64,000 bases of DNA, taken from NCBI GenBank assembly GCA_030729045.1, contig JANQYF010000008.1, forward strand, positions 1 to 64,000. The letters run 5' to 3'. Both the position numbers and the translations under genes were made by a program. How positions within the stretch are numbered: position 1 is the first letter of the stretch; the number at the start of each line of letters is the position of its first letter. The notes under the pieces were generated by a model. It searched no databases and was not told the origin of the DNA. It saw only the letters and a list, made by a program, of their open reading frames with translations. Below, one piece after another: positions 1 to 64,000 of the stretch. The stretch comes from Ilumatobacteraceae bacterium. GTDB lineage: Bacteria; Actinomycetota; Acidimicrobiia; Acidimicrobiales; Ilumatobacteraceae.

Positions 1-670
1 GAATCCACCAAGTGGCGTAGGTAGAAAACTTGAAGCCCTTTTCCCAGTCGTACTTTTCTGCGGCACGCATGAGGCCAATGTTGCCTTCTTGAATAAGGTC
101 AAGCAGTTGTAGTTCGCGGCCGTCGTATTTGCGGGCAATGGAAACCACCAAGCGCAAGTTTGCTGTGATGAGATGTTCGAAGGCTTCTTCGCCCTCGCGC
201 GTGATGTTGCGCAGTTCACGACGCTGAGTTGCAGACAATGTTCCCTCGGTAGATCGGGCCTTTGCTTCCTGCATTGTGCGAATAGCACGACCTAGTCTCT
301 TTTCGTCATCAGCGGACAACAGTGCAACCTGGCCTATTTCACCGAGATACATACGAACCGCATCACCAGCATCACCTGCCAACACGCGAGGCGTTGCAAC
401 CTTTGGTGGCACCAACTTCAGCGGGCGTGGTGTGGGGATTTCAATTTCACCTGAGATATCAGGTTCAATTCTGGCGATGGAGATTTTTGCTTCAAGTAAC
501 ACTGATTCGATATGACGAATCATTTCCGGATTCAGTTCCACGTTTCTAAAAACATGGGCGACAGTATTCGGGTCGACTGTGCCGTCGTCTGATCGCGAGG
601 CAAGCAATGTGGCCCACTCGGCGGCATCCACAGATGGATGCGGCAACACGATGGTGGGCCGGCGCGTCAT
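1..670 (-). CDS. rpoD: Primary-type RNA polymerase sigma factor, 3' part outside window
   Basis: Partial sigma-70 family factor, which directs core RNA polymerase to -35/-10 promoters. About 223 residues are visible and the frame stays open to the window edge. A poorly conserved N-terminal stretch of about 100 residues precedes region 1.2 ([12 protein letters not shown], about 103-114), then region 2 ([12 protein letters not shown] about 170; [29 protein letters not shown] at the break). Regions 3 and 4 lie outside the window. The ATG at 670 overlaps the dnaG stop as ATGA, so translation is probably coupled to dnaG, as in the classical macromolecular-synthesis arrangement. The short N-terminus without an obvious region 1.1 leaves open whether this is the housekeeping factor or a group 2 paralogue. 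The dnaG linkage favours the housekeeping one. Confidence 0.93.
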
Positions 671-2406
671 GTGGCTGCCTGAGCCACCTGGGCGAGCCAC
701 TGCAGCAATATCACCGCTGCAGTTTGTGCTTTGTCATGTTTATTCAGATCTTCGAGGGCGTTACGCACCATACGGTCATTCTGAATTTGCTCAATATCTG
801 ACCCAAGTCGACGACGCGATAATTCCCGTCGCACAGCAGCCGAAATAAGAGCACGAGATTCCACTAGCGCATCAGCATCAATGTCATATACGGCTGCTCG
901 TTCAATGATGTCGGCTGCATCTGGCGCCACAGATTGCAGCGCGACATGAACATCACCATCAGCTGCTGCAATGGCACGAAACGCGTCACGCGATGCATCA
1001 TCTGGAAAGAGTTCTTCAATCAGCCACGGGGCAATGGTGTCCCATTCATGAATCAGAAGAGACAAAGCAACAAACCCTGCACCCTCTGTTGCTTGTTGAA
1101 CCGGAGCTGCGATGACTACAGGTGCAGAGCCTCCCCTGTCAGCCACCTTCACCAAATCTGCAGCAGAAACTCCGGTGTGGCTTGCTACTTGACCTGCATA
1201 CAACCGGCGCACATTTGAATCCGGGTGCTCGTTGACCAATTCCATGGCTTTACCAGCTAGTCGAGCGCGTGATTCGGGCGAACGCAATGGGTTTGCATCA
1301 AACAATCTCTTTAATCGGAAACCAAGAAATGGCATGGCGTCATTAATGGCACGTGTCAAAGCGTCGGGGTCAGAGCTTGCCAGTTCACCAGGGTCTTTGC
1401 CTGCTGGGAACTGAGCTACCGAAACCGAGATGTCATATTTCTTTTCCCATGCGTAGAACTTGTCGGTGGCGCCTTGGCCCGCTGCATCAGCATCGAATGC
1501 CAACACCACATTGCGCGCATAACGCTTCATGAGCTTCACGTGATCTTCAGTGAGTGCCGTACCGCAGGTTGCAACCGCAGTAGCTAGACCACTGCGATGA
1601 AAACCAATGACATCTGTATAGCCCTCACACACGATGACGCGATCTTCTTTCACCACGTTTCCTTTTGCCCAGTTCATGCCATACAACGTGCGCGACTTTA
1701 TGTACACCGGAGTTTCAGTGGAGTTCTTGTACTTCGCAGGGTCTGTTGAACCAGGAAGAATGCGCCCGCCAAAGGCAACTGCTGCGCCATTTTCATCAAA
1801 GATGGGAAACATCACCCGTGCGCGGAAGGAGTCTTGCAATCGGCCAGCCTTGTTAACAAACCCAAGTCCAACTTCGGCCAACATGGCTGGCGTTGCACCA
1901 AGCGAGGTACTGAGAGCATCCCACTCATCGGGTGCCCAGCCAAGGCGAAAAGAGCGAGCAACGTCACCTGCCAAACCGCGATCACGCAAGTATTCGCGAG
2001 CTGCACGAGCATCAGGTGACTCAAGAAGACGTGTGTGATACCAATCAACCGCACGTTCCATTAAGGCTTGCAATTCCTTGCGATGTTTACGTTCACCATT
2101 TCCAGCGCCAGATGTGTAACGAAGTTCGATTCCGGCTTTGCTTGCAATACGTTCTACTGAACCAACGAAGTCAAGGTGTTCCATCTGTTGAACAAAGGTA
2201 AACACGTCGCCTTTGGCTCCGCAACCGAAGCACATGTATCTACCCGTCTCGTCATTGACACTGAAAGACGGCGAACGTTCTGAATGAAAAGGACACAGAC
2301 CGACTTGGCTACGGCCAGTGCGTCGTAGTTGAGAATATGGCGAAACCACATCTGACAAAGTGACAGAGGACCTGACCTTTTGAATGTCGTCCTCAGCAAT
2401 GCCCAT
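667..2406 (-). CDS. dnaG: DNA primase DnaG
   Basis: Synthesises RNA primers at the replication fork. The 579-residue protein has the N-terminal CHC2 zinc-binding module (CPFH at 38-41, CFGCG at 59-63), the primase catalytic core, and the Toprim segment with [10 protein letters not shown], followed by the acidic metal-binding motif [10 protein letters not shown]. The C-terminal part is more divergent, as expected for the helicase-interaction domain. Length is normal for actinobacterial primases. The ATG at 2406 is preceded on the minus strand by TAATGT with a 6-nt gap (2413-2418), which suggests a leaderless start. It lies 29 nt downstream of terC's stop and overlaps rpoD by 4 nt, so dnaG and rpoD form a translationally coupled pair. 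Confidence 0.97.
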
Positions 2407-2435
2407 GGCACGACATTAGTGCCCCGTGAGAGGAC

Positions 2436-3416
2436 CTACGACTGCGTAGTTGACGTGGAACGAAGCGAGGCAACAATCGAGACTGCGAGGATCATGGCAA
2501 TCACTGACAATGACGCCGCGATGGGCATATGCCACCAATACGACAAAGTCATCTTGATACCGACAAACGCCAGGATGACTCCGAGACCAGTCTGCAGGTA
2601 CTGGAATCTGTCCCGCATGTCAGCAAGGAGGAAATACAGAGCCCGTAATCCCAGAATAGCGAAGGCATTGGATGCAAAAGCGATGTATTGCTCGTTAGTC
2701 ACAGCCAGGACTGCCGGCACAGAGTCAACAGCAAAAATGACATCAGTGATTTCCACCAATACAAGGACTGCAAGAAGTGGCGTGGCTAGACGCTTGCCAT
2801 TAACCCTCGTCCATAGTTTCTGACCATCAAGTTCGTCTGTTGAGGGAACAAAACGATGAAATATCTTCATTGCCTTGCTCTTGGCTGGGTCAAAACCTTC
2901 GTCGTGAGTCTGCAGCAATTTGATACCGGAATACAGAAGGAAAAGACCAAACAGAATCAGAGTGATTTTGAATGAGTTAATGATTGCAACGCCAGCAAAG
3001 ATGAACCCGACGCGCATGGCAAGGGCACCAAAGATGCCCCAGAAAAGAACTCGGTGTTGATACATCTTTGGCACCTGAAAGTGCGTAAAGAGAACAGCCC
3101 ATACAAACACATTGTCAACGCTGAGGCTCTTTTCGATGAGGTAGCCACCCATGTATTCGCCAGCGGCTGCTGAACCAAACTCCCACAACACGACGAGACC
3201 AAAGAGCAGACCAACGCTGATCCAGACTGCAGACTCAATTGCTGCTTCCTTCGTGTGAATCTCGTGAGCGTTTCTATGCACAACCAAAATGTCGATCAGC
3301 AACATTGCGCCGATGACTCCTAGAAGAACTGGCCAATGCCATCCTTCTATGGTGAGATCCACCTTTCCGCTGGAAGAACCAGTACTAGCAGCAACGACTG
3401 GACCAATGAAGAACAT
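2436..3416 (-). CDS. TerC/Alx family integral membrane protein
   Basis: Polytopic inner-membrane protein of 326 residues in the TerC/Alx family. Members are linked to tellurite resistance and, for Alx/MntP-like proteins, to manganese export. Visible family motifs are the acidic membrane segment SLSVDNVFVWAVLF, the second acidic repeat DVIFAVDSVPAVLAV, and SNAFAILGLRALYFLL near the C-terminus. About eight to nine hydrophobic segments can be seen. The paired intramembrane aspartates are retained, consistent with cation transport. The ATG at 3416 has a near-consensus -10 TACAAT 7 nt upstream (3424-3429) and no Shine-Dalgarno, so it is probably leaderless and transcribed separately from ppdK, whose stop is only 18 nt away. 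Substrate cannot be assigned from sequence; manganese is the best guess. Confidence 0.92.
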   Translation of the reverse strand: MFFIGPVVAASTGSSSGKVDLTIEGWHWPVLLGVIGAMLLIDILVVHRNAHEIHTKEAAIESAVWISVGLLFGLVVLWEFGSAAAGEYMGGYLIEKSLSVDNVFVWAVLFTHFQVPKMYQHRVLFWGIFGALAMRVGFIFAGVAIINSFKITLILFGLFLLYSGIKLLQTHDEGFDPAKSKAMKIFHRFVPSTDELDGQKLWTRVNGKRLATPLLAVLVLVEITDVIFAVDSVPAVLAVTNEQYIAFASNAFAILGLRALYFLLADMRDRFQYLQTGLGVILAFVGIKMTLSYWWHMPIAASLSVIAMILAVSIVASLRSTSTTQS

Positions 3417-3434
3417 TTACGACATTGTAGTTCG

Positions 3435-6119
3435 TTACTTCGTCTCTGACTTGATACCACCAATGACAGCCTGGGCTGCTGATAAGCGAGCGATCGGTAC
3501 CCGATAGGGCGAGCAACTGACGTAATTCAATCCAGCGCGAAAAAACATGCCGATTGACTCCGGGTCACCACCGTGTTCACCACAAACGCCTAGTTTCAGT
3601 CCACGCTTCACTTTGCGACCCCGTTCGGCAGCAAGGAACACCAATTCGCCGACTCCACTTTGGTCGATTGTTTCGAAAGGATTGCGCTTCAGAAGGCCGG
3701 CTTCCAAGTATGCAGGCATCATTCGGCTCTCGACATCATCACGACTAAACCCAAACGTCATTTGCGTGAGGTCATTTGTACCGAAGCTAAAGAAATCGGA
3801 TACTTCAGCTAGTTCCCCTGCCCGTAATGCTGCACGAGGAGTCTCAATCATGGTTCCGATAGAAACTTTTGGCCGCTTTATGGATTTCTCACCCTTTTTG
3901 GCCTTTGGAACTGGTCGTGAATTGATGTCAGCAAGAACGTCTTCAACCCAACTACGCGCGAGAGCCAATTCTTCGCGAGTGACGGTGAGCGGAATCATGA
4001 TTTCGACAATCGGTTCATAGCCCTTCGATGCCACATCATCAGCAGCCTCCATCAGCGCGCGCACTTGCATGGCATACAGACCAGGCTTCATAACACCGAG
4101 ACGAACTCCGCGAGTTCCCAACATTGGGTTCACTTCGCTCCATTCGTGTGCTGCGTGAAGGAGCGTTGTCTCTTCAGCATCAAGACCAGATGTGGCTTTC
4201 TTGATTTCTAATTCGCTGACGTGTGGCAAGAATTCATGAAGTGGTGGATCAAGCAGACGCACTGTGACTGGAAGCCCCGACATTTCCTTCAGTAGTGCGA
4301 CAAAATCTTTTCTCTGAACTTTCCGTAGTTCTTCAAAAGCTGCTGCTTCTTCTTCTGGAGAACTAGCAAGAATCATTCGGCGCACGACCGGCAACCTGTC
4401 AGGCGCTAAAAACATGTGCTCTGTACGACACAGGCCAATTCCCTGCGCGCCAAGCTCACGAGCTTTCTTTGCATCTTCGTTGGTATCCGCGTTTGCTCGA
4501 ACATCCATCTTGCCTTTGCGCACTTCGTCAGACCATTTCAGAATTGTGTCAAATTCCTTTGGTGGCTTTGAAGCCATCAACGCAAGCTGTCCGAGCATGA
4601 CTTCACCAGTAGTTCCATCAAGCGACAACCAGTCGCCTTCTTTTACTGTGACTCCATTGGCTGTGAATGAATTACCAGAAATCTTTACCGCATCAGCACC
4701 GACAATGGCCGGAGTGCCCCACCCGCGAGCGACAACCGCAGCATGACTGACTAGACCTCCACGCGAGGTGAGAATTCCTTTTGCAACCATCATGCCGTGA
4801 ACGTCTTCCGGACTAGTTTCCGCACGCACCAGAATCACGTCTTTGCCAGCCAAAGCAGCAGCTTCTGCATCATCGGCAGTGAAAAATACCTGACCGACGG
4901 CAGCCCCAGGAGACGCTGCAAGACCTTTGGCAATGCTCTTCGATTTAGTTGCAAACTGCGGGTGAAGGACTTGATCAAGATGATCAGCGGCAACACGCAT
5001 AATGGCTTCGGTTTTTGAAATCTTCCATGCCTTCTTGCCAGTGCCGGTTGGCTTTGTCATCTCGACTGCCATTCGCAATGCTGCAGCACCCGTTCGCTTT
5101 CCGACTCGTGTCTGAAGCATCCACAACTTGCCCTGTTCAATCGTGAACTCAGTGTCACACATATCTTTGTAATGACGCTCAAGTCGAGCAAAGATTTCCA
5201 ATAGTTCACTATGAATTATCGGGAACTTCTTCTTCAGTGCATTGAGGTCCTCAGTGTTGCGAATACCAGCAACAACGTCTTCGCCTTGTGCGTTGACCAG
5301 GAAGTCTCCATACGGCTTTGAATCACCAGTGGCAGCATTGCGAGTAAACCCAACGCCTGTTCCTGAGTTCTCGTCGCGGTTGCCAAACACCATGGCTTGC
5401 ACGTTGACTGCGGTACCCAGTTCATGGCTGATCTTTTCTCGAACTCGGTACGCAATTGCGCGCGGACCATTCCATGAGCGAAAGACGGCCTCTACTGCGC
5501 CACGGAGTTGCTTGGCAGGATCCTGCGGGAACGGCTTGCCTGTGGCTGTTGCAACTGCCTGCTTATAGACCTCGCAGAGTTCTCTCAATGCTGAAGCTGG
5601 AATATCAGCGTCGGTCTTTGCGTTGGCGACTTCTTTTGCCTTGTCGAGCGCGTGCTCAAAGACAGCACCATCAAGACCAAGAACAATTCGCCCGTACATA
5701 GAAATGAACCGGCGATATGAGTCATATGCAAATCGCTCGTTGTTCGTAGTTGTTGCCAGGGCAATCACGCTCTTGTCGTTCAAGCCAAGATTCAGAACCG
5801 TGTCCATCATCCCGGGCATTGAAAACTTTGCACCAGAACGAACCGACACCAATAGCGGGTCTTTTGAGTCGCCCAACTTGCGGCCCATCTTTTTCTCTAA
5901 AGCCGCAACATGCTTTGTCATTTCGTCGGTGAGACTCTTTGGCCACCCACCGTGCATGTAATCGCGACATGCATCGGTACTAATGGTGAAACCATGCGGA
6001 ACTGGCAAGTTCAACACGCTCATCATTTCAGCCAAATTGGCTCCCTTTCCACCGAGGAGATCTTTGTACTCCATTGGTGGGCGACGATGTTTGTGGTCGA
6101 AGGCAAAAACGTATGACAC
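3435..6119 (-). CDS. ppdK: Pyruvate, phosphate dikinase
   Basis: Interconverts pyruvate + ATP + Pi and phosphoenolpyruvate + AMP + PPi, allowing gluconeogenic PEP synthesis or pyrophosphate-linked glycolysis. The 894-residue length matches bacterial PPDK. Domains in order: N-terminal ATP-grasp nucleotide-binding domain (GGKGANLAEM near residue 25), the swivelling phosphohistidine domain with TSRGGLVSHAAVVARGWG (catalytic His about residue 450), and the C-terminal PEP/pyruvate TIM barrel ending in LGVCGEHGGDPES with the catalytic Cys about residue 845. The start is GTG at 6119 (MSYVFAFDHKH). TAGACT lies 6 nt upstream (6126-6131), indicating a leaderless transcript divergent from the M50 protease gene. 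Confidence 0.98.
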   Translation of the reverse strand: MSYVFAFDHKHRRPPMEYKDLLGGKGANLAEMMSVLNLPVPHGFTISTDACRDYMHGGWPKSLTDEMTKHVAALEKKMGRKLGDSKDPLLVSVRSGAKFSMPGMMDTVLNLGLNDKSVIALATTTNNERFAYDSYRRFISMYGRIVLGLDGAVFEHALDKAKEVANAKTDADIPASALRELCEVYKQAVATATGKPFPQDPAKQLRGAVEAVFRSWNGPRAIAYRVREKISHELGTAVNVQAMVFGNRDENSGTGVGFTRNAATGDSKPYGDFLVNAQGEDVVAGIRNTEDLNALKKKFPIIHSELLEIFARLERHYKDMCDTEFTIEQGKLWMLQTRVGKRTGAAALRMAVEMTKPTGTGKKAWKISKTEAIMRVAADHLDQVLHPQFATKSKSIAKGLAASPGAAVGQVFFTADDAEAAALAGKDVILVRAETSPEDVHGMMVAKGILTSRGGLVSHAAVVARGWGTPAIVGADAVKISGNSFTANGVTVKEGDWLSLDGTTGEVMLGQLALMASKPPKEFDTILKWSDEVRKGKMDVRANADTNEDAKKARELGAQGIGLCRTEHMFLAPDRLPVVRRMILASSPEEEAAAFEELRKVQRKDFVALLKEMSGLPVTVRLLDPPLHEFLPHVSELEIKKATSGLDAEETTLLHAAHEWSEVNPMLGTRGVRLGVMKPGLYAMQVRALMEAADDVASKGYEPIVEIMIPLTVTREELALARSWVEDVLADINSRPVPKAKKGEKSIKRPKVSIGTMIETPRAALRAGELAEVSDFFSFGTNDLTQMTFGFSRDDVESRMMPAYLEAGLLKRNPFETIDQSGVGELVFLAAERGRKVKRGLKLGVCGEHGGDPESIGMFFRAGLNYVSCSPYRVPIARLSAAQAVIGGIKSETK

Positions 6120-6172
6120 GCCGAAAGTCTAGGCGCCTACGGCTTTACCTCTATCTTCAATACACTTGCGAC

Positions 6173-7168
6173 ATGAGAAGCCCAGCAAGCCACGCCCCAC
6201 GCAATGTGTTCAACGTTTTGGGCTTCCCCACAACCCTGAAGCCTGGTTTTGGGATATTTCTGGCCTTTCTTGTTTTTATCTACCCATTCCCACTTGGACT
6301 ATGGATGGCGGCTGCGGTCGGGATCTTCACATTGATTCACGAACTAGGTCACGCACTAGCGGCTCGTATGTCTGGTTGTACAGCATCAATCTCGCTTGAC
6401 TTCATGGTGGCGTACGCAGCGTACGAACCACGTAAACCCCTGACGTGGGGACAAAAAGCCCGCATCGCAATTGCAGGACCGTCACTACAAATAACTTGTG
6501 CAGTCGCGGTGCTGTTACTGAACAGCACGAACCCATTCAGTAGGGCGGATATCACCATCAGCGATGCCACTATTGCTATTTGGTGGGCAGGTATCGCATT
6601 GGGAGTGCTCAACCTTGTTCCTCTCATGCCACTCGACGGTGGAGCGTTTGTCGCAAGCATTGTTGAACACTTCATGCCAGGCCGCGGTAACGACATTGTT
6701 TTGAAATCAAGCACTGCCTTGACAGCAGTGTTGTTCGGGCTCTGCATAGTCAGCGGCAACACTCAGTTTGCCCCTGTCCTCGTCTTTATGTTGTTTTTGC
6801 AGTATCAAACCATTGCATTACCTCAACGTCAGAAGAAGCTCTTGCTGAACCCCGCCCTTGCCCCTGAAGGCGACCCGGAGTTTGACGCGACGATTGCGGC
6901 CAGCATTCTTTCTGCAGGAGACGCCGCTAAAGCTTTGCGGTTCGCTACCGAGGCGTACCGCCTGTGCCCTGCTGAGAGCAATGCTTTTCAAGCCGCTCGC
7001 AGCGCAATGCAACTCGGAAATCATTCACTCGCTGCGCAATGGCTGCGCGTTTCCGAACAATCGCAATTCGATTCGGGACGCTTTCAGATTCTGTTCAATC
7101 ACGCACCTGAATTTTCACAACTACGTGGACGCAGCGATGTTTCAGACGAGTGGTTCACCGACCGTTGA
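6173..7168 (+). CDS. M50-family membrane metalloprotease-like protein
   Basis: Predicted membrane protein of 331 residues in the site-2-protease/M50 superfamily. The zinc-site HELGH occurs at residues 56-60 inside a hydrophobic segment, and the partner motif NLVPLMPLDGG lies in a later membrane segment, so both catalytic elements are present. The C-terminal ~90 residues after the last membrane helix are soluble and alanine-rich with repeat-like helices (TPR-like, not firmly assignable). No PDZ domain is visible, so it is unlike RseP. I chose the ATG at 6173 because an upstream in-frame start would run into ppdK and because TACACT lies 6 nt before it (6161-6166). Its 3' end overlaps ygfZ on the opposite strand by 27 nt. 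Substrate unknown. Confidence 0.85.
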   Translation: MRSPASHAPRNVFNVLGFPTTLKPGFGIFLAFLVFIYPFPLGLWMAAAVGIFTLIHELGHALAARMSGCTASISLDFMVAYAAYEPRKPLTWGQKARIAIAGPSLQITCAVAVLLLNSTNPFSRADITISDATIAIWWAGIALGVLNLVPLMPLDGGAFVASIVEHFMPGRGNDIVLKSSTALTAVLFGLCIVSGNTQFAPVLVFMLFLQYQTIALPQRQKKLLLNPALAPEGDPEFDATIAASILSAGDAAKALRFATEAYRLCPAESNAFQAARSAMQLGNHSLAAQWLRVSEQSQFDSGRFQILFNHAPEFSQLRGRSDVSDEWFTDR

Positions 7169-7912
7169 GGTTCGGGCGATGCGCGCAAGCGCAATTCGTG
7201 AACCAATTGATGTGACAGTGCCGACTGATTTGTCGTCTTCCATCACACGAGCACCAACTCCGAGACCCTCGCGAGGAAGAGCGCGCACAACTACAGGCGC
7301 CATTGTTCCGCGAGAATCCATTCGCTCAACAAGTTCTTGCCCCGGGTAACAACCTTTGGTGAAACTAACGGCGACAGAAAGAATTCCTGTTGTGCCGGGA
7401 ATGTCACCCACTAAGACGTCGACCCCGAGTTTTGGCCAACGAGCATCTGCGCGGGAGTAGTCAATACGCTCTGGCTCGGTGACTTCACCCAATGTTGGCA
7501 GCAGCGATACATCGCCAACCACGTCGATTTCATCTTCAGAACCCCAGTACGGAATGGCACGTCCAGGCCCGACGCCAACTTCGCGCATCGCATCTGTGCC
7601 GCGGAAAGCGCGTACTAGCCAATCACTGCGTCGCAACGTGACTTTCGCACGCAACACGAATCGCTGCAACCGCACGATTACTTCATCCGCAAATCCTGCA
7701 TCAAGATCAAGAGTGAACACGGTGTCTTCGTGGCGCACTACCCGCACAAGCGCCGACACGTGACCAGTTGGCTCAAGCAGCAAGCTGTGAATACTCGCAC
7801 CAACTGCTAACGATGCAATGTCATTAGCAAGCTGTGAATGCAAGAAAGTCTGCGCATCATCACCTTGCACGATGATGACGTCGCGGGCAACATCCGCCCA
7901 GTAAATACTCAT
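7142..7912 (-). CDS. ygfZ: YgfZ/GcvT-like folate-binding protein
   Basis: Relative of the T-protein of the glycine cleavage system. YgfZ/IBA57 proteins use tetrahydrofolate and support assembly or repair of some [4Fe-4S] enzymes. The 256-residue sequence has the N-terminal folate-binding fold and the family signature around the reactive Cys, FTKGCYPGQELVERM. It starts by ATGA overlap with the trpE stop (7909-7912) and so is the last cistron of hisI-trpE-ygfZ. Aconitase and other iron-sulphur enzymes (Nth, HemW, RlmN, GltB/D) in the window are possible beneficiaries of its activity, but that link is inference. Confidence 0.9.
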   Translation of the reverse strand: MSIYWADVARDVIIVQGDDAQTFLHSQLANDIASLAVGASIHSLLLEPTGHVSALVRVVRHEDTVFTLDLDAGFADEVIVRLQRFVLRAKVTLRRSDWLVRAFRGTDAMREVGVGPGRAIPYWGSEDEIDVVGDVSLLPTLGEVTEPERIDYSRADARWPKLGVDVLVGDIPGTTGILSVAVSFTKGCYPGQELVERMDSRGTMAPVVVRALPREGLGVGARVMEDDKSVGTVTSIGSRIALARIARTSTVGEPLV

Positions 7913-9438
7913 GCTGTTGTTCCTGCTTCGCGGCGGCGTTGTGTCATTCGTTCAGCAGCAGGAATAGTGGCGAGAAGTGCTCGCGCTTTGTTCTCACATT
8001 CCAAATCTTCATCTGCAGGGTCACTATCAGCAACGATGCCGGCACCTGCCTGCAGACTTGCAAACTTTGGACCTACGAACATTGTGCGAATTGCAATTGC
8101 GGTGTCGAGATTTCCTGAAAAATCCACATACCCAACAACACCTGCATATGGTCCGCGCTTTACTGGCTCCAACTCATCGATGATTTCCATTGCACGCACT
8201 TTTGGCGCACCGCTTACGGTGCCAGCTGGCAACGTTGCCCGCAATACATCAATTGGTCCGAGACCAGGCTTTAAGTCGCCAGATACTTGTGATGTGAGGT
8301 GCATTACGTGGCTATATCGCTCAAGCGTCATGAGTTCGTCCATTTGTACTGAACCAAAAGTTGACACTCGACCAACATCGTTACGAGCAAGGTCAACCAG
8401 CATGATGTGCTCTGCGACTTCTTTCGGGTTTTCACGCAATTCGCCTGCAAGTCGCTTGTCGTGCTCGTCATCTACTCCGCGCTTACGTGTTCCGGCTATC
8501 GGACGAGACACCACTCGCCCATTCACCAATTGCACGAGAGGTTCTGGAGACCCACCAACAATTGTGAGATCAGGTTGACGCAAAAAGTACATATATGGGC
8601 TTGGATTCACTTGACGCAGAACTCGGTACACATCAAATGGGTCTGCAGTGAGGTCAATATCAAAACGCTGAGAAAGAACTACCTGGAAAATATCGCCGGC
8701 GCGAATGTATTCCTTTGCAACGTCAACCGCAGAGCGATACGCACCATTAGGCATAGATGAACGCGTTGTTGGCAGATTCTCGCCAGCAACTGGCGGCTCC
8801 ACTGCAACGTATGCAAGTGGACGAGCAAGATCAGCCACAGCTTCGTGCACCCGCACAACTGCAGCATCGTATGCCTCGCCGATTTGTGCATCGGTCAACC
8901 CTGCAACCGGAACACTTTCAAGCATGTAGACGCGTTGACGCCAATGGTCGAATGCGGCAAGTGAACCAATAATGCTGATGGAAGCGTCTGGCAAATCACG
9001 ATCATCTCGCGGAACATTTGGCAGATCTTCGATCTCGCGAACAACGTCATAACCGAGGTGGCCCATTAGTCCGCCCTGCAATGGTGGAAGATCAGGGAAC
9101 AGTGGAGCGCGATAGATGCGCAACAGTTCTTCCATTGCAGCCAACATGCCCTTATCTAATGGAACACTTGCGGGCACATCGCCAGTAACTGTTAGGACCC
9201 CATTGCGCAAGGTAAGAGTTCCGCGCGGGTTACGGCCCACAAAGGAATACCTGCTCCATCGTTCGCCATGTTCCACTGATTCGAGCAAGAAGCCATCTCC
9301 ATCGCCCACCAATTTGATGAAAGCAGCTACCGGAGTCTCGAGGTCGGCAAGAATCTGAGTCCACACGGGAACCACAGTGTGCAGTTTCGCTAGTTCAATG
9401 AATTCAACACGCGACGGCGTGACCGCGGTACCTGTCAT
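7909..9438 (-). CDS. trpE: Anthranilate synthase component I
   Basis: Converts chorismate, with ammonia from a glutaminase partner, to anthranilate, the first step of tryptophan synthesis. The 509-residue protein has the N-terminal regulatory region with the tryptophan-binding LLES motif, then the chorismate-binding domain with PSPYMYFLRQPD, IVGGSPEPLV, RPIAGTRKRG and LPAGTVSGAPKVRAMEII. The ATG at 9438 overlaps the hisI stop as ATGA; a longer in-frame start would only extend into hisI. The downstream ygfZ also overlaps by 4 nt, so three genes are translationally coupled. hisI followed closely by trpE is also the order in mycobacteria. No trpG is present in the window. Confidence 0.97.
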   Translation of the reverse strand: MTGTAVTPSRVEFIELAKLHTVVPVWTQILADLETPVAAFIKLVGDGDGFLLESVEHGERWSRYSFVGRNPRGTLTLRNGVLTVTGDVPASVPLDKGMLAAMEELLRIYRAPLFPDLPPLQGGLMGHLGYDVVREIEDLPNVPRDDRDLPDASISIIGSLAAFDHWRQRVYMLESVPVAGLTDAQIGEAYDAAVVRVHEAVADLARPLAYVAVEPPVAGENLPTTRSSMPNGAYRSAVDVAKEYIRAGDIFQVVLSQRFDIDLTADPFDVYRVLRQVNPSPYMYFLRQPDLTIVGGSPEPLVQLVNGRVVSRPIAGTRKRGVDDEHDKRLAGELRENPKEVAEHIMLVDLARNDVGRVSTFGSVQMDELMTLERYSHVMHLTSQVSGDLKPGLGPIDVLRATLPAGTVSGAPKVRAMEIIDELEPVKRGPYAGVVGYVDFSGNLDTAIAIRTMFVGPKFASLQAGAGIVADSDPADEDLECENKARALLATIPAAERMTQRRREAGTTA

Positions 9439-9824
9439 TCGTCTTCGCCGAATGCTCGAAAGAAACATGAACGCTCGCCTGTATGGCAGGCTCCACGACC
9501 TTCTTGATCAACCTTGAACAAAAGTGTGTCGCCGTCGCAGTCGTAATAAGCCTCGCGCACAAACTGGCGATCGCCACTGGTGTCACCCTTGCGCCACAAC
9601 TCACTACGGCTACGGCTGTAGTAGACCATGCGTCCTTCAGCAAAAGTCATGCGCAGAGATTCTGCATTCATCCACGCCATCATCAAGATGTCACCCGTAT
9701 CAACACACTGTGCAATCGCGGGCACCAGACCATCTGCGTTGTAGACAACGCCAGACAACTGATCGGCAGTGGCAAGAATGACGCGCCCCCGTGAATTGTT
9801 TGAAGTCTGGTCGTTGTTGCTCAC
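9435..9824 (-). CDS. hisI: Phosphoribosyl-AMP cyclohydrolase
   Basis: Third step of histidine synthesis: hydrolyses the ring of phosphoribosyl-AMP. It is a monofunctional 129-residue HisI without a fused HisE pyrophosphatase domain. Diagnostic motifs are MMAWMN, YYSRSRSELWRKGDTSG, the metal-site DCDGDTLL and GACHTGERSCFF. The start is GTG at 9824. A minus-strand TACCGT (complement of 9832-9837) sits 7 nt upstream, so the transcript is probably leaderless and separate from hisF, which lies beyond the oppositely oriented hydrolase gene. Confidence 0.97.
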   Translation of the reverse strand: MSNNDQTSNNSRGRVILATADQLSGVVYNADGLVPAIAQCVDTGDILMMAWMNAESLRMTFAEGRMVYYSRSRSELWRKGDTSGDRQFVREAYYDCDGDTLLFKVDQEGRGACHTGERSCFFRAFGEDE

Positions 9825-9831
9825 CGTTAGT

Positions 9832-9841
9832 ACGGTACCGT
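9832..9841. promoter_or_regulatory. Palindromic divergent -10 element (hisI / hydrolase)
   Basis: The decamer ACGGTACCGT is a perfect palindrome. Read on the plus strand it gives TACCGT at 9836-9841, 8 nt before the hydrolase GTG at 9850. Read on the minus strand it gives TACCGT at 9837-9832, 7 nt before the hisI GTG at 9824. It therefore looks like two superimposed -10 hexamers serving divergent leaderless transcripts. Function is inferred from spacing and from the same arrangement at nth/mshD. Confidence 0.6.
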
Positions 9842-9849
9842 CTTGCCCC

Positions 9850-10479
9850 GTGGGAGTGGAAACTATTTACCTAGAAACCATTGACGGCGTCAATGTTGAA
9901 GCCGATTTGGTACGCACTGACGCTGATCATGTGCGAGCTGTCGTGATTATTGGCCACCCTCACCCCCTGTATGGCGGTGACCGTTTCAATCATGTGGTTC
10001 GAGCCATGCAGGAAGCGGCATTGGGTCTCAATTGTCATTCCATTGCCGTTGATTTTCGCGGGGTGAATAACTCAGGTGGTTTTCATGATGACGGTGATTC
10101 TGAACGACTTGACCTAGCTGCTGCATGTGAATTATCTGACCTCATTGCACCCGAAGTTCCCATCATCATGACTGGCTACTCATTCGGTTCGGTTGTTGGC
10201 CTGAATGTCAGTAACCCCTGGATTGCCGGATGGATTGCTGTTGCACCACCTGCACAGATGATGAAGTCCCTTCCATCTGCGGCAAATAATCCCCGACCAA
10301 AAATCATTATTGCGGCCGAGCATGATCAATTCACTTCACCAGACGAAATGGCGACTGCAGTGTCAACGTGGAGCAACACTCAAATCATTTTGGCCAACGG
10401 CGTTGATCATTCATTTGCGGTCAACGCCGCACGTCTCTGCAACACTGCTTTGTCTCAACTTTTAGAGACAATTTCCTAG
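9850..10479 (+). CDS. Alpha/beta-hydrolase, COG2945-like
   Basis: Small cytosolic serine hydrolase of about 209 residues. Recognisable features are GHPHPLYGGDRFNHVV (typical of COG2945 hydrolases), the nucleophile elbow TGYSFGS, a candidate acid EHDQF and the late catalytic-type His in DHSF. No lid or signal peptide is seen; the substrate is unknown. The gene sits on the opposite strand between hisF and hisI, interrupting an otherwise minus-strand histidine cluster. Its stop abuts the hisF stop with no spacing. I chose GTG at 9850 for the TACCGT 8 nt upstream; GTG at 9856 is an alternative. Confidence 0.82.
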   Translation: MGVETIYLETIDGVNVEADLVRTDADHVRAVVIIGHPHPLYGGDRFNHVVRAMQEAALGLNCHSIAVDFRGVNNSGGFHDDGDSERLDLAAACELSDLIAPEVPIIMTGYSFGSVVGLNVSNPWIAGWIAVAPPAQMMKSLPSAANNPRPKIIIAAEHDQFTSPDEMATAVSTWSNTQIILANGVDHSFAVNAARLCNTALSQLLETIS

Positions 10480-11253
10480 TTAGGAATTGCGAACGCGAAT
10501 ACCGCGCGATGCCATGTCGCGTTTTGCATCACCGATTGTGTGTTCACCAAAGTGGAATATTGATGCCGCTAGCACGCCTGTTGCGCCACCTTCGATGACG
10601 CCTTCCGATAAATGACCAAGCGTGCCGACACCGCCGCTAGCGATAACTGGGACACCAACCGCTTCCGACACCGCACGAGTCAGCCCAAGATCAAAACCGT
10701 CTCGCGTGCCATCACGATCCATAGACGTGAGCAGAATTTCACCTGCACCAAGCGATACGGCGGCAACTGCCCACTCAACGGCGTTTAATTCCGTAGCTGT
10801 GCGTCCGCCATGCAAGAAGACCATCCATTGATGAGACGCAGCGTCCCACTTGGCATCAATTGCACACACCACACATTGTGATCCGAATTCATCTGCGATA
10901 TCAGCAATCACTTGAGGTCGCTGCACTGCAGAAGTATTGACGCTGATTTTGTCGGCACCCGCACGCAACAATGCACGTGCATCAGACAATTCGCGAATAC
11001 CGCCACCAACTGTGAAAGGTATAAACACTTCCTCTGCAGTGCGAGAGACAACGTCAATCATGGTGTCGCGCCCATCAGATGATGCAGTGATATCCAAGAA
11101 CACCAATTCGTCTGCACCTTGAGCGTCATAGCGGGCAGCCAATTCCACAGGGTCTCCTGCATCGCGCAAATCAACGAAGTTGACCCCCTTGACAACGCGA
11201 CCATTGGTTACATCAAGACACGGGATAACGCGCGCAACTAGGTCTGGATTCAT
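10480..11253 (-). CDS. hisF: Imidazole glycerol phosphate synthase, cyclase subunit
   Basis: Closes the imidazole ring, forming IGP and AICAR from PRFAR using ammonia channelled from HisH. The 257-residue (beta/alpha)8 barrel has the N-terminal catalytic Asp in [16 protein letters not shown], the phosphate-binding VGGGIRE and the second catalytic Asp in [13 protein letters not shown], plus the ASGGVG phosphate loop. The ATG overlaps the hisA stop by 4 nt. It is the last gene of the hisC-B-H-A-F run and abuts the convergent hydrolase stop codon without a terminator. Confidence 0.98.
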
Positions 11254-11960
11254 GACAACGCCGCCAAGGCTTCCGACACAGAGAATTTTGACTCATACAA
11301 CGCTTTACCAACGATGACACCGTTCAAGCCAATGACGGCTGCTAATTCTGCAATATGAGACAGCGAGCCAACACCGCCACTAGCAATGACGGGAATTGGT
11401 GTCTGAGACACAGCGTGCGCTAGCCCTTCAACATCTGGTCCAGTCAACATGCCATCGCGAGCAATATCAGTAATTACAAACGCTGAAGCTGTAGGAAATT
11501 TCCCCAGCAAAGCATCTACTTGTACTCCAGAAGATTCAGTCCAACCATGAGTGGCTGCGACACCATTGCGGTGATCAAGCCCCACAGCAACAGAAACGAT
11601 GTCTGATACACGGCGCACGAGCGCAGGGTCAGCAACTGCAGCTGACCCCATAACAACTCGCGTGACTCCGGCAGCTGCAAGAGCCTCAGCGTCGGCTTCT
11701 GTGCGCACTCCTCCACCTACTTGCAGTGACGCGCGCCCTACGATGGCACTAGCAACTGATGAAATGACGGAACGATTTACAGGTTCTCCACTCCGCGCGG
11801 CGTCTAGGTCAACCATGTGCACCCACGTTGCTCCTTGATCGACGAACGAGAGAGCCATTGCGACAGGGTCAACGCCGTACACGGTGCTGTCGTCATATTC
11901 GCCCTGACGCAAGCGCACCACTTTGCCACCAAAAACATCAATCGCTGGGTACAGAATCAT
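11250..11960 (-). CDS. hisA: ProFAR isomerase HisA
   Basis: Isomerises ProFAR to PRFAR. The 236-residue barrel has [15 protein letters not shown] with the catalytic Asp, [34 protein letters not shown] with the second Asp, and IASGGVGSL. Many actinobacteria have PriA, a bifunctional HisA/TrpF. The LQVGGGVRT and ATHGW segments here look like ordinary HisA rather than PriA, so a separate trpF would be expected elsewhere. ATGA overlaps on both sides (hisH upstream, hisF downstream) indicate translational coupling. Confidence 0.96.
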
Positions 11961-12583
11961 GATGCTGTCACTGACTTAACGAAATTCTCAAGCAACCGCA
12001 AACCGGCAGTTGCGGATTTCTCTGGGTGAAACTGGGTTGCGAATACGTTGCCACGACGAAATGCAACATTGAGTGTTTCGCCATAATGAACCGTGGCTGC
12101 GACATCGTTGCTATTGGTCGGTACTCCGTGCAGCGAATGCACAAAATACATCCACGGATTTTCATCAAGACCTGAAAACAAAACATCATTCTTTGTGATG
12201 TTGAGTTGATTCCATTGCATCTGGGGTCGTGGCACATCAGTAGATAGCCATTGCACTGAACCCGGGATAATGCCAAGCCCAGTTGTGGTTTCATCTTCTT
12301 GACTTGAATCAAACAACATCTGCATACCAACACAAATGCCCATGAACGGAACCCCGCGCGCTACCGACTCATGAACAACGGATTCAAGACCTGCAGTACG
12401 CAATGCATTCATGCATGCGCCAAAAGCCCCAACACCCGGCAGGACAACGGCATCGGCCGAGGCTGCAATACGAGCATCGGCAGTGAGGACAGCATCGGCA
12501 CCCACACGTTCTAACGCTTTCTGCGCAGACCGCAAATTTCCGATTCCGTAATCAAGCACCGCAACACGCGGGCGTGATGTCAC
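11957..12583 (-). CDS. hisH: Imidazole glycerol phosphate synthase, glutaminase subunit
   Basis: Class I glutamine amidotransferase supplying ammonia to HisF. The 208-residue protein shows LDYGIGNLRS at the N-terminus, the nucleophile Cys in MGICVGMQMLF and the catalytic His-Glu pair in QFHPEKS near the C-terminus, so the triad is complete. It is encoded by overlapping start and stop codons between hisB and hisA. Confidence 0.97.
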   Translation of the reverse strand: MTSRPRVAVLDYGIGNLRSAQKALERVGADAVLTADARIAASADAVVLPGVGAFGACMNALRTAGLESVVHESVARGVPFMGICVGMQMLFDSSQEDETTTGLGIIPGSVQWLSTDVPRPQMQWNQLNITKNDVLFSGLDENPWMYFVHSLHGVPTNSNDVAATVHYGETLNVAFRRGNVFATQFHPEKSATAGLRLLENFVKSVTAS

Positions 12584-13173
12584 GAAAGAACACCCTTCGT
12601 AGAGGGCACTCCCGCCGATTCAATACGAACGGCATCACGTAAACAGCGTGCGAGCCCTTTGAAGGTTGCTTCGATGATGTGATGCACGTTGCGACCTGCG
12701 CGCAAGTTGACATGCAATGTAATTGCAGCCGCACTGGCAAGCGACGACACTGCGTGTTCGGCAAGTGATGGATCAAAAGCTGGATTACCAAGTGGAAGAC
12801 ACTCGGGCAATTCAACATTCCACGCCACAAAGGCGCGCCCACTGAGATCTAGTGCAACTTCTACGAGTGCTTCATCAAGTGGGTACAACCCACTGGCAAA
12901 ACGCCTCACTCCGGCTTTGTCGCCAAGCGCTTCACGCAATGCTTCGCCAACACAGATTGCAACATCTTCCACCGTGTGATGTGTATCGATGTGTAGGTCG
13001 CCCTTGGCAGCAATGGTGAGGTCAAAACCACCGTGACGTGCCAACTGCTCGAGCATGTGGTCATAGAACGGGATACCGGTCGATATAGACGCGGTCCCTG
13101 ATCCGTCAAGGTTGATAGACACATCAATCGATGTCTCTTTAGTGCTGCGGGTGACCTGGGCTGTACGTGCCAT
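12580..13173 (-). CDS. hisB: Imidazoleglycerol-phosphate dehydratase
   Basis: Dehydrates IGP to imidazole acetol phosphate. It is a monofunctional IGPD of 197 residues lacking the phosphatase domain of enterobacterial HisB. Manganese-binding histidine motifs are visible: FYDHMLEQLARHGGFD, DTHHTVEDVAI and the late HHIIEATFKG. I chose the ATG at 13173 (MARTAQVTRSTKET), which matches the usual family start; an in-frame GTG at 13197 is possible. It lies 56 nt after hisC and overlaps hisH by 4 nt. Confidence 0.96.
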   Translation of the reverse strand: MARTAQVTRSTKETSIDVSINLDGSGTASISTGIPFYDHMLEQLARHGGFDLTIAAKGDLHIDTHHTVEDVAICVGEALREALGDKAGVRRFASGLYPLDEALVEVALDLSGRAFVAWNVELPECLPLGNPAFDPSLAEHAVSSLASAAAITLHVNLRAGRNVHHIIEATFKGLARCLRDAVRIESAGVPSTKGVLS

Positions 13174-13229
13174 GTCTCTATTCTCGCCGCTCGACACCCT
13201 TCTCAGACTGTCAATTACGTGATTTCTGC

Positions 13230-14297
13230 CTAATTGGCTGACAGAGCCCTTGATAATGCATCCAAGAAGGCCGAGTTTTCGTTTGGTGTACCCACAGTGA
13301 CCCGCAAACAGCCAGTCAACCTCGGTGTCGTGCTGAAATCGCGCACCAACACCCCTGAGTCAACCATTCGCTGCCACACGACAGCCGCGGCCGAAGACCG
13401 GGGCCTAAACAAGATGAAGTTTGACCCGCTTGGCCAGACATCGCATTCCATTTCACTAATGGCCGCAAAAATACGACTGCGTTCAGATTTGATGATGTCG
13501 ACTCGTTGTTCCATTTCTGAAACAAAATTCAGCGCAGCAATGGTTGCGGCTTGCTTGAACGAGTCGAGATGATACGGAAGGACAGCAATCTCTAAATCTG
13601 AGATCATCTGTTTCGGTGCCACCACATAACCAACTCGTAATGCGGCCATTGACAAGGTTTTAGAAAATGTTCGAGTAACTGCGAGAGGCCTGTCTTCAGT
13701 CACCATGTCGACAGCAGACCATTCGGAAAACTCTGCATAGGCCTCATCAACAACGACAACTCCTGTTGTGTGCGCAAGCATCGCTTCTAGGTTTTCACGT
13801 GGCTCAATGATTCCAGTCGGATTATTCGGATTACACAAGAACGACACCGACGGTTTATGACGAGTCAGAACACGCTCGATCTCTACTGCATCAAGCGTCA
13901 AGTCAGCGCGACGTTCTCCTTGCACAACTTCGGCACCCGTGACACGGGCAATCTGGGTATACATCTGATACGTAGGCTCAAACGTTGCAACACACCGGCC
14001 AGCACCGCCATACGCCAGCAGAATTGTCTGAAGAACTTCATTAGATCCATTTGCAACAAAAATGTTGGCTGGGTCGACATTGTGACGACGTGCAATAGTT
14101 TCGCGCAATTCAGTCACAGCTCTGTCGGGATAACGGTTCCACTGAACTGACCGTGCAATATCTGCAACCGCATCAAGCCATGCAGCAGGCGGAGGAAAGG
14201 GCGACTCATTGGTGTTCAACCGAACAGGCACATCAACTTGAGCAGAGTGATACCCAGTCATCGCCTGAATTTGTTCTCGTGGATTGAATGTGGTCAC
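13230..14297 (-). CDS. hisC: Histidinol-phosphate aminotransferase
   Basis: PLP-dependent class I/II aminotransferase making histidinol phosphate. Over 355 residues it shows RLNTNESPFPPP at the N-terminus, NGSNEVLQTI, FLCNPNNPTG, VVVDEAYAEF, the PLP lysine in TRTFSKTLSMAALRVGY, and the C-terminal LRVTVGTPNEN. It begins the hisC-B-H-A-F run; hisD, hisG and hisE are not in the window. The start is GTG at 14297 with TAAGTT 6 nt upstream (14304-14309), a leaderless-type promoter. Confidence 0.96.
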   Translation of the reverse strand: MTTFNPREQIQAMTGYHSAQVDVPVRLNTNESPFPPPAAWLDAVADIARSVQWNRYPDRAVTELRETIARRHNVDPANIFVANGSNEVLQTILLAYGGAGRCVATFEPTYQMYTQIARVTGAEVVQGERRADLTLDAVEIERVLTRHKPSVSFLCNPNNPTGIIEPRENLEAMLAHTTGVVVVDEAYAEFSEWSAVDMVTEDRPLAVTRTFSKTLSMAALRVGYVVAPKQMISDLEIAVLPYHLDSFKQAATIAALNFVSEMEQRVDIIKSERSRIFAAISEMECDVWPSGSNFILFRPRSSAAAVVWQRMVDSGVLVRDFSTTPRLTGCLRVTVGTPNENSAFLDALSRALSAN

Positions 14298-14326
14298 AAC
14301 GGCAACTTAGTCAACGAAGCCACGTA

Positions 14327-14518
14327 CTAGCGGGCTATTTTTTCAGCGCGAATCAATAAACGTTCTGCTGACAACAACGCCCGTTCTGCTTCGTACATTG
14401 CACTAACGAGATCTTCGTGGTTTGCACCGATGTTCTCGATAAGCCCGGCGACTCTCATCCGGTAACGGTTTACGGCATCTGCTGCTGCGCCTAGTTCGGC
14501 ACAAATGGTGGCTGTCAT
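14327..14518 (-). CDS. Small helical protein of unknown function (63 residues)
   Basis: Short charged alanine-rich protein, predicted almost entirely helical, with repeated small/hydrophobic spacing suggestive of a coiled coil (AERALLSAERLLIRAEKIAR at the C-terminus). I do not recognise a family. The case for it being real: it fills the gap between hisC and nth on the same strand, nothing longer competes there, and TAGCGT occurs 7 nt before its ATG (14526-14531), the same leaderless pattern as at neighbouring genes. No Cys, membrane segment or signal peptide. Confidence 0.62.
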   Translation of the reverse strand: MTATICAELGAAADAVNRYRMRVAGLIENIGANHEDLVSAMYEAERALLSAERLLIRAEKIAR

Positions 14519-14542
14519 CGCACTGACGCTACTTGACTGGCG

Positions 14543-15205
14543 TCACTTCGCCTTTGACTTTGACGGCATCAGTGTGGCTGGACAGATATCTTCCAACTCA
14601 CAAATGCCACATTTCGGCTTCTTTGCGTCACACACACGACGTCCGTGCAAGATGAGACGCAAGCCAAATCGTCCCCACTCTGGCGGATCAATGAATCCGT
14701 TGAGGACTTTTTCCACCTTCACCGGATCTTCTTCAGTCGTAAGTCCGAGACGGCGTGATAGTCGACCAACGTGTGTATCGACGGCTAAACCTGGCAGGTC
14801 AAAGACAACGCTGCGCAATACATTTGCAGTTTTGCGACCAACACCGGGAAGAGTTACCAGGTCTTCCATCTCATGCGGGATGACGCCAGCAAATCGATCA
14901 ACAACGTTGCGTCCCATGCCGATGAGATTCTTTGCTTTGCTCTGGTAAAAACCTGTTGAGCGAATAATGGTCTCAAGTTCCGTTGGGTTCGCCTGCGCCA
15001 ACGCAAGTGGAGTTGGGTACTTGGCAAACAGCGCCGGAGTCACCATATTCACTCGTACATCAGTGCATTGCGCCGACAAGATGGTGGCTGCCAGCAGTTC
15101 ATAGGCGTTTGAATGGGTCAGTTCGCACTCGGCAGACGGATACAACACCTCGAGGCGAGTGGCTATTTCTTTTGCGCGACCAGCTGGCGTTCTCGGCTTT
15201 CCCAT
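14543..15205 (-). CDS. nth: Endonuclease III
   Basis: DNA glycosylase/AP lyase for oxidised pyrimidines. The 220-residue protein has LLAATILSAQCTD, the helix-hairpin-helix LPGVGRKTANVL containing the catalytic Lys, the catalytic Asp in VDTHVGRLSRRLG, and a complete [4Fe-4S] ligand set C-x6-C-x2-C-x5-C near the C-terminus. I chose the ATG at 15205 (MGKPRTPAGRAKE) because TACCTT lies 6 nt upstream; a start at 15238 would run across the mshD promoter. Confidence 0.97.
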   Translation of the reverse strand: MGKPRTPAGRAKEIATRLEVLYPSAECELTHSNAYELLAATILSAQCTDVRVNMVTPALFAKYPTPLALAQANPTELETIIRSTGFYQSKAKNLIGMGRNVVDRFAGVIPHEMEDLVTLPGVGRKTANVLRSVVFDLPGLAVDTHVGRLSRRLGLTTEEDPVKVEKVLNGFIDPPEWGRFGLRLILHGRRVCDAKKPKCGICELEDICPATLMPSKSKAK

Positions 15206-15211
15206 GGCCAA

Positions 15212-15221
15212 AAGGTACCCT
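15212..15221. promoter_or_regulatory. Overlapping divergent -10 elements (nth / mshD)
   Basis: Around a GGTACC core, the minus strand reads TACCTT (complement of 15212-15217) 6 nt before the nth ATG, and the plus strand reads TACCCT (15216-15221) 7 nt before the mshD GTG. Only 23 bp separate the two start codons, so both transcripts are probably leaderless and their -10 boxes share two base pairs. Confidence 0.58.
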
Positions 15222-15228
15222 GACAGCC

Positions 15229-16152
15229 GTGCGTTCACTCGAAATCAAGAGACAGATGGACCCGTCAAGCATTGACGAGGTCTCAGCACTGATTAACGAC
15301 ACATGGCGGGCAGATGGCGTTCGCCCATTGAACGACCATCTTTGGCTCGATTTACGTGAAGGTGGACGCAAGGGATTCGCCGGAGTCATTGTTCGCGACG
15401 CCGGTCACGACCACATTGTGGGGTACTGCCAGGTATCTCGTGGAAACGAGTCATGGTCACTTGACCTCATTGTTCACCCCCATCATCGTTACGACTCAAT
15501 GGAAATTGCGCCAGACCTCATTACTGCAGCACTCGACATTGTTGCGAGTGAAGGAGGCGGACATGTGCATTGGTGGGTTTTTGAGCCAAACAACATTCAC
15601 AGACAACTCGCCAGTAACGCAAGGCTCGCATCTGGTCGACACTTGGTACAGATGCGCAGGTCTCTTCCTCTGAGCGATGAACAACTCGCCCTCGCCGCCG
15701 ATTTCGTGACGACGCCATTTCGAACGGGTGTTGATGAAGACGCGTGGCTTGCTGTCAACAACGCTGCATTTGATGCACACCCCGAACAAGGCGGCTGGAC
15801 TCGCGACGTCGTTGCCGCCCGACAGGCCGAGAACTGGTACAACCCAGAGGGATTCTTAATGCATTGGGACAATTCATCTCTCGCCGCATTCTGCTGGACA
15901 AAAGTGCATAGAGACACCGACCCCCAGATGGGTGAAATTTATGTCATCGCTGTTGACCCTGCGCATGGCGGCAAGGGTCTTGGTCGGAGAATGACTATTG
16001 CAGGCCTTGCATACCTGGCCAAGCAAAACGTGCCTCTTGCAATGCTGTACGTCGACGCCGACAACGCCGCAGCAATGTCTGTATACACTTCGCTCGGATT
16101 CACCCTTCATCATCGCGAACTCGCCTTTGTCGGCGACGTGGCAGCAAAGTAA
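15229..16152 (+). CDS. mshD: Mycothiol synthase (acetyl-CoA:Cys-GlcN-Ins acetyltransferase)
   Basis: Last step of mycothiol synthesis: acetylates the cysteinyl amine of Cys-GlcN-Ins. The 307-residue protein has two tandem GNAT domains, as in MshD. The second carries the diagnostic NNAAFDAHPEQGGWT, FCWTKVH, GEIYVIAVDPAHGGKGLGRRMTIAGL (acetyl-CoA loop) and LYVDADNAAAMSVYTSLGF. The N-terminal domain is degenerate, as usual. Mycothiol is characteristic of Actinomycetota, so this is a strong taxonomic pointer. The GTG at 15229 is chosen on the TACCCT spacing and mycobacterial N-termini; ATG at 15256 is possible. rlmN follows after 3 nt. Confidence 0.95.
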   Translation: MRSLEIKRQMDPSSIDEVSALINDTWRADGVRPLNDHLWLDLREGGRKGFAGVIVRDAGHDHIVGYCQVSRGNESWSLDLIVHPHHRYDSMEIAPDLITAALDIVASEGGGHVHWWVFEPNNIHRQLASNARLASGRHLVQMRRSLPLSDEQLALAADFVTTPFRTGVDEDAWLAVNNAAFDAHPEQGGWTRDVVAARQAENWYNPEGFLMHWDNSSLAAFCWTKVHRDTDPQMGEIYVIAVDPAHGGKGLGRRMTIAGLAYLAKQNVPLAMLYVDADNAAAMSVYTSLGFTLHHRELAFVGDVAAK

Positions 16153-16155
16153 ACA

Positions 16156-17211
16156 ATGACAACTCTCTACGACCCCACTCGCGAAGAAATCGCAGTAATT
16201 CTTGAAGGCGAAGCGTCATACCGGCTCGACCAACTGTGGTCTGGCATGTACACACACTTTAAGAAGCCGTCTGATATTCAAACTCTGCCTGCAGCGTTGC
16301 GCGCCAAACTAGATGCACAGTTGCCAGAAGGACTCATCGAGATTCGTCGTGAGACTTCAGAAAATGGCGACACCGTGAAGTTCTTGTGGCATCTTCTTGA
16401 AGGCAACCACCCCATCGAAACTGTTCTTATGTATTACGACGAGCGTGCAACAGTGTGCGTTAGTACTCAAGCCGGTTGCGCAATGGCGTGCGGGTTTTGC
16501 GCAACAGGCCAAGCCGGATTCAACCGCCAACTGTCCCCTGGCGAAATCGTCGAGCAAGTTGTACGAAGCGCTCGCGAGGCAGCGACCAAAAATCGCCGCA
16601 TCGACAACATTGTCTTCATGGGAATGGGCGAACCCCTAGCCAACGAACCAAATGTTTGGGCTGCTGTTGAACGAATCCATGGCGACATCGGTATTTCAGC
16701 TCGCCATCTCACTATCTCAACTGTTGGCATTGTGCCAGGCATCAAGGCGCTAACTCAACGCCCTTTGCCAGTGAATCTTGCTGTGTCGCTGCATGCGGCA
16801 CGCGACCAACTGCGTACCGAACTAGTTCCGATCAATGAGCGCTATCCGCTCAAAATGTTGATGGAGACATGTCGCGAATACCTGTTCACAAAGGGTCGCC
16901 GCATCACATTTGAATGGGCACTTATTGACGCTGTTAACGACACAGATCGTGATGCGCGCGAATTAGCTGAATTGTGCTTACAACTCACTCCAGCAGCACA
17001 CGTCAACCTGATTCCGCTGAACCCCACACCAGGTTGGCCAACGGTTGGAAGTTCGCCAGGACGTGTTGCAGCTTTTCAGCGACTATTGCGTGACCTTGGC
17101 GTCAACGCAACAACGCGACAAAACCGCGGCACTGAAATTGCGGCCGCATGTGGACAGCTTGCTGCTGGCCAACCAGTGACCTTGAACGCATCTCGCGGTC
17201 AGAGCAAGTAA
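16156..17211 (+). CDS. rlmN: 23S rRNA/tRNA adenine C2-methyltransferase RlmN
   Basis: Radical-SAM enzyme methylating C2 of A2503 in 23S rRNA (and A37 of some tRNAs). Its 351 residues include the [4Fe-4S]/SAM motif in CAMACGFCATGQAG (CxxxCxxC), FMGMGEPLANE, STVGIVPGI, and a C-terminal TTRQNRGTEIAAACGQL region containing the reactive Cys needed for the ping-pong methyl transfer. Its ATG lies 3 nt after mshD's stop, forming a two-gene operon. The 3' end overlaps the convergent DUF6285 gene by 13 nt. Confidence 0.98.
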   Translation: MTTLYDPTREEIAVILEGEASYRLDQLWSGMYTHFKKPSDIQTLPAALRAKLDAQLPEGLIEIRRETSENGDTVKFLWHLLEGNHPIETVLMYYDERATVCVSTQAGCAMACGFCATGQAGFNRQLSPGEIVEQVVRSAREAATKNRRIDNIVFMGMGEPLANEPNVWAAVERIHGDIGISARHLTISTVGIVPGIKALTQRPLPVNLAVSLHAARDQLRTELVPINERYPLKMLMETCREYLFTKGRRITFEWALIDAVNDTDRDARELAELCLQLTPAAHVNLIPLNPTPGWPTVGSSPGRVAAFQRLLRDLGVNATTRQNRGTEIAAACGQLAAGQPVTLNASRGQSK

Positions 17212-17540
17212 CGCGGATTCGCTACTCGCACTTTGTCTTCAACCACAGGGCGTAACCGATTCAGAACATCCACAAGATCTGAATCAAATTCCCCACTACG
17301 AATCGCCGCCGCTAATTCTGCGTCGTCACCCATTCCGAACGACGACAGAACTTCTTGGTGTCTGGCTTCTTGATCTGGACCAAGTTCAAGTTCACGACGA
17401 ACAATGTCAATCATGTTGATTGCTACTCGTGTGTGGAATTGCAAACGCCCATTTACACCGGGCAATAAGTCGCGCTCCATCCATTCATGAAGAGCTTCAA
17501 GAAGTTCTGTAGCAGTTGGACGGTCATGTGGGGCTGTCAT
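17199..17540 (-). CDS. DUF6285-like protein paired with a phosphotransferase
   Basis: 113-residue helical protein with the pattern RPTATELLEALHEWMERDLLP and RVAINMIDIVRREL, which I recognise as DUF6285-like. Such proteins are commonly encoded directly after COG3173/ACAD10-type phosphotransferases. That is the arrangement here: its start overlaps the upstream kinase stop as ATGA (17537-17540). No catalytic motif is visible. A role as partner or regulator of the kinase is inferred from context only. Confidence 0.85.
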   Translation of the reverse strand: MTAPHDRPTATELLEALHEWMERDLLPGVNGRLQFHTRVAINMIDIVRRELELGPDQEARHQEVLSSFGMGDDAELAAAIRSGEFDSDLVDVLNRLRPVVEDKVRVANPRYLL

Positions 17541-18490
17541 TGCGTTCTTTCGGCGAGTAGTTCAATCAGGTCATATTCGTTTTCACACACACGGCGACCA
17601 ATGGCAGCCAATTCGTGACTGCGGGCAATGCCCATCAGATGCGTTGCCGCTTGAGAGATACAGATGATCCCCCACTTCAACGTGCCGAGTATTTCCCACC
17701 AACGCACGACTTCAGGGTTTGGCCGCACTCCGGTAACAGATGCATATGCATCAAACAACTCGTCATATGCACCAAGGCCTGCTGCAGGAAATGCCCCTCC
17801 GAACCGCCACGCACGTACACACAACCACCCAAGGTCTTCCATCGGATCTCCGATGTGAGCAAGTTCCCAGTCGAGAATCGCCCCTAAACCGGTTTCATTC
17901 ACCATGATGTTGCCGAGTCGATAATCCCCGTGAACTAAACATGCCGAAGTTGACTCGGGCTTATTTAGTTCTAACCAGCGAAACGTCGCTTCAAAGACCG
18001 GATGAGGCTCTCCAAGGTCTCGAAGAACTGTCTGGTATCTATTCATCTGATCATCGGCCACAAGACCTGGGATTGAAGCGGCATCAATCTGATGTAGATG
18101 CGCAGCCGCTACACCCAATTGTGTAGTCAGGACTTTTCTCGCTGTAGCAAATGTGTCATCTCTGAGAATCTTGCGAGCGATTGTTTCGCCTTCAACTGCA
18201 CGCACGATCATGAAAGGAGAATTCAGTTCAGTTCTGTCTGCGCCGTCCACCACCAACTCAGCAACTGGAACGCCGGCGCGATGTGCCGCAGACAAAACCT
18301 TTGGCTCAACTTGAAAGCCACCAACTGTGCCTGCGCGCACCCGTTGCAGTACGTACCCCTCGCCATCGGCTGTGAAACGCCACGTCTCGCGCGAGGCCCC
18401 GCCCGACAACCGTTGAAGATTTGTGATGCTGGCAGCGTTCAAGACGCGAGCCAACCCGTGCTCAAGTTCCTCGTGCGCAGAGACGACCAT
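17537..18490 (-). CDS. APH/choline-kinase-fold phosphotransferase (COG3173, ACAD10-like)
   Basis: 317-residue aminoglycoside-phosphotransferase-fold kinase. It shows the N-lobe LSGGASRETWRF nucleotide loop, the VRAVEGE hinge region, the catalytic loop CLVHGDYRLGNIMV (Brenner-type HxDxxxxN) and the metal-binding LDWELAHIGDPMEDLGW. The family phosphorylates small molecules and, in ACAD10-type proteins, 4-hydroxyacyl-CoAs for catabolism. The real substrate is unknown and antibiotic resistance is not implied. ATG 18490 is the first plausible start; further upstream in-frame codons have no family similarity and run antisense through the ABC gene. Confidence 0.9.
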   Translation of the reverse strand: MVVSAHEELEHGLARVLNAASITNLQRLSGGASRETWRFTADGEGYVLQRVRAGTVGGFQVEPKVLSAAHRAGVPVAELVVDGADRTELNSPFMIVRAVEGETIARKILRDDTFATARKVLTTQLGVAAAHLHQIDAASIPGLVADDQMNRYQTVLRDLGEPHPVFEATFRWLELNKPESTSACLVHGDYRLGNIMVNETGLGAILDWELAHIGDPMEDLGWLCVRAWRFGGAFPAAGLGAYDELFDAYASVTGVRPNPEVVRWWEILGTLKWGIICISQAATHLMGIARSHELAAIGRRVCENEYDLIELLAERTQ

Positions 18491-18524
18491 GTCTCTACTC
18501 TGCCATGCCCGATACCGTGTGTTC

Positions 18525-19328
18525 GTGCCCAACGAGTCCAATGTTTCGCCGGTTCTACAAACGAGCAAAGTCAGCATCGTCAGGGAAGGTCGCCACATCC
18601 TTGATTCGGTATCTATTGCCGTGTCGCCTACCGACAGGTGGGTAATTCTTGGGCCTAATGGCTGCGGTAAAACCACACTGCTTCGTGTTCTGTCGTTGTA
18701 TCTCCATCCATCGTCCGGAAACATCTTCGTACAGGGCCGTGCGTTGGGAACATTCGACATTCGCCCGGTTCGACCTCGTATTGCATACATGTCAGCCTCG
18801 CTTGCGTCGGAGATTCGACCAGTCCTCACTGCCACTCAAGTCGTCATGTCTGCAAAGAACGGCGCACTAGAGACCTGGTGGCATTCATACTCCGAACAAG
18901 ACACCCAACGTGCTGTGGAGTGTCTCGACCGACTCGGTGTTGCATGGTGCGCAGATCGAGAACTCGGTGCTTTGTCATCTGGCGAGCAGCAGCGCGTTCT
19001 TCTTGCGCGCGCATTGATGACAGACCCGATCGCCCTATTGCTCGACGAGCCCACTGCTCGACTTGACCTTGGTGGGCGTGAAAATCTCATCAGACTGCTT
19101 CAGACCTTTGCAACAGATAATCCGCAACTGCCCTCTGTAGTAGTAACTCATCATGTTGACGAGATTCCCATCAGCACCACGCACTGTGCGCTGATGAGAG
19201 ACGGAAAAATCATTTCATCTGGCCCGTTACACGAAACATTGACTTCAGATTCTTTGTCTGAATGCTTTGGAACCTCACTGCTGCTCGAACAACGAGCAAA
19301 TGGCCGGTTAACTGCTTACGCGCCCTGA
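18525..19328 (+). CDS. ABC transporter ATP-binding protein, ModF/COG1119-like
   Basis: Stand-alone ATPase of 267 residues with Walker A GPNGCGKTTLLR, Q-loop region, signature LSSGEQQR, Walker B ALLLDEPTARLD and H-loop VVTHHVDEI. The order and the stretch around the signature resemble COG1119 ATPases. No permease or binding protein gene is adjacent, so the transported solute, or even a transport role, is unknown. The GTG at 18525 is preferred because TACCGT lies 6 nt upstream (18513-18518); an ATG at 18489 would overlap the divergent kinase start codon. The 3' end overlaps the SRPBCC gene by 13 nt. Confidence 0.9.
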   Translation: MPNESNVSPVLQTSKVSIVREGRHILDSVSIAVSPTDRWVILGPNGCGKTTLLRVLSLYLHPSSGNIFVQGRALGTFDIRPVRPRIAYMSASLASEIRPVLTATQVVMSAKNGALETWWHSYSEQDTQRAVECLDRLGVAWCADRELGALSSGEQQRVLLARALMTDPIALLLDEPTARLDLGGRENLIRLLQTFATDNPQLPSVVVTHHVDEIPISTTHCALMRDGKIISSGPLHETLTSDSLSECFGTSLLLEQRANGRLTAYAP

Positions 19329-19741
19329 ACGACGCGAACTAATCCGGTCTTTCCTGCATCAACTTGAGCGGCAAGAACCCTGTCGAGAATGCCGGCGGTC
19401 CACAAATTCCCGCCATATGAAAGGTCAACCGTTACAACACAGCCAGCTTCAGCAGCCTGCAGTGCAACGGACATTTTCCACGGTGAATGTCGCCGTCCAT
19501 CAATCTCATCACGCTCAAAAACAATCTGTTGTGGCGTGTTCACGGTTCGTTTCATACGCAATCGCTTTGACCGAGCAAACACTCCAACCTTTGCGCGAAG
19601 TTCAACATTCCACACTCCGTCACCTGCGGGCTCGACGTCATGCACCATTGGCATCCACTCGACGTAACGAGCAAGGTCTGCAACGTGCGGGTGCACTACG
19701 GCTGGCTCGACAGACACGATGACATCAGACGAATACTGCAT
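19316..19741 (-). CDS. SRPBCC-fold (polyketide cyclase/dehydrase-like) protein
   Basis: 141-residue START-like single-domain protein with the typical opening (SSDVIVSVEPAVVHPHVADLARYVEW), alternating strands and a long C-terminal helix (AGILDRVLAAQVDAGKTGLV). Members bind hydrophobic ligands; the ligand here is unknown. It follows DUF3499 after 5 nt on the same strand, so the two are probably co-transcribed. Confidence 0.82.
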   Translation of the reverse strand: MQYSSDVIVSVEPAVVHPHVADLARYVEWMPMVHDVEPAGDGVWNVELRAKVGVFARSKRLRMKRTVNTPQQIVFERDEIDGRRHSPWKMSVALQAAEAGCVVTVDLSYGGNLWTAGILDRVLAAQVDAGKTGLVRVVQGA

Positions 19742-19746
19742 AAGAT

Positions 19747-20190
19747 TTATTCTTCATCTTTGGCCTGTTGACCAAATGCTCGGCCCAACAATCGACCGAA
19801 TGTCGGTTGTTCATCATCTGGTTGAACAGATTTCGCCAGTCTCGGCGACCATGGAATTGCCTGGGTTTCGTCAGGGTCTGGATTTCCTTCGAAGAGTGAA
19901 GGGCGCTCGCGTTCTGTTTTCTTCGGAGAAACACGTTTTGTACGCGTAACCGGAGGTGGTTGCGGATCATCGTTTACTCGAAACAATTTAGGAACAGCAT
20001 CACGCCGATCATCAATAGTCCAGCCTCGCGGCACACTGAGCGCATTTGCATGACGGCGACACAGACGACCCGCCAATTCACGTTCCGGAACAGCACGGTT
20101 ATCTACCCACACCAAAAGTTGTGCTTTGTCTATGCCATATGAGACTTCAGCGAGACCCGCACATCCAGGTCTTTCACATAACTTTCGCAC
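19747..20190 (-). CDS. DUF3499-like actinobacterial protein
   Basis: 147 residues. The first 65 contain CERPGCAGLAEVSYGIDKAQLLVWVD and LCRRHANALSVPRGWTIDD: two Cys near the N-terminus and a C-x2-H pair, a likely zinc site shared with the actinobacterial DUF3499 family. The remaining ~80 residues are low-complexity, Pro/Lys/Glu-rich and probably disordered, ending in FGRLLGRAFGQ. The start is GTG at 20190 with TATCGT 7 nt upstream (20198-20203), so probably leaderless. Function unknown. Confidence 0.82.
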   Translation of the reverse strand: MRKLCERPGCAGLAEVSYGIDKAQLLVWVDNRAVPERELAGRLCRRHANALSVPRGWTIDDRRDAVPKLFRVNDDPQPPPVTRTKRVSPKKTERERPSLFEGNPDPDETQAIPWSPRLAKSVQPDDEQPTFGRLLGRAFGQQAKDEE

Positions 20191-20263
20191 TAGCCCAACG
20201 ATAGTTCCTAATGTCCTGCAGCTTGACCATTGCCTAGGGAACCATCAGTACGGTTTTCTGTAG

Positions 20264-20875
20264 TTATCCAGGAACGCCGGGCAATTGAACACCTGGCACT
20301 GGCCGAGCGGGCAAGACACAAACAACGCCCATGCCTTGACGATCGTTGAACTGACCCATGTCCAGAGGACATGTACGGTCAATTGCAATCAACTGCTCCA
20401 CAACTGCATCGTGGGGCTGTGCGCAATCGACCTCCACTGCGGAAAGCGAAGAATCGATGTTGACACATGACCCAGAGGACAACAATTGATCAACAGGACG
20501 AGGGACACTTGGTGTTGTCATTGCATGCGCGACCAACACCAAGGCTGCACCAATGGCACAAGCAATGATCATTCCCCGCCACGGGAATTTAGCGGGCGAA
20601 TACGTAATGAAGGTCTCGGCATTCCTGGTGCCGCTACTGACAGATGTATAACTCGTGGTCAGAACGGAGGAGTCATAGGCACGACGCAATTGAGGACTCG
20701 ACAAAGTTTTCCACGCCAAGTTGATCTCAGTTATTTGCTGTGATTTATCAGTTGAGTTCACATTGACATCAGGGTGAACAGCGCGCATTCGTACCCGATA
20801 CGCGCGACGAATTTCGTCGGTACTTGCTTCTGCAGACACACCGAGAACTTGGTAGTGCGTTCGTTTAGTACCCAT
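20264..20875 (-). CDS. Membrane-anchored J-domain protein with extracytoplasmic Cys domain
   Basis: 203 residues in three parts. Residues 7-72 are a J-domain with the invariant HPD at 34-36 (RAVHPDVN). A single transmembrane helix spans about 102-120. The C-terminal ~80 residues are likely extracytoplasmic and have four Cys and the pattern GSCVN...VEVDCAQPHDAVVEQ, resembling the actinobacterial septum-formation domain. The J-domain would face the cytosol and could recruit DnaK to the membrane; this is inference. ATG 20875 overlaps the preceding dehydrogenase stop by 11 nt; ATG 20884 is an alternative. Confidence 0.82.
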   Translation of the reverse strand: MGTKRTHYQVLGVSAEASTDEIRRAYRVRMRAVHPDVNVNSTDKSQQITEINLAWKTLSSPQLRRAYDSSVLTTSYTSVSSGTRNAETFITYSPAKFPWRGMIIACAIGAALVLVAHAMTTPSVPRPVDQLLSSGSCVNIDSSLSAVEVDCAQPHDAVVEQLIAIDRTCPLDMGQFNDRQGMGVVCVLPARPVPGVQLPGVPG

Positions 20876-21788
20876 GACGAACATCAACGAGACCAATCAG
20901 GGCCTCATCGTTTATGAAACGTTTGACGTTCTCTGTTATGCGAGCAGACAATAACGGCACAGCCATCTCCGGAGTATTTCCCACATGTGGCGTAATGATG
21001 CAATTAGGAAGAGTCCATAACGGATGATTCTCTGGCAGAGGTTCAGGATCTGTTACGTCGAGAGCTGCTCCCCCGATGATGTTGTTCTGTAACGCCCACA
21101 CCAAGTCATCTGTGACGATATGCCCGCCACGCGCAACATTGATTATCCACGCGTGTGGTTCCATTACTTCAAGTTCGGATTTGCCAATCAAACCGATCGT
21201 CTCTCGCGTCAGGGAAAGGGCTAAGAAGACAATGTCAGCTCCTGCCAGTGCATCAACAAGATTCTCTTGCCCAACAACCGTGTCAGCACCATCGATATGT
21301 TCCACGGTTCTGCGTACAACAGTGATGTCACAATTAAATGGCGCCAGCAACCGAATGAGAGATTCAGTGATTCCTCCCCCGCCAACGATGGTGACTGAGG
21401 CGCCCAACAAGTTGCGACCAGCAGGTCCAGTCCATTGCGTGGCTCGTGAATAACCCGATATGTGCCTCATGCCAGCAAGAGCCAACGCCAGAGCATGTTC
21501 TGCTACTGGCTCTGCATAGACACCTTTACCGCATGTCCAAATGCGATTGTCGTCGAGAATCGGAACAAAGTTTTCGATTCCTGCAAAGGGAACTTGTACC
21601 CATTCAAGATGAGCATTCGCGTCGAGAACTTCACGTAAGCCAGATGCATTTCGAGCCGCTGTCCACACAATTGCTGAGGCATCGGCTGGTTCGACAATGT
21701 GACCACCGCCAGCAATTACTGCGTGTCGCACCCACTCCGGAGAGTTGGCCGGCTGAACGGCTATTGCGCGACTACTCGGAGGTTCCAT
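20865..21788 (-). CDS. D-isomer-specific 2-hydroxyacid dehydrogenase
   Basis: NAD(P)-dependent oxidoreductase of 307 residues. The split catalytic domain flanks a Rossmann domain with SVTIVGGGGITESLIRLL (the second glycine-loop position is atypical but still glycine-rich), the catalytic Arg in INVARGGHI, the Glu in DVTDPEPLPENHPLW and the His in CIITPHVGNTPEM. Substrate (glyoxylate, phosphoglycerate or other) cannot be read from sequence; it is too short and lacks the ACT domain of SerA. It precedes the J-domain gene with an 11-nt overlap and follows the polyamine permease gene by 17 nt, all on the minus strand. Confidence 0.93.
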   Translation of the reverse strand: MEPPSSRAIAVQPANSPEWVRHAVIAGGGHIVEPADASAIVWTAARNASGLREVLDANAHLEWVQVPFAGIENFVPILDDNRIWTCGKGVYAEPVAEHALALALAGMRHISGYSRATQWTGPAGRNLLGASVTIVGGGGITESLIRLLAPFNCDITVVRRTVEHIDGADTVVGQENLVDALAGADIVFLALSLTRETIGLIGKSELEVMEPHAWIINVARGGHIVTDDLVWALQNNIIGGAALDVTDPEPLPENHPLWTLPNCIITPHVGNTPEMAVPLLSARITENVKRFINDEALIGLVDVRHGY

Positions 21789-21805
21789 ACACGAATAACG
21801 CTACG

Positions 21806-23836
21806 TCAACTACCAACAATGGTGGCAGCGATCTCACTTGAAGAACTGCCAGACCTGCGAAGAACAACTGTGACGAACCACAGCGCGCCAAGAGTGACGC
21901 AGAACAGAATTACTGCCCCTACTCCCCAGAACGGCTTGACGGTGCTACGAGTTGCGCCCAGCAGAGCCACGGGGAATGTTGTGGAACCAGCCTCACTAAT
22001 CAATGTTGAGATAACAGCGTTATCAAGACACAAGGTGAATGACAAGAGACCACCAGCAATGAGAGCCGAAGAAATAAGCGGCAGGGTGATTTGTCTGAAT
22101 GCACGAGCAGGAGTCGCTCCAAGATCAGCTGCAGCTTCTTCTAGTGATTCGTCGAGACCAGCTAGTCGAGCACGAACAATCAGCGTCACAACTGCACTGG
22201 CATACAGAGACTGACCGACCCACAGTTTGTTCATGCCCCCATTAAAGGGTCCCCAACCGTTCTTAAATGGATATCCGATGATGGGGAAATCTGCAACGCG
22301 CGGGAACCAAGTGGCAAGCGCAATTGCATCCATGATTTCAGGAGTCACAAGAATAAGAAACACCGTGGCCATAAACACTTTGGTCCACACGCCAGGTCGG
22401 CGAGCAAGTGCGATGCCTGCAAAGCCACCAAGAATTACAGCCAAAATAGTTGCACCGAATGCTGCGATAAATGAGTTGCGAATAGCGTCACCAATGCTGG
22501 CAAAGCCAAAAACAGTTTCATACCAGTCTGTAGAAATTCCATTGATCAAAAATGCCAGAACGAAGGCGGCTGGCCCCGACCAATTAAGCAATCGGCGAGA
22601 GATTTTTGTGGCGCGCATCAGTACGTTACGAACGACGACAGACACAACGAACAAAGCTGCAAAACGAATCAATACCGCCCACGCAACTGCACCATCAAAT
22701 AGTTCAGCCCACCACTTCACGCCTGGTGTACCGGACCATATGGTGAAAGAACTTCCACCGTTGAATGAGTGAAGTACGACAAGCACGATGGGTATAAACA
22801 AAAAGATCAAGACAAGGACAGTCCAGACAGTCAATGCAATTGGCAACACGTCAAAATTGAATAGCACTCCCTTCCCTTCGCGTGTACGAGCTACAGAACG
22901 TTCATGAAGTGAATGTTTGATTCGTGTTGAAATAGGAGTCGGATGTTGCAGAACCCAAGTGATGGCCCAAACAATTGCCGCACCAACAATCATTGACAAC
23001 AGAACTGCACCAATCATGAGAATTGCCATTGCAGATCCGAGTGGCCAGTTTTGAGCACCACTGAATTGAGACGCAATCATTGAGCCAATCATGTTTCCTT
23101 TTGCTCCACCAAGAACCGTGGCCGTGACGTAATCGCCACACATTGGAATGAACGTCAGTAAAACACCAGCAATGATTCCGGGACCAGCCAACGGCAACGT
23201 AACGCCGAAGAAAGTAGCCACACGACCAGCGCCCAAGTCTTTACTTGCTTCTCGCATACGAACATCAATTCGATCAAGAGCAACAAACAACGGCAAGATC
23301 ATGAAACCGAGATAGTTGTAAATGATCGCAACTTGCACCGCTAAAGGTGTTTCAAGAATTTGAATTCCTTGCGTACCAATCCAGCCCATGTCAACCAGCC
23401 ACTTCGAAAAGAATCCATTCGGAGCAAGCGGGATACGCCATGCGACGGTGCGAATTAGGAAACTAGTGAAACTGGGAACAACCACCAATGCCAAGATGAT
23501 TGCTTTCCATTTCTCCGGCACCTTAAATGCAGCAAAGTAAGCGACAGGCAAACCAATTATCAGACACCCAATTGTTGCGATGGTTGATATTCGCAACGTT
23601 GACCTAAAAACCTTGAAGAAGGTTTCATCGAAAACATTGGAATAGTTGGCACCAGACAAATTGCCGTAATCAACGGGAATTAACTTTGACCCGTCTTTTG
23701 CAGCAAAGCTATAAACAACAATGAAGGCTATGGGTACAGCAAAAAACAGCAGGTACCAGATGATCGACGGTAAGGCGAGTGCGAACTTTGGGGCCCGCAG
23801 CCGTTTGCGATAAGTAGTTGCGACCGGTGCGGTCAC
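21806..23836 (-). CDS. potBC: Fused spermidine/putrescine ABC permease (PotB-PotC in one chain)
   Basis: 676-residue polytopic protein with two complete permease modules. The first (about 1-295) has the ATPase-contact EAA loop at about 196-216 (EASKDLGAGRVATFFGVTLPL); the second (about 330-660) has EEAAADLGATPARAFRQITLPL at about 565-585. A hydrophilic linker of about 30 residues at 300-330 joins them. Each module has about six membrane helices, so the chain replaces the usual PotB/PotC heterodimer. GTG 23836 is 5 nt after the potD stop with an AGGGG-type ribosome-binding site. Polyamine specificity is inferred from family resemblance and the potA/potD neighbours. Confidence 0.93.
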   Translation of the reverse strand: MTAPVATTYRKRLRAPKFALALPSIIWYLLFFAVPIAFIVVYSFAAKDGSKLIPVDYGNLSGANYSNVFDETFFKVFRSTLRISTIATIGCLIIGLPVAYFAAFKVPEKWKAIILALVVVPSFTSFLIRTVAWRIPLAPNGFFSKWLVDMGWIGTQGIQILETPLAVQVAIIYNYLGFMILPLFVALDRIDVRMREASKDLGAGRVATFFGVTLPLAGPGIIAGVLLTFIPMCGDYVTATVLGGAKGNMIGSMIASQFSGAQNWPLGSAMAILMIGAVLLSMIVGAAIVWAITWVLQHPTPISTRIKHSLHERSVARTREGKGVLFNFDVLPIALTVWTVLVLIFLFIPIVLVVLHSFNGGSSFTIWSGTPGVKWWAELFDGAVAWAVLIRFAALFVVSVVVRNVLMRATKISRRLLNWSGPAAFVLAFLINGISTDWYETVFGFASIGDAIRNSFIAAFGATILAVILGGFAGIALARRPGVWTKVFMATVFLILVTPEIMDAIALATWFPRVADFPIIGYPFKNGWGPFNGGMNKLWVGQSLYASAVVTLIVRARLAGLDESLEEAAADLGATPARAFRQITLPLISSALIAGGLLSFTLCLDNAVISTLISEAGSTTFPVALLGATRSTVKPFWGVGAVILFCVTLGALWFVTVVLRRSGSSSSEIAATIVGS

Positions 23837-23841
23837 CCCTA

Positions 23842-25077
23842 TCAGGCTCCAGCCTTGGCTTTAGCTTTGTTCAAGATGTCTACCAAGCGGTCGATTGAAG
23901 AGTTCAAGACTTGCGTGCGCATGGTCTCTACTTCTTCAGGCTTGAAGAAAATCATGTCGCCCTTCACAAGATCTGGAGCCAATTCACTAATGAGTTGTTC
24001 CATTTCCTTCATGCCGGTGTGATAACCGTGATACTCGAGATCCTGAATGGAGTTCTCAGGAATCAGAATCCAGTTGATCCACGCATGTGCAGCTTCTGTG
24101 TTTGGAGAACCGGCTGCGATGCAGAAAGTGTCCATGAATAGCTCGGTGTCGGGGGCTCCGAGAACCCAGCGCCAATTTTCTGGAGTGCCACCAGCGTCTT
24201 TGATGCGGAAGTAGGCCTGACGCGCATCGCCATTCCAAGCCATAGCCAAGGTGTACGCACCTTCTGCAAGTTTTGTACTTGGGTAGCTGTCGAATGCCTT
24301 CACGTGCTGAGCAAATTCATCTACGAGGAACTTTTCTGCAGCATCAAGTGACGCCTTATCTTCAGTGTTCCAGTCGATTCCATTTGCCCAGAAATACGGA
24401 CCTGCGTAGTTCGGTGCAGCATCGATTACTGCGCACTGTCCACTTGCTTCACCCATGCACGCATCAAGGAAGTCTTGCCACGTGTTGAGTTCCTTTTTGA
24501 TCTTGGTGGTGTCGTAGAAGAAACCAGTTGTACCCCAGTTCTTGCACACTGAATACTCGTTGTCTTTGTCCCACGCTTGTCCGAGGAATACAGGATCAAC
24601 GTTCACCATGTTCGGAAGAAGCGACTTGTCGAACTTCTGAATGAGTCCCTTCTGCACCATCTGCACGATGTACGGGCCGGTCGGAACAACAATGTCGAAG
24701 CCGCTGCTTGAGCCGCCACCTGCTGCCAACTTGGTGATGAGGTCTTCGTTGCTACCGAAGTAGTCAACCTTCATCTTTACGCCAAGACTTGATTCGGCAA
24801 GCGCTCCAACCAATTCTGGGTCGTCGTAGTCTCCCCATGTGTACATGGCAAGAGTTCCGGATGACTTGTTGATGACACGGCTCCAGTCGCCTGTTGCTTG
24901 TCCTGCTCCATCAACTGCTGCTGCAGCAGTGGTGTCGGGTGAATCAGAATCTGATCCGCCACATGCCATCAACACAACTGCCATACCAGCAGTTGCGGTT
25001 CCCGCTTTGATAAACGCGCGACGATTTAACTTCTCGCGAAAGCTATCTGGGGCAAGAATTCGTAGTTCCTGTGTCAT
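23842..25077 (-). CDS. potD: Polyamine ABC transporter substrate-binding lipoprotein
   Basis: Extracytoplasmic binding protein of 411 residues. The N-terminus has a twin-arginine type signal (LNRRAFIKAG, Arg19-Arg20) followed by a hydrophobic stretch and lipobox LMAC with lipidated Cys39, then a Ser/Thr/Ala linker. The mature part begins like PotD/PotF (TLAMYTWGDYDDPELV) and keeps the two-lobe architecture with many Trp/Tyr/Asp residues suited to binding diamines. A good ribosome-binding site AAGGAG lies 8 nt before the ATG. Putrescine versus spermidine cannot be decided. Tat export of a lipoprotein is known in actinobacteria. Confidence 0.93.
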   Translation of the reverse strand: MTQELRILAPDSFREKLNRRAFIKAGTATAGMAVVLMACGGSDSDSPDTTAAAAVDGAGQATGDWSRVINKSSGTLAMYTWGDYDDPELVGALAESSLGVKMKVDYFGSNEDLITKLAAGGGSSSGFDIVVPTGPYIVQMVQKGLIQKFDKSLLPNMVNVDPVFLGQAWDKDNEYSVCKNWGTTGFFYDTTKIKKELNTWQDFLDACMGEASGQCAVIDAAPNYAGPYFWANGIDWNTEDKASLDAAEKFLVDEFAQHVKAFDSYPSTKLAEGAYTLAMAWNGDARQAYFRIKDAGGTPENWRWVLGAPDTELFMDTFCIAAGSPNTEAAHAWINWILIPENSIQDLEYHGYHTGMKEMEQLISELAPDLVKGDMIFFKPEEVETMRTQVLNSSIDRLVDILNKAKAKAGA

Positions 25078-25157
25078 GTGATTTCTCCTTGTTGTTTAGT
25101 GGTTAGAGATTCGTTACAAGGGACAACCTAGTCCGTAGACAGGCGTTCCCTAGCGGT

Positions 25158-26330
25158 CTAGTGGTTGTTCGGCTCTGCCATTACTACCCCGGCTTGGCGG
25201 GCCGAGAACAGATACACCTCTTCAGGCGCCCACGAGCACCAGACAGAGTCGCCCAAAGCGGGGCGGTTGGTGCTGGTACGCGGTGACATGACAATGAGGT
25301 CGCGGTCTCCTGCGGTAACTACATATTGCAGCACGTCACCAAAATGAGAAATTCCAGACACCGTGGCTTGAACCACGTTGTGGGCCTGTTGCGGGCGTTC
25401 CGACGTGAGCACCATGCACTCTGGGCGAACTGCCGACAATGTGTCTTCACCGTTCGGAACATCTTCCTCGGGGCGCGACGCAATAAAGACTGTGCCGTCA
25501 TCGGCAATGGCACCATCTTCGGTGGCAACGCCGGTCCAGAAATTATTTCGGCCAATGAACCCGGCAACGAAAGCTGACGACGGGTGCTCGTAGACCGTCT
25601 CAGGGTCACCCAGTTGCTCAATGTGGCCGTCGAGCATGATTGCGATTCGGTCTGACATAGACATTGCTTCTTCTTGGTCGTGAGTCACGAATACAAATGT
25701 GATTCCGAGACGACTCTGAAGGAGCTTTAGCTCGATCTGCATCTCTTCACGCAGTTTGCGATCAAGAGCACCAAGCGGCTCGTCGAGAAGCAGAACACTA
25801 GGGCGATTCACCAGTGCGCGAGCAACCGCGACACGCTGTTGCTGACCACCAGACATTTGGCGCGGATGACGTTCGGCAAGTTTCGACATCTGAACCATGT
25901 CAAGAGCTTCTGCGACACGAACAGCAACTTCACTCTTAGGTGTACCTGACTGCTTGAGGCCGTACGCCACATTTTCGGCAACAGTCATATGTGGAAACAA
26001 TGCGTAGTGCTGGAAGACAGTGTTTACTTCACGCTTGTATGGCGGAATGTGTTGCACTTCTAATCCGTTGATGCGGATATGACCAGAGTTTGGCTGCTCG
26101 AAGCCTGCGAGCATGCGAAGGGTTGTGGTTTTGCCACAACCACTAGGACCTAATAGCGACAAAAATTCGCCGGGATGAACTGAAAGGTTCATGGAGTCAA
26201 CTGCCACCATGTCGCCGTATTTCTTCGTCACATTGACGAGTTCAACTGACCCGCGCTTATCTGCCACTGGACCACCACCTTTGCTGTCGCTCAAATCATA
26301 GGCATCTTCCGGCAGTGTTGAAGGAATCAC
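25158..26330 (-). CDS. potA: Polyamine ABC transporter ATPase
   Basis: 390 residues: ABC domain with Walker A GPSGCGKTTTLR, Q-loop FQHYALFPHMTV, signature MSGGQQQRVAVARAL, Walker B VLLLDEPLGALD and H-loop VTHDQEEAM, followed by a C-terminal TOBE domain, as in PotA/CUT1-type ATPases. The first ~30 residues before VELVNVTKKYG are unusual and variable. The start is GTG at 26330, about 24 bp from the divergent aminotransferase start; a GTG inside the N-terminal extension (VADKRGSVELV) is a possible alternative. It heads the potA-potD-potBC operon, with 80 nt before potD. Confidence 0.93.
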   Translation of the reverse strand: MIPSTLPEDAYDLSDSKGGGPVADKRGSVELVNVTKKYGDMVAVDSMNLSVHPGEFLSLLGPSGCGKTTTLRMLAGFEQPNSGHIRINGLEVQHIPPYKREVNTVFQHYALFPHMTVAENVAYGLKQSGTPKSEVAVRVAEALDMVQMSKLAERHPRQMSGGQQQRVAVARALVNRPSVLLLDEPLGALDRKLREEMQIELKLLQSRLGITFVFVTHDQEEAMSMSDRIAIMLDGHIEQLGDPETVYEHPSSAFVAGFIGRNNFWTGVATEDGAIADDGTVFIASRPEEDVPNGEDTLSAVRPECMVLTSERPQQAHNVVQATVSGISHFGDVLQYVVTAGDRDLIVMSPRTSTNRPALGDSVWCSWAPEEVYLFSARQAGVVMAEPNNH

Positions 26331-26354
26331 GCGATTGACATCTAGTGTTCATCT

Positions 26355-27737
26355 GTGGACCCCTCCGACTTCGAAGAAATTGAGCACCTCGCTCAGCGCC
26401 ACCTCTGGGGCCACTTCACTCGCCTCGCAGGTGTTCAACGAGACGGATTGCCCATTATTGACAGAGGCGAAGGCGCCTATGTCTACGACGCACACGGTCG
26501 CAAGTACCTCGATGGGCTCAGCGGCCTCTTCACTGTCAACATCGGACATGGTCGTAAAGAACTTGCTGAAGCTGCTCGTGCTCAGACCGAGAAACTGGCA
26601 TATTTCCCCATCTGGAACTACGCAACGGAACCGGCAGCGCGACTGGCAGGCAAACTTGCTGATCTCGCGCCAGGCAATCTCAATCGGGTCTTCTTTACTA
26701 CTAGCGGTGGTGAAGCAGTCGAAGCAGCATGGAAACTGGCTATTCAATACTTTGCAGCCATCGGTCAACCACAGCGACGCAAAGTCATTAGTCGTGATTA
26801 CTCCTACCACGGCACATCATTTGGCGCTCTGTCAATCACTGGCATTCCCGCCATACGTGAACCATTCGAACCGCTTCTTCCGAATGCTCTCAAGATTCGT
26901 AATACGAACCACTATCGATGCGGTACATGTTCGCAACTTGATGCGTGCACACTCGACTGTGCTGACGATTTAGAACGTCGAATACTTGAAGAAGGCCCTG
27001 ACACCATCGCAATGGTGATTATGGAACCAGTACAGAACACTGGTGGCGCATTGGTACCGCCAGACGGTTACTGGAAACGCGTACGCGAGACGTGCAGCAA
27101 ATATGGAATTCTGCTTGTGTCAGATGAAGTGATTTGTGCATTCGGACGACTCGGCCACATGTTTGGTTCAGACAGATTTGGTTATCAACCAGACATGATC
27201 ACGTTTGCCAAGGGCGCCACAAGTGGGTACTCCCCTCTTGGCGGAGTTTTAGTCAGCGACAGCATCGCTGCGCCGTTCCTTGAAGAAGGCGACAGAGTCT
27301 TCTTAGACGGACATACATTCGGTGGCCACCCCGTTAGTTGTGCTGTGGCACTCGCCAACATCGAAATTCTCGAGCGCGAAGATATCTGCGGCAACGTTTT
27401 GCGAAACGAACCATTATTCGACGATGTGATGGCGTCTCTTAGCGAATTACCAATTGTTGGCGACGTGCGTGGCTGTGGCTACTTCCGTGTTGCGGAATTG
27501 GTGCGTGACTCAGAAACCGGCGAGACATTCACCGACGAGGAAAGCGAATGGCTTTTGCGCAAAGTCGTGTCACCCATGATCTATGACGCCGGGCTGATTT
27601 GTCGCGCAGACGACCGCGCAGACCCGGTGATAGTGCTGTCACCAACACTTATATGTGGCGAACAGGAACTTGAGTTCATTCGGTCAACGCTGACCACAGT
27701 GTTCACTGAAGCCTGGCGTCAATACCAAAATCGGTAA
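26355..27737 (+). CDS. Class III aminotransferase, probable putrescine/amine:pyruvate transaminase
   Basis: 460-residue PLP enzyme of the omega-aminotransferase group. Motifs: LDGLSGLFTVNIGHG, FFTTSGGEAVEAAWKLA, DYSYHGTSFGALSITG, the PLP-ring Asp in LLVSDEVICAFGRLG, the PLP lysine in ITFAKGATSGYSPLGG, and HTFGGHPVSCAVAL. Residues resemble SpuC-type putrescine-pyruvate and beta-alanine-pyruvate enzymes. Position next to potA and opposite an aminobutyraldehyde-type dehydrogenase supports polyamine catabolism, but other amines remain possible. The start is GTG 26355 with TAGTGT 6 nt upstream (26343-26348). Confidence 0.9.
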   Translation: MDPSDFEEIEHLAQRHLWGHFTRLAGVQRDGLPIIDRGEGAYVYDAHGRKYLDGLSGLFTVNIGHGRKELAEAARAQTEKLAYFPIWNYATEPAARLAGKLADLAPGNLNRVFFTTSGGEAVEAAWKLAIQYFAAIGQPQRRKVISRDYSYHGTSFGALSITGIPAIREPFEPLLPNALKIRNTNHYRCGTCSQLDACTLDCADDLERRILEEGPDTIAMVIMEPVQNTGGALVPPDGYWKRVRETCSKYGILLVSDEVICAFGRLGHMFGSDRFGYQPDMITFAKGATSGYSPLGGVLVSDSIAAPFLEEGDRVFLDGHTFGGHPVSCAVALANIEILEREDICGNVLRNEPLFDDVMASLSELPIVGDVRGCGYFRVAELVRDSETGETFTDEESEWLLRKVVSPMIYDAGLICRADDRADPVIVLSPTLICGEQELEFIRSTLTTVFTEAWRQYQNR

Positions 27738-27743
27738 AACGAT

Positions 27744-29171
27744 TTAGCTCTCTAGGTTTGCCATTACGTGCTTGATGCGCGTGTAGTCATCTAGTGCGTA
27801 CGCTGACAAGTCTTTTCCGTATCCGGACTTCTTGTATCCACCGTGAGGCATTTCTGCAACAACTGGAATATGAGTGTTAATCCACACACAACCGAAATCA
27901 AGATGCTTTGCCATACGCATTGCACGACCAAAATCGCGAGTCCATACCGATGATGCAAGACCGTACTCAACTCCATTTGCCCAACGCAACGCTTCGTCTT
28001 CATCTGAGAACCGCTGGACTGTAATAACTGGTCCAAAGATTTCATTCTGAATCATCTCGTCGTCCTGCTTAAGGTCTGCAATCACGGTGGGCGTAAAGAA
28101 GTACCCGTCGTTACCTTGACGCTCTCCGCCCGTAACAACACGCGCATGCTTCGGAGTGCGATCAACAAAGCCCGCAACACGAGCAAGTTGACTCTGATTA
28201 TTCAATGGACCAAAAGCGGCTTCAAGATCTTTCGGGCCACCTGTACGAGTGGCAGATGCTTGTTCTGCAAGTGCGGCTACGAACTCTGCATAGATTTTCG
28301 GTCCACACACCACTCGTGTTGCAGCAGTGCAGTCTTGTCCAGCGTTGAAGTACCCAGCCGCCGCAATACCGGCTGCCGCAGCCTCAATATCTGCATCATC
28401 AAACACAATGACAGGCGCCTTGCCCCCAAGTTCAAGATGCACTCGCTTCAGACTTTTCGCAGCCGCTTCGGCCACTTCAATTCCTGCCCGAACAGACCCA
28501 GTCACAGACACCATGGAAGGAATGTCATGAGTGACCATTGCCCGACCCGTGTCACGGTCACCGCAAATGACGTTAAGAACGCCAGCTGGTAAAAACTCTG
28601 CTGCTATCTCTGCAAGAAGTGTGGTTGATGCAGGAGTTGTGTCTGACGGCTTCAGCACGACTGCGTTACCAGCAGCAATTGCAGGAGCGAATTTCCAAAC
28701 TGCCATCATCATCGGATAATTCCACGGAGCAACCTGGGCACACACGCCAACCGGTTCACGACGAATCATCGATGTCATGTTTGCCATGTACTCAGCTGTT
28801 GCTTTTCCTTCTAACATTCGCGCAGCACCGGCAAAGAAGCGAATCTGATCAACCATGGGAGGAATTTCTTCGCTCATAGTGAGTGCAATCGGCTTACCGG
28901 TGTTCTGTACTTCGGCTGCAACAATTTCATCAGCACGCGCTTCGATGGCATCAGCAATGCGATATAACGCCAACGAACGTTCCGACGGAGTTGTTTGACC
29001 CCATGACTTGAATGCCTGTGCAGCCGCCTTCATTGCACGGTCAACATCAGCTGCGCCACTTAGGGCTGCCTCACCATATTGTTGCCCAGTTGACGGATCA
29101 ATGATGGCGGTTGTTTGGCCGTCACTCGCGTCTACATACTCACCATTAATAAAGTTCTTGAAACTCTTCAT
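27744..29171 (-). CDS. Aldehyde dehydrogenase, probable gamma-aminobutyraldehyde dehydrogenase
   Basis: 475-residue NAD(P)-dependent aldehyde dehydrogenase. Visible: [23 protein letters not shown], the cofactor loop [13 protein letters not shown], the catalytic Glu in [16 protein letters not shown], the nucleophile Cys in [15 protein letters not shown] and [12 protein letters not shown]. The [11 protein letters not shown] opening and GQDCTAATR around the Cys resemble PatD/YdcW-type aminobutyraldehyde dehydrogenases. It would oxidise the aldehyde made by the neighbouring transaminase to GABA. It is convergent with that gene, with 6 nt between stops. Confidence 0.88.
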
Positions 29172-29240
29172 GCACTAAGGATTCCACATATCGGACCATG
29201 GCGTCCACACTCACCCCTATTCGTGGGATATACCTAAGGC

Positions 29241-30368
29241 ATGGCGATGATTACATCTATTGGAGTCCCTCGAGAAGTAAAGACCGCAGAGGGCCGCGTA
29301 GCAATGACCCCAGACGGCGTCAGAGAATGTGAGCGATACGGCATTGCGGTATGCGTAGAGACTGGCGCCGGAGACGGAGCCTCTATTTCAGATTCTGACT
29401 TCGTTGCCGCGGGAGCCACAATTGTTCCTACTGCCGCTGACGCATGGGCCCAGCCAATGGTGGTAAAGGTTAAAGAACCAAAGGAAGAAGAGTTCAGTTT
29501 CCTGCGTCGCGACCTCACGCTGTTTACCTATTTGCATTTAGCTGCATACCCAAAAGTCGCTAACGCACTCATCGCAGCTGGCACCACATCATTTGCGTAT
29601 GAGACCGTGCAAATGCCAGATGGCTCGTTGCCACTACTTGCACCGATGAGCGAAGTAGCTGGCCGCTTAGCCCCACAAATGGGCGCACACTTCTTGGAAT
29701 CACACAATGGTGGTCGCGGAGTGCTCATGGGTGGAGCACCAGGTGTTCGCCCTGCCAAAGTTGTTGTGCTTGGCGCAGGCAATGTGGGCTGGAATGCTGC
29801 GTGGATTGCGGCAGGCATGGAAGCCGAAGTAATTCTGATTGACAAGAACATTGATCGCTTGCGCTACGTCGACCAGATTCATCGAGGCAGAATTTCGACT
29901 CTCGCGTCTAATCGCGGTTCAATTGAACGCAGCATTCTGGATGCAGACCTTGTAATCGGCGCAGTATTAGTAGCCGGTGGTCGAGCCCCCGTTGTTGTCA
30001 GCGAAGACATGGTTCGGTCAATGAAACGAGGCGCAGTAATTGTTGACGTGGCAGTTGACCAGGGCGGATGCATCGAGACCACGCGAGAGACCACACACAC
30101 GGACCCGGTGTATGTACAACATGGTGTTGTGCACTATGCCGTAGGCAATATGCCAGGCGCCGTTTCACACACCAGCACATATGCACTTACCAACGTGACC
30201 TTGCCGTACCAGTTAGAAGTGGCCCGAAACGGTGCCCGAAGTGCAGTGGAGAAAAACCCAGCTCTTGCGCACGGACTCAACACTCACCACGGCCACCTCA
30301 CCTATGAGGCTGTGGCAACAGCTCTGTCGCTTCCTTTCGTTACGCCGCGAGACGCTGTCAGCGAATAG
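29241..30368 (+). CDS. ald: Alanine dehydrogenase
   Basis: Reversible NAD-dependent deamination of L-alanine to pyruvate and ammonium. Its 375 residues include the N-terminal substrate motif GVPREVKTAEGRVAMTP, VKVKEP with the catalytic Lys, LFTYLHLAAY with the catalytic His, the Rossmann loop VVVLGAGNVGWNAAWIA, VDVAVDQGGCIETT and HYAVGNMPGAVSHTST. In this neighbourhood it would regenerate pyruvate consumed by the amine:pyruvate transaminase and release the nitrogen. ATG 29241 is used, with TATACC 6 nt upstream; a second ATG at 29247 is possible. Confidence 0.96.
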   Translation: MAMITSIGVPREVKTAEGRVAMTPDGVRECERYGIAVCVETGAGDGASISDSDFVAAGATIVPTAADAWAQPMVVKVKEPKEEEFSFLRRDLTLFTYLHLAAYPKVANALIAAGTTSFAYETVQMPDGSLPLLAPMSEVAGRLAPQMGAHFLESHNGGRGVLMGGAPGVRPAKVVVLGAGNVGWNAAWIAAGMEAEVILIDKNIDRLRYVDQIHRGRISTLASNRGSIERSILDADLVIGAVLVAGGRAPVVVSEDMVRSMKRGAVIVDVAVDQGGCIETTRETTHTDPVYVQHGVVHYAVGNMPGAVSHTSTYALTNVTLPYQLEVARNGARSAVEKNPALAHGLNTHHGHLTYEAVATALSLPFVTPRDAVSE

Positions 30369-30377
30369 GTTGTAGCG

Positions 30378-31598
30378 ATGGCATCGCTTGCAACTGACAT
30401 ACAAATTCCTAAAGTTCCACTCATTGTTGACCAGCAACGATCAGATCGCCATGCATTATTGCGAGGGATAGCAAAAGAAAGCTGGCTTGCTCGCACTGAC
30501 ATTGGGTACTCGGTGCTTACCTACGAATCAGTCATGGGAATCCTGCGCGACAAGCGGTGGCACTCAGCTACTGGCATGGTAGCTCAACTGCAAGGCATCA
30601 CCGACGAAGCTTTTCTTGGCCGTCGCCGAGTTTCAATCTTGAATGCTGAAGGCGAAGTTCATGTTCGCTTGCGTCGACTAGTTGCGCCTGCCTTCTCACC
30701 TCGCAGCGCTGACCGTCTTCGCCCATTCATGCGCGAGACAGTGAATTCACTCCTTGACCCATTTGCTGCGTCTGGCAAAGCCGAAGTGGTTGGCGACATT
30801 TGCGAGCCTTACCCCATTCCCATCATTTGCGAGCTGCTCGGTGCACCAAAAGAAGATTGGAAACTCTTTAGTCGACTTGCTAGCGAGATCTTGTTGATCT
30901 TCAGCGACAACCTTGCACAGAACATGCCAGTTTTCCTCAATGCACAGCAAGAACTTGAGAAATACACAGAAGGACTCATCGAAAAACGCAGAAGCGTGCC
31001 AGCAGATGACCTCATCACCGATCTCATCGCAGCAGAAGAAGCAGGCGACAAACTGAATACTGAAGAACTAACAATGATGGTGGACGCCGTCATCGTTGGC
31101 GGTACAGACACCACTCGTAATCAACTTGGTCTCGCACTTGCGCTGTTTGCTGAGTACCCAGAACAGTGGGCACTTCTCGGTAAAGACCCTTCGCTTGCAC
31201 AACGCGCAGTAGAAGAGGTGTTGCGTTTCTCTGGAGCCGTCGGCGGAACTATTCGGTTTGCATCGGAAGACATTGAATACAACGGCGTGCTTTTCCCGAA
31301 GGGAACTTTCATGAGTACCTCAATGAGTACCGGAAACTACGACGCTTCAGTGTTTCCTACACCGGAGACTTTTGACATCACTCGTGAACCAGTTGGGCAA
31401 CCACACTTGTCGCTTGGCGCAGGCATTCACTATTGCCTCGGAGCTTCACTTGCTCGCGCTGAACTGCAAGAGGCATTCACAGTTCTGTCACAACGAATGC
31501 TGAACTTAGAACTTGATGGCCCCGTTGTGTACAAACCATCGGGTATTGGCATTTTTGGGCCAGCATCACTGCCCGTTAAATTCACTCCGTCGCGCTAG
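30378..31598 (+). CDS. Cytochrome P450
   Basis: 406-residue soluble bacterial P450. I-helix oxygen-activation motif VGGTDTTRNQ, K-helix EEVLRF (ExxR), and heme loop LSLGAGIHYCLG with the thiolate Cys353. The heme-loop position normally Phe is Leu here. No ferredoxin or reductase gene is adjacent, so redox partners must come from elsewhere. The -10-like TAGGTT (30366-30371) overlaps the ald stop codon and lies 6 nt before the ATG, so it can be transcribed independently of ald. Substrate unknown. Confidence 0.95.
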   Translation: MASLATDIQIPKVPLIVDQQRSDRHALLRGIAKESWLARTDIGYSVLTYESVMGILRDKRWHSATGMVAQLQGITDEAFLGRRRVSILNAEGEVHVRLRRLVAPAFSPRSADRLRPFMRETVNSLLDPFAASGKAEVVGDICEPYPIPIICELLGAPKEDWKLFSRLASEILLIFSDNLAQNMPVFLNAQQELEKYTEGLIEKRRSVPADDLITDLIAAEEAGDKLNTEELTMMVDAVIVGGTDTTRNQLGLALALFAEYPEQWALLGKDPSLAQRAVEEVLRFSGAVGGTIRFASEDIEYNGVLFPKGTFMSTSMSTGNYDASVFPTPETFDITREPVGQPHLSLGAGIHYCLGASLARAELQEAFTVLSQRMLNLELDGPVVYKPSGIGIFGPASLPVKFTPSR

Positions 31599-31765
31599 TC
31601 GCAGCAACTATCACGCCAGCCGCACGTGCGGCACTTGAAGTGCGCATGTTCCGGCGTGAGATCACCCGTGCATAACGGACACTCAGCAAATGTGCCGTAC
31701 CTTGTGCGACAACTATCAGCACTTGTCGTAGTGGACGCAACTGTGGCGGGTGAATCAATGTGCAC
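31595..31765 (-). CDS. Small zinc-ribbon protein (56 residues)
   Basis: Short protein whose C-terminal half carries CPLC...CRTC (two CxxC knuckles 14 residues apart with an intervening HAH) followed directly by WRDSCCD at the C-terminus. The two CxxC pairs should bind one zinc. The terminal RDSCC looks like a family hallmark of similar tiny bacterial proteins, but I cannot name the family. GTG 31765 is chosen because AATAAT lies 6 nt upstream; a GTG at 31810 would add a Cys-rich 15-residue extension. It overlaps the P450 3' end by 4 nt. Function unknown. Confidence 0.65.
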   Translation of the reverse strand: MHIDSPATVASTTTSADSCRTRYGTFAECPLCTGDLTPEHAHFKCRTCGWRDSCCD

Positions 31766-31851
31766 CCTGTCATTATTGTCACAAACGCACCCGCAAGCGT
31801 GGACCAACACGCCAAAAGCCTGCCGTGAGAAGTAGCGTCGAACCGACCCCT

Positions 31852-33123
31852 ATGACAGACCCTCAGTACCAAACATCGAAGAAGCGTGCACCTGCAAGGC
31901 CGGGTACAGCTCGAGCCGCATTTGGGTACAGAGACTTCCGCATCATGTGGTACTCGAACTTTCTTTCGAACATGGGGACATGGATGCAGAACGTGGTCCT
32001 TCCCGCATACATCTACCAACGCACTCAGAGAGCTTCAGCCGTCGGCATTTTTGTGTTTGCCCAGTTGGGTCCTCTTCTCTTGCTTTCCATACCCGCCGGT
32101 GTTCTGGCCGACCGATTTAATCGCCGCAAGTGGCTGGTATTCGCGCAATCAATTCAAATGTTCGGCTCAGTCATGTTGGGAATTCTCACCATTTCTCATG
32201 CGCCGATTCTGACTCTGTTTCTCGCGCAGCTAACCGTAGGCATAGGAAACGCTTGTAATGCGCCAGCGTTTTCTGCTGTTCTTCCCAGCCTTGTGCGACC
32301 AGAAGATTTGGGCGGCTCCATCAGTTTGAATTCTGCATCAATTAACGGATCACGTGTCTCGGGACCGATATTGGTTGCTCTCATGATGAGCTGGGGTGTT
32401 ACAGCTGGTCAGGTGTTTATCTTTAACGCCGCCACGTATTTGTTTGTCACCTGGGCTGTGCTGCACATCACACTTCCTCCTCACACTCCACAAAAGGAAC
32501 AGGGACTGAAATCATTCACCGCTGGTTTCCGTGTTGCACGTGACCGGCCGTCGATTGGTCGCATGTTGTTATCAATGAGTTCCTTTTCTATGTTCTGCCT
32601 TCCGTTCGTTGGACTATTTCCGGCAGTCGCTGACCTTACGTTTGGTATCCAACCCAAAACCGTGATGTACAAATGGCTTTATGCCACATGGGGTTTTGGC
32701 GCGCTTCTTGGCGCGCTTGCAATTGGCACCGTTCTCGCTCCATTCGACAAACGCAAGGTCTCACGTGCAGGATTCTTGGCATTTGCAGTTTCAATGACCA
32801 TGTTTGCAACCATTCGCGGAACGACTCTTGCGTTCGTTACAGCTTTTTTCCTGGGAATCGCGTACTTCGGCACAACAACGTCGCTCATGACCGTATTTCA
32901 AAGTCGCCTTGAGACAAACATTCGGGCTCGCGTGATGGCGTTGTGGTTTATGGCCTTTGGCGGAACAATTCCACTCGGCAATGCCTTGTTCGGACCAGTA
33001 ATGGATGCGATTGGCTCCCGACCTGTTTTATATATGGGTGCGTTGTGGGCTTTGTTCTTATCGTGGTGGTGCAATATCGAAAAGATTGACCAACGCGCTG
33101 AGACTCAGGCAGTCAATTCCTGA
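31852..33123 (+). CDS. MFS transporter, EntS/MFS_3-like exporter
   Basis: 423-residue major facilitator with about 12 hydrophobic segments. The opening FRIMWYSNFLSNMGTWMQNVVLPAYIYQ, the loop 2-3 motif PAGVLADRFNRRKWL and VLPSLVRPEDLGGSISLNSASINGSRVSGP are typical of the EntS/MFS_3 group of siderophore or drug exporters. Substrate is not inferable. The only good start is ATG 31852; TAGCGT lies 13 nt upstream, so a short leader is possible. The 3' end overlaps murF on the other strand by 19 nt. Confidence 0.9.
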   Translation: MTDPQYQTSKKRAPARPGTARAAFGYRDFRIMWYSNFLSNMGTWMQNVVLPAYIYQRTQRASAVGIFVFAQLGPLLLLSIPAGVLADRFNRRKWLVFAQSIQMFGSVMLGILTISHAPILTLFLAQLTVGIGNACNAPAFSAVLPSLVRPEDLGGSISLNSASINGSRVSGPILVALMMSWGVTAGQVFIFNAATYLFVTWAVLHITLPPHTPQKEQGLKSFTAGFRVARDRPSIGRMLLSMSSFSMFCLPFVGLFPAVADLTFGIQPKTVMYKWLYATWGFGALLGALAIGTVLAPFDKRKVSRAGFLAFAVSMTMFATIRGTTLAFVTAFFLGIAYFGTTTSLMTVFQSRLETNIRARVMALWFMAFGGTIPLGNALFGPVMDAIGSRPVLYMGALWALFLSWWCNIEKIDQRAETQAVNS

Positions 33124-34424
33124 ACAACTCGTTCAGTTGCTGCAACGCGGGAACCCTTCACAAGTACGACGGAGCTTGAATCAAGCTCACCCAAAATGTT
33201 TGCAATGTCGGCTACCGACAACGCGGCTGTTCCGTATAAGTCAGTCTCAACAGCAAGTAACTCAATTCCTAATTGTCGACACAATGTTGCAATCTCTTGA
33301 TGAGCCACATCTGAATGAAGCACTTCAGCCATAACACCCAACACCGCAAATCTTTTCTTGGCTGAAGTCTCTGCCACTGTTCGTAATGCTGCTGCTACCG
33401 ACATTGGGTTTGCGTTATATGAATCATCAAGAATTCTCAATCCGTGTCGACCAATGACCCATTGCATGCGTTGGCTTGCACTTTGTGCATTCGACAACGC
33501 CTCAACACAATGTGTGATTTCGATTCCACACGTAATACCAACAGCGACTGCTGACGCAGCATTTGACGCCATGTGAATTCCAGGAAGCGGCACAACCCCA
33601 ACAGCGCTCTCCTCGCCCGAAGTGAAGCGCACGGTGCAACACCCACGATCATCGGTAGAGACAATCTCCCACTTGACCGATGCTGTTTCAGAAGACCCGA
33701 ACGTCATAACGCGCGCAGCAATGGCATGCACAGTTTTCATCGCATTCACAGAGTCTGAATTAACAATCGCAACTCCCGATGAAGGCAGGCTCTGCACTAA
33801 CTCGGCTTTGGCGCGAACCACGCCCTCGATTCCACCAACTCGCTCGCTGTGTGCGTCGCCAACTTCAGTAATCACACCAATCTGCGGATGGCCTACGTCG
33901 CACAATCTGGCAATTTCCCCAAGACCGCGCATTCCCATTTCTAGAACTAATGCTTCACACGAATCAGGTGCATTGATAATCGTTACAGGAACGCCGATGT
34001 CATTGTTCAATGACTTCTCTGGCGCATGCGCATTGGTGTACTTCGAACGCAAGACAGCCAGAACCAAATCTTTCGTGCTTGTCTTTCCTACCGAACCTGT
34101 AATTCCAATCGCACGACCCTTAAGAGAACCGGAAAGACGATCGCGACAATGACGACCAAGTGAAGTTAACGCTGCATCACAATCGTCGACTTCAACACAG
34201 GTCAATGCACTGATTGACCTCCCTCTTTGCACAATGGCAAATGGCGCGCCGGCAGTGGCAGCTGCCTGCAGAAAATCATGACCATCTGCGTCGCCCCCTA
34301 AAGCCACAAACGCTTGTCCGAGGCGAAGAGTTCGAGAATCAAAAGCAATGCCTGATGCCTCGCAATCAAGCCCTACAAGCGTTCCATGAGCGACTAATGC
34401 CACTTCTGAGGCGGTGATGAGCAT
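33105..34424 (-). CDS. murF: UDP-N-acetylmuramoyl-tripeptide--D-alanyl-D-alanine ligase
   Basis: Adds D-Ala-D-Ala to UDP-MurNAc-tripeptide in peptidoglycan synthesis. 439 residues: N-terminal uridine-binding domain (IAFDSRTLRLGQAFVAL), the P-loop IGITGSVGKTSTKDLV, EKSLNNDIGVPVTI, LEMGMRGLGEIARL, and the C-terminal ligase domain with ILDDSYNANPMS and VLVKGSRV. It is divergent from ddl, which makes its D-Ala-D-Ala substrate, so the pair is functionally linked. TAGGGT lies 6 nt before the ATG (34431-34436). It is not inside a dcw cluster. Confidence 0.96.
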   Translation of the reverse strand: MLITASEVALVAHGTLVGLDCEASGIAFDSRTLRLGQAFVALGGDADGHDFLQAAATAGAPFAIVQRGRSISALTCVEVDDCDAALTSLGRHCRDRLSGSLKGRAIGITGSVGKTSTKDLVLAVLRSKYTNAHAPEKSLNNDIGVPVTIINAPDSCEALVLEMGMRGLGEIARLCDVGHPQIGVITEVGDAHSERVGGIEGVVRAKAELVQSLPSSGVAIVNSDSVNAMKTVHAIAARVMTFGSSETASVKWEIVSTDDRGCCTVRFTSGEESAVGVVPLPGIHMASNAASAVAVGITCGIEITHCVEALSNAQSASQRMQWVIGRHGLRILDDSYNANPMSVAAALRTVAETSAKKRFAVLGVMAEVLHSDVAHQEIATLCRQLGIELLAVETDLYGTAALSVADIANILGELDSSSVVLVKGSRVAATERVVQELTA

Positions 34425-34457
34425 GGAACGACCCTAGTGGCGAGTACCGTCTTACCG

Positions 34458-35537
34458 ATGGACACCACCGACCGGCGCACCACCCTTGTGGTTATTTTTG
34501 GTGGGCAATCAGCTGAACATGACGTGAGTTGTGTGACCGCTGCTCATGTATTACGCGCAGCCAACTCCAACACCTATCGCACCGTGCCCATTGGTATTGC
34601 ACGCAACGGTAAATGGCACCTACCTGAAATGGCCGAACTGCCTGCCGGTGGAATTGACCCCGCATCTGTGCCGACACATCTGGTTGCTGCGGGATCAGAG
34701 ACCACTTCAACAGTTCTTTCACTATTGGCTGAATCCGGCCCCATTGTTGTGATGCCATTACTTCATGGCCCTCTTGGTGAAGACGGAACAATTCAAGGCC
34801 TTCTTGAAATTCTTGATCTTCCCTATGTAGGCAGTGCAGTTTTAGCGAGCGCAGTTGCAATGGACAAAGGCGTATCTAAGTCAATCTTTGCTCAGGCCGG
34901 AATTCCGCAAGCACGACATGTCACTTTGCGCGAAGACAAAGTCACGCCGGACTCACTCAACGACGTTGTTCTTTATCTTGGCTTTCCAATGTTTGTGAAA
35001 CCAGCCAATATGGGCTCATCCGTTGGTGTTTCAAAAGCCCGTGACCTGCATGAACTCCGCTCGGCAGCACAACTGGCTGCGTCATACGACCAATGGATCA
35101 TCTGTGAGGAAGCGATAGCCGGAAGAGAAATTGAAGTTGCTGTTATTGGCAACCGCACTCCGCGCGCATCAGTTGCTGGCGAAATAACTCCCGGTAATGA
35201 CTTTTACGACTACGAAGACAAATACGTCACCGATGCTGCAACTCTGAACATTCCTGCACGTCTCACATCTGAACAATCAGACACCATTCGGGCACTAGCA
35301 ATCTCTGCATACGAAGCACTGCACTGCGAAGGCATGGCACGCGTTGACTTCTTCTTCGAAGAAAATGGGCGTGGCTTTCTGTGTAATGAAATAAACACAA
35401 TTCCGGGCTTCACACCAATTTCGATGTACCCGAAATTATGGGCTGCATCTGGCCTGGAGTATCCAGACCTCATTGATGAACTAATTGTTCATGCGTTAGA
35501 GCGTCACGCACGACGCAAGCGCAATACAGCGCATTAA
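34458..35537 (+). CDS. ddl: D-alanine--D-alanine ligase
   Basis: ATP-grasp ligase producing D-Ala-D-Ala. 359 residues: VIFGGQSAEHDVSCVTA at the N-terminus, MPLLHGPLGEDGTIQGLLE, YVGSAVLASAVAMDKGVSK, FVKPANMGSSVGVSKA, and the C-terminal metal/phosphate site ARVDFFFEENGRGFLCNEINTIPGFT. ATG 34458 is favoured over an in-frame GTG at 34437 because TACCGT (34445-34450) sits 7 nt upstream. The 3' end overlaps the LysM lipoprotein gene. Confidence 0.97.
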   Translation: MDTTDRRTTLVVIFGGQSAEHDVSCVTAAHVLRAANSNTYRTVPIGIARNGKWHLPEMAELPAGGIDPASVPTHLVAAGSETTSTVLSLLAESGPIVVMPLLHGPLGEDGTIQGLLEILDLPYVGSAVLASAVAMDKGVSKSIFAQAGIPQARHVTLREDKVTPDSLNDVVLYLGFPMFVKPANMGSSVGVSKARDLHELRSAAQLAASYDQWIICEEAIAGREIEVAVIGNRTPRASVAGEITPGNDFYDYEDKYVTDAATLNIPARLTSEQSDTIRALAISAYEALHCEGMARVDFFFEENGRGFLCNEINTIPGFTPISMYPKLWAASGLEYPDLIDELIVHALERHARRKRNTAH

Positions 35538-36172
35538 CTGCCAGCGGCAGGAATATTGATTACTTGTCCTGGGATGAAAGTAACTTGACTCATGTCCGGC
35601 CAATTATTTGCGCTCAATAACGCAGCGAGTGACACGCAGAAATCTTTTCTGAGTTGCCAGAAGTTGTCACCCTTCGCAATGGTGTATGTACCGGCAGGTC
35701 GAGTTCCACATCCAGGTCCAACAGGTGCTGCTGGCGCATTAGTAACTCCGGGTGTTGCCGGGTTAGCAGGTGTTGCATTGGGATCAACAGGCGCCACCAC
35801 AGCTTGTGGCGGAATTCTCAATGTCTGGCCAGGGTACGGAAACTGCGCTGGACTAACCATCGCGTTGTACGCCAACAAGGTTGTGAGCGAAATACCGAAC
35901 TTATTTGCAACAGCAATCGGAGAGTCTCCTGCAACAATTGTGTACACCGTTTCTGCGCCGACGGCATTTGACGGCAATGTGGTGGTTGGGCCAGGCAAAG
36001 TGCTAACAACCGGAGGAATCGTTGCAAAGTTAGTGGGCGTTACATTGACCACCGTTGTGGCAACCCCCAATGTGTCTCCCCCGCATGAAGCGACACCGAA
36101 TCCTGTCACCACGACAAACGCCAGCGCCACCGACGCGGACTTTGATCTCGGATTGAGGCGGTTTCTTAACAC
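35534..36172 (-). CDS. LysM-domain lipoprotein
   Basis: About 212 residues. An N-terminal signal ends in the lipobox VASC followed by GGD, then a Thr/Pro/Val-rich linker, a first LysM domain (YTIVAGDSPIAVANKFGISLTTLLAYN...YPGQTLRIP), a Pro/Ala linker with CGTRP, and a second LysM domain (YTIAKGDNFWQLRKDFCVSLAALLSANNW...PGQVINIP). It would be membrane-anchored and bind peptidoglycan glycan chains. No hydrolase domain is attached. GTG 36172 is chosen for the TACTGT 8 nt upstream; TTG 36181 also reads in frame. Confidence 0.85.
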   Translation of the reverse strand: MLRNRLNPRSKSASVALAFVVVTGFGVASCGGDTLGVATTVVNVTPTNFATIPPVVSTLPGPTTTLPSNAVGAETVYTIVAGDSPIAVANKFGISLTTLLAYNAMVSPAQFPYPGQTLRIPPQAVVAPVDPNATPANPATPGVTNAPAAPVGPGCGTRPAGTYTIAKGDNFWQLRKDFCVSLAALLSANNWPDMSQVTFIPGQVINIPAAGS

Positions 36173-36230
36173 AAACAACAACAGTAGAGCCTGTGAGGGT
36201 CTAAAAGGTGACGCTTCGCCACCGCCATTG

Positions 36231-37682
36231 TCACATCAAGGGACGAGCGGCGGGAAGAATCGGTGACGGTAGCGATGTTTCACCCATGAGGTATGAATCA
36301 ACGCCAGCTGCACACGCACGTCCTTCAGCAATTGCCCACACGATGAGGCTTTGCCCACGACCCATGTCGCCTGCCACAAAGACGCCCGGAACGTTTGTCT
36401 GATATTCGTTATCGCGAGCGATGTTGCCGCGCTCATCAAGATTGACGCCTAACTGGTCGAGCCACGAGCCCTTGTCAGGACCAACAAATCCCATCGCAAG
36501 GAACACGAGGTCTGCCGGAATCTCAGAATCGGTTCCTTCCTTCTTCAAGAACCGACCGTCAACCATTTCAACTTCATGAATAAGGAGCGCACGTACGTTT
36601 CCATTTCCATCATCAACGAACCGTTCGGTATTCACGCTGAAAATACGCTCGCCACCTTCTTCATGGGCCGACGAAGTGCGGTACACCATGTTGTATTGCG
36701 GCCATGGGTTACCTGCAGAGCGAGTCTCTGGAGGACGAGGCATGATCTCAAGTTGAATCACTTGCTTTGCACCTTGACGCAAGGCTGTTCCTAAACAGTC
36801 AGCACCGGTATCGCCGCCACCAATAATGACAACATTCTTTCCCTTTGCATCGATGTCATACGTTAATGCATCACCCTCTTGTACTTTGTTTGCGATGGGG
36901 AGATATTCCATTGCCTGATGCACGCCATGAAGTTCACGACCAGGAATCGGAAGGTCGCGCCATGATGTTGCGCCACATGCAAGAACAATCGCGTCGTGCG
37001 AAGCACGCAGGATTTCCATATCAACAGAGCCACCAACATCTGCATTGGTGCGGAATTCGGTTCCTTCTTCGCGCATCTGCTCGAGACGACGATCAAGGTG
37101 GCTTTTTTCCATCTTGAACTCGGGAATTCCGTAGCGCAATAAGCCACCAATACGGTCGGCGCGCTCAAGAACAACGACAGAGTGTCCGGCACGAGTCAAC
37201 TGTTGAGCAGTAGCAAGACCTGCAGGACCACTACCGATAACGGCGATGCGCTTTCCTGTCTGCAACGAAGGAATTTGTGGTGTCACCCATCCTTCAGCCC
37301 ATGCACGATCAATAATCGATACTTCAACTTGTTTGATGTTCACGGGGTCTTGGTTAATTCCGAGCACACATGCAGATTCACACGGAGCCGGACAGAGACG
37401 TCCTGTGAATTCAGGAAAGTTATTTGTTGCATGAAGTCGTTCGATGGCATCTTGCCAATGCTCGCGATACACCAAGTCGTTCCAGTCAGGAATCAGGTTG
37501 CCAAGTGGGCAGCCGTTGTTGCAGAACGGAATACCGCAGTCCATGCAACGACCAGCTTGGCTCTTGAGAATTTCGCTATCGAATGGTTCGTACACCTCTT
37601 TCCAGTCCTTCAAACGAAGTTCGACTGGTCGACGTGTTGGCCCACTGCGACCCCACTTTAGAAATCCTGTTGTCTCACCCAC
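36231..37682 (-). CDS. gltD: Glutamate synthase small subunit
   Basis: NAD(P)H-oxidising subunit of GOGAT, passing electrons to GltB. 483 residues: N-terminal Fe-S cluster cysteines ([34 protein letters not shown]), the FAD-binding [16 protein letters not shown], the NAD(P)H-binding [21 protein letters not shown] and the C-terminal [24 protein letters not shown] 37682 overlaps the gltB 3' end by 8 nt, so it is translated with gltB. Confidence 0.98.
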
Positions 37683-40600
37683 GGGCAGCCTCCATCACTC
37701 GATCGGACGTTTCTTGTTCTGAAAGTCCATCAGCTTTAGCCGATGCCATAACAGAGAGAACTAATTTGTAGTCACGTGGCATTACCTTGCGGAAATGTGT
37801 GACTTCAGTGGCAAAGTCGTTCAAGACTCGCTGTGCAACTGCTGAACCTGTGAATTCGAAGTGGCGCGCAATTGTTGTACGCAACCATTCGGCATCAATG
37901 CCTTCAACAGTCTCGAGTTCAACCATTTCGTAGTTCACTTTTCCGGAAAACTCATTCTTCGGGTCATAGACATATGCAATACCGCCAGACATTCCGGCTG
38001 CGAAGTTACGACCAGTTGCACCGAGCACAACAACGTTGCCGCCTGTCATGTATTCACAACCATGATCGCCAACACCCTCAACAACTGCAGTTGCACCAGA
38101 GTTACGAACGCAGAAGCGCTCGCCCACCATGCCGCGAATAAAGATTTCGCCTCCAGTTGCGCCGTAACCAATCACGTTGCCAGCAATCACATTGTCTTCT
38201 GCCACGAATGGTGAATCACGATGCGGGTGCAACACAATGCGGCCACCAGAAAGGCCCTTACCTAAATAGTCATTGCTGTCGCCTTCGAGACGCATATCAA
38301 TGCCTGATGGTACGAATGCGCCAAAGCTTTGGCCAGCAGAACCAGTGAAGTTGATAGTGATAGTGCCATCTGGCAAACCCTCGCCTCCCCACTTCTTTGT
38401 GATTTCATAGCCGAGCATTGTTCCGACCGTGCGGTTGACGTTACGAATAGGCAATGAAATAGACACCGGTGTTGCATCTGCCAGTGCAGCTTTTGACAAC
38501 GCAATCAATTGATTATCAAGAGCATCTGCCAAACCGTGATCTTGTGCAACAGACATGTACGGAGTTGACGAATATGGATTCTGCGGAACCACAAGCATCG
38601 GTGAAATATCCAAGCCCTGTGCCTTCCAATGATTCACGGCCTTCTCAGCATCAATCAGTTCAACGTGTCCTACTGCTTCTTTCAAAGTGCGGAAACCAAG
38701 TTCAGCCAAATACTCGCGAACTTCTTCTGCAATGTATTCAAAGAAGTTAATGACAAACTCGGGCTGGCCATTAAACCGCTTGCGCAATTCAGGGTTCTGC
38801 GTTGCGATTCCTACAGGACAAGTATCTAAGTGGCACGCACGCATCATGATGCACCCGCTCACCACTAGTGGAGCAGTAGCGAAACCGAACTCTTCTGCGC
38901 CGAGCAGTGTTGCAATGATGACGTCTCGACCAGTTTTCATTTGTCCGTCTGCCTGCACCACAATGCGGTCGCGCAAGCCGTTCAACATCAATGTCTGTTG
39001 TGCTTCAGCAAGTCCAAGTTCCCATGGGGCGCCTGCATGCTTCAATGAAGTCAATGGTGATGCACCAGTTCCGCCGTCGTGACTAGAGATCAGCACAACA
39101 TCTGCTTTTGCTTTACTGACGCCAGCAGCAACTGTGCCGATTCCCACTTCGGCAACCAACTTCACATGAACGCGTGCCAATGGGTTTGCGTTCTTCAAGT
39201 CATGAATGAGTTGCTTCAAGTCTTCAATGGAATAAATGTCATGGTGAGGAGGCGGACTGATAAGTCCGACACCAGGAGTTGAGTGGCGTGTCTTTGCGAC
39301 CGCCGGGTTCACCTTGTAGCCAGGCAACTGCCCACCTTCACCGGGCTTTGCACCTTGAGCCATTTTGATCTGCAAGTCATCGGCGTTCACCAAGTACTCG
39401 CTAGTCACACCGAAGCGACCAGAGGCCACTTGCTTAATTGACGAACGCTTTGAGTCACCATTGGCCATCGGAACGAAACGCTCTGGGTCTTCTCCACCTT
39501 CACCGGTGTTGCTCTTGGCACCCAAGCGGTTCATTGCAATTGCAAGGTTCTCGTGCGCCTCGGCAGAGATAGAGCCATAGCTCATTGCTCCTGTAGAGAA
39601 ACGCTTCACAATTTCTGACACTGGTTCTACTTCATCGATAGAGATTGACGGACGATCACCAGTGCGCAAGTGAAACAATCCGCGCAATGTTGCAAGACGT
39701 TCCGACTGGTCATCAACGTCACGTGAGTATTGCTTGAATACGTCGTAACGACCTGCACGTGTGGCGTGCTGCAAGCGGTACACAGTCTCTGGGTTAAAGA
39801 GGTGGTACTCGCCTTCGCGACGCCACTGGTATTCGCCACCTAGTTCAATACGACGGTGCGAGCGAAGGTCAGGACGTGTTGGGTGCGCCAATGCATGACG
39901 TGTTGCAACCTCAGCGGCGATCTCATCAAGACCAATGCCGCCCAAACGCGACACGGTGCCAGTAAAGAATTCGTTAACCAATTCAGTTGACAAACCAATT
40001 GCTTCGAATATCTGTGCGCCCGTGTACGAGGCAACGGTTGATACGCCCATCTTCGACATAACTTTCAAGACGCCCTTGCCAGATGCCTTGATGTAATTCT
40101 TTATGGCCTTCGACGGATCCATTGACCCGAGCAAATACATGTCGTTCGAAATAATGTTCTCAACGGTCTCAAATGCAAGGTACGGGTTAATTGCACCAGC
40201 ACCAAAGCCAACCAGCAATGCCATGTGGTGCACTTCTCGTGCGTCGCCACATTCAACGACCAAGCCCACTTGGGTACGACGCTTCTCGCGAATGAGGTGG
40301 TGATGCACTGCGCTCGTGAGCAGCAACGACGGAATTGGTGCAAATACCTCATCTGAGTTGCGGTCTGACAACACAATGATGCGTGCACCATTAATAATTG
40401 CTTCAGTTACTTCTGCACGAACATCATCAAGAGCTGACCGCAAGCCAGCCCCACCATCGGCAACGCGGTACAAACCACTAATCACTACTGCGGCAAGATG
40501 CGGATGGGTGTTGTCATCATTGATGTGGATGATTCTTGCCAAATCATCGTTGTCAATAATTGGGAACGGCAACACCAATTGGCGGCAACTCTCTGGCCCT

Positions 40601-42234
40601 GGGACCAACAGGTTTGCTTCTGGCCCAACGCTTGTGCCAATAGCTGTAACTACTTCTTCTCGAATTGCGTCAAGCGGCGGGTTCGTGACTTGCGCGAATA
40701 ACTGCTGGAAGTAATCAAACAATAAGCGGGAACGATCTGACAAAACAGCAATCGGAGTATCTGTTCCCATGGAACCAAGGGGTTCCGTTCCGGTACGTGC
40801 TGTAGGACCAAGAATGACCTTGAGTTCTTCTTCTGTGTATCCAAACATCTGTTGACGGCGCATCACGCTGTCATTGCTGTGAACCACATGCTCACGAGCT
40901 GGCAACGATGAAAGTTCGGTGAGGCCTTCTGTCAACCACTGCTCGTACGGGTGCTGTGCAGCTAAATCAGCCTTGATCTCTTCGTCGTCAACAATGCGAC
41001 CCAGTGACGTGTCAACAAGGAACATCTTTCCTGGTTGCAAACGGCCCTTGCGAATAACTCGCGATGGTTCGATATCAAGAACGCCAGCTTCAGATGCAAG
41101 AACAACGAGGTCGTCATTCGTGACCCAATAACGCCCCGGACGCAAACCGTTGCGGTCAAGGACTGCACCAATCAATGTGCCGTCCGTGAACGCCACGTCT
41201 GCTGGACCATCCCATGGCTCCATCAATGAGGAGTGGAAGCGATAAAAGGCACGCCGTGCTGGGTCCATGCTGGTGTTGTTTTCCCAAGCCTCTGGAATCA
41301 TCATCAACAATGCATGTGGCAATGAGCGGCCTGACAGGTGCAACAGTTCAAGCACTTCGTCGAAACTTGCAGAGTCGCTCATGTTTGGCGAGCAAATTGG
41401 AAATGCACGCTCAAGACCAGGAATCATGTCGCTATCAAGCAGTGCTTCACGCGTTGCCATCCAGTTGCGGTTGCCTTGCACTGTGTTGATTTCGCCGTTG
41501 TGGGCGATGTACCTGTACGGGTGCGCAAGTGGCCACGATGGGAACGTGTTTGTAGAGAAACGACTGTGCACCATCGCGAGGCATGATTCCATGCGCTCAT
41601 CCCACAAGTCAGGAAAGAAATCTCCAAGTTGAGGTGTCGTGAACATGCCCTTGTACACCAACGTGCGCGATGACAGTGATGAAAAGTACGTACGTATGTC
41701 GTCCACGAGAGTTGATTCAATGCGCTTGCGAGGAACGAAGATCTTGCGATCAAGGTCAATACCTTGTGCGCCAGCCGGATCATCAACAAAGAACTGGCGA
41801 ATGATTGGCATCATTGCGCGTGATGATGCACCAAGGCAATCAGGATTAATCGGAACTTCACGCCAACCCAATGGACGCAGGCCTTCTTCGGTCATGATTT
41901 TTTCAACTGTGGCAACAGCGGTTGCTGCACGTGTTGGGTCAGCTGGCAAAAACACCAGGCCTGCTGCATAGGCGCCAGCAACTGGAAGTGAGAAATCAAC
42001 TACTGCGCGCAAAAACACATCGGGAACTTGAATCAGGATTCCTGCACCGTCACCAGTTTCTGCTTCTGCACCTGTTGCTCCGCGGTGCTCCATGTTGCAC
42101 AAAGCAGTGATACCAAGCGTCACAATCTCGCGACTGCGCACACCCTTGATGTTTGCCACAAAAGAAACACCACATGCGTCGTGTTCGAAGCGTGGGTCAT
42201 ACAAGCCGTGGGCAAGCGGGAGGTCTGGGTTCAT
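37675..42234 (-). CDS. gltB: Glutamate synthase large subunit
   Basis: Makes glutamate from glutamine and 2-oxoglutarate. 1519 residues: a short propeptide precedes the N-terminal nucleophile Cys21 ([10 protein letters not shown]), then the class II glutaminase domain, a central domain, the FMN-binding synthase barrel ([30 protein letters not shown]-type segment), the 3Fe-4S Cys cluster ([19 protein letters not shown]) and the C-terminal beta-helix domain ([17 protein letters not shown]). ATG 42234 is preferred over a TTG 30 nt upstream because it gives a propeptide of the usual length. Upstream there is an AAGGA ribosome-binding site and palindromic leader DNA. Confidence 0.98.
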
Positions 42235-42256
42235 AAGCGTTATGTCCTTACAGGAA

Positions 42257-42293
42257 CCGTGCAAGCACGGCGGAGAATCTAAATGTGTTCTCC
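42257..42293 (-). promoter_or_regulatory. gltBD leader: -10 box and inverted repeats
   Basis: Upstream of gltB is a perfect 14-bp palindrome CCGTGCAAGCACGG (42257-42270). Beyond it is a 6-bp inverted repeat, GGAGAA (42272-42277) and TTCTCC (42288-42293), with a 10-bp spacer. On the minus strand TAGATT (42281-42276) would be a -10 box inside this second repeat, putting the transcript start near the palindrome. Unlike many genes here, gltB would have a leader of about 30 nt. Operator or attenuator function is inference. Confidence 0.45.
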
Positions 42294-42363
42294 CGGGACA
42301 ACGCTGGCCCGAGCAGAGTCAAGACTACCGAACCCGACAGCCCCTCACCAAGGGATTATTGAC

Positions 42364-43182
42364 TTACTTGGCGTCAATAAAGGCAGGAGCACGCTTTTCG
42401 AAGTCGCTCATGACTGATTCACGCTGGTTATGGCCACCAACAAGGCTGCCAATAATGCGGCGCTCGGCTGCGAATTGGGCGGCTGCGAAATCCAAGGTCA
42501 TGCGGTTCAGCAATTCCTTAGCTCCGCGCACTGCGTCTGGGCTGCGCTTACAGATCTCTGCTGCATAGGCAAAGGCATCTTCACGAGGAGTATCTGACAA
42601 ACGAGTGACAACACCAATCTCATGTGCTTCACGACCATCGAATATGCGGGCAGACATCACAATGTCTTTCATGATGTCTGGACGCACGAGACCCTGAAGA
42701 AGCACTGTGCCTGCCATGTCTGGCACTAAGCCCCAATATGTTTCGCGCACACTGAACTTTGTATCTGGATGGGCGAAGCGAATGTCTGCACCAAGTGCAA
42801 TTTGGCAACCGCCACCAAGAGCGTGTCCGTGCACTGCAGCGATGACAGGCACTGGCACTTCTTGCCATACCCATGCTGATTGCTGACCAAGGTGAGTGAT
42901 GCGGCCCTCTTGCATGTCGCCAGCCGATGGCTGCTTCTCTGCTGAGTCGCGCTCTCCGCCGCCAGCCATTGCGCCCATTGAGGAAAGGTCAAGGCCTGCA
43001 CAAAATGAGGCACCCTCTCCGGACAAGACAACAACACGAATCTTCTTGTTGGTCTTTAGTGACTCACCCGCATCAACGATGGCCTGAAACTGCTCGCCGT
43101 CAAGGGCGTTGCGCTTATCAGCACGGTTGAACCGGACATCGGCAATGCCGTCGGATATGGAGATTGTGACTCTGTCGCTCAT
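42364..43182 (-). CDS. Enoyl-CoA hydratase/isomerase family protein
   Basis: 272-residue crotonase-fold protein. VRFNRADKRNALDGEQF opening, oxyanion-hole segments VVVLSGEGASFCAGLDLSSM and AAVHGHALGGGCQIALGADIRFA, and FSVRETYWGLVPDMAGT. The position of the classic hydratase Glu in the second motif is not clearly conserved, so hydratase versus isomerase or another crotonase activity is open. A GAGGT ribosome-binding site lies just before the ATG. It is divergent from the nitroreductase gene by 62 bp. Confidence 0.9.
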   Translation of the reverse strand: MSDRVTISISDGIADVRFNRADKRNALDGEQFQAIVDAGESLKTNKKIRVVVLSGEGASFCAGLDLSSMGAMAGGGERDSAEKQPSAGDMQEGRITHLGQQSAWVWQEVPVPVIAAVHGHALGGGCQIALGADIRFAHPDTKFSVRETYWGLVPDMAGTVLLQGLVRPDIMKDIVMSARIFDGREAHEIGVVTRLSDTPREDAFAYAAEICKRSPDAVRGAKELLNRMTLDFAAAQFAAERRIIGSLVGGHNQRESVMSDFEKRAPAFIDAK

Positions 43183-43244
43183 GACCTCAGTTTGTCATAC
43201 CTTGGCTGGTCATTTGTTATTCGGGGCGTGGCAGACTGCCTCCT

Positions 43245-43892
43245 ATGCATTTAAACCTTTCAGCCGATGAAGTCCTCAAAACAACCCGCAGCGTGCGTAA
43301 GCGCCTCGACTTCGACAAGCCAGTAGAACGCGCCATTGTTGAAGAGTGCCTCGAGATTGCTCTCCAGGCTCCAACCGGTTCAAACAGTCAGGGTTGGCAT
43401 TGGATCATCGTTGAAGATGCCGCAAAGAAAAAAGCACTCGCTGACATCTACCGCAAGAACTGGGAACTGTACGCAAACATGCCAGGTCGCGAATTTGCTG
43501 CTGGTGACTCACGCGGAGAGCGCATGGGTCTTGTGCGTGACTCAGCCGGATTCCTCGCTGACAATTTTGAAAAAGCCCCGATGCTCATGATTCCTTGCAT
43601 TGATGGTCGCCTTGACAACCTGCCTGCATTCGCTGCTGCCAGTACGTGGGGCTCACTTCTTCCTGCAGTGTGGAGCTTCATGCTTGCATTGCGCGAACGT
43701 GCAATGGGTTCAGCATGGACCACGATTCACCTCATGAACGGCGGCGAAAAAGAAGCAGCAGATCTTCTCGGAATTCCGTTCGACAAGGTCACACAGGGCG
43801 GCCTCTTTCCTATTGCCTACACAATCGGAACTGAATTCAAGCCAGCAAAGCGTGAGCCACTTAGCAAGGTTCTTCACTGGGACAAGTGGTAA
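43245..43892 (+). CDS. Nitroreductase-family flavoprotein
   Basis: 215-residue FMN-dependent oxidoreductase. RSVRKRLDFDKPV matches the N-terminal FMN-phosphate Arg-Ser motif; QAPTGSNSQGWHWIIV and the C-terminal IGTEFKPAKREPLSKVLHWDKW follow the family pattern. Electron acceptor unknown. It is followed after 4 nt by a crotonase gene, so the two probably form an operon. Confidence 0.92.
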   Translation: MHLNLSADEVLKTTRSVRKRLDFDKPVERAIVEECLEIALQAPTGSNSQGWHWIIVEDAAKKKALADIYRKNWELYANMPGREFAAGDSRGERMGLVRDSAGFLADNFEKAPMLMIPCIDGRLDNLPAFAAASTWGSLLPAVWSFMLALRERAMGSAWTTIHLMNGGEKEAADLLGIPFDKVTQGGLFPIAYTIGTEFKPAKREPLSKVLHWDKW

Positions 43893-43896
43893 CACC

Positions 43897-44598
43897 ATGG
43901 GCACGTTGGTCACCTTTGCGCTGACCGATGGCGTCGCTGTCATCACTATGGATGACGGCAAAGCAAATGCAATGTCACTTGCATTGCAGCAAGAGATTCA
44001 TGCAGCCCTCGACCAAGCCGAAGCTGCTGGTGTTCCGGTCGTCCTAACAGGACGTGCAGGAATACTTTCAGCAGGTTTTGATTTAAAGACTCTTGCTGCG
44101 GGCGGACAAGGCGCCATCGACATGCTGAACGGTGGACTGGAATTGGCTATTCGCCTTCTCGGGTTTCCCACTCCAGTGGTCATTGCCTGCGGTGGACACG
44201 CAATAGCGATGGGTGTTTTCATTCTTCTTAGTTCCGATTATCGCATCGGCATCAAGGGAAATTACCGATACACAGCAAACGAAGTGGCGATCGGCATGAC
44301 AATGCCGTATTCCACAATCGAAATTCTTCGTCAACGTGTCACACCTGCTGCTCTTACTCGTTCAGTTCTATTGGCCGAAGTGTTCACTCCGGATAATGCA
44401 GTGGAGACCGGTTTCCTTGACCTTGTTGTTGATGAAGCAGATCTGATGCCGACTGCAATTGCTTTTGCAAAGTCAACCGCTGCACTAAATGCCGGAGCCC
44501 ATGCCGCAAGCAAGAAACGACTTCGTGCAGGTGTCCTTGATGCAATTCGTCAAGGCCTTGAGAAAGATTCTCAAGGCTGGGCGAAACAGTTCGCCTAA
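43897..44598 (+). CDS. Enoyl-CoA hydratase/isomerase family protein (second crotonase)
   Basis: 233-residue short crotonase. The substrate-CoA segments are VVLTGRAGILSAGFDLKTL and IACGGHAIAMGVFILLSSDYRIG; it lacks the longer C-terminal region of the 42.4-kb paralogue and is clearly different in sequence. ATG 43897 is taken because it follows the nitroreductase stop by 4 nt; the frame is open further upstream only inside that gene. The 3' end overlaps the GntR gene stop by 4 nt. Exact reaction unknown. Confidence 0.88.
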   Translation: MGTLVTFALTDGVAVITMDDGKANAMSLALQQEIHAALDQAEAAGVPVVLTGRAGILSAGFDLKTLAAGGQGAIDMLNGGLELAIRLLGFPTPVVIACGGHAIAMGVFILLSSDYRIGIKGNYRYTANEVAIGMTMPYSTIEILRQRVTPAALTRSVLLAEVFTPDNAVETGFLDLVVDEADLMPTAIAFAKSTAALNAGAHAASKKRLRAGVLDAIRQGLEKDSQGWAKQFA

Positions 44599-45326
44599 TC
44601 GACGAGGCGTATTCCGCTTGGAGCAATTGATTGCTCTACAAACGGCAAATCAACAACAAATTCTGTGCGATGTGCAGGAAACACATGCCGCGACACAAGC
44701 ACAGTTTTGCCTTCGACGCTTTGCGTGGTGCGTTGACAACGCAACACTGGCGAACCAACCGGAACCTTAAGCAAAGTGGCTTCATCTTGCGTTGCAGCAT
44801 CTGCGCCAATTGTTTGCGTAGCTCCGGCAAACGGAATATCGAGTAGTTCGTAGAACGGCGAACGTTCTACATCGGCACGAGACAGGTGTTGACCAAGTTC
44901 TGCAGCGCACCACACTGTGACAATTGCAAATGGTTCACCGTCGGCAAGGTTGATGCGACGAACGCGCAACACCTGAGGTGTGCCCAAAGCTTTCGCGACA
45001 TCTGCTGGTGCTTTTTCAAAAGCGAATTCCAGCACCTGTCGTTGCGGCGTCATGCCAGACGCCCGCATCTGATCTTCGATGGTTGCCAAGCGCGCAAGAG
45101 GTTGACGGACTGTTTCGCCCGCCACGAACCAGCCGAAACCTTGGCGGGCATCAACTAGCCCACTGTCGCGCAACACTTCTAATGCTTTTCGAATGGTGAC
45201 ACGACTGACCGAAAACTCTGCAGACATGTCTGATTCGCTCGGCAGCAAACGACCCGCGGCATATGCGCCAGACATCACTCGACCCTTGAGTTCTTCAGCG
45301 ATTTGGTGATAGCGAATGGTGCGCAC
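44595..45326 (-). CDS. GntR-family regulator, HutC/UTRA subfamily
   Basis: 243-residue repressor-type regulator. N-terminal winged helix: IAEELKGRVMSGAYAAGRLLPSESDMSAEFSVSRVTIRKALEVLRDSGLV. C-terminal UTRA effector domain, with VLRVRRINLADGEPFAIVTVWC and the late ...VLRCQRTTQSVEGKTVLVSRHVF. I chose GTG 45326 because a perfect TATAAT lies 4 nt upstream (45331-45336 complement), giving a leaderless transcript. Longer in-frame starts would read through the operator. It is divergent from acnA, whose expression it may control; the effector is unknown. Confidence 0.92.
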   Translation of the reverse strand: MRTIRYHQIAEELKGRVMSGAYAAGRLLPSESDMSAEFSVSRVTIRKALEVLRDSGLVDARQGFGWFVAGETVRQPLARLATIEDQMRASGMTPQRQVLEFAFEKAPADVAKALGTPQVLRVRRINLADGEPFAIVTVWCAAELGQHLSRADVERSPFYELLDIPFAGATQTIGADAATQDEATLLKVPVGSPVLRCQRTTQSVEGKTVLVSRHVFPAHRTEFVVDLPFVEQSIAPSGIRLVD

Positions 45327-45351
45327 TTGTATTATAGTTGTATACATCAAG
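45325..45351. promoter_or_regulatory. Candidate GntR operator between regulator and aconitase
   Basis: AT-rich site containing a direct TTGTAT repeat spaced 11 bp (45327-45332 and 45338-45343), the perfect 8-bp palindrome TGTATACA (45339-45346), and outer arms CTTG/CAAG (45326-45329/45348-45351). The minus-strand TATAAT of the GntR gene lies inside it, so binding would block that promoter. HutC-type regulators favour GT/AC-flanked TA-rich palindromes of this kind. Binding is inferred. Confidence 0.55.
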
Positions 45352-45394
45352 ACAAAACGCAAGTACATATTTCTTGCCCTGTGAAAGGCCCACT

Positions 45395-47662
45395 ATGACT
45401 GTTTCAGCCGGCACTCCTATTTCTCTCGTGAACGCGGTGTACGCAACGCTTCCCGCCAATGCTGCTTTAGGTCGCGAACGCCTTGGTCGACCACTCACGT
45501 TGGCCGAAAAGATTCTGATCAACCACCTCGTTGACCCAAAGACACAAGAAATGGAACGCGGTCGCAGTTACGCAGACTTCAACCCAGACCGTGTTGCTAT
45601 GCAAGACGCAACTGCACAGATGGCGTTGTTGCAATTCATGACTGCAGGCTTGCCACAAACACTTGTGCCATCAACAGTGCATTGCGATCACCTCATTCTT
45701 GCAAAGACAGGCGCGAAGCTCGACCTTCGTGACGCAAACGACGTGAACCGCGAGGTCTATGACTTCCTACGTTCAGTGAGTGCAAAGTACGGAGTTGGTT
45801 TCTGGGGTCCAGGCAGCGGAATCATTCACCAGGTTGTTCTTGAGCATTACGCATTCCCAGGCGGAATGATGATTGGTACAGACAGCCACACACCAAACGC
45901 TGGTGGACTCGGAATGGTTGCCATTGGTGTTGGTGGCGCAGACGCAGTGGACGTGATGACCGGCTTCCCGTTCAATGTTCGCTGGCCAAAAGTTATTGGC
46001 ATCAAACTCACCGGAACATTGTCTGGTTGGTCAAGTCCTAAAGACGTGATCTTGGAAGTTGCTCGACTACTCACCGTTGAAGGCGGAACCGGCGCCATCG
46101 TTGAATACTTCGGTGAAGGTGCAGACAGCATTTCTGCAACAGGAAAAGCAACAATCTGCAACATGGGTGCCGAAATTGGAGCTACATGTTCAGTATTCGG
46201 ATACGACGCAAACATGTCGGCCTATTTGTCAGCTACAGGCCGTGCAGATATTGCAGCAGCTGCAGACAAAGTTGCGTCTGACCTGCGTCCTGATGCTGGA
46301 GCGCAATACGACCAAGTGGTTGAGATCAACCTTGATGCACTAACACCGCTGATCAACGGCCCACACTCCCCTGACCGTGCGCACAAAATTGGCGCAAACG
46401 GCGTTGGCAAAGCTGCCCGTGAAAACGATTGGCCACTTGAGGTTTCAGCAACACTTATTGGTTCATGCACAAACTCTTCATATGAAGACATCACTCGTGC
46501 AGCCTCTATTGCTCGTCAAGCTTCTGCAAAGGGACTCAAGGCAAAAGTTGAACTACTTATTTCACCGGGAAGTGAACAAATTCGCGCAACTATTGAACGT
46601 GATGGACTTCTTGCAGATCTTGAAGCAGTAGGTGCAACAGTTCTGGCCAATGCCTGTGGACCATGCATCGGCCAATGGGAACGAGCAGCTGACAAAACAG
46701 CAAAACCAAACAGCATTGTGAACTCATTCAACCGCAACTTCCCAAAGCGTGCTGACGGCTCTGCAAACACGTTGTCGTTTGTAACAAGCCCCGACACTGT
46801 TATGGCAATTGCATTGTCTGGTCGTCTTGACTTTGACCCTAGCGTTGACACCATCACTGCTCCAGATGGTTCAGAAGTGAAGCTTGATGCACCTCGTGGC
46901 GACATTCTTCCTGCAAATGGTTACAACGAAGGCGAAGACACCTTCACTGCTCCACCTGCAGATGGAAGTGGCGTCACCGTTGCTGTCAGCCCAACTAGTG
47001 ATCGCTTGCAACTGCTTCAGCCTTTCACTGCATGGAACGGAAAGGACTACATCGGTCTTCCAGTTCTGATGAAGGCTCAAGGCAAGTGCACCACCGACCA
47101 CATTTCAGCAGCTGGCAAGTGGCTGACATACCGCGGCCACCTTGAGAACATCTCTGGCAACTTGTTCATCGGTGCTGTCAACGCATTTGGTGGTGCTGTG
47201 GGCGAAGGTCTTGATGTCATCGACGGCTCGCGCCGTAGCTACCCAGACATTGCAAAGCACTACGGAGAATCCGGTGTGCAGTGGTGCGCAATTGGTGATC
47301 AAAACTACGGAGAGGGATCATCACGTGAACACGCTGCAATGGAACCTCGCTTCCGTGGTGGCGTTGTGATCTTTGCTCGTTCATTTGCTCGAATTCACGA
47401 GACCAACTTGAAGAAGCAAGGTCTTGTGCCTCTCACATTCGCTGACCCGAAGACATATGACCTCATCGAAGAAACTGATCGCATCAATGTGCATAACTTG
47501 CCACCGGTGCCAGATCAGCCAGTGAAGTGCTCAATCACAAAAGCCGATGGCACCACAGTTGAGTTCGAAGCAAAGCACACATTTAGCCCAGAGCAAGTGG
47601 AATGGTTCAAGGCAGGTTCAGCATTGAATATCGTTCGCGCAAAAGTTGCAGCTCAGAAATAA
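45395..47662 (+). CDS. acnA: Aconitate hydratase, mitochondrial-type
   Basis: Isomerises citrate and isocitrate in the TCA cycle. The 755-residue length and sequence correspond to the mitochondrial-type aconitases rather than the ~900-residue AcnA/IRP type of most actinobacteria. The [4Fe-4S] ligands fall at Cys358 (GSCTNSSYED), Cys421 and Cys424 (NACGPCIGQW); the catalytic Ser lies in YGEGSSREHAA. It also has MIGTDSHTPNAGGLGMVAIGVGG. The ATG at 45395 has GAAAGG 7 nt upstream, a clear ribosome-binding site, so this transcript has a leader. Divergent GntR regulator adjacent. Confidence 0.97.
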   Translation: MTVSAGTPISLVNAVYATLPANAALGRERLGRPLTLAEKILINHLVDPKTQEMERGRSYADFNPDRVAMQDATAQMALLQFMTAGLPQTLVPSTVHCDHLILAKTGAKLDLRDANDVNREVYDFLRSVSAKYGVGFWGPGSGIIHQVVLEHYAFPGGMMIGTDSHTPNAGGLGMVAIGVGGADAVDVMTGFPFNVRWPKVIGIKLTGTLSGWSSPKDVILEVARLLTVEGGTGAIVEYFGEGADSISATGKATICNMGAEIGATCSVFGYDANMSAYLSATGRADIAAAADKVASDLRPDAGAQYDQVVEINLDALTPLINGPHSPDRAHKIGANGVGKAARENDWPLEVSATLIGSCTNSSYEDITRAASIARQASAKGLKAKVELLISPGSEQIRATIERDGLLADLEAVGATVLANACGPCIGQWERAADKTAKPNSIVNSFNRNFPKRADGSANTLSFVTSPDTVMAIALSGRLDFDPSVDTITAPDGSEVKLDAPRGDILPANGYNEGEDTFTAPPADGSGVTVAVSPTSDRLQLLQPFTAWNGKDYIGLPVLMKAQGKCTTDHISAAGKWLTYRGHLENISGNLFIGAVNAFGGAVGEGLDVIDGSRRSYPDIAKHYGESGVQWCAIGDQNYGEGSSREHAAMEPRFRGGVVIFARSFARIHETNLKKQGLVPLTFADPKTYDLIEETDRINVHNLPPVPDQPVKCSITKADGTTVEFEAKHTFSPEQVEWFKAGSALNIVRAKVAAQK

Positions 47663-49087
47663 TTAGTCGGTTCCCGGACGTCGTTCATCTTCGGCGTTCG
47701 GGTCACCTGCATAATTCGACGGGTACGAACGACGTAGTTCGTCTTCTGTCGGCTCGTAATACTCGCGTCCTTCTGGTGGAAGTAACGCGCTAATTGCAGT
47801 CATGATTGCAGCTGTATCTGCGTCGGGATCTGTGTACCCCAGATGCACCGGCGTGCCTACCACGATGATTACTTCTGGTGGCGAAGTGACATTCGTAATA
47901 TTCGGCAGTTTGGCATTTCGTGGCCACACTTTTTCAGTTCCCCAAATTCCAATCGGAATAACTGGCGCACGTGTTGCGGCTGCCAGTTTGGCTGCACCCC
48001 ACCTGCCCTTCAGAATCGGATCAAAAAATGCGCGACCGCGAGGAATGGTGCCTTGTGGCATCAACGCAACTAAGTCTCCAGCGTTGATTAATTCAGTAGC
48101 AGCAAGTAACGGTTCGTCGCTGCCAGTACCGCGTTCTACACGGATACCACCAAGCGCAGATGCGATTGGCCCAATGACTGGGGCATCAAACACTTCTTTC
48201 TTACCGAGGAAACGCACTGCCCGACCGGTCTTTGCAACAGCAAGCGATACAGCAGCAATATCGAAATAACTGCGGTGGTTTCCACACAGAATCGCTGCAC
48301 TGTCTTTCGGGATGTTTTCTGTACCCGTAATTGTGAATCGTGCGTATGGAAACACTTCCGGGCGCGCGAACTTCATAAGAAGCTGTTGAGCTTCCAAGCC
48401 AATAACTGGCACCTTTGCAACGCCATGCGGAACATCAAGGTGCATTACCGGCCAACGGCGTGCAGCAGCCATGAGACGAAGGCGCCAATCAGGGTTCACA
48501 CAATGCGGAAACCCCACAGAGGCCAGCAACGGCTCATCAAACACACTGTCGCTATACGCGTACGAACCTGACAGATCAACATCATTCTCTTGAGACCACG
48601 CGCGTACTGCATCGCGCTTACCGCGTGACCACACATAGGTGCCGTCAAGTTCTCCGGTGTACACACCTTCACTGTCAACACCATACGTAGTTGCAATCAC
48701 TGCGTCGAACCCCATGAGATCTGCGAACGGTTCAATGAGGTCACGTGGCGTAGTAGTTGCAAGTACAACACTTCGGCCTTCAGCACGATGTGAGTCAATA
48801 ACTTTTTGTGCATACGGTTGCACCATTGCCACTAAGTCAGGTGCAGCAATTCGCGCAGCTTCTCGCACTTCATCACGACTATGTCCACGCATTGCAAGAA
48901 CTGCTTGACGCCCGAGAACCATCGAGGGCAAGTTCTCACCAAACGTTTCAAAAATTGAATACATCAATGACTCGCCTGGAATTGTGCGAGTCACAATTCC
49001 TGTTTCACGAAGAACCCTGCTGACTACATGCGCAGAAGCACCAGACAAAATCGTTCTGTCGAGATCAAAGAAAGCTGCATGTGCCAC
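47663..49087 (-). CDS. HAD-IB phosphatase fused to PlsC-type acyltransferase
   Basis: 474 residues. N-terminal ~210: HAD superfamily subfamily IB, with motif I FFDLDRTIL, motif II VLATTTPRD and motif III-IV SYAYSDSVFDEPLL. C-terminal ~230: 1-acyl-glycerol-3-phosphate acyltransferase domain with NHRSYFD (HX4D) and LMPQGTIPRG in place of FPEGT. It may act in phospholipid or lysophosphatidate metabolism; substrates unproven. The start is GTG 49087 with TAACCT 6 nt upstream (49094-49099), so a leaderless transcript begins just after the 6C RNA terminator. Confidence 0.9.
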   Translation of the reverse strand: MAHAAFFDLDRTILSGASAHVVSRVLRETGIVTRTIPGESLMYSIFETFGENLPSMVLGRQAVLAMRGHSRDEVREAARIAAPDLVAMVQPYAQKVIDSHRAEGRSVVLATTTPRDLIEPFADLMGFDAVIATTYGVDSEGVYTGELDGTYVWSRGKRDAVRAWSQENDVDLSGSYAYSDSVFDEPLLASVGFPHCVNPDWRLRLMAAARRWPVMHLDVPHGVAKVPVIGLEAQQLLMKFARPEVFPYARFTITGTENIPKDSAAILCGNHRSYFDIAAVSLAVAKTGRAVRFLGKKEVFDAPVIGPIASALGGIRVERGTGSDEPLLAATELINAGDLVALMPQGTIPRGRAFFDPILKGRWGAAKLAAATRAPVIPIGIWGTEKVWPRNAKLPNITNVTSPPEVIIVVGTPVHLGYTDPDADTAAIMTAISALLPPEGREYYEPTEDELRRSYPSNYAGDPNAEDERRPGTD

Positions 49088-49141
49088 GAGCGAAGGTTAT
49101 GCCAACAAAACACGAGCCCGTTCCGCCATGACCCCAGAAAT

Positions 49142-49254
49142 GGGAAAGACCCCGCATAAGCGGGGCCTCTCAACCGAAACCCAATGATCGGGGGGGATCA
49201 TCTTGGTGGGTTCTTTCGGCCGGACGATGGGGGGCATGTCCGGCGCGATCTGTT
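49142..49254 (-). ncRNA. 6C small RNA
   Basis: Minus-strand RNA of about 110 nt with the two defining hairpins of the actinobacterial 6C RNA. The first has arms at 49238-49244/49219-49225 (7 bp, GCCGGAC/GTCCGGC) with a loop containing CCCCCC. The second has arms 49196-49201/49184-49189 (ATGATC/GATCAT) with a loop of exactly six C. They are followed by an intrinsic terminator. A consensus promoter lies directly upstream. In mycobacteria the homologous RNA (B11) also lies, as far as I recall, beside a HAD-IB gene, as here. Family assignment rests on the C-loops and order; the exact 5' end is inferred from the -10 box. Confidence 0.88.
49148..49167 (-). terminator. Intrinsic terminator of the 6C RNA
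   Basis: Stem GGCCCCGC/GCGGGGTC (one G-U pair) with a TTAT loop, followed on the minus strand by TTT. The only strong intrinsic terminator I find in the window. Its orientation fits the 6C RNA, not either flanking protein gene, both of which start away from it. Confidence 0.78.
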
Positions 49255-49260
49255 AGTGAA

Positions 49261-49289
49261 ATTATGCACGAGTTGGCACCATCATTCAA
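49261..49289 (-). promoter_or_regulatory. Promoter of the 6C RNA
   Basis: On the minus strand TTGAAT (49289-49284) and CATAAT (49266-49261) are separated by exactly 17 nt, a strong sigma-70-type promoter. Transcription would begin near 49254, about 10 nt before the first 6C hairpin. Confidence 0.75.
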
Positions 49290-49300
49290 GTTGAACGAGG

Positions 49301-49315
49301 CGATAGTTGCTATCG
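49301..49315. promoter_or_regulatory. Palindrome upstream of the LysR gene
   Basis: CGATAG-TTG-CTATCG is a perfect inverted repeat 45 bp before the LysR ATG and 12 bp upstream of the 6C -35 box. LysR regulators commonly bind ATA/TAT-containing palindromes next to their own gene, so an autoregulatory site is plausible. It could also affect the 6C promoter. Confidence 0.45.
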
Positions 49316-49360
49316 TTTTAAGAGATAGGTTCTCGGTGAGCCAGAAACGAGGTCTTCCCT

Positions 49361-50314
49361 ATGGAAATCAAGCAGTTACAGAGTTTGGTGGCCATCGCCG
49401 ACCATGGCACATTTTCGGCCGCGGCCAAAGCCCTCGACACCGTCCAGTCCAATGTGTCAGCCCACATAGGTCGCCTTGAGAAGGAACTGGGCACTTCCCT
49501 CATTGATCGCTCTTCTGGAGTACTGACAGACGAAGGCGACATCGTGGCGGTTAGGGCTCGGCGCATCTTGCATGAAATGGAAGACATCGATGCCGACATT
49601 CATTCACTCGGATCTTCTACTACCGGTGAATGTCGCATCGGAAGTATCGGCACCACTGCCCGGTGGCTGATGCCATCTCTCTTGGCATCACTGCAACGTC
49701 ATCATCCGGGCGTGCACACCACAGTCGTTGAAGGCGTAACAAGTTCGCTCATATCGCGACTGACAAGTGGCGAGATTGATGCAGCAATAGTGCATCTACC
49801 CATTACGGATTCAAGTCTTGATGTAAAAGAATTGTTCGTAGAAGAGTTGTTTCTTATTGCACCAAAATCTCATGTACTAGCAACGCACAAGACGATCAGT
49901 TTGGAAGAGTTGTCATTGCATCCCATTCTTCTTGCGCCTCGCGGCACAGCACAACGCCGCATTATTGATAGAGCTGCTGCAAACCTGGGAGTCGCACTGC
50001 AATCGCAAGCAGAAATTGACGGCGTTCGTCTGATGGCTTCGCTGGTATTTGAAGGTTTCGGTGCTGCAATTGTTCCGGCAAGTGCTGTACCTGGATGGCT
50101 TGAAGGAAACTTTGTGCGCATTCCTGTTCCTGAATTACCCCAGCGCGTTGTCGGCTGGGTACAGCGCCCTCGTCCACGGCCAAACAGAGCAACCCTCGCT
50201 GTTCGTGACAGAGCGTTTGACATGGTGAACCGTCACGGGCCGAAACAGCCAGGCATCTCGATTGAAATCGGTGCAAAACCCACCAAGGGAAGCCTCGGCC
50301 CGCTCACTGTCTAG
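49361..50314 (+). CDS. LysR-type transcriptional regulator
   Basis: 317 residues. N-terminal winged helix-turn-helix: LQSLVAIADHGTFSAAAKALDTVQSNVSAHIGRLEKELG, with the typical SNVSAHI recognition helix; then a two-lobe periplasmic-binding-protein-like effector domain (GSIGTTARWLMPSLLASL...; LLAPRGTAQRRIID; FGAAIVPASAVPGW). Effector unknown. The leader of about 40 nt or more contains a palindrome, and GAGG precedes the ATG by a slightly long spacing. The carboxyltransferase gene begins 10 nt after its stop. Confidence 0.94.
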   Translation: MEIKQLQSLVAIADHGTFSAAAKALDTVQSNVSAHIGRLEKELGTSLIDRSSGVLTDEGDIVAVRARRILHEMEDIDADIHSLGSSTTGECRIGSIGTTARWLMPSLLASLQRHHPGVHTTVVEGVTSSLISRLTSGEIDAAIVHLPITDSSLDVKELFVEELFLIAPKSHVLATHKTISLEELSLHPILLAPRGTAQRRIIDRAAANLGVALQSQAEIDGVRLMASLVFEGFGAAIVPASAVPGWLEGNFVRIPVPELPQRVVGWVQRPRPRPNRATLAVRDRAFDMVNRHGPKQPGISIEIGAKPTKGSLGPLTV

Positions 50315-50324
50315 TCTGTATGAA

Positions 50325-51698
50325 GTGAGTACGAGCCAGCCCAACACACAGAACGTGGTGGTGGAACTACAACACAAAGTTCCCGGAGCCGCGCAAGCCA
50401 ATGTCGTGGCGTTGTCTACAGGCAGACACGTTGTGTGGCTGACAGTCGACGGATCACTCCATCGCGGCGCACTCAGTGCCGCAGCCTCGTATGTCATTGC
50501 TACAGCTGCAGACACTGCGCGTACAAAAGGAATTCCACTTGTCGTACAGATGGAATCATCTGGCGCAGACATTCTTGAAGGCATTGCAGCGCTGCACGGT
50601 TGGGGCACAGCAGCAAAAGCTCTCGCTGATTGTTCTGGTGTCGTTCCCACAATCAGCATTGTCACGGGGCCTGCTGTTTCTGGCCCCGCACTACTTCTTG
50701 GTTTATCCGACTTTGTCGTTATGACAGAAGATGCATACGCGTTTGTAAGCGGCCCCACGATGGTTGTTGAGTTCACGGGCATTGATGTCAGCACAGATGA
50801 ACTTGGTGGCGCAGGAACTCACGCACGACACAGTGGCGTCAGTTCCGTTGTTGTTGCCGACCTAGAAGCAGCAACATTGTGGCTTGAAGAGTTGCTCGAA
50901 TATCTCCCCACTGGTGTTGATCAACTCGCGCCCGTTCAGCCGACTTCCGACCCTGATGACAGATTGACTCCAGAAGCAGGCGACCTAATTCCCACAACGT
51001 CAACAGGCAGTTACGACGTTCGTCATGTCATTGAATCAATTGCTGATGATGGCGTTTACTTTGAAATGAAACCGTGGTGGGCCAGCAACGTTGTCACGGC
51101 ATTTGCACACATGGCTGGCTACCCCATTGGCATCGTTGCGAACCAACCAATCTCTCTTGCTGGCACTCTCGATATTCCGGCTTCGCAAAAGGCCGCTCGA
51201 TTTGTCGCGTTCTGTGATGCATTCAACATTCCCGTACTCACGTTGGTCGATACCCCTGGCTTTTATCCGGGCAAGGATCTTGAGTGGCGCGGCATGATTC
51301 GCCATGGCGCACAGTTGGTGTTTGCATACGCTCGGGCCACCGTGCCCCGCATTTGTGTTGTACTGCGCAAGTCCTACGGCGGTGCCTACATCGTGATGGA
51401 CTCAAAAGAAATGGGCAACGACTTGAGTCTTGCGTGGCCATGCGCCGAATTAGCAGTCATGGGTGCTGGCCAGGCTGCGGCAATTCTGCAGCGGCGAGCC
51501 ACACCCGAAGAACGGGCCGAGTTCGAAGCCGACTATTCAGCCCGATTATTGAACCCGTACATCGCCGCCGAGCGTGGTTATATCGACGCCGTTATTGACC
51601 CTGCAGACACTCGCCGAGAGATTTGTGCAGCGCTTCACATGCTTCGTGACAAACGCGAACGTTTAGTTTCTCGCAAACACGACAACACTCCGTTGTAG
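50325..51698 (+). CDS. Acyl-CoA carboxylase carboxyltransferase-family protein
   Basis: 457 residues of the biotin-dependent carboxyltransferase family, with two crotonase-like halves. The N-half is divergent (MESSGADILEGIAALHGWG; VTGPAVSGPALLLGLSDFVVM; FVSGPTMVVEFTG). The C-half is canonical: DTPGFYPGKDLEWRGMIRHGAQLVFAYA, LRKSYGGAYIVMDSKEMGNDLSLAWP and NPYIAAERGYIDAVIDP. It is shorter than typical PccB (~520). No biotin carboxylase or BCCP gene is adjacent, so acetyl- versus propionyl-CoA specificity is open. GTG 50325 has TAGTCT 7 nt upstream, overlapping the lysR stop. Confidence 0.9.
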   Translation: MSTSQPNTQNVVVELQHKVPGAAQANVVALSTGRHVVWLTVDGSLHRGALSAAASYVIATAADTARTKGIPLVVQMESSGADILEGIAALHGWGTAAKALADCSGVVPTISIVTGPAVSGPALLLGLSDFVVMTEDAYAFVSGPTMVVEFTGIDVSTDELGGAGTHARHSGVSSVVVADLEAATLWLEELLEYLPTGVDQLAPVQPTSDPDDRLTPEAGDLIPTTSTGSYDVRHVIESIADDGVYFEMKPWWASNVVTAFAHMAGYPIGIVANQPISLAGTLDIPASQKAARFVAFCDAFNIPVLTLVDTPGFYPGKDLEWRGMIRHGAQLVFAYARATVPRICVVLRKSYGGAYIVMDSKEMGNDLSLAWPCAELAVMGAGQAAAILQRRATPEERAEFEADYSARLLNPYIAAERGYIDAVIDPADTRREICAALHMLRDKRERLVSRKHDNTPL

Positions 51699-51803
51699 TT
51701 GTCTGTTCACCCGTTTGAGTGGGTTTCAGCCTGCCCGTTCGCCTAACCTGTCTTCGGGGGAGAAAGCCCTCGCACGCAAAAATTACAGTCGAGGAGATCC
51801 CAC

Positions 51804-53072
51804 ATGACTGACACAATCACCATCACAGATGACAGAACCGGAAAAACAGTAACCGTTCCCATCACAGGCGGAGTCTTTAGTTCAGCCGCATTGCGCGAAC
51901 TAGACCCAAGCCTTTTCATGTACGACCCTGCATATCTCTCCACCGCATCTTGTGCCTCCTCCATTACTTACCTCGACGGCGATGCCGGCATTCTTCGCTA
52001 TCGCGGAATCCCTATCGAGCAGCTTGCTGAAAACTCAACATTTCTTGAAGTCGCCTACCTGCTAATCAAGGGCGAACTGCCAACCACGCAAGAGCTTGAA
52101 AAATGGGAACTTGATGTCACACATCACACCATGATTCACGAAAACATGCGTAAGCGCTTTGTTGATGGATTCCATTACGACGCTCACCCAATGGGAATGT
52201 TCATTTCTGCAATTGCGGCACTCGGAACTTTCTATGACGACGCAAAAGACATCTTTGATAAGGACTCACTCGAAAAGCAAGTAGTGCGTCTTGTTGCAAA
52301 GGTTCCGACTATCGCAGCGATGTGTTACCGCTTTAGCCAGGGACTCCCCTTTGTTTCACCAAACAATGCATTGTCATACGGCGAAAACTTCCTCAACATG
52401 ATGTTCAAGATTGGCGATGACTACAAGGTCAACCCAGTCCTTGCCCATGCAATGGATGTTCTGTTTATTCTCCATGCTGACCACGAACAGAACTGCGGCA
52501 CCACTGCAATGCGTGTTGTTAGCTCCGCCAACTCAGACCCATACACAGCTACTGCAGCAGCAGCTGCTGCTCTGTACGGCCCACTTCATGGTGGCGCTAA
52601 CGAAGCGGTTGTTCGCATGCTCACCGAGATTGGCGACATCAAGAATGTTCCTGCATTCGTCGAAAGCGTTAAGGCCGGCGAAGGCAAATTGATGGGCTTT
52701 GGTCATCGCGTCTATAAGAACTTTGACCCTCGTGCCACCATCATCAAGAAGGCTGCATACGACGTCTTTGAAGTGACAGGAAAGAACCCTCTCCTTGAAA
52801 TCGCACTTGAGCTTGAAAAAGTTGCATTGAACGATGAGTACTTCATCAAGCGCAAGCTGTACCCGAACGTTGACTTCTACTCAGGGCTCATTTACCAAGC
52901 ACTCGGTTTCCCAGTAGACATGTTCACCGTGTTGTTCGCCATCCCCCGCACGGTTGGCTGGCTTACTCACATGCAAGAACTGTTGAACGACAAAGAACAA
53001 AAGATCAGCCGTCCTCGCCAGTGGTACACCGGCCACGACGAACGCCCGTACGTTCCTGTCGCGAAGCGTTAA
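51804..53072 (+). CDS. gltA: Citrate synthase
   Basis: Condenses acetyl-CoA and oxaloacetate. 422 residues, the type II (GltA) length with an N-terminal beta domain. Catalytic residues are in the LFILHADHEQNCGTTAMR, YGPLHGGANEAV and MGFGHRVYKNFDPRA segments (His, His, and later Asp in VDFYSGLIYQALG). A strong GAGGAG ribosome-binding site (51791-51796) lies 7 nt before the ATG, in contrast with leaderless neighbours, fitting a highly expressed gene. Confidence 0.98.
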   Translation: MTDTITITDDRTGKTVTVPITGGVFSSAALRELDPSLFMYDPAYLSTASCASSITYLDGDAGILRYRGIPIEQLAENSTFLEVAYLLIKGELPTTQELEKWELDVTHHTMIHENMRKRFVDGFHYDAHPMGMFISAIAALGTFYDDAKDIFDKDSLEKQVVRLVAKVPTIAAMCYRFSQGLPFVSPNNALSYGENFLNMMFKIGDDYKVNPVLAHAMDVLFILHADHEQNCGTTAMRVVSSANSDPYTATAAAAAALYGPLHGGANEAVVRMLTEIGDIKNVPAFVESVKAGEGKLMGFGHRVYKNFDPRATIIKKAAYDVFEVTGKNPLLEIALELEKVALNDEYFIKRKLYPNVDFYSGLIYQALGFPVDMFTVLFAIPRTVGWLTHMQELLNDKEQKISRPRQWYTGHDERPYVPVAKR

Positions 53073-53080
53073 AGAATCCG

Positions 53081-54061
53081 TCAGGCGACGGTAATTACGA
53101 TTTTGCCAACATTGCCATTGGTGGCCATGTATTCATGCGCCGAAGCTATATCTGCAAACGCATACACGGAGTCAATCACTGGCTTTAACTGACCAGTTGA
53201 AAACAACGGCAACATCTCGGAAGCGAATCGCTGACTAATAGCGATCTTTTCCTCAAGTGGCCGAGCCCGTAGCACAGTACCTGTGATTGATGCTCGCTTG
53301 CCGAGTAGTAAACCAACGTTGAACGGCACTGGCTTGCCAGCCATAACGCCAACTTGGATGATGTGGCCCTTTACGGCAAGTGATGCAACATTGCGTTCTA
53401 CATAATCGCCACCGATGACATCAAGAATGACATCGACTCCAGCACCACCAGTTGCAGTTGCTACCTCAGCAACAAAGTCTTGTGTTCCGTAATCAACAAC
53501 GACATCCGCTCCCAGCGCACGACACGCTTCTACTTTTCCACCGGAACATGTAACAACAATGCGTGCACCAATGGCCTTACAGATTTGAATTGCAGCAGTG
53601 CCTACGCCAGAAGCACCAGCATGCACCATTGCCCAGCGACCAGAAGTGAGACCACCCTGCACAACAAGTGCGTCCCATGCAGTGATAAACACCTCGGGAA
53701 TTCCTGCAGCGTCGTGCAACGACATACCTGATGGCACAGCCATTGCTTGGCGTTCATGAATAGCAAGCTGCTCTGCGTATGCGCCACCGCTTGCGATTCC
53801 CATTACGCGATCACCAATTGACCACGCGGTTACTTTGTCACCAATTGCAGCAACTGTTCCCGCAAATTCAAGACCAGGAATCTCTGGTCCACTAGGAAAT
53901 GGGTTCGGGTAAAAGCCCATACGTTGCAATAAGTCAGCTCGATTTAGCGCTGTTGCAGCAACAGTGACCAAAATGTCTTGTTCACCAATGATTGGTGATG
54001 CAACATCTTCAAATTGGAGAACGTCTGGCCCTCCGTGTGAACGAAGGACTACAGCACGCAT
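53081..54061 (-). CDS. Zinc-independent quinone oxidoreductase-type MDR protein
   Basis: 326-residue medium-chain dehydrogenase/reductase of the NADPH:quinone oxidoreductase/PIG3 group. ALNRADLLQRMGFYPNPFPSGPEIPGLEFAG at the N-terminus, no catalytic zinc ligands, Rossmann segment VHAGASGVGTAAIQICKA, and VILDVIGGDYVERN. It reduces quinones or enones with NADPH; the physiological substrate is unknown. It starts 5 nt after the icd stop, so icd and this gene probably form an operon, possibly linking NADPH production to use. Confidence 0.92.
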   Translation of the reverse strand: MRAVVLRSHGGPDVLQFEDVASPIIGEQDILVTVAATALNRADLLQRMGFYPNPFPSGPEIPGLEFAGTVAAIGDKVTAWSIGDRVMGIASGGAYAEQLAIHERQAMAVPSGMSLHDAAGIPEVFITAWDALVVQGGLTSGRWAMVHAGASGVGTAAIQICKAIGARIVVTCSGGKVEACRALGADVVVDYGTQDFVAEVATATGGAGVDVILDVIGGDYVERNVASLAVKGHIIQVGVMAGKPVPFNVGLLLGKRASITGTVLRARPLEEKIAISQRFASEMLPLFSTGQLKPVIDSVYAFADIASAHEYMATNGNVGKIVITVA

Positions 54062-54066
54062 GGTGA

Positions 54067-55284
54067 TTAGGCCATCTTTGCTTGAAGGCGACGATCAAGT
54101 GCTTCAAGGAAGTCTTCAGTTGTCAACCATGGAGCATCCTTTGAAATCAGGATTGAAAGATCCTTTGTCATTTCGCCAGCTTCAATTGTTTCAACGCAGA
54201 CACGCTCGAGAAGTTCAGCAAATTCAAGAAGCTTCGGGTTGTTGTCTAGCTTGCCGCGGTGCTTCAGGCCGCCAGTCCATGCATAGATCGATGCAACAGG
54301 GTTCGTTGAAGTCTTGTTGCCCTTCTGGTGTTCGCGATAATGACGAGTCACTGTTCCGTGTGCAGCTTCTGCCTCGACAGTGCGGCCATCCGGTGTCATC
54401 AATACTGATGTCATCAGACCAAGTGATCCGAAACCTTGAGCAACGGTGTCTGACTGCACGTCACCGTCATAGTTCTTACATGCCCAGAGGTATCCGCCTT
54501 CCCACTTCATCGCGCATGCAACCATGTCGTCAATGAGGCGGTGCTCGTAGGTAAGACCTGCTTTGTCGAAATCAGCTTTGAACTCATTAACAAAGACTTC
54601 TTCAAACAAATCTTTGAACTGACCGTCGTAGGCCTTCAAGATGGTGTTCTTGGTGCTCATGTACACGGGGTAATTGCGTGACAAGCCGTAACGAAGCGAC
54701 GCGCGAGCAAAGTCACGAATGCTGTCGTTGAAGTTGTACATACCCATGGTGACGCCGCCGTCTTTGCCAAACTTTGCAACTTCAAACTGCATTGGTTCAC
54801 TGCCGTCTTCTGGCGTGTAGGTCATTGTGACCGTGCCAGCGCCTGGAACTTTGAAGTCTGTTGCCTTGTACTGGTCACCATGCGCGTGACGACCAATAAC
54901 GATTGGCTTGGTCCAGCCGGGAACCAGGCGTGGAATGTTTGAACAAATGATTGGCTCACGGAATACAACGCCGCCGAGAATGTTACGAATGGTGCCGTTT
55001 GGCGACTTCCACATTTTCTTTAGGCCGAATTCTTCAACACGTTGTTCGTCTGGGGTGATGGTGGCACACTTCACGCCGACTCCATGCTTCAAGATTGCGT
55101 TGGCTGAATCGATAGTGACCTGGTCATCTGTTGCATCGCGGTGTTCCATACCAAGGTCGTAGTACTCAAGATTGATATCGAGGTACGGCACAATAAGACG
55201 GTCCTTAATGAACTGCCAGATGATGCGAGTCATTTCATCGCCATCGAGTTCGACGACCGTATTTTCAACCTTGATCTTTGCCAC
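54067..55284 (-). CDS. icd: NADP-dependent isocitrate dehydrogenase, eukaryotic-type
   Basis: Oxidative decarboxylation of isocitrate to 2-oxoglutarate, producing NADPH. The 405-residue sequence is of the type II homodimeric (IDH1/IDH2-like) kind: [31 protein letters not shown], the signature [23 protein letters not shown], and [28 protein letters not shown]. The start is GTG 55284 with GAGGTG as ribosome-binding site. It lies 2.2 kb from gltA and 6.4 kb from acnA. Confidence 0.98.
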
Positions 55285-55387
55285 GGGAACACCTCATTCT
55301 TTGTGTCGGCAGTGTGCCGAATCTCACTTGTATCAGACTTGTACACAATAGCGTTTCACGCGGGGCTGCGCCCTACCATCTTCTCTA

Positions 55388-56488
55388 ATGGATTTTGAGT
55401 GGAGCCCTGAACACATTGCCCTTCGCGAGAAGGCAGCTGCCGTCGCGGCTGATGGCGTAGCCCGATACGGGCGCGATACCGCTTCGTGGATGAACGGGTA
55501 TTCGAAAGAGTTCTCACGCGAACTCTCCTCTCACGGCTGGATCGGCCTCATCTGGCCAACAGAGTTCGGTGGCGGAGGACGTCCCCCTATCGAGCGTCTG
55601 ATCGTTGGTGAAGAGATGATCAAAGCGGGCGCTCCAATTGCAGCCAGTTGGTTTGGTGACCGTCAAATGGGTCCAGCGCTCATTCAATACGGAACTCCTG
55701 AACAACAAAAAGAATTCTTGCCTGGCATCTTGGCCGGCGAAACAACGTGGTGCATCGGCATGAGCGAACCGAATGCCGGAAGCGATCTTGCGTCGTTGAA
55801 AACTTTCGCCGAAGACGATGGCGATGAATGGGTCATCAATGGCCAAAAGATTTGGACCAGCTTCGGCGCCGATGCTGATTATTGCTACCTCATTTGCCGC
55901 ACCAGCAGCGACGGACCACCACATGCAGGCATTAGCGAAATCATTGTGCCGATGAATACTCCAGGTATTGAAGTGCGCCCCATTACAGACATGACCACTA
56001 ACCGTCATTTCTGTGAAGTGTTTTATACCGATGTTCGCGTACCAAAGGGAAACCTTGTTGGAAAGCAAGGCGCTGCGTTTTCGCAGACCATGCGTCAACT
56101 TGAACACGAACGCGGCGGCATCGACAGACTCGTCTCGAACTACTTCCTCTTTCAAGAAGCATGCGCAATGGTTGACAAAACCAATCGCACTGTTCGCCAA
56201 GAAATCGCTTCACTTGAAATTGGCTACCGCATCGGCCGTATTTTGGTCATTCGCGAAACTCTGCGCCAAGCACCTGCCGGGTTCTCTGCTGCAACTAAGT
56301 GCTTCTGCACCGAACACCAACAGCGTGTTGATGAATTCGTGTCGCGTGCAATGGGTGCCAACGCAATGATTTGGGACGATGCAGCAAAAGGGCTTGCATA
56401 CAGCCCCGGGTACACAATCATGGGTGGTACTTCGAATGTGATGCGCAACATTTTGGGAGAGCGCTTTCTCGGCTTGCCTAAGATGTAG
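55388..56488 (+). CDS. Acyl-CoA dehydrogenase
   Basis: 366-residue FAD-dependent acyl-CoA dehydrogenase. N-terminal helical domain; WCIGMSEPNAGSDLASLKT and WVINGQKIWTSFG in the middle beta domain; C-terminal helical domain ending YTIMGGTSNVMRNILGERFLGLP. The FadE-type homologues with this end often act on branched or sterol side-chain substrates, so chain-length specificity is uncertain. ATG 55388 has TACCAT 8 nt upstream (55374-55379). The next gene starts 2 nt after its stop. Confidence 0.95.
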   Translation: MDFEWSPEHIALREKAAAVAADGVARYGRDTASWMNGYSKEFSRELSSHGWIGLIWPTEFGGGGRPPIERLIVGEEMIKAGAPIAASWFGDRQMGPALIQYGTPEQQKEFLPGILAGETTWCIGMSEPNAGSDLASLKTFAEDDGDEWVINGQKIWTSFGADADYCYLICRTSSDGPPHAGISEIIVPMNTPGIEVRPITDMTTNRHFCEVFYTDVRVPKGNLVGKQGAAFSQTMRQLEHERGGIDRLVSNYFLFQEACAMVDKTNRTVRQEIASLEIGYRIGRILVIRETLRQAPAGFSAATKCFCTEHQQRVDEFVSRAMGANAMIWDDAAKGLAYSPGYTIMGGTSNVMRNILGERFLGLPKM

Positions 56489-56490
56489 TC

Positions 56491-57819
56491 ATGGCTGACC
56501 TTCTCGCTCTTAGTACCCGCATTGTTGACTCCGGTAAAGCTGACGAACCCGTCAACAGAACTAGTGGTGAACTTTCTGAAATCGCCGAAGGGCTCGCCAT
56601 GGTTGAATCCTTCAGCCATGTGGTCACTTGGAATTCTGGCGATGGTCTTGTGTGCTTCGACACCAGCCATGTAAACACTGGCCAACAAGTAGTTGATTCC
56701 ATTCGTTCATGGTCATCGGACCCATTCAATGCTTTGGTGTACACGCATGGCCATGTTGATCACGTTGGTGGAAGCGTCGCCTTCGGAGCAAATGCTGCAG
56801 CACTTGGACATCAAGCACCGCGCGTAATTGGTCATAAAAATGTACAGCAGCGCTTTGATCGCTACAGATACACCAATGACTGGAACGTTGCTATCAATGC
56901 GCGCCAGTTTGGTGGCATCCGTGGTGATGTCAACAGCATCATGAATGATTTACGACCTGCAGACGGCGCACCACGGCTCAGTGACTTCATTCCGCGCAAT
57001 ACTCTTGACACCACCGACGTTGTTGACAAGTTTGCCTCCATGAAATTCGGTGACACCGAAGTTGAGTTTCACCATGGTCGCGGCGAAACAGACGATCACT
57101 TATGGTCATGGTTCCCCGAGAAGAAATGGATTGCATCGGGCGACTTCGTCATCTGGAATTTCCCAAATGCCGGTAATCCGCAAAAGGTTCAGCGTTGGCC
57201 AATTGAATGGGCCGCTGCATTGCGCGACATGATCGCCAAAGGTCCTGAACTACTTCTGCCAGCTCACGGCTTACCCATTGCTGGCAAAGAGCGAATTGCA
57301 CGAGTACTTGATGAAATTGCAACTGCATTAGAGAACCTGGTTCGTGACGTTGTCACCATGATGAATGCTGGCGAAACACTAAACACCATCATCCACACAG
57401 TGCGCGTACCCGAAGCCACTCTTGGCAAGCCGTATCTTCGTCCGCTCTATGACGAACCAGAGTTTGTAGTCAGAAACATCTGGCGTTTGTTCGGAGGCTG
57501 GTGGGATGGTGCTCCGTCACGACTCAAGCCATCACCTGATGAAATTCTCGCCGTAGAACTTGCATCACTGTCTGGTGGTGCTGATGTTCTCATGCGCCGC
57601 GCTGCTGAACTTGCAGCATCTGGAGACCTTCGTCTTGCGTGTCATCTTGCCGACTTTGCAGGCTGGGCAGCACCAGACGAACCAGAGATTCACCAAATGC
57701 GTGCTGAAATCTACGAAACACGTCGCAAGAGTGAAACATCATTGATGTCAAAAGGAATCTTTAAGGGCGCAATGCGCGAATCCGAGAAAATCGTTAAGGC
57801 CGCTCTTGGCGAAAAGTGA
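56491..57819 (+). CDS. Metallo-beta-lactamase-fold hydrolase, alkylsulfatase-like
   Basis: 442 residues. N-terminal MBL domain with the metal-binding THGHVDHVGG (His86, His88, Asp90, His91) and later HHGRGETDDHLW and LLPAHGLPI segments. The C-terminal ~150 residues resemble the dimerisation region of BDS1-like alkylsulfatases (YDEPEFVVRNIWRLFGGWWDGAPSRLKPSP), without a clear C-terminal SCP-like domain. It could hydrolyse alkyl sulfates or related esters; not proven. It follows the acyl-CoA dehydrogenase by 2 nt, suggesting a joint role in degrading an alkyl or acyl substrate. Confidence 0.9.
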   Translation: MADLLALSTRIVDSGKADEPVNRTSGELSEIAEGLAMVESFSHVVTWNSGDGLVCFDTSHVNTGQQVVDSIRSWSSDPFNALVYTHGHVDHVGGSVAFGANAAALGHQAPRVIGHKNVQQRFDRYRYTNDWNVAINARQFGGIRGDVNSIMNDLRPADGAPRLSDFIPRNTLDTTDVVDKFASMKFGDTEVEFHHGRGETDDHLWSWFPEKKWIASGDFVIWNFPNAGNPQKVQRWPIEWAAALRDMIAKGPELLLPAHGLPIAGKERIARVLDEIATALENLVRDVVTMMNAGETLNTIIHTVRVPEATLGKPYLRPLYDEPEFVVRNIWRLFGGWWDGAPSRLKPSPDEILAVELASLSGGADVLMRRAAELAASGDLRLACHLADFAGWAAPDEPEIHQMRAEIYETRRKSETSLMSKGIFKGAMRESEKIVKAALGEK

Positions 57820-58656
57820 TTACGACACCGTAATCATGATTAACGCAACACCCGCAAGCACTAGTCCGATGGCTTGTGGGCGGTGAATCTTTTCTTTGTC
57901 TAACCCAACGGCCAACAACAACGTGCTTGCCGGATAGAACGAGTTAATAGTTGCAACAATCGACATTAAACCATGACGTACCGCCAACAAATAAAGAGCA
58001 TTTGCGGCCGTATCAAGAATTCCTGAACCTGCAACAAACCTCAATTGTGGGAGAGCAGCTGATGGCTTGTTCTTTGTGAAGTACATCACCACGAACATGA
58101 AGGGCACCGACGTAACGCGCATTGCGAGAACCGGCCACAGTCCCGAGTTGTCACTTGTATGACCCAGAATCACAAAGAGCGAGCCGAACACACTTCCGGC
58201 ACCAAATGCCATGACAAAAATTTTGCGGGGAGCTCTTCGATGATTGAGCCCGAGAATGTCGCTGATTAATGCAATTGCAATGAGCGCTACGGGAATGCCG
58301 CACAACGACAAAACACTCGGACGTTCACCGAGCGCCAGCCCAACGATGACGGGTACCGCTGTTGCAGTTACAGCAGACACCGGAGCAACGATGGCCATGA
58401 ATCCGCTTCCCATTGCTTTGTAAAAGGCAAGAAGACCGCTTGCACCAGCAATGCCACCGATACCGCCCCAGAACCAATCTGTGGCTGGTGGCGTAGGCAC
58501 ACCCGATGCAAGAACAATGACGACAAGAACAAGAAGTCCACAGCCTTGACCAATTGCTGTGACAACAATTGGGGAGACAGTGCGACTGGCTCGACCTCCT
58601 GAATAATCAGCAACGCCATATACGGCAGCAGCACAGAGTGCCAGCAAGATTTCCAT
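57820..58656 (-). CDS. EamA/DMT-family transporter
   Basis: 278-residue integral membrane protein with about ten hydrophobic segments in two EamA repeats. The first repeat contains FWGGIGGIAGASGLLAFYKAMGSGFMAIVAPVSA; the second has ILDTAANALYLLAVRHGLMSIVATINSFYPASTLLLA. Substrate unknown; family members export amino acids or other metabolites. It abuts the stop of the convergent MBL gene with no gap and lies 57 nt downstream of tRNA-Val on the same strand. Confidence 0.9.
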   Translation of the reverse strand: MEILLALCAAAVYGVADYSGGRASRTVSPIVVTAIGQGCGLLVLVVIVLASGVPTPPATDWFWGGIGGIAGASGLLAFYKAMGSGFMAIVAPVSAVTATAVPVIVGLALGERPSVLSLCGIPVALIAIALISDILGLNHRRAPRKIFVMAFGAGSVFGSLFVILGHTSDNSGLWPVLAMRVTSVPFMFVVMYFTKNKPSAALPQLRFVAGSGILDTAANALYLLAVRHGLMSIVATINSFYPASTLLLAVGLDKEKIHRPQAIGLVLAGVALIMITVS

Positions 58657-58713
58657 TACAAGCGACTCAATTCGTTAATACGCAGTACGAATGAAATGGA
58701 TAAATACATCTAG

Positions 58714-58786
58714 TGGGCGCGACGGGGCTCGAACCCGGGACCCCCACCATGTCATGGTGGTGCTCTACCAACTGAGCTACACGCCC
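58714..58786 (-). tRNA. tRNA-Val (anticodon GAC)
   Basis: Cloverleaf on the minus strand: acceptor GGGCGTG/CGCGCCC (one G-U pair), D-arm GCTC...GAGC, anticodon stem CCACC/GGTGG with a 7-nt loop reading GAC at 34-36, variable loop of five, T-arm containing TTCGAGC with a mismatch at its base. The discriminator is A; CCA is not encoded. It lies 21 nt after the hemW stop, so it may be processed from that transcript. Confidence 0.95.
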
Positions 58787-58807
58787 TCAAAAGGTATGAC
58801 CACTTTA

Positions 58808-59869
58808 TCAGGGGGTCAGGCGCAGACTCACTTCGTTTCCCAATAAACGGCCCTGACGTGTGAGGACAATGCGCTCTCCCACCACTTCCACCAAGCCCTC
58901 TAAGGCTTCAACATCAAGTGTTCCCAGCGGAACCCCGTCACGTGTTCGCAGTGACAATTCCAAGGCTTCTCTGGCCCGAGTTGGTGCATCCAAGACTTCG
59001 TCGGACGCTTCAACGGTTTCATTTTTAGCGACGCAATCGATGTACCTATCAGGGGTGCGAACATTCCACCAGCGCCTGCCATCTAGATGCGAATGCGCAG
59101 CACAACCAAACCCTGTGTAGTTACCTTGCGACCAGTACACCTGGTTATGACGACACTCGTGGCCCGCGAGCGCCCAATTGCTGATTTCGTAGTTCATCAG
59201 ACCTGCTGCTGAAAACAAATCATCGGCAAGAACGTATTTGTCGGCTTGATCATCGTCATCAGGATGACGACTCGGGTCTTCCGCTAACGGCGTACCGGCT
59301 TCTACAGTCAACCCGTACGCAGAAATGTGAGTTGGCTGCAATGCAATGGTTTGTTCAACTGTGGTGCGCCAGTCGTCAACAGATTCCCCGTGGACTCCGT
59401 AAATCAGATCCAAGTTGATGGATGTGATTCCACCTTCACGAGCAGCAGCGATTGCTTTGACAACATTTGCAGGGTCATGCGTGCGATTAAGTGATTGCAA
59501 AACGTGATCAACCATTGACTGCACACCCATACTGATGCGATTAACCCCAGCAGCCGCGTAAATCTTGATCATTTCAACAGTTACATCATCGGGATTACAT
59601 TCGATTGTGATCTCTGCGTTCGAGGTAACCGGAATTGCTGAAACTATCGATGCAAGAAGTTCAGGAGCAAGACGCGTGGGAGTTCCTCCGCCGAAAAATA
59701 CAGTGTCCGCAACTGGCATTCCCTTTTTTACAGTTCGTTCAATATCAGCAATGACTGCGTCAACATAGGCAACCATGAGATGGTCACGATCAGTCCATGT
59801 TGCAAATGCGCAGTAATCACAGCGGTGACGACAGAACGGGATGTGAACGTAGACCCCGAACTCAGACAT
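58808..59869 (-). CDS. hemW: HemW-type radical-SAM protein
   Basis: 353 residues. Radical-SAM cluster motif CRHRCDYCAF (CxxxCxxC), VFFGGGTPTRL, ITIECNPDD, RISMGVQSM and LDLIYGVHGES. The CxxxCxxCAF form without the extra Cys of HemN indicates HemW, a haem chaperone, rather than coproporphyrinogen dehydrogenase, although databases often label such genes hemN. It begins 9 nt after the bldD stop and is probably co-transcribed. HemW next to hrcA/dnaJ is common in bacteria. Confidence 0.94.
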   Translation of the reverse strand: MSEFGVYVHIPFCRHRCDYCAFATWTDRDHLMVAYVDAVIADIERTVKKGMPVADTVFFGGGTPTRLAPELLASIVSAIPVTSNAEITIECNPDDVTVEMIKIYAAAGVNRISMGVQSMVDHVLQSLNRTHDPANVVKAIAAAREGGITSINLDLIYGVHGESVDDWRTTVEQTIALQPTHISAYGLTVEAGTPLAEDPSRHPDDDDQADKYVLADDLFSAAGLMNYEISNWALAGHECRHNQVYWSQGNYTGFGCAAHSHLDGRRWWNVRTPDRYIDCVAKNETVEASDEVLDAPTRAREALELSLRTRDGVPLGTLDVEALEGLVEVVGERIVLTRQGRLLGNEVSLRLTP

Positions 59870-59878
59870 GATGCGTTC

Positions 59879-60403
59879 CTATGCGGCCGGTGGCACGAAC
59901 AAGAGACCAAGTTCAGAGAGCTTGTCTCCTACTTGGTCTACTGGCACATCAAGCATCACGGCGATTGCGCGGGTGTCATGGGCGCGAACGGTAATGACTT
60001 TGCCGTTGAAATCTTGGCGCTGCACTTGAATCATGCGCAGGAAGCGTTCGAGCATTTCAAACTGTGTTCCACCCATCGTTGAAAGACGGGCAACGTCGAT
60101 ACGCAATTTGCGCGGGGCACCGTCATTCGCCCCACCATCATCAATGCGTTGTGTATCGCGGGGCAATAGCTGGTCAATAGTGATGCCATAGAAGCGAGCA
60201 AGGCGCTCAAGGCGCGGAACCGAGATCGCCCGCTCTCCGCGTTCGTATGCCCCAAGCACCGAGGCCTTGAATTCGCTGTCGCTTTTGTCTTCAACATCAG
60301 ACAACGACCATTGTTTCTGTTGCCGTATACGGCGTAGACGCTCCCCGACTAGTCGGGTAAAGGGAGAATCTTCTAGGAGTTCGTCATCGGTATAAGAAGC
60401 CAT
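59879..60403 (-). CDS. bldD: BldD-like transcriptional regulator with c-di-GMP signature
   Basis: 174 residues. N-terminal Xre-type helix-turn-helix (LRRIRQQKQWSLSDVEDKS...FKASVLGAYERGERAISVPRLERLARFYGI) very close to Streptomyces BldD, including YERGERA. A linker leads to a C-terminal domain with RQD at 129-131 and RAHD at 140-143. This matches the RxD-x8-RxxD c-di-GMP-binding signature of BldD, with NGKV in between as in the Streptomyces protein. It probably represses target genes as a c-di-GMP-bridged dimer. A perfect inverted repeat lies 2 nt before its ATG. It is located between dnaJ and hemW. Confidence 0.92.
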   Translation of the reverse strand: MASYTDDELLEDSPFTRLVGERLRRIRQQKQWSLSDVEDKSDSEFKASVLGAYERGERAISVPRLERLARFYGITIDQLLPRDTQRIDDGGANDGAPRKLRIDVARLSTMGGTQFEMLERFLRMIQVQRQDFNGKVITVRAHDTRAIAVMLDVPVDQVGDKLSELGLLFVPPAA

Positions 60404-60405
60404 AT

Positions 60406-60422
60406 CACCACCCAGTGTGGTG
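60406..60422. promoter_or_regulatory. Inverted repeat at the bldD start, candidate BldD box
   Basis: CACCAC-CCAGT-GTGGTG is a perfect 6-bp inverted repeat with a 5-bp spacer. Its centre reads CCAC-N5-GTGG, matching the inner AC-N5-GT of the Streptomyces BldD box (TnAC-N5-GTnA) but not the outer T/A. Its position at the translation start would suit autorepression. It also overlaps the only ribosome-binding-like sequence. Confidence 0.48.
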
Positions 60423-60458
60423 CATACAACGCCGCAAGTGTGCGACCATCGCTACTTT

Positions 60459-61574
60459 CTAGGAAAAAGCGGATTTGATACGGGAAAAAATGCCCTTGTC
60501 GGCTGATGCCACTTCGTCGCCTGAAATCTCGGCCAGGCGCCTGTACAAGGACTCTTGTTCGTCGTTGAGTTGCGACGGAACAACAACAGAAACCCGGACG
60601 CGAAGATGACCCCGACCGCGGCCATTCAAATGAGTGACACCACGACCTTTTGCCACGAACTCATGACCATGTTGAGTACCAGCAGGGACAACAAGGTCAA
60701 GATCACCATCGAGTGCTTCCAACACTTGGTGCACTCCGAGTGCTGCTTGCGACACTGTCAACGGAAGATCACAAATCAGGTCATCATCTTCACGTGCGAA
60801 GCGAGGGTGCTGTGCAACAGCGACGTGCACATACAAATCACCATTGTCTCCACCACGAGGACCAGCAGCTCCACGACCAGTAAGGCGCATTGTTTGACCT
60901 GAATTGATTCCACCTGGAACGTCGACTGTGTATGACTCACGCGACGACGTACGGCCTTCGCCTGAACACTTTGAACACGGTGTAACTATGACTGTGCCCA
61001 TGCCTCCACAACGTCCGCAGGCGCCTGTGGTGACCATTTGACCAAGCATGCTTTGACGGACACGACGCACTTGGCCTGCTCCGCCACATTCGGTACACGT
61101 GACAGGCTGAGTGCCTGAACCGGCACCGGAACCAGAGCAATCCGTGCATGCAATTGCAGTGTTGACATCAACGGTGACTTGCGTACCGAACATGACACCC
61201 ATGAGATCTACGCGTGCAGTCACCTCGAGGTCTTGTCCACGCGGAGGTCCTGCTTGCTGACGACCGCCACCACCACCGAAGAAGGCTTCAAAGATGTCGC
61301 CAAAACCGCCGCCTCCACCGAATGGGTCTGAACCTCCACCTGATCCGGCACCAGAAATGCCTGCATCGCCGAATCGGTCGTACCGACTACGTGTTTCCGG
61401 GTCTGACAACACTTCATATGCGTGACTGACTTGTTTGAACAAGTCTTCTGCTTCAGGGTCATCTGGGTTTGCGTCTGGGTGTAGCTCACGCGCGCGCTTG
61501 CGATATGCGCGTTTGATTTCATCAGCACCTGCAGTGCGATCTACTTCTAGCAGCTGGTAAAAATCGGCGCTCAT
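60459..61574 (-). CDS. dnaJ: Chaperone DnaJ
   Basis: 371-residue type I J-protein. J-domain with HPD (ARELHPDANPDD), a Gly/Phe-rich region (about 75-105), a zinc domain with CTDCSGSGAG, CTECGGAG, CGRCGGMG and CSKCSGEG, and C-terminal substrate-binding domains. It stimulates DnaK. It corresponds to the DnaJ2-type gene downstream of hrcA in actinobacteria; the start overlaps the hrcA stop by 4 nt, so the pair is coupled. Confidence 0.97.
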   Translation of the reverse strand: MSADFYQLLEVDRTAGADEIKRAYRKRARELHPDANPDDPEAEDLFKQVSHAYEVLSDPETRSRYDRFGDAGISGAGSGGGSDPFGGGGGFGDIFEAFFGGGGGRQQAGPPRGQDLEVTARVDLMGVMFGTQVTVDVNTAIACTDCSGSGAGSGTQPVTCTECGGAGQVRRVRQSMLGQMVTTGACGRCGGMGTVIVTPCSKCSGEGRTSSRESYTVDVPGGINSGQTMRLTGRGAAGPRGGDNGDLYVHVAVAQHPRFAREDDDLICDLPLTVSQAALGVHQVLEALDGDLDLVVPAGTQHGHEFVAKGRGVTHLNGRGRGHLRVRVSVVVPSQLNDEQESLYRRLAEISGDEVASADKGIFSRIKSAFS

Positions 61575-62572
61575 AGCGTTCCTTCTGCAATATGACGGCC
61601 CAACTGGGCGCTCACTACTTCGACTGTTGTCAGTGCTTGCGGGTAATTCATGCGGGTAGGACCAAGAACTCCTACGGTACCGATGACTTCGCCGTCAGCA
61701 AACACTGGCGACACCACGACAGAACATGACACAAGTGGTTCGACACCATGCTCGGCACCAATTGCAACTGACAGTCCCCTATCAAGCATGTCTTGCAACA
61801 ACGTGACCACTACAAACTGTTGCTCAATGGTGGACAACACATCACGCACAACGTCTACCGCATCAAAAGCATTAGCCATTGATGATGCGCCACCTACAAA
61901 CACTGGCGCCTCATTACGGTGCCGTGATAGTGCGTTGATAGTGGCGAAACAAACAGCATCAACATGGGCATCGTTTGTTGATGACACCGTGGTGACGTCT
62001 CCTAGCGAATGACCAACAAGGGTTCGCGACAAATGAGATACAGCATCTGAAATCTGTTGGTCTGTGATGTCTTCTGACATTTGAATCATGTCGTTTTCCA
62101 CATTGTGATTCGACAACACCACGACCACAGTTGCGGTACGTGAAGTAACGCGACTTATATGAACTGCTCGCACAATGGTTGTATCTGCTTCGGGCCCCAC
62201 GATGACTGCTGTTTGGTGGGTGATATCTGCCAAAAGCGTGGTGGTGTGGCGCAACAAATCTTCCAGCCGACCATGCGTGGCCTTAAAGAAGTCCCCTACC
62301 TGTGTGGCATCTTCAGAAGCCAACACGCCGGCTGTTGAAATGGAGTCGACAAAATGCCTATAGCCCTTATCTGTGGGAATTCGCCCAGCAGATGTGTGCG
62401 GTTGCGCCAAGTAGCCCTCTTGTTCAAGCACAACCATTTCGTTTCGTACTGTTGCCGACGAAACCATCACAGAGGACTTCTGTGCAATATGTGTTGAGCC
62501 AACTGGCTGACCAGTTGCTACATATTCCTGGACAACGGCCCGAAGGATGGCGGTTTTGCGTTCGTCGAGCAT
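61571..62572 (-). CDS. hrcA: Heat-inducible transcription repressor HrcA
   Basis: 333 residues. N-terminal winged helix: LDERKTAILRAVVQEYVATGQPVGSTHIAQ...SSATVRNEMVVLEQEGYLAQPHTSAGRIPTDKGYRHFVD, highly typical. A GAF-like middle domain and the C-terminal GTVGVLGPTRMNYPQALTTVEVVS complete the family pattern. It normally represses groE/dnaK operons through CIRCE; I find no CIRCE element at this locus. It follows phr after 12 nt. Confidence 0.97.
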   Translation of the reverse strand: MLDERKTAILRAVVQEYVATGQPVGSTHIAQKSSVMVSSATVRNEMVVLEQEGYLAQPHTSAGRIPTDKGYRHFVDSISTAGVLASEDATQVGDFFKATHGRLEDLLRHTTTLLADITHQTAVIVGPEADTTIVRAVHISRVTSRTATVVVVLSNHNVENDMIQMSEDITDQQISDAVSHLSRTLVGHSLGDVTTVSSTNDAHVDAVCFATINALSRHRNEAPVFVGGASSMANAFDAVDVVRDVLSTIEQQFVVVTLLQDMLDRGLSVAIGAEHGVEPLVSCSVVVSPVFADGEVIGTVGVLGPTRMNYPQALTTVEVVSAQLGRHIAEGTL

Positions 62573-62584
62573 GCTTCTACAAAT

Positions 62585-63925
62585 TTACTTTCCGCTGACC
62601 GATTTGTAACGCGCTAAAGCTTCTATTCGCTCTGCAGAGTGATCAACCATGGGTTCTGGATACCCAGATGGCGCCAAGAGACCCAGCGTTGAAGGTTCAT
62701 GAATAGACGCGTTATCGAGTTCTGCTAACTCAGGAATCCAGCGTCGAAGGTACGTACCAGTTGGGTCGAACTTTGCACTCTGCGACGTGGGGTTAAACAC
62801 CCGAAAGAACGGTGCGGCATCAGTACCTGTTCCGGCAGTCCATTGCCACCCATGATTGTTTGATGCAATATCGCCGTCAACAAGATGCTGCATAAAGAAC
62901 CGTGCACCCCATTGCCATGGCAGATGGAGGTCTTTCACCAAGAAGCTCGCCACAATCATTCGCACTCGGTTATGCATCATTCCGGTTGACAACATCTGAC
63001 GAATGCCAGCATCAACAATGGGATACCCCGTTTGTGCTGCACAGAATTTTTCAAACCGTGCGTGAGCAGCAGCATCAGTGTCTCGTGGCAACACATTCAT
63101 CTTTTCTTGAAGGTTTTCCCACATCGTGCGCGGCTGATGGAACAAAACATCGGCATAGAACTCACGCCATGCAAGTTCACGACGATAGTGATCAGCACCC
63201 GATGTTCCGTCCAACCGAGCAATCAATTGGCGTGGATGAACGACACCAAAGCGAAGATACGGCGACAACAATGACGTGCCGTCAACACCTGGGTTGTTGC
63301 GATCATCGTGATACGCCTCAAGTCGAGGAGACCATTCTTCCCACCTGCGCCATGCCGCTTCTTCTCCAGCTTTTGGCAAATTCAACGAGGACGAATCAAT
63401 GTCGGGATACCCCTGACCATGACTCACTGCATCGGCATACGAAACAGGAGTTTTGACTGCACTATTGAAATCAACTAACGACCAACGACGGTAGAACGGC
63501 GTGAACACTTTCAATGGCGTCCCGTCGTCCTTCAAAACCGTGCCTGGGTTTACGCAATATGGAGAATCTGATTCCACCAAAGCAGCATCAATCTGTTTCA
63601 GGGCTTCACGAACACGTTGATCGCGCGCTTGACCATACGGAGCAAAGTCTGATGCCACGTGAACACTGCGGGCGCCAACTTCTTTGGCCATTTGTGGAAC
63701 TTCTACAGCTGGGTCTCCGTAGCGAAGAACCAATTTTCCGCCGGTCGCAGCATCAAGTGCGCGAAGGGACTCGAACATAAACGCGCGCCTGGCTAATCCT
63801 GCTTTTTCGAACCGAGGATCAACAATAAACATCGGCACTACGTCGCCATCTTTCGCGGCTGCCTGCAGTGCTTTGTTATCGGTTACCCGCATATCGCGAC
63901 GTATCCACCAAATAGACGTGTTCAT
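62585..63925 (-). CDS. phr: Deoxyribodipyrimidine photolyase
   Basis: 446-residue cryptochrome/photolyase-family flavoprotein, light-driven repair of pyrimidine dimers. N-terminal antenna domain (IWWIRRDMRVTDNKAL), then the FAD domain with TSLLSPYLRFGVVHPRQL, WREFYADVLFHQP, YPIVDAGIRQMLSTGMMHNRVRMIVASFLVKDL and the tryptophan-rich WQWTAGTGTDAAPFFRVFNP, as in class I CPD photolyases. I chose ATG 63925 (MNTSIWWIRRDM) with GGAAGGA as a ribosome-binding site; upstream in-frame sequence lacks similarity. First gene of the phr-hrcA-dnaJ-bldD-hemW run. Confidence 0.96.
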   Translation of the reverse strand: MNTSIWWIRRDMRVTDNKALQAAAKDGDVVPMFIVDPRFEKAGLARRAFMFESLRALDAATGGKLVLRYGDPAVEVPQMAKEVGARSVHVASDFAPYGQARDQRVREALKQIDAALVESDSPYCVNPGTVLKDDGTPLKVFTPFYRRWSLVDFNSAVKTPVSYADAVSHGQGYPDIDSSSLNLPKAGEEAAWRRWEEWSPRLEAYHDDRNNPGVDGTSLLSPYLRFGVVHPRQLIARLDGTSGADHYRRELAWREFYADVLFHQPRTMWENLQEKMNVLPRDTDAAAHARFEKFCAAQTGYPIVDAGIRQMLSTGMMHNRVRMIVASFLVKDLHLPWQWGARFFMQHLVDGDIASNNHGWQWTAGTGTDAAPFFRVFNPTSQSAKFDPTGTYLRRWIPELAELDNASIHEPSTLGLLAPSGYPEPMVDHSAERIEALARYKSVSGK

Positions 63926-64000
63926 CGGTCCTTCCACAACATTGGGACAAACAATAAGGTCAAAATTCCGCCATACGCAATCGACCACTCAATTCCGATG

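Follow-up and report, generated by a model that had tools for sequence, protein, structure and literature searches.

A BldD ortholog with an intact c-di-GMP signature in apparently non-sporulating freshwater Acidimicrobiia

The window analyzed here, a stretch of 64,000 nucleotides from an uncultured freshwater actinobacterium, codes for an ortholog of BldD that we regard with good confidence as the vertically inherited version of a planktonic acidimicrobial genus, most likely working as it does in Streptomyces. There, BldD blocks sporulation while c-di-GMP is abundant. The signature for this ligand is intact in these apparently non-sporulating organisms, and two related lineages that lack it also lack the canonical c-di-GMP-making enzyme. 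The switch therefore probably predates sporulation.

Results and discussion

Identification of the BldD ortholog and its domains

The open reading frame that the preliminary description placed at 59879-60403 is real; its strand had to be corrected to minus, such that the gene, a bldD ortholog by homology searches and synteny, runs from an ATG start at 60403 to 59879 and codes for 174 residues. The N-terminal HTH DNA-binding domain (residues 13-81; 60161..60367, minus strand) is matched in phmmer searches by 2ewt, the corresponding domain of BldD (E 8e-16), and the predicted C-terminal c-di-GMP-binding domain (residues 97-174; 59882..60115, minus strand) by 4oaz, which was solved with c-di-GMP (3e-9), with further matches to 2mc4 and 5khd. 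This resemblance is far from chance. The Pfam model BldD-like_C (PF21179) exceeds its cut-off of 27 with a score of 60.2 bits, and the NCBIfam BldD equivalog NF050110 reaches 136.8 bits, under its cut-off of 250, a threshold that we judge to be a naming cut-off for close relatives rather than a defining property of BldD. The AlphaFold2 model, with a mean pLDDT of 77 and a disordered linker, was aligned by Foldseek to 2ewt and 4ob4 over the HTH with target-normalized TM-scores of 0.94-0.96, and to 5khd, 4oay and 4oaz over the C-terminal domain with target-normalized values of 0.75-0.83. The close similarity of the HTH to that of Streptomyces BldD, claimed earlier from the letters of the sequence, is thereby borne out. 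The BldD proteins of Streptomyces coelicolor and S. venezuelae (2ewt, 4ob4, 4oaz, 4oay, 5khd) have the same two-domain layout. In the modeled match, identity to the window protein is about 49% over the very similar HTH and 33-38% over the C-terminal domain.

The predicted c-di-GMP site

The signature RxD-x8-RxxD is reproduced in the window protein, as first proposed, by RQD at residues 129-131, eight residues, and RAHD at 140-143 (RQD-FNGKVITV-RAHD; 59975..60019, minus strand), whose ungapped counterpart in Streptomyces BldD is RGD-x8-RQDD, and the segment is conserved in the relatives compared. In the Streptomyces protein, guanine is read by R114, D116, R125 and D128, with further contacts from K84, I110, N118, S123 and R130 (Tschowri 2014, PMC4151990). 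The equivalents here are R129, D131, R140 and D143 for the guanine readers and K99, I125, N133, T138 and R145 for the others; hence, both the signature and the other contacts are common to the two proteins, with 8 of the 9 published contacts identical and S123 to T as the sole change. In an order-level alignment of 14 sequences, the C-terminal domain has 11 invariant residues, and 6 of them are ligand contacts (hypergeometric P = 1.3e-4). Across the genus and its nearest neighbor the C-terminal domain evolves slowly (dN 0.08-0.15, with synonymous sites near or at saturation) while the linker diverges freely. The signature is found in 80/80 BldDs of Ilumatobacteraceae relatives from a species-representative collection, and in 49 of the 50 from a sample of genus, family and order relatives. 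We consider a c-di-GMP reading of the window protein well supported, and infer binding itself from these sequence features.

Host, gene neighborhood and descent

The host is an uncultured freshwater member of the Ilumatobacteraceae (Acidimicrobiales) of the acIV type, an association of Ilumatobacter with freshwater acIV that is known from the literature (PMC5962788). The guess of a planktonic habitat in the preliminary description fits, as the host's closest relatives are MAGs of this family from lakes and reservoirs; named BldD relatives include bins from Lake Baikal and of acIV and extend to Ilumatobacter nonamiensis at 60%. The genome at hand is 1.13 Mb and 80% complete. Several Ilumatobacteraceae-like MAG contigs (L112-L191) carry record titles naming Bifidobacterium breve or Ferrithrix and are apparently mislabeled.

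All neighbors of bldD are on the minus strand: dnaJ (60459..61574) and hrcA (61571..62572) upstream, and hemW, coding for a radical SAM protein (58808..59869), downstream. The order hrcA-dnaJ-(one gene)-bldD-hemW is kept in nearly all members of the order that were checked, hemW mostly; in contrast, a Streptomyces-like locus (L239) is without these genes in the stretch fetched. The gene that parts dnaJ from bldD elsewhere in the genus has been deleted in the subclade of the window (60422-60458; L002-L008), leaving only roughly the final 25 bases of that gene and the palindrome described below. In a BldD tree, an analysis proposed at the outset, the family is monophyletic (100/89); the bootstrap is not fully settled, and the placement is broadly consistent with vertical descent. 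By gene position and tree the window gene is the true counterpart of bldD.

A candidate operator before bldD

Directly before the gene lies the palindrome ACCACACTGGGTGGT (60407..60421), which resembles the core AC-N5-GT of the BldD box and is a candidate autoregulatory operator. It keeps the AC-N5-GT spacing of the box TNAC-N5-GTNA, with C/G in place of the outer T/A. Members of the genus carry ACCACACTGKGTRGT or a close variant directly 5' of the bldD ATG, and members with only 23-43% identity at four-fold sites agree at 12-14 of the 15 positions (P 6e-4 to 6e-8). The palindrome is absent from the relatives compared outside the genus. Given that it occupies positions -18 to -4 and overlaps the ribosome-binding region, with a G-rich right half resembling a ribosome-binding site, it might instead be a translation-initiation or RNA feature, an explanation to which we assign a considerable but lesser share of the probability. 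Against it speak the left half ACCACAC, unchanged in 30 of 30 genus members, the retained box spacing, and a species (L024) with two similar copies in tandem. On balance we lean slightly toward autoregulation of bldD through this candidate site.

No target beyond the candidate bldD palindrome was found in searches of the host genome and of 13 genomes. The strict Streptomyces box is not enriched in the former, with 5 matches versus 15 for the reversed control; three of the five fall within coding sequence or at its end, and two are intergenic, one by glnK-amtB and one by an MFS gene. One strict match, TTACACAGAGTTA (L066:1501-1513; G000:C40:8406), lies about 130 bp upstream of glnK-amtB, and could instead be the site of a nitrogen regulator. 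A near-perfect palindrome, TCACGCAGCGTGA (L064:1501-1513; G000:C34:57681), precedes an MFS transporter gene by about 60 bp. Searching 13 genomes for the bldD palindrome with at most two mismatches returned further copies; those inspected are within coding sequence, such as RCC1-type repeats encoding DDTVWCWG, and were rejected as targets. Likewise rejected were a box-like site in the frame of the host's GGDEF-EAL protein, which falls in the PAS coding region, and one that precedes whiG by about 60-68 bp in four genomes; the latter is explained by coding constraint, since it lies on the codons for TTQRYT of the upstream recombinase.

c-di-GMP enzymes and the question of sporulation

As the preliminary description had suggested, we looked for GGDEF/EAL proteins and found one predicted enzyme in the host genome by its sequence motifs, a PAS-GGDEF-EAL protein whose motifs include SGDEF and an RPSD I-site and whose EAL domain is largely canonical. 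No ATG, GTG or TTG was seen near the start of the first PAS-like stretch of its frame (L108:3251-3491). Most of the 32 genus genomes have its ortholog, and most also have a second, membrane-type GGDEF-EAL protein. PilZ was not detected in any of 28 genus genomes.

A sporulation-like dormancy or morphological program, unseen in an uncultured group, would leave the role of BldD the same as in Streptomyces. In its favor, a WhiG-family sigma factor is conserved in the genus as well, and RsiG is reported in 3/4 Acidimicrobiales (PMC8325347); a scan for the RsiG motif found nothing in the stretches fetched. This possibility appears unlikely to us in light of the small genomes of the genus (about 1.1-2.5 Mb as assembled), which come from lake plankton. 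The search for the sporulation marker SsgA, which also returned zero matches, is uninformative because the controls gave none either, and thus proves little.

The WhiG-family gene lies in the order dprA-xer-whiG-M23 peptidase-tsf (G000:C8, about 92.5-93.0 kb; L330:8491-8992). Its conservation in this genus is contrary to a 2021 review, which limits the conservation of whiG to organisms making long exospore chains (PMC7985256). An apparent whiG deletion in the host genome was rejected, the gap being a run of N and not a pseudogene.

Signature and GGDEF across Actinomycetota

The relationship between BldD and c-di-GMP synthesis was surveyed in an even draw of 297 Actinomycetota genomes, at least 90% complete apart from that of the host. 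Of these, 264 have GGDEF proteins and 115 have a BldD match; sequences were read for 69 of the latter, the remaining 46 being counted by match only. A verified signature is found in 59 of the 69, and all 59 of those genomes have a GGDEF protein (naive P = 4e-4, with phylogeny ignored). An objection raised at the outset, that the genome might lack any diguanylate cyclase, fails because the host has a GGDEF-EAL protein and because no verified signature occurs without GGDEF anywhere in the phylum sample.

The sole BldD-positive genome of the 115 without GGDEF (G294; 98% complete) keeps lepA-hrcA-dnaJ-bldD, and its BldD has an intact HTH and ends at 139 residues, with the motif region missing. A similar case is G227, in which a REC-GGDDF variant is the sole GGDEF-like protein; here the order is hrcA-dnaJ-rsmE-bldD-phoH, and BldD has 133 residues and is without the motif. 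Thus, the signature is absent in two syntenic orthologs from genomes lacking canonical GGDEF. The organisms belong to different families of the same class; the two proteins join as long branches in the gene tree, which does not prove independent losses. Family f22 and the genome G160 have no BldD at all, and most of those genomes are also without GGDEF.

The coupling of signature and GGDEF is not strict, given that three dnaJ-adjacent orthologs lost motif 1 while GGDEFs remain: RIN in L060, REN in L226 and RQE in L257, the last also with altered motif spacing. The first of these (L060:2382-2912) is a syntenic ortholog from a genome with 12 GGDEFs, and its protein may have lost tetramer binding. 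The dependence is one-way and imperfect, as GGDEFs persist without BldD. These motif 1 losses and the missed NF050110 cut-off would suit a c-di-GMP-unresponsive repressor of the BldD fold, with its C-terminal domain kept for another nucleotide, constitutive dimerization or a protein partner, which we find unlikely. Against it, the four base-reading residues stay invariant across the order alignment while other parts of the domain diverge; in the phylum sample a verified signature always comes with GGDEF, and a genome lacking GGDEF has a truncated domain.

A proposed mode of action

We infer ligand binding, dimerization, repression and autoregulation from comparison with the Streptomyces protein. 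Under the favored reading, at high c-di-GMP a tetramer of the ligand, held by both signature motifs of two C-terminal domains, would pair the protomers; the paired HTH domains would then bind palindromes of the AC-N5-GT type and repress transcription, and BldD would release DNA as c-di-GMP falls. Synthesis and breakdown of the signal would fall to the two bifunctional GGDEF-EAL enzymes conserved in the genus, of which the incomplete host genome shows one. One likely target would be bldD itself, through the palindrome directly before its start codon, and the wider regulon is presumably not that of sporulation.

Conclusions

The antiquity of BldD is already published and is not new: bldD was reported in Acidimicrobium, of the same class and an ortholog of the window gene, and inferred to be present in very early actinobacteria (Chandra & Chater 2013, PMC4255298). 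That paper predates the discovery of c-di-GMP as the ligand of BldD, and it offers no analysis of the protein's ligand site or of GGDEFs. Actinomycetes that sporulate and carry BldD were stated to have GGDEFs as well, with all contacts conserved (Tschowri 2014, PMC4151990), and the literature consulted describes the switch as a control of sporulation throughout these organisms. Literature on BldD and Acidimicrobi*, to the extent that it was accessible in text, yielded no treatment of the ligand site in Acidimicrobiia. Within the same bounds, three points appear to be new: that freshwater Acidimicrobiia without apparent sporulation conserve this site, that BldD is truncated in G294 and G227, and that a palindrome specific to the genus precedes bldD. 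For another Streptomyces developmental c-di-GMP switch, which belongs to a protein family different from BldD, a different output, type IV pili, has been proposed in unicellular actinobacteria.

An older role of the BldD/c-di-GMP switch outside sporulation is plausible from these comparisons. More tentatively, and at somewhat below an even chance, we propose that the switch is the main recognizable c-di-GMP output of this apparently non-sporulating plankton, autoregulated and with an ancestral role unrelated to sporulation, and that where c-di-GMP synthesis is lost the ligand domain would be shed as the HTH protein persists. The intact, conserved signature throughout apparently non-sporulating Acidimicrobiia, together with its absence in the two orthologs from genomes lacking canonical GGDEF, suggests that ligand sensing predates sporulation, and the original role of BldD becomes directly testable in small genomes with only two GGDEF-EAL enzymes.
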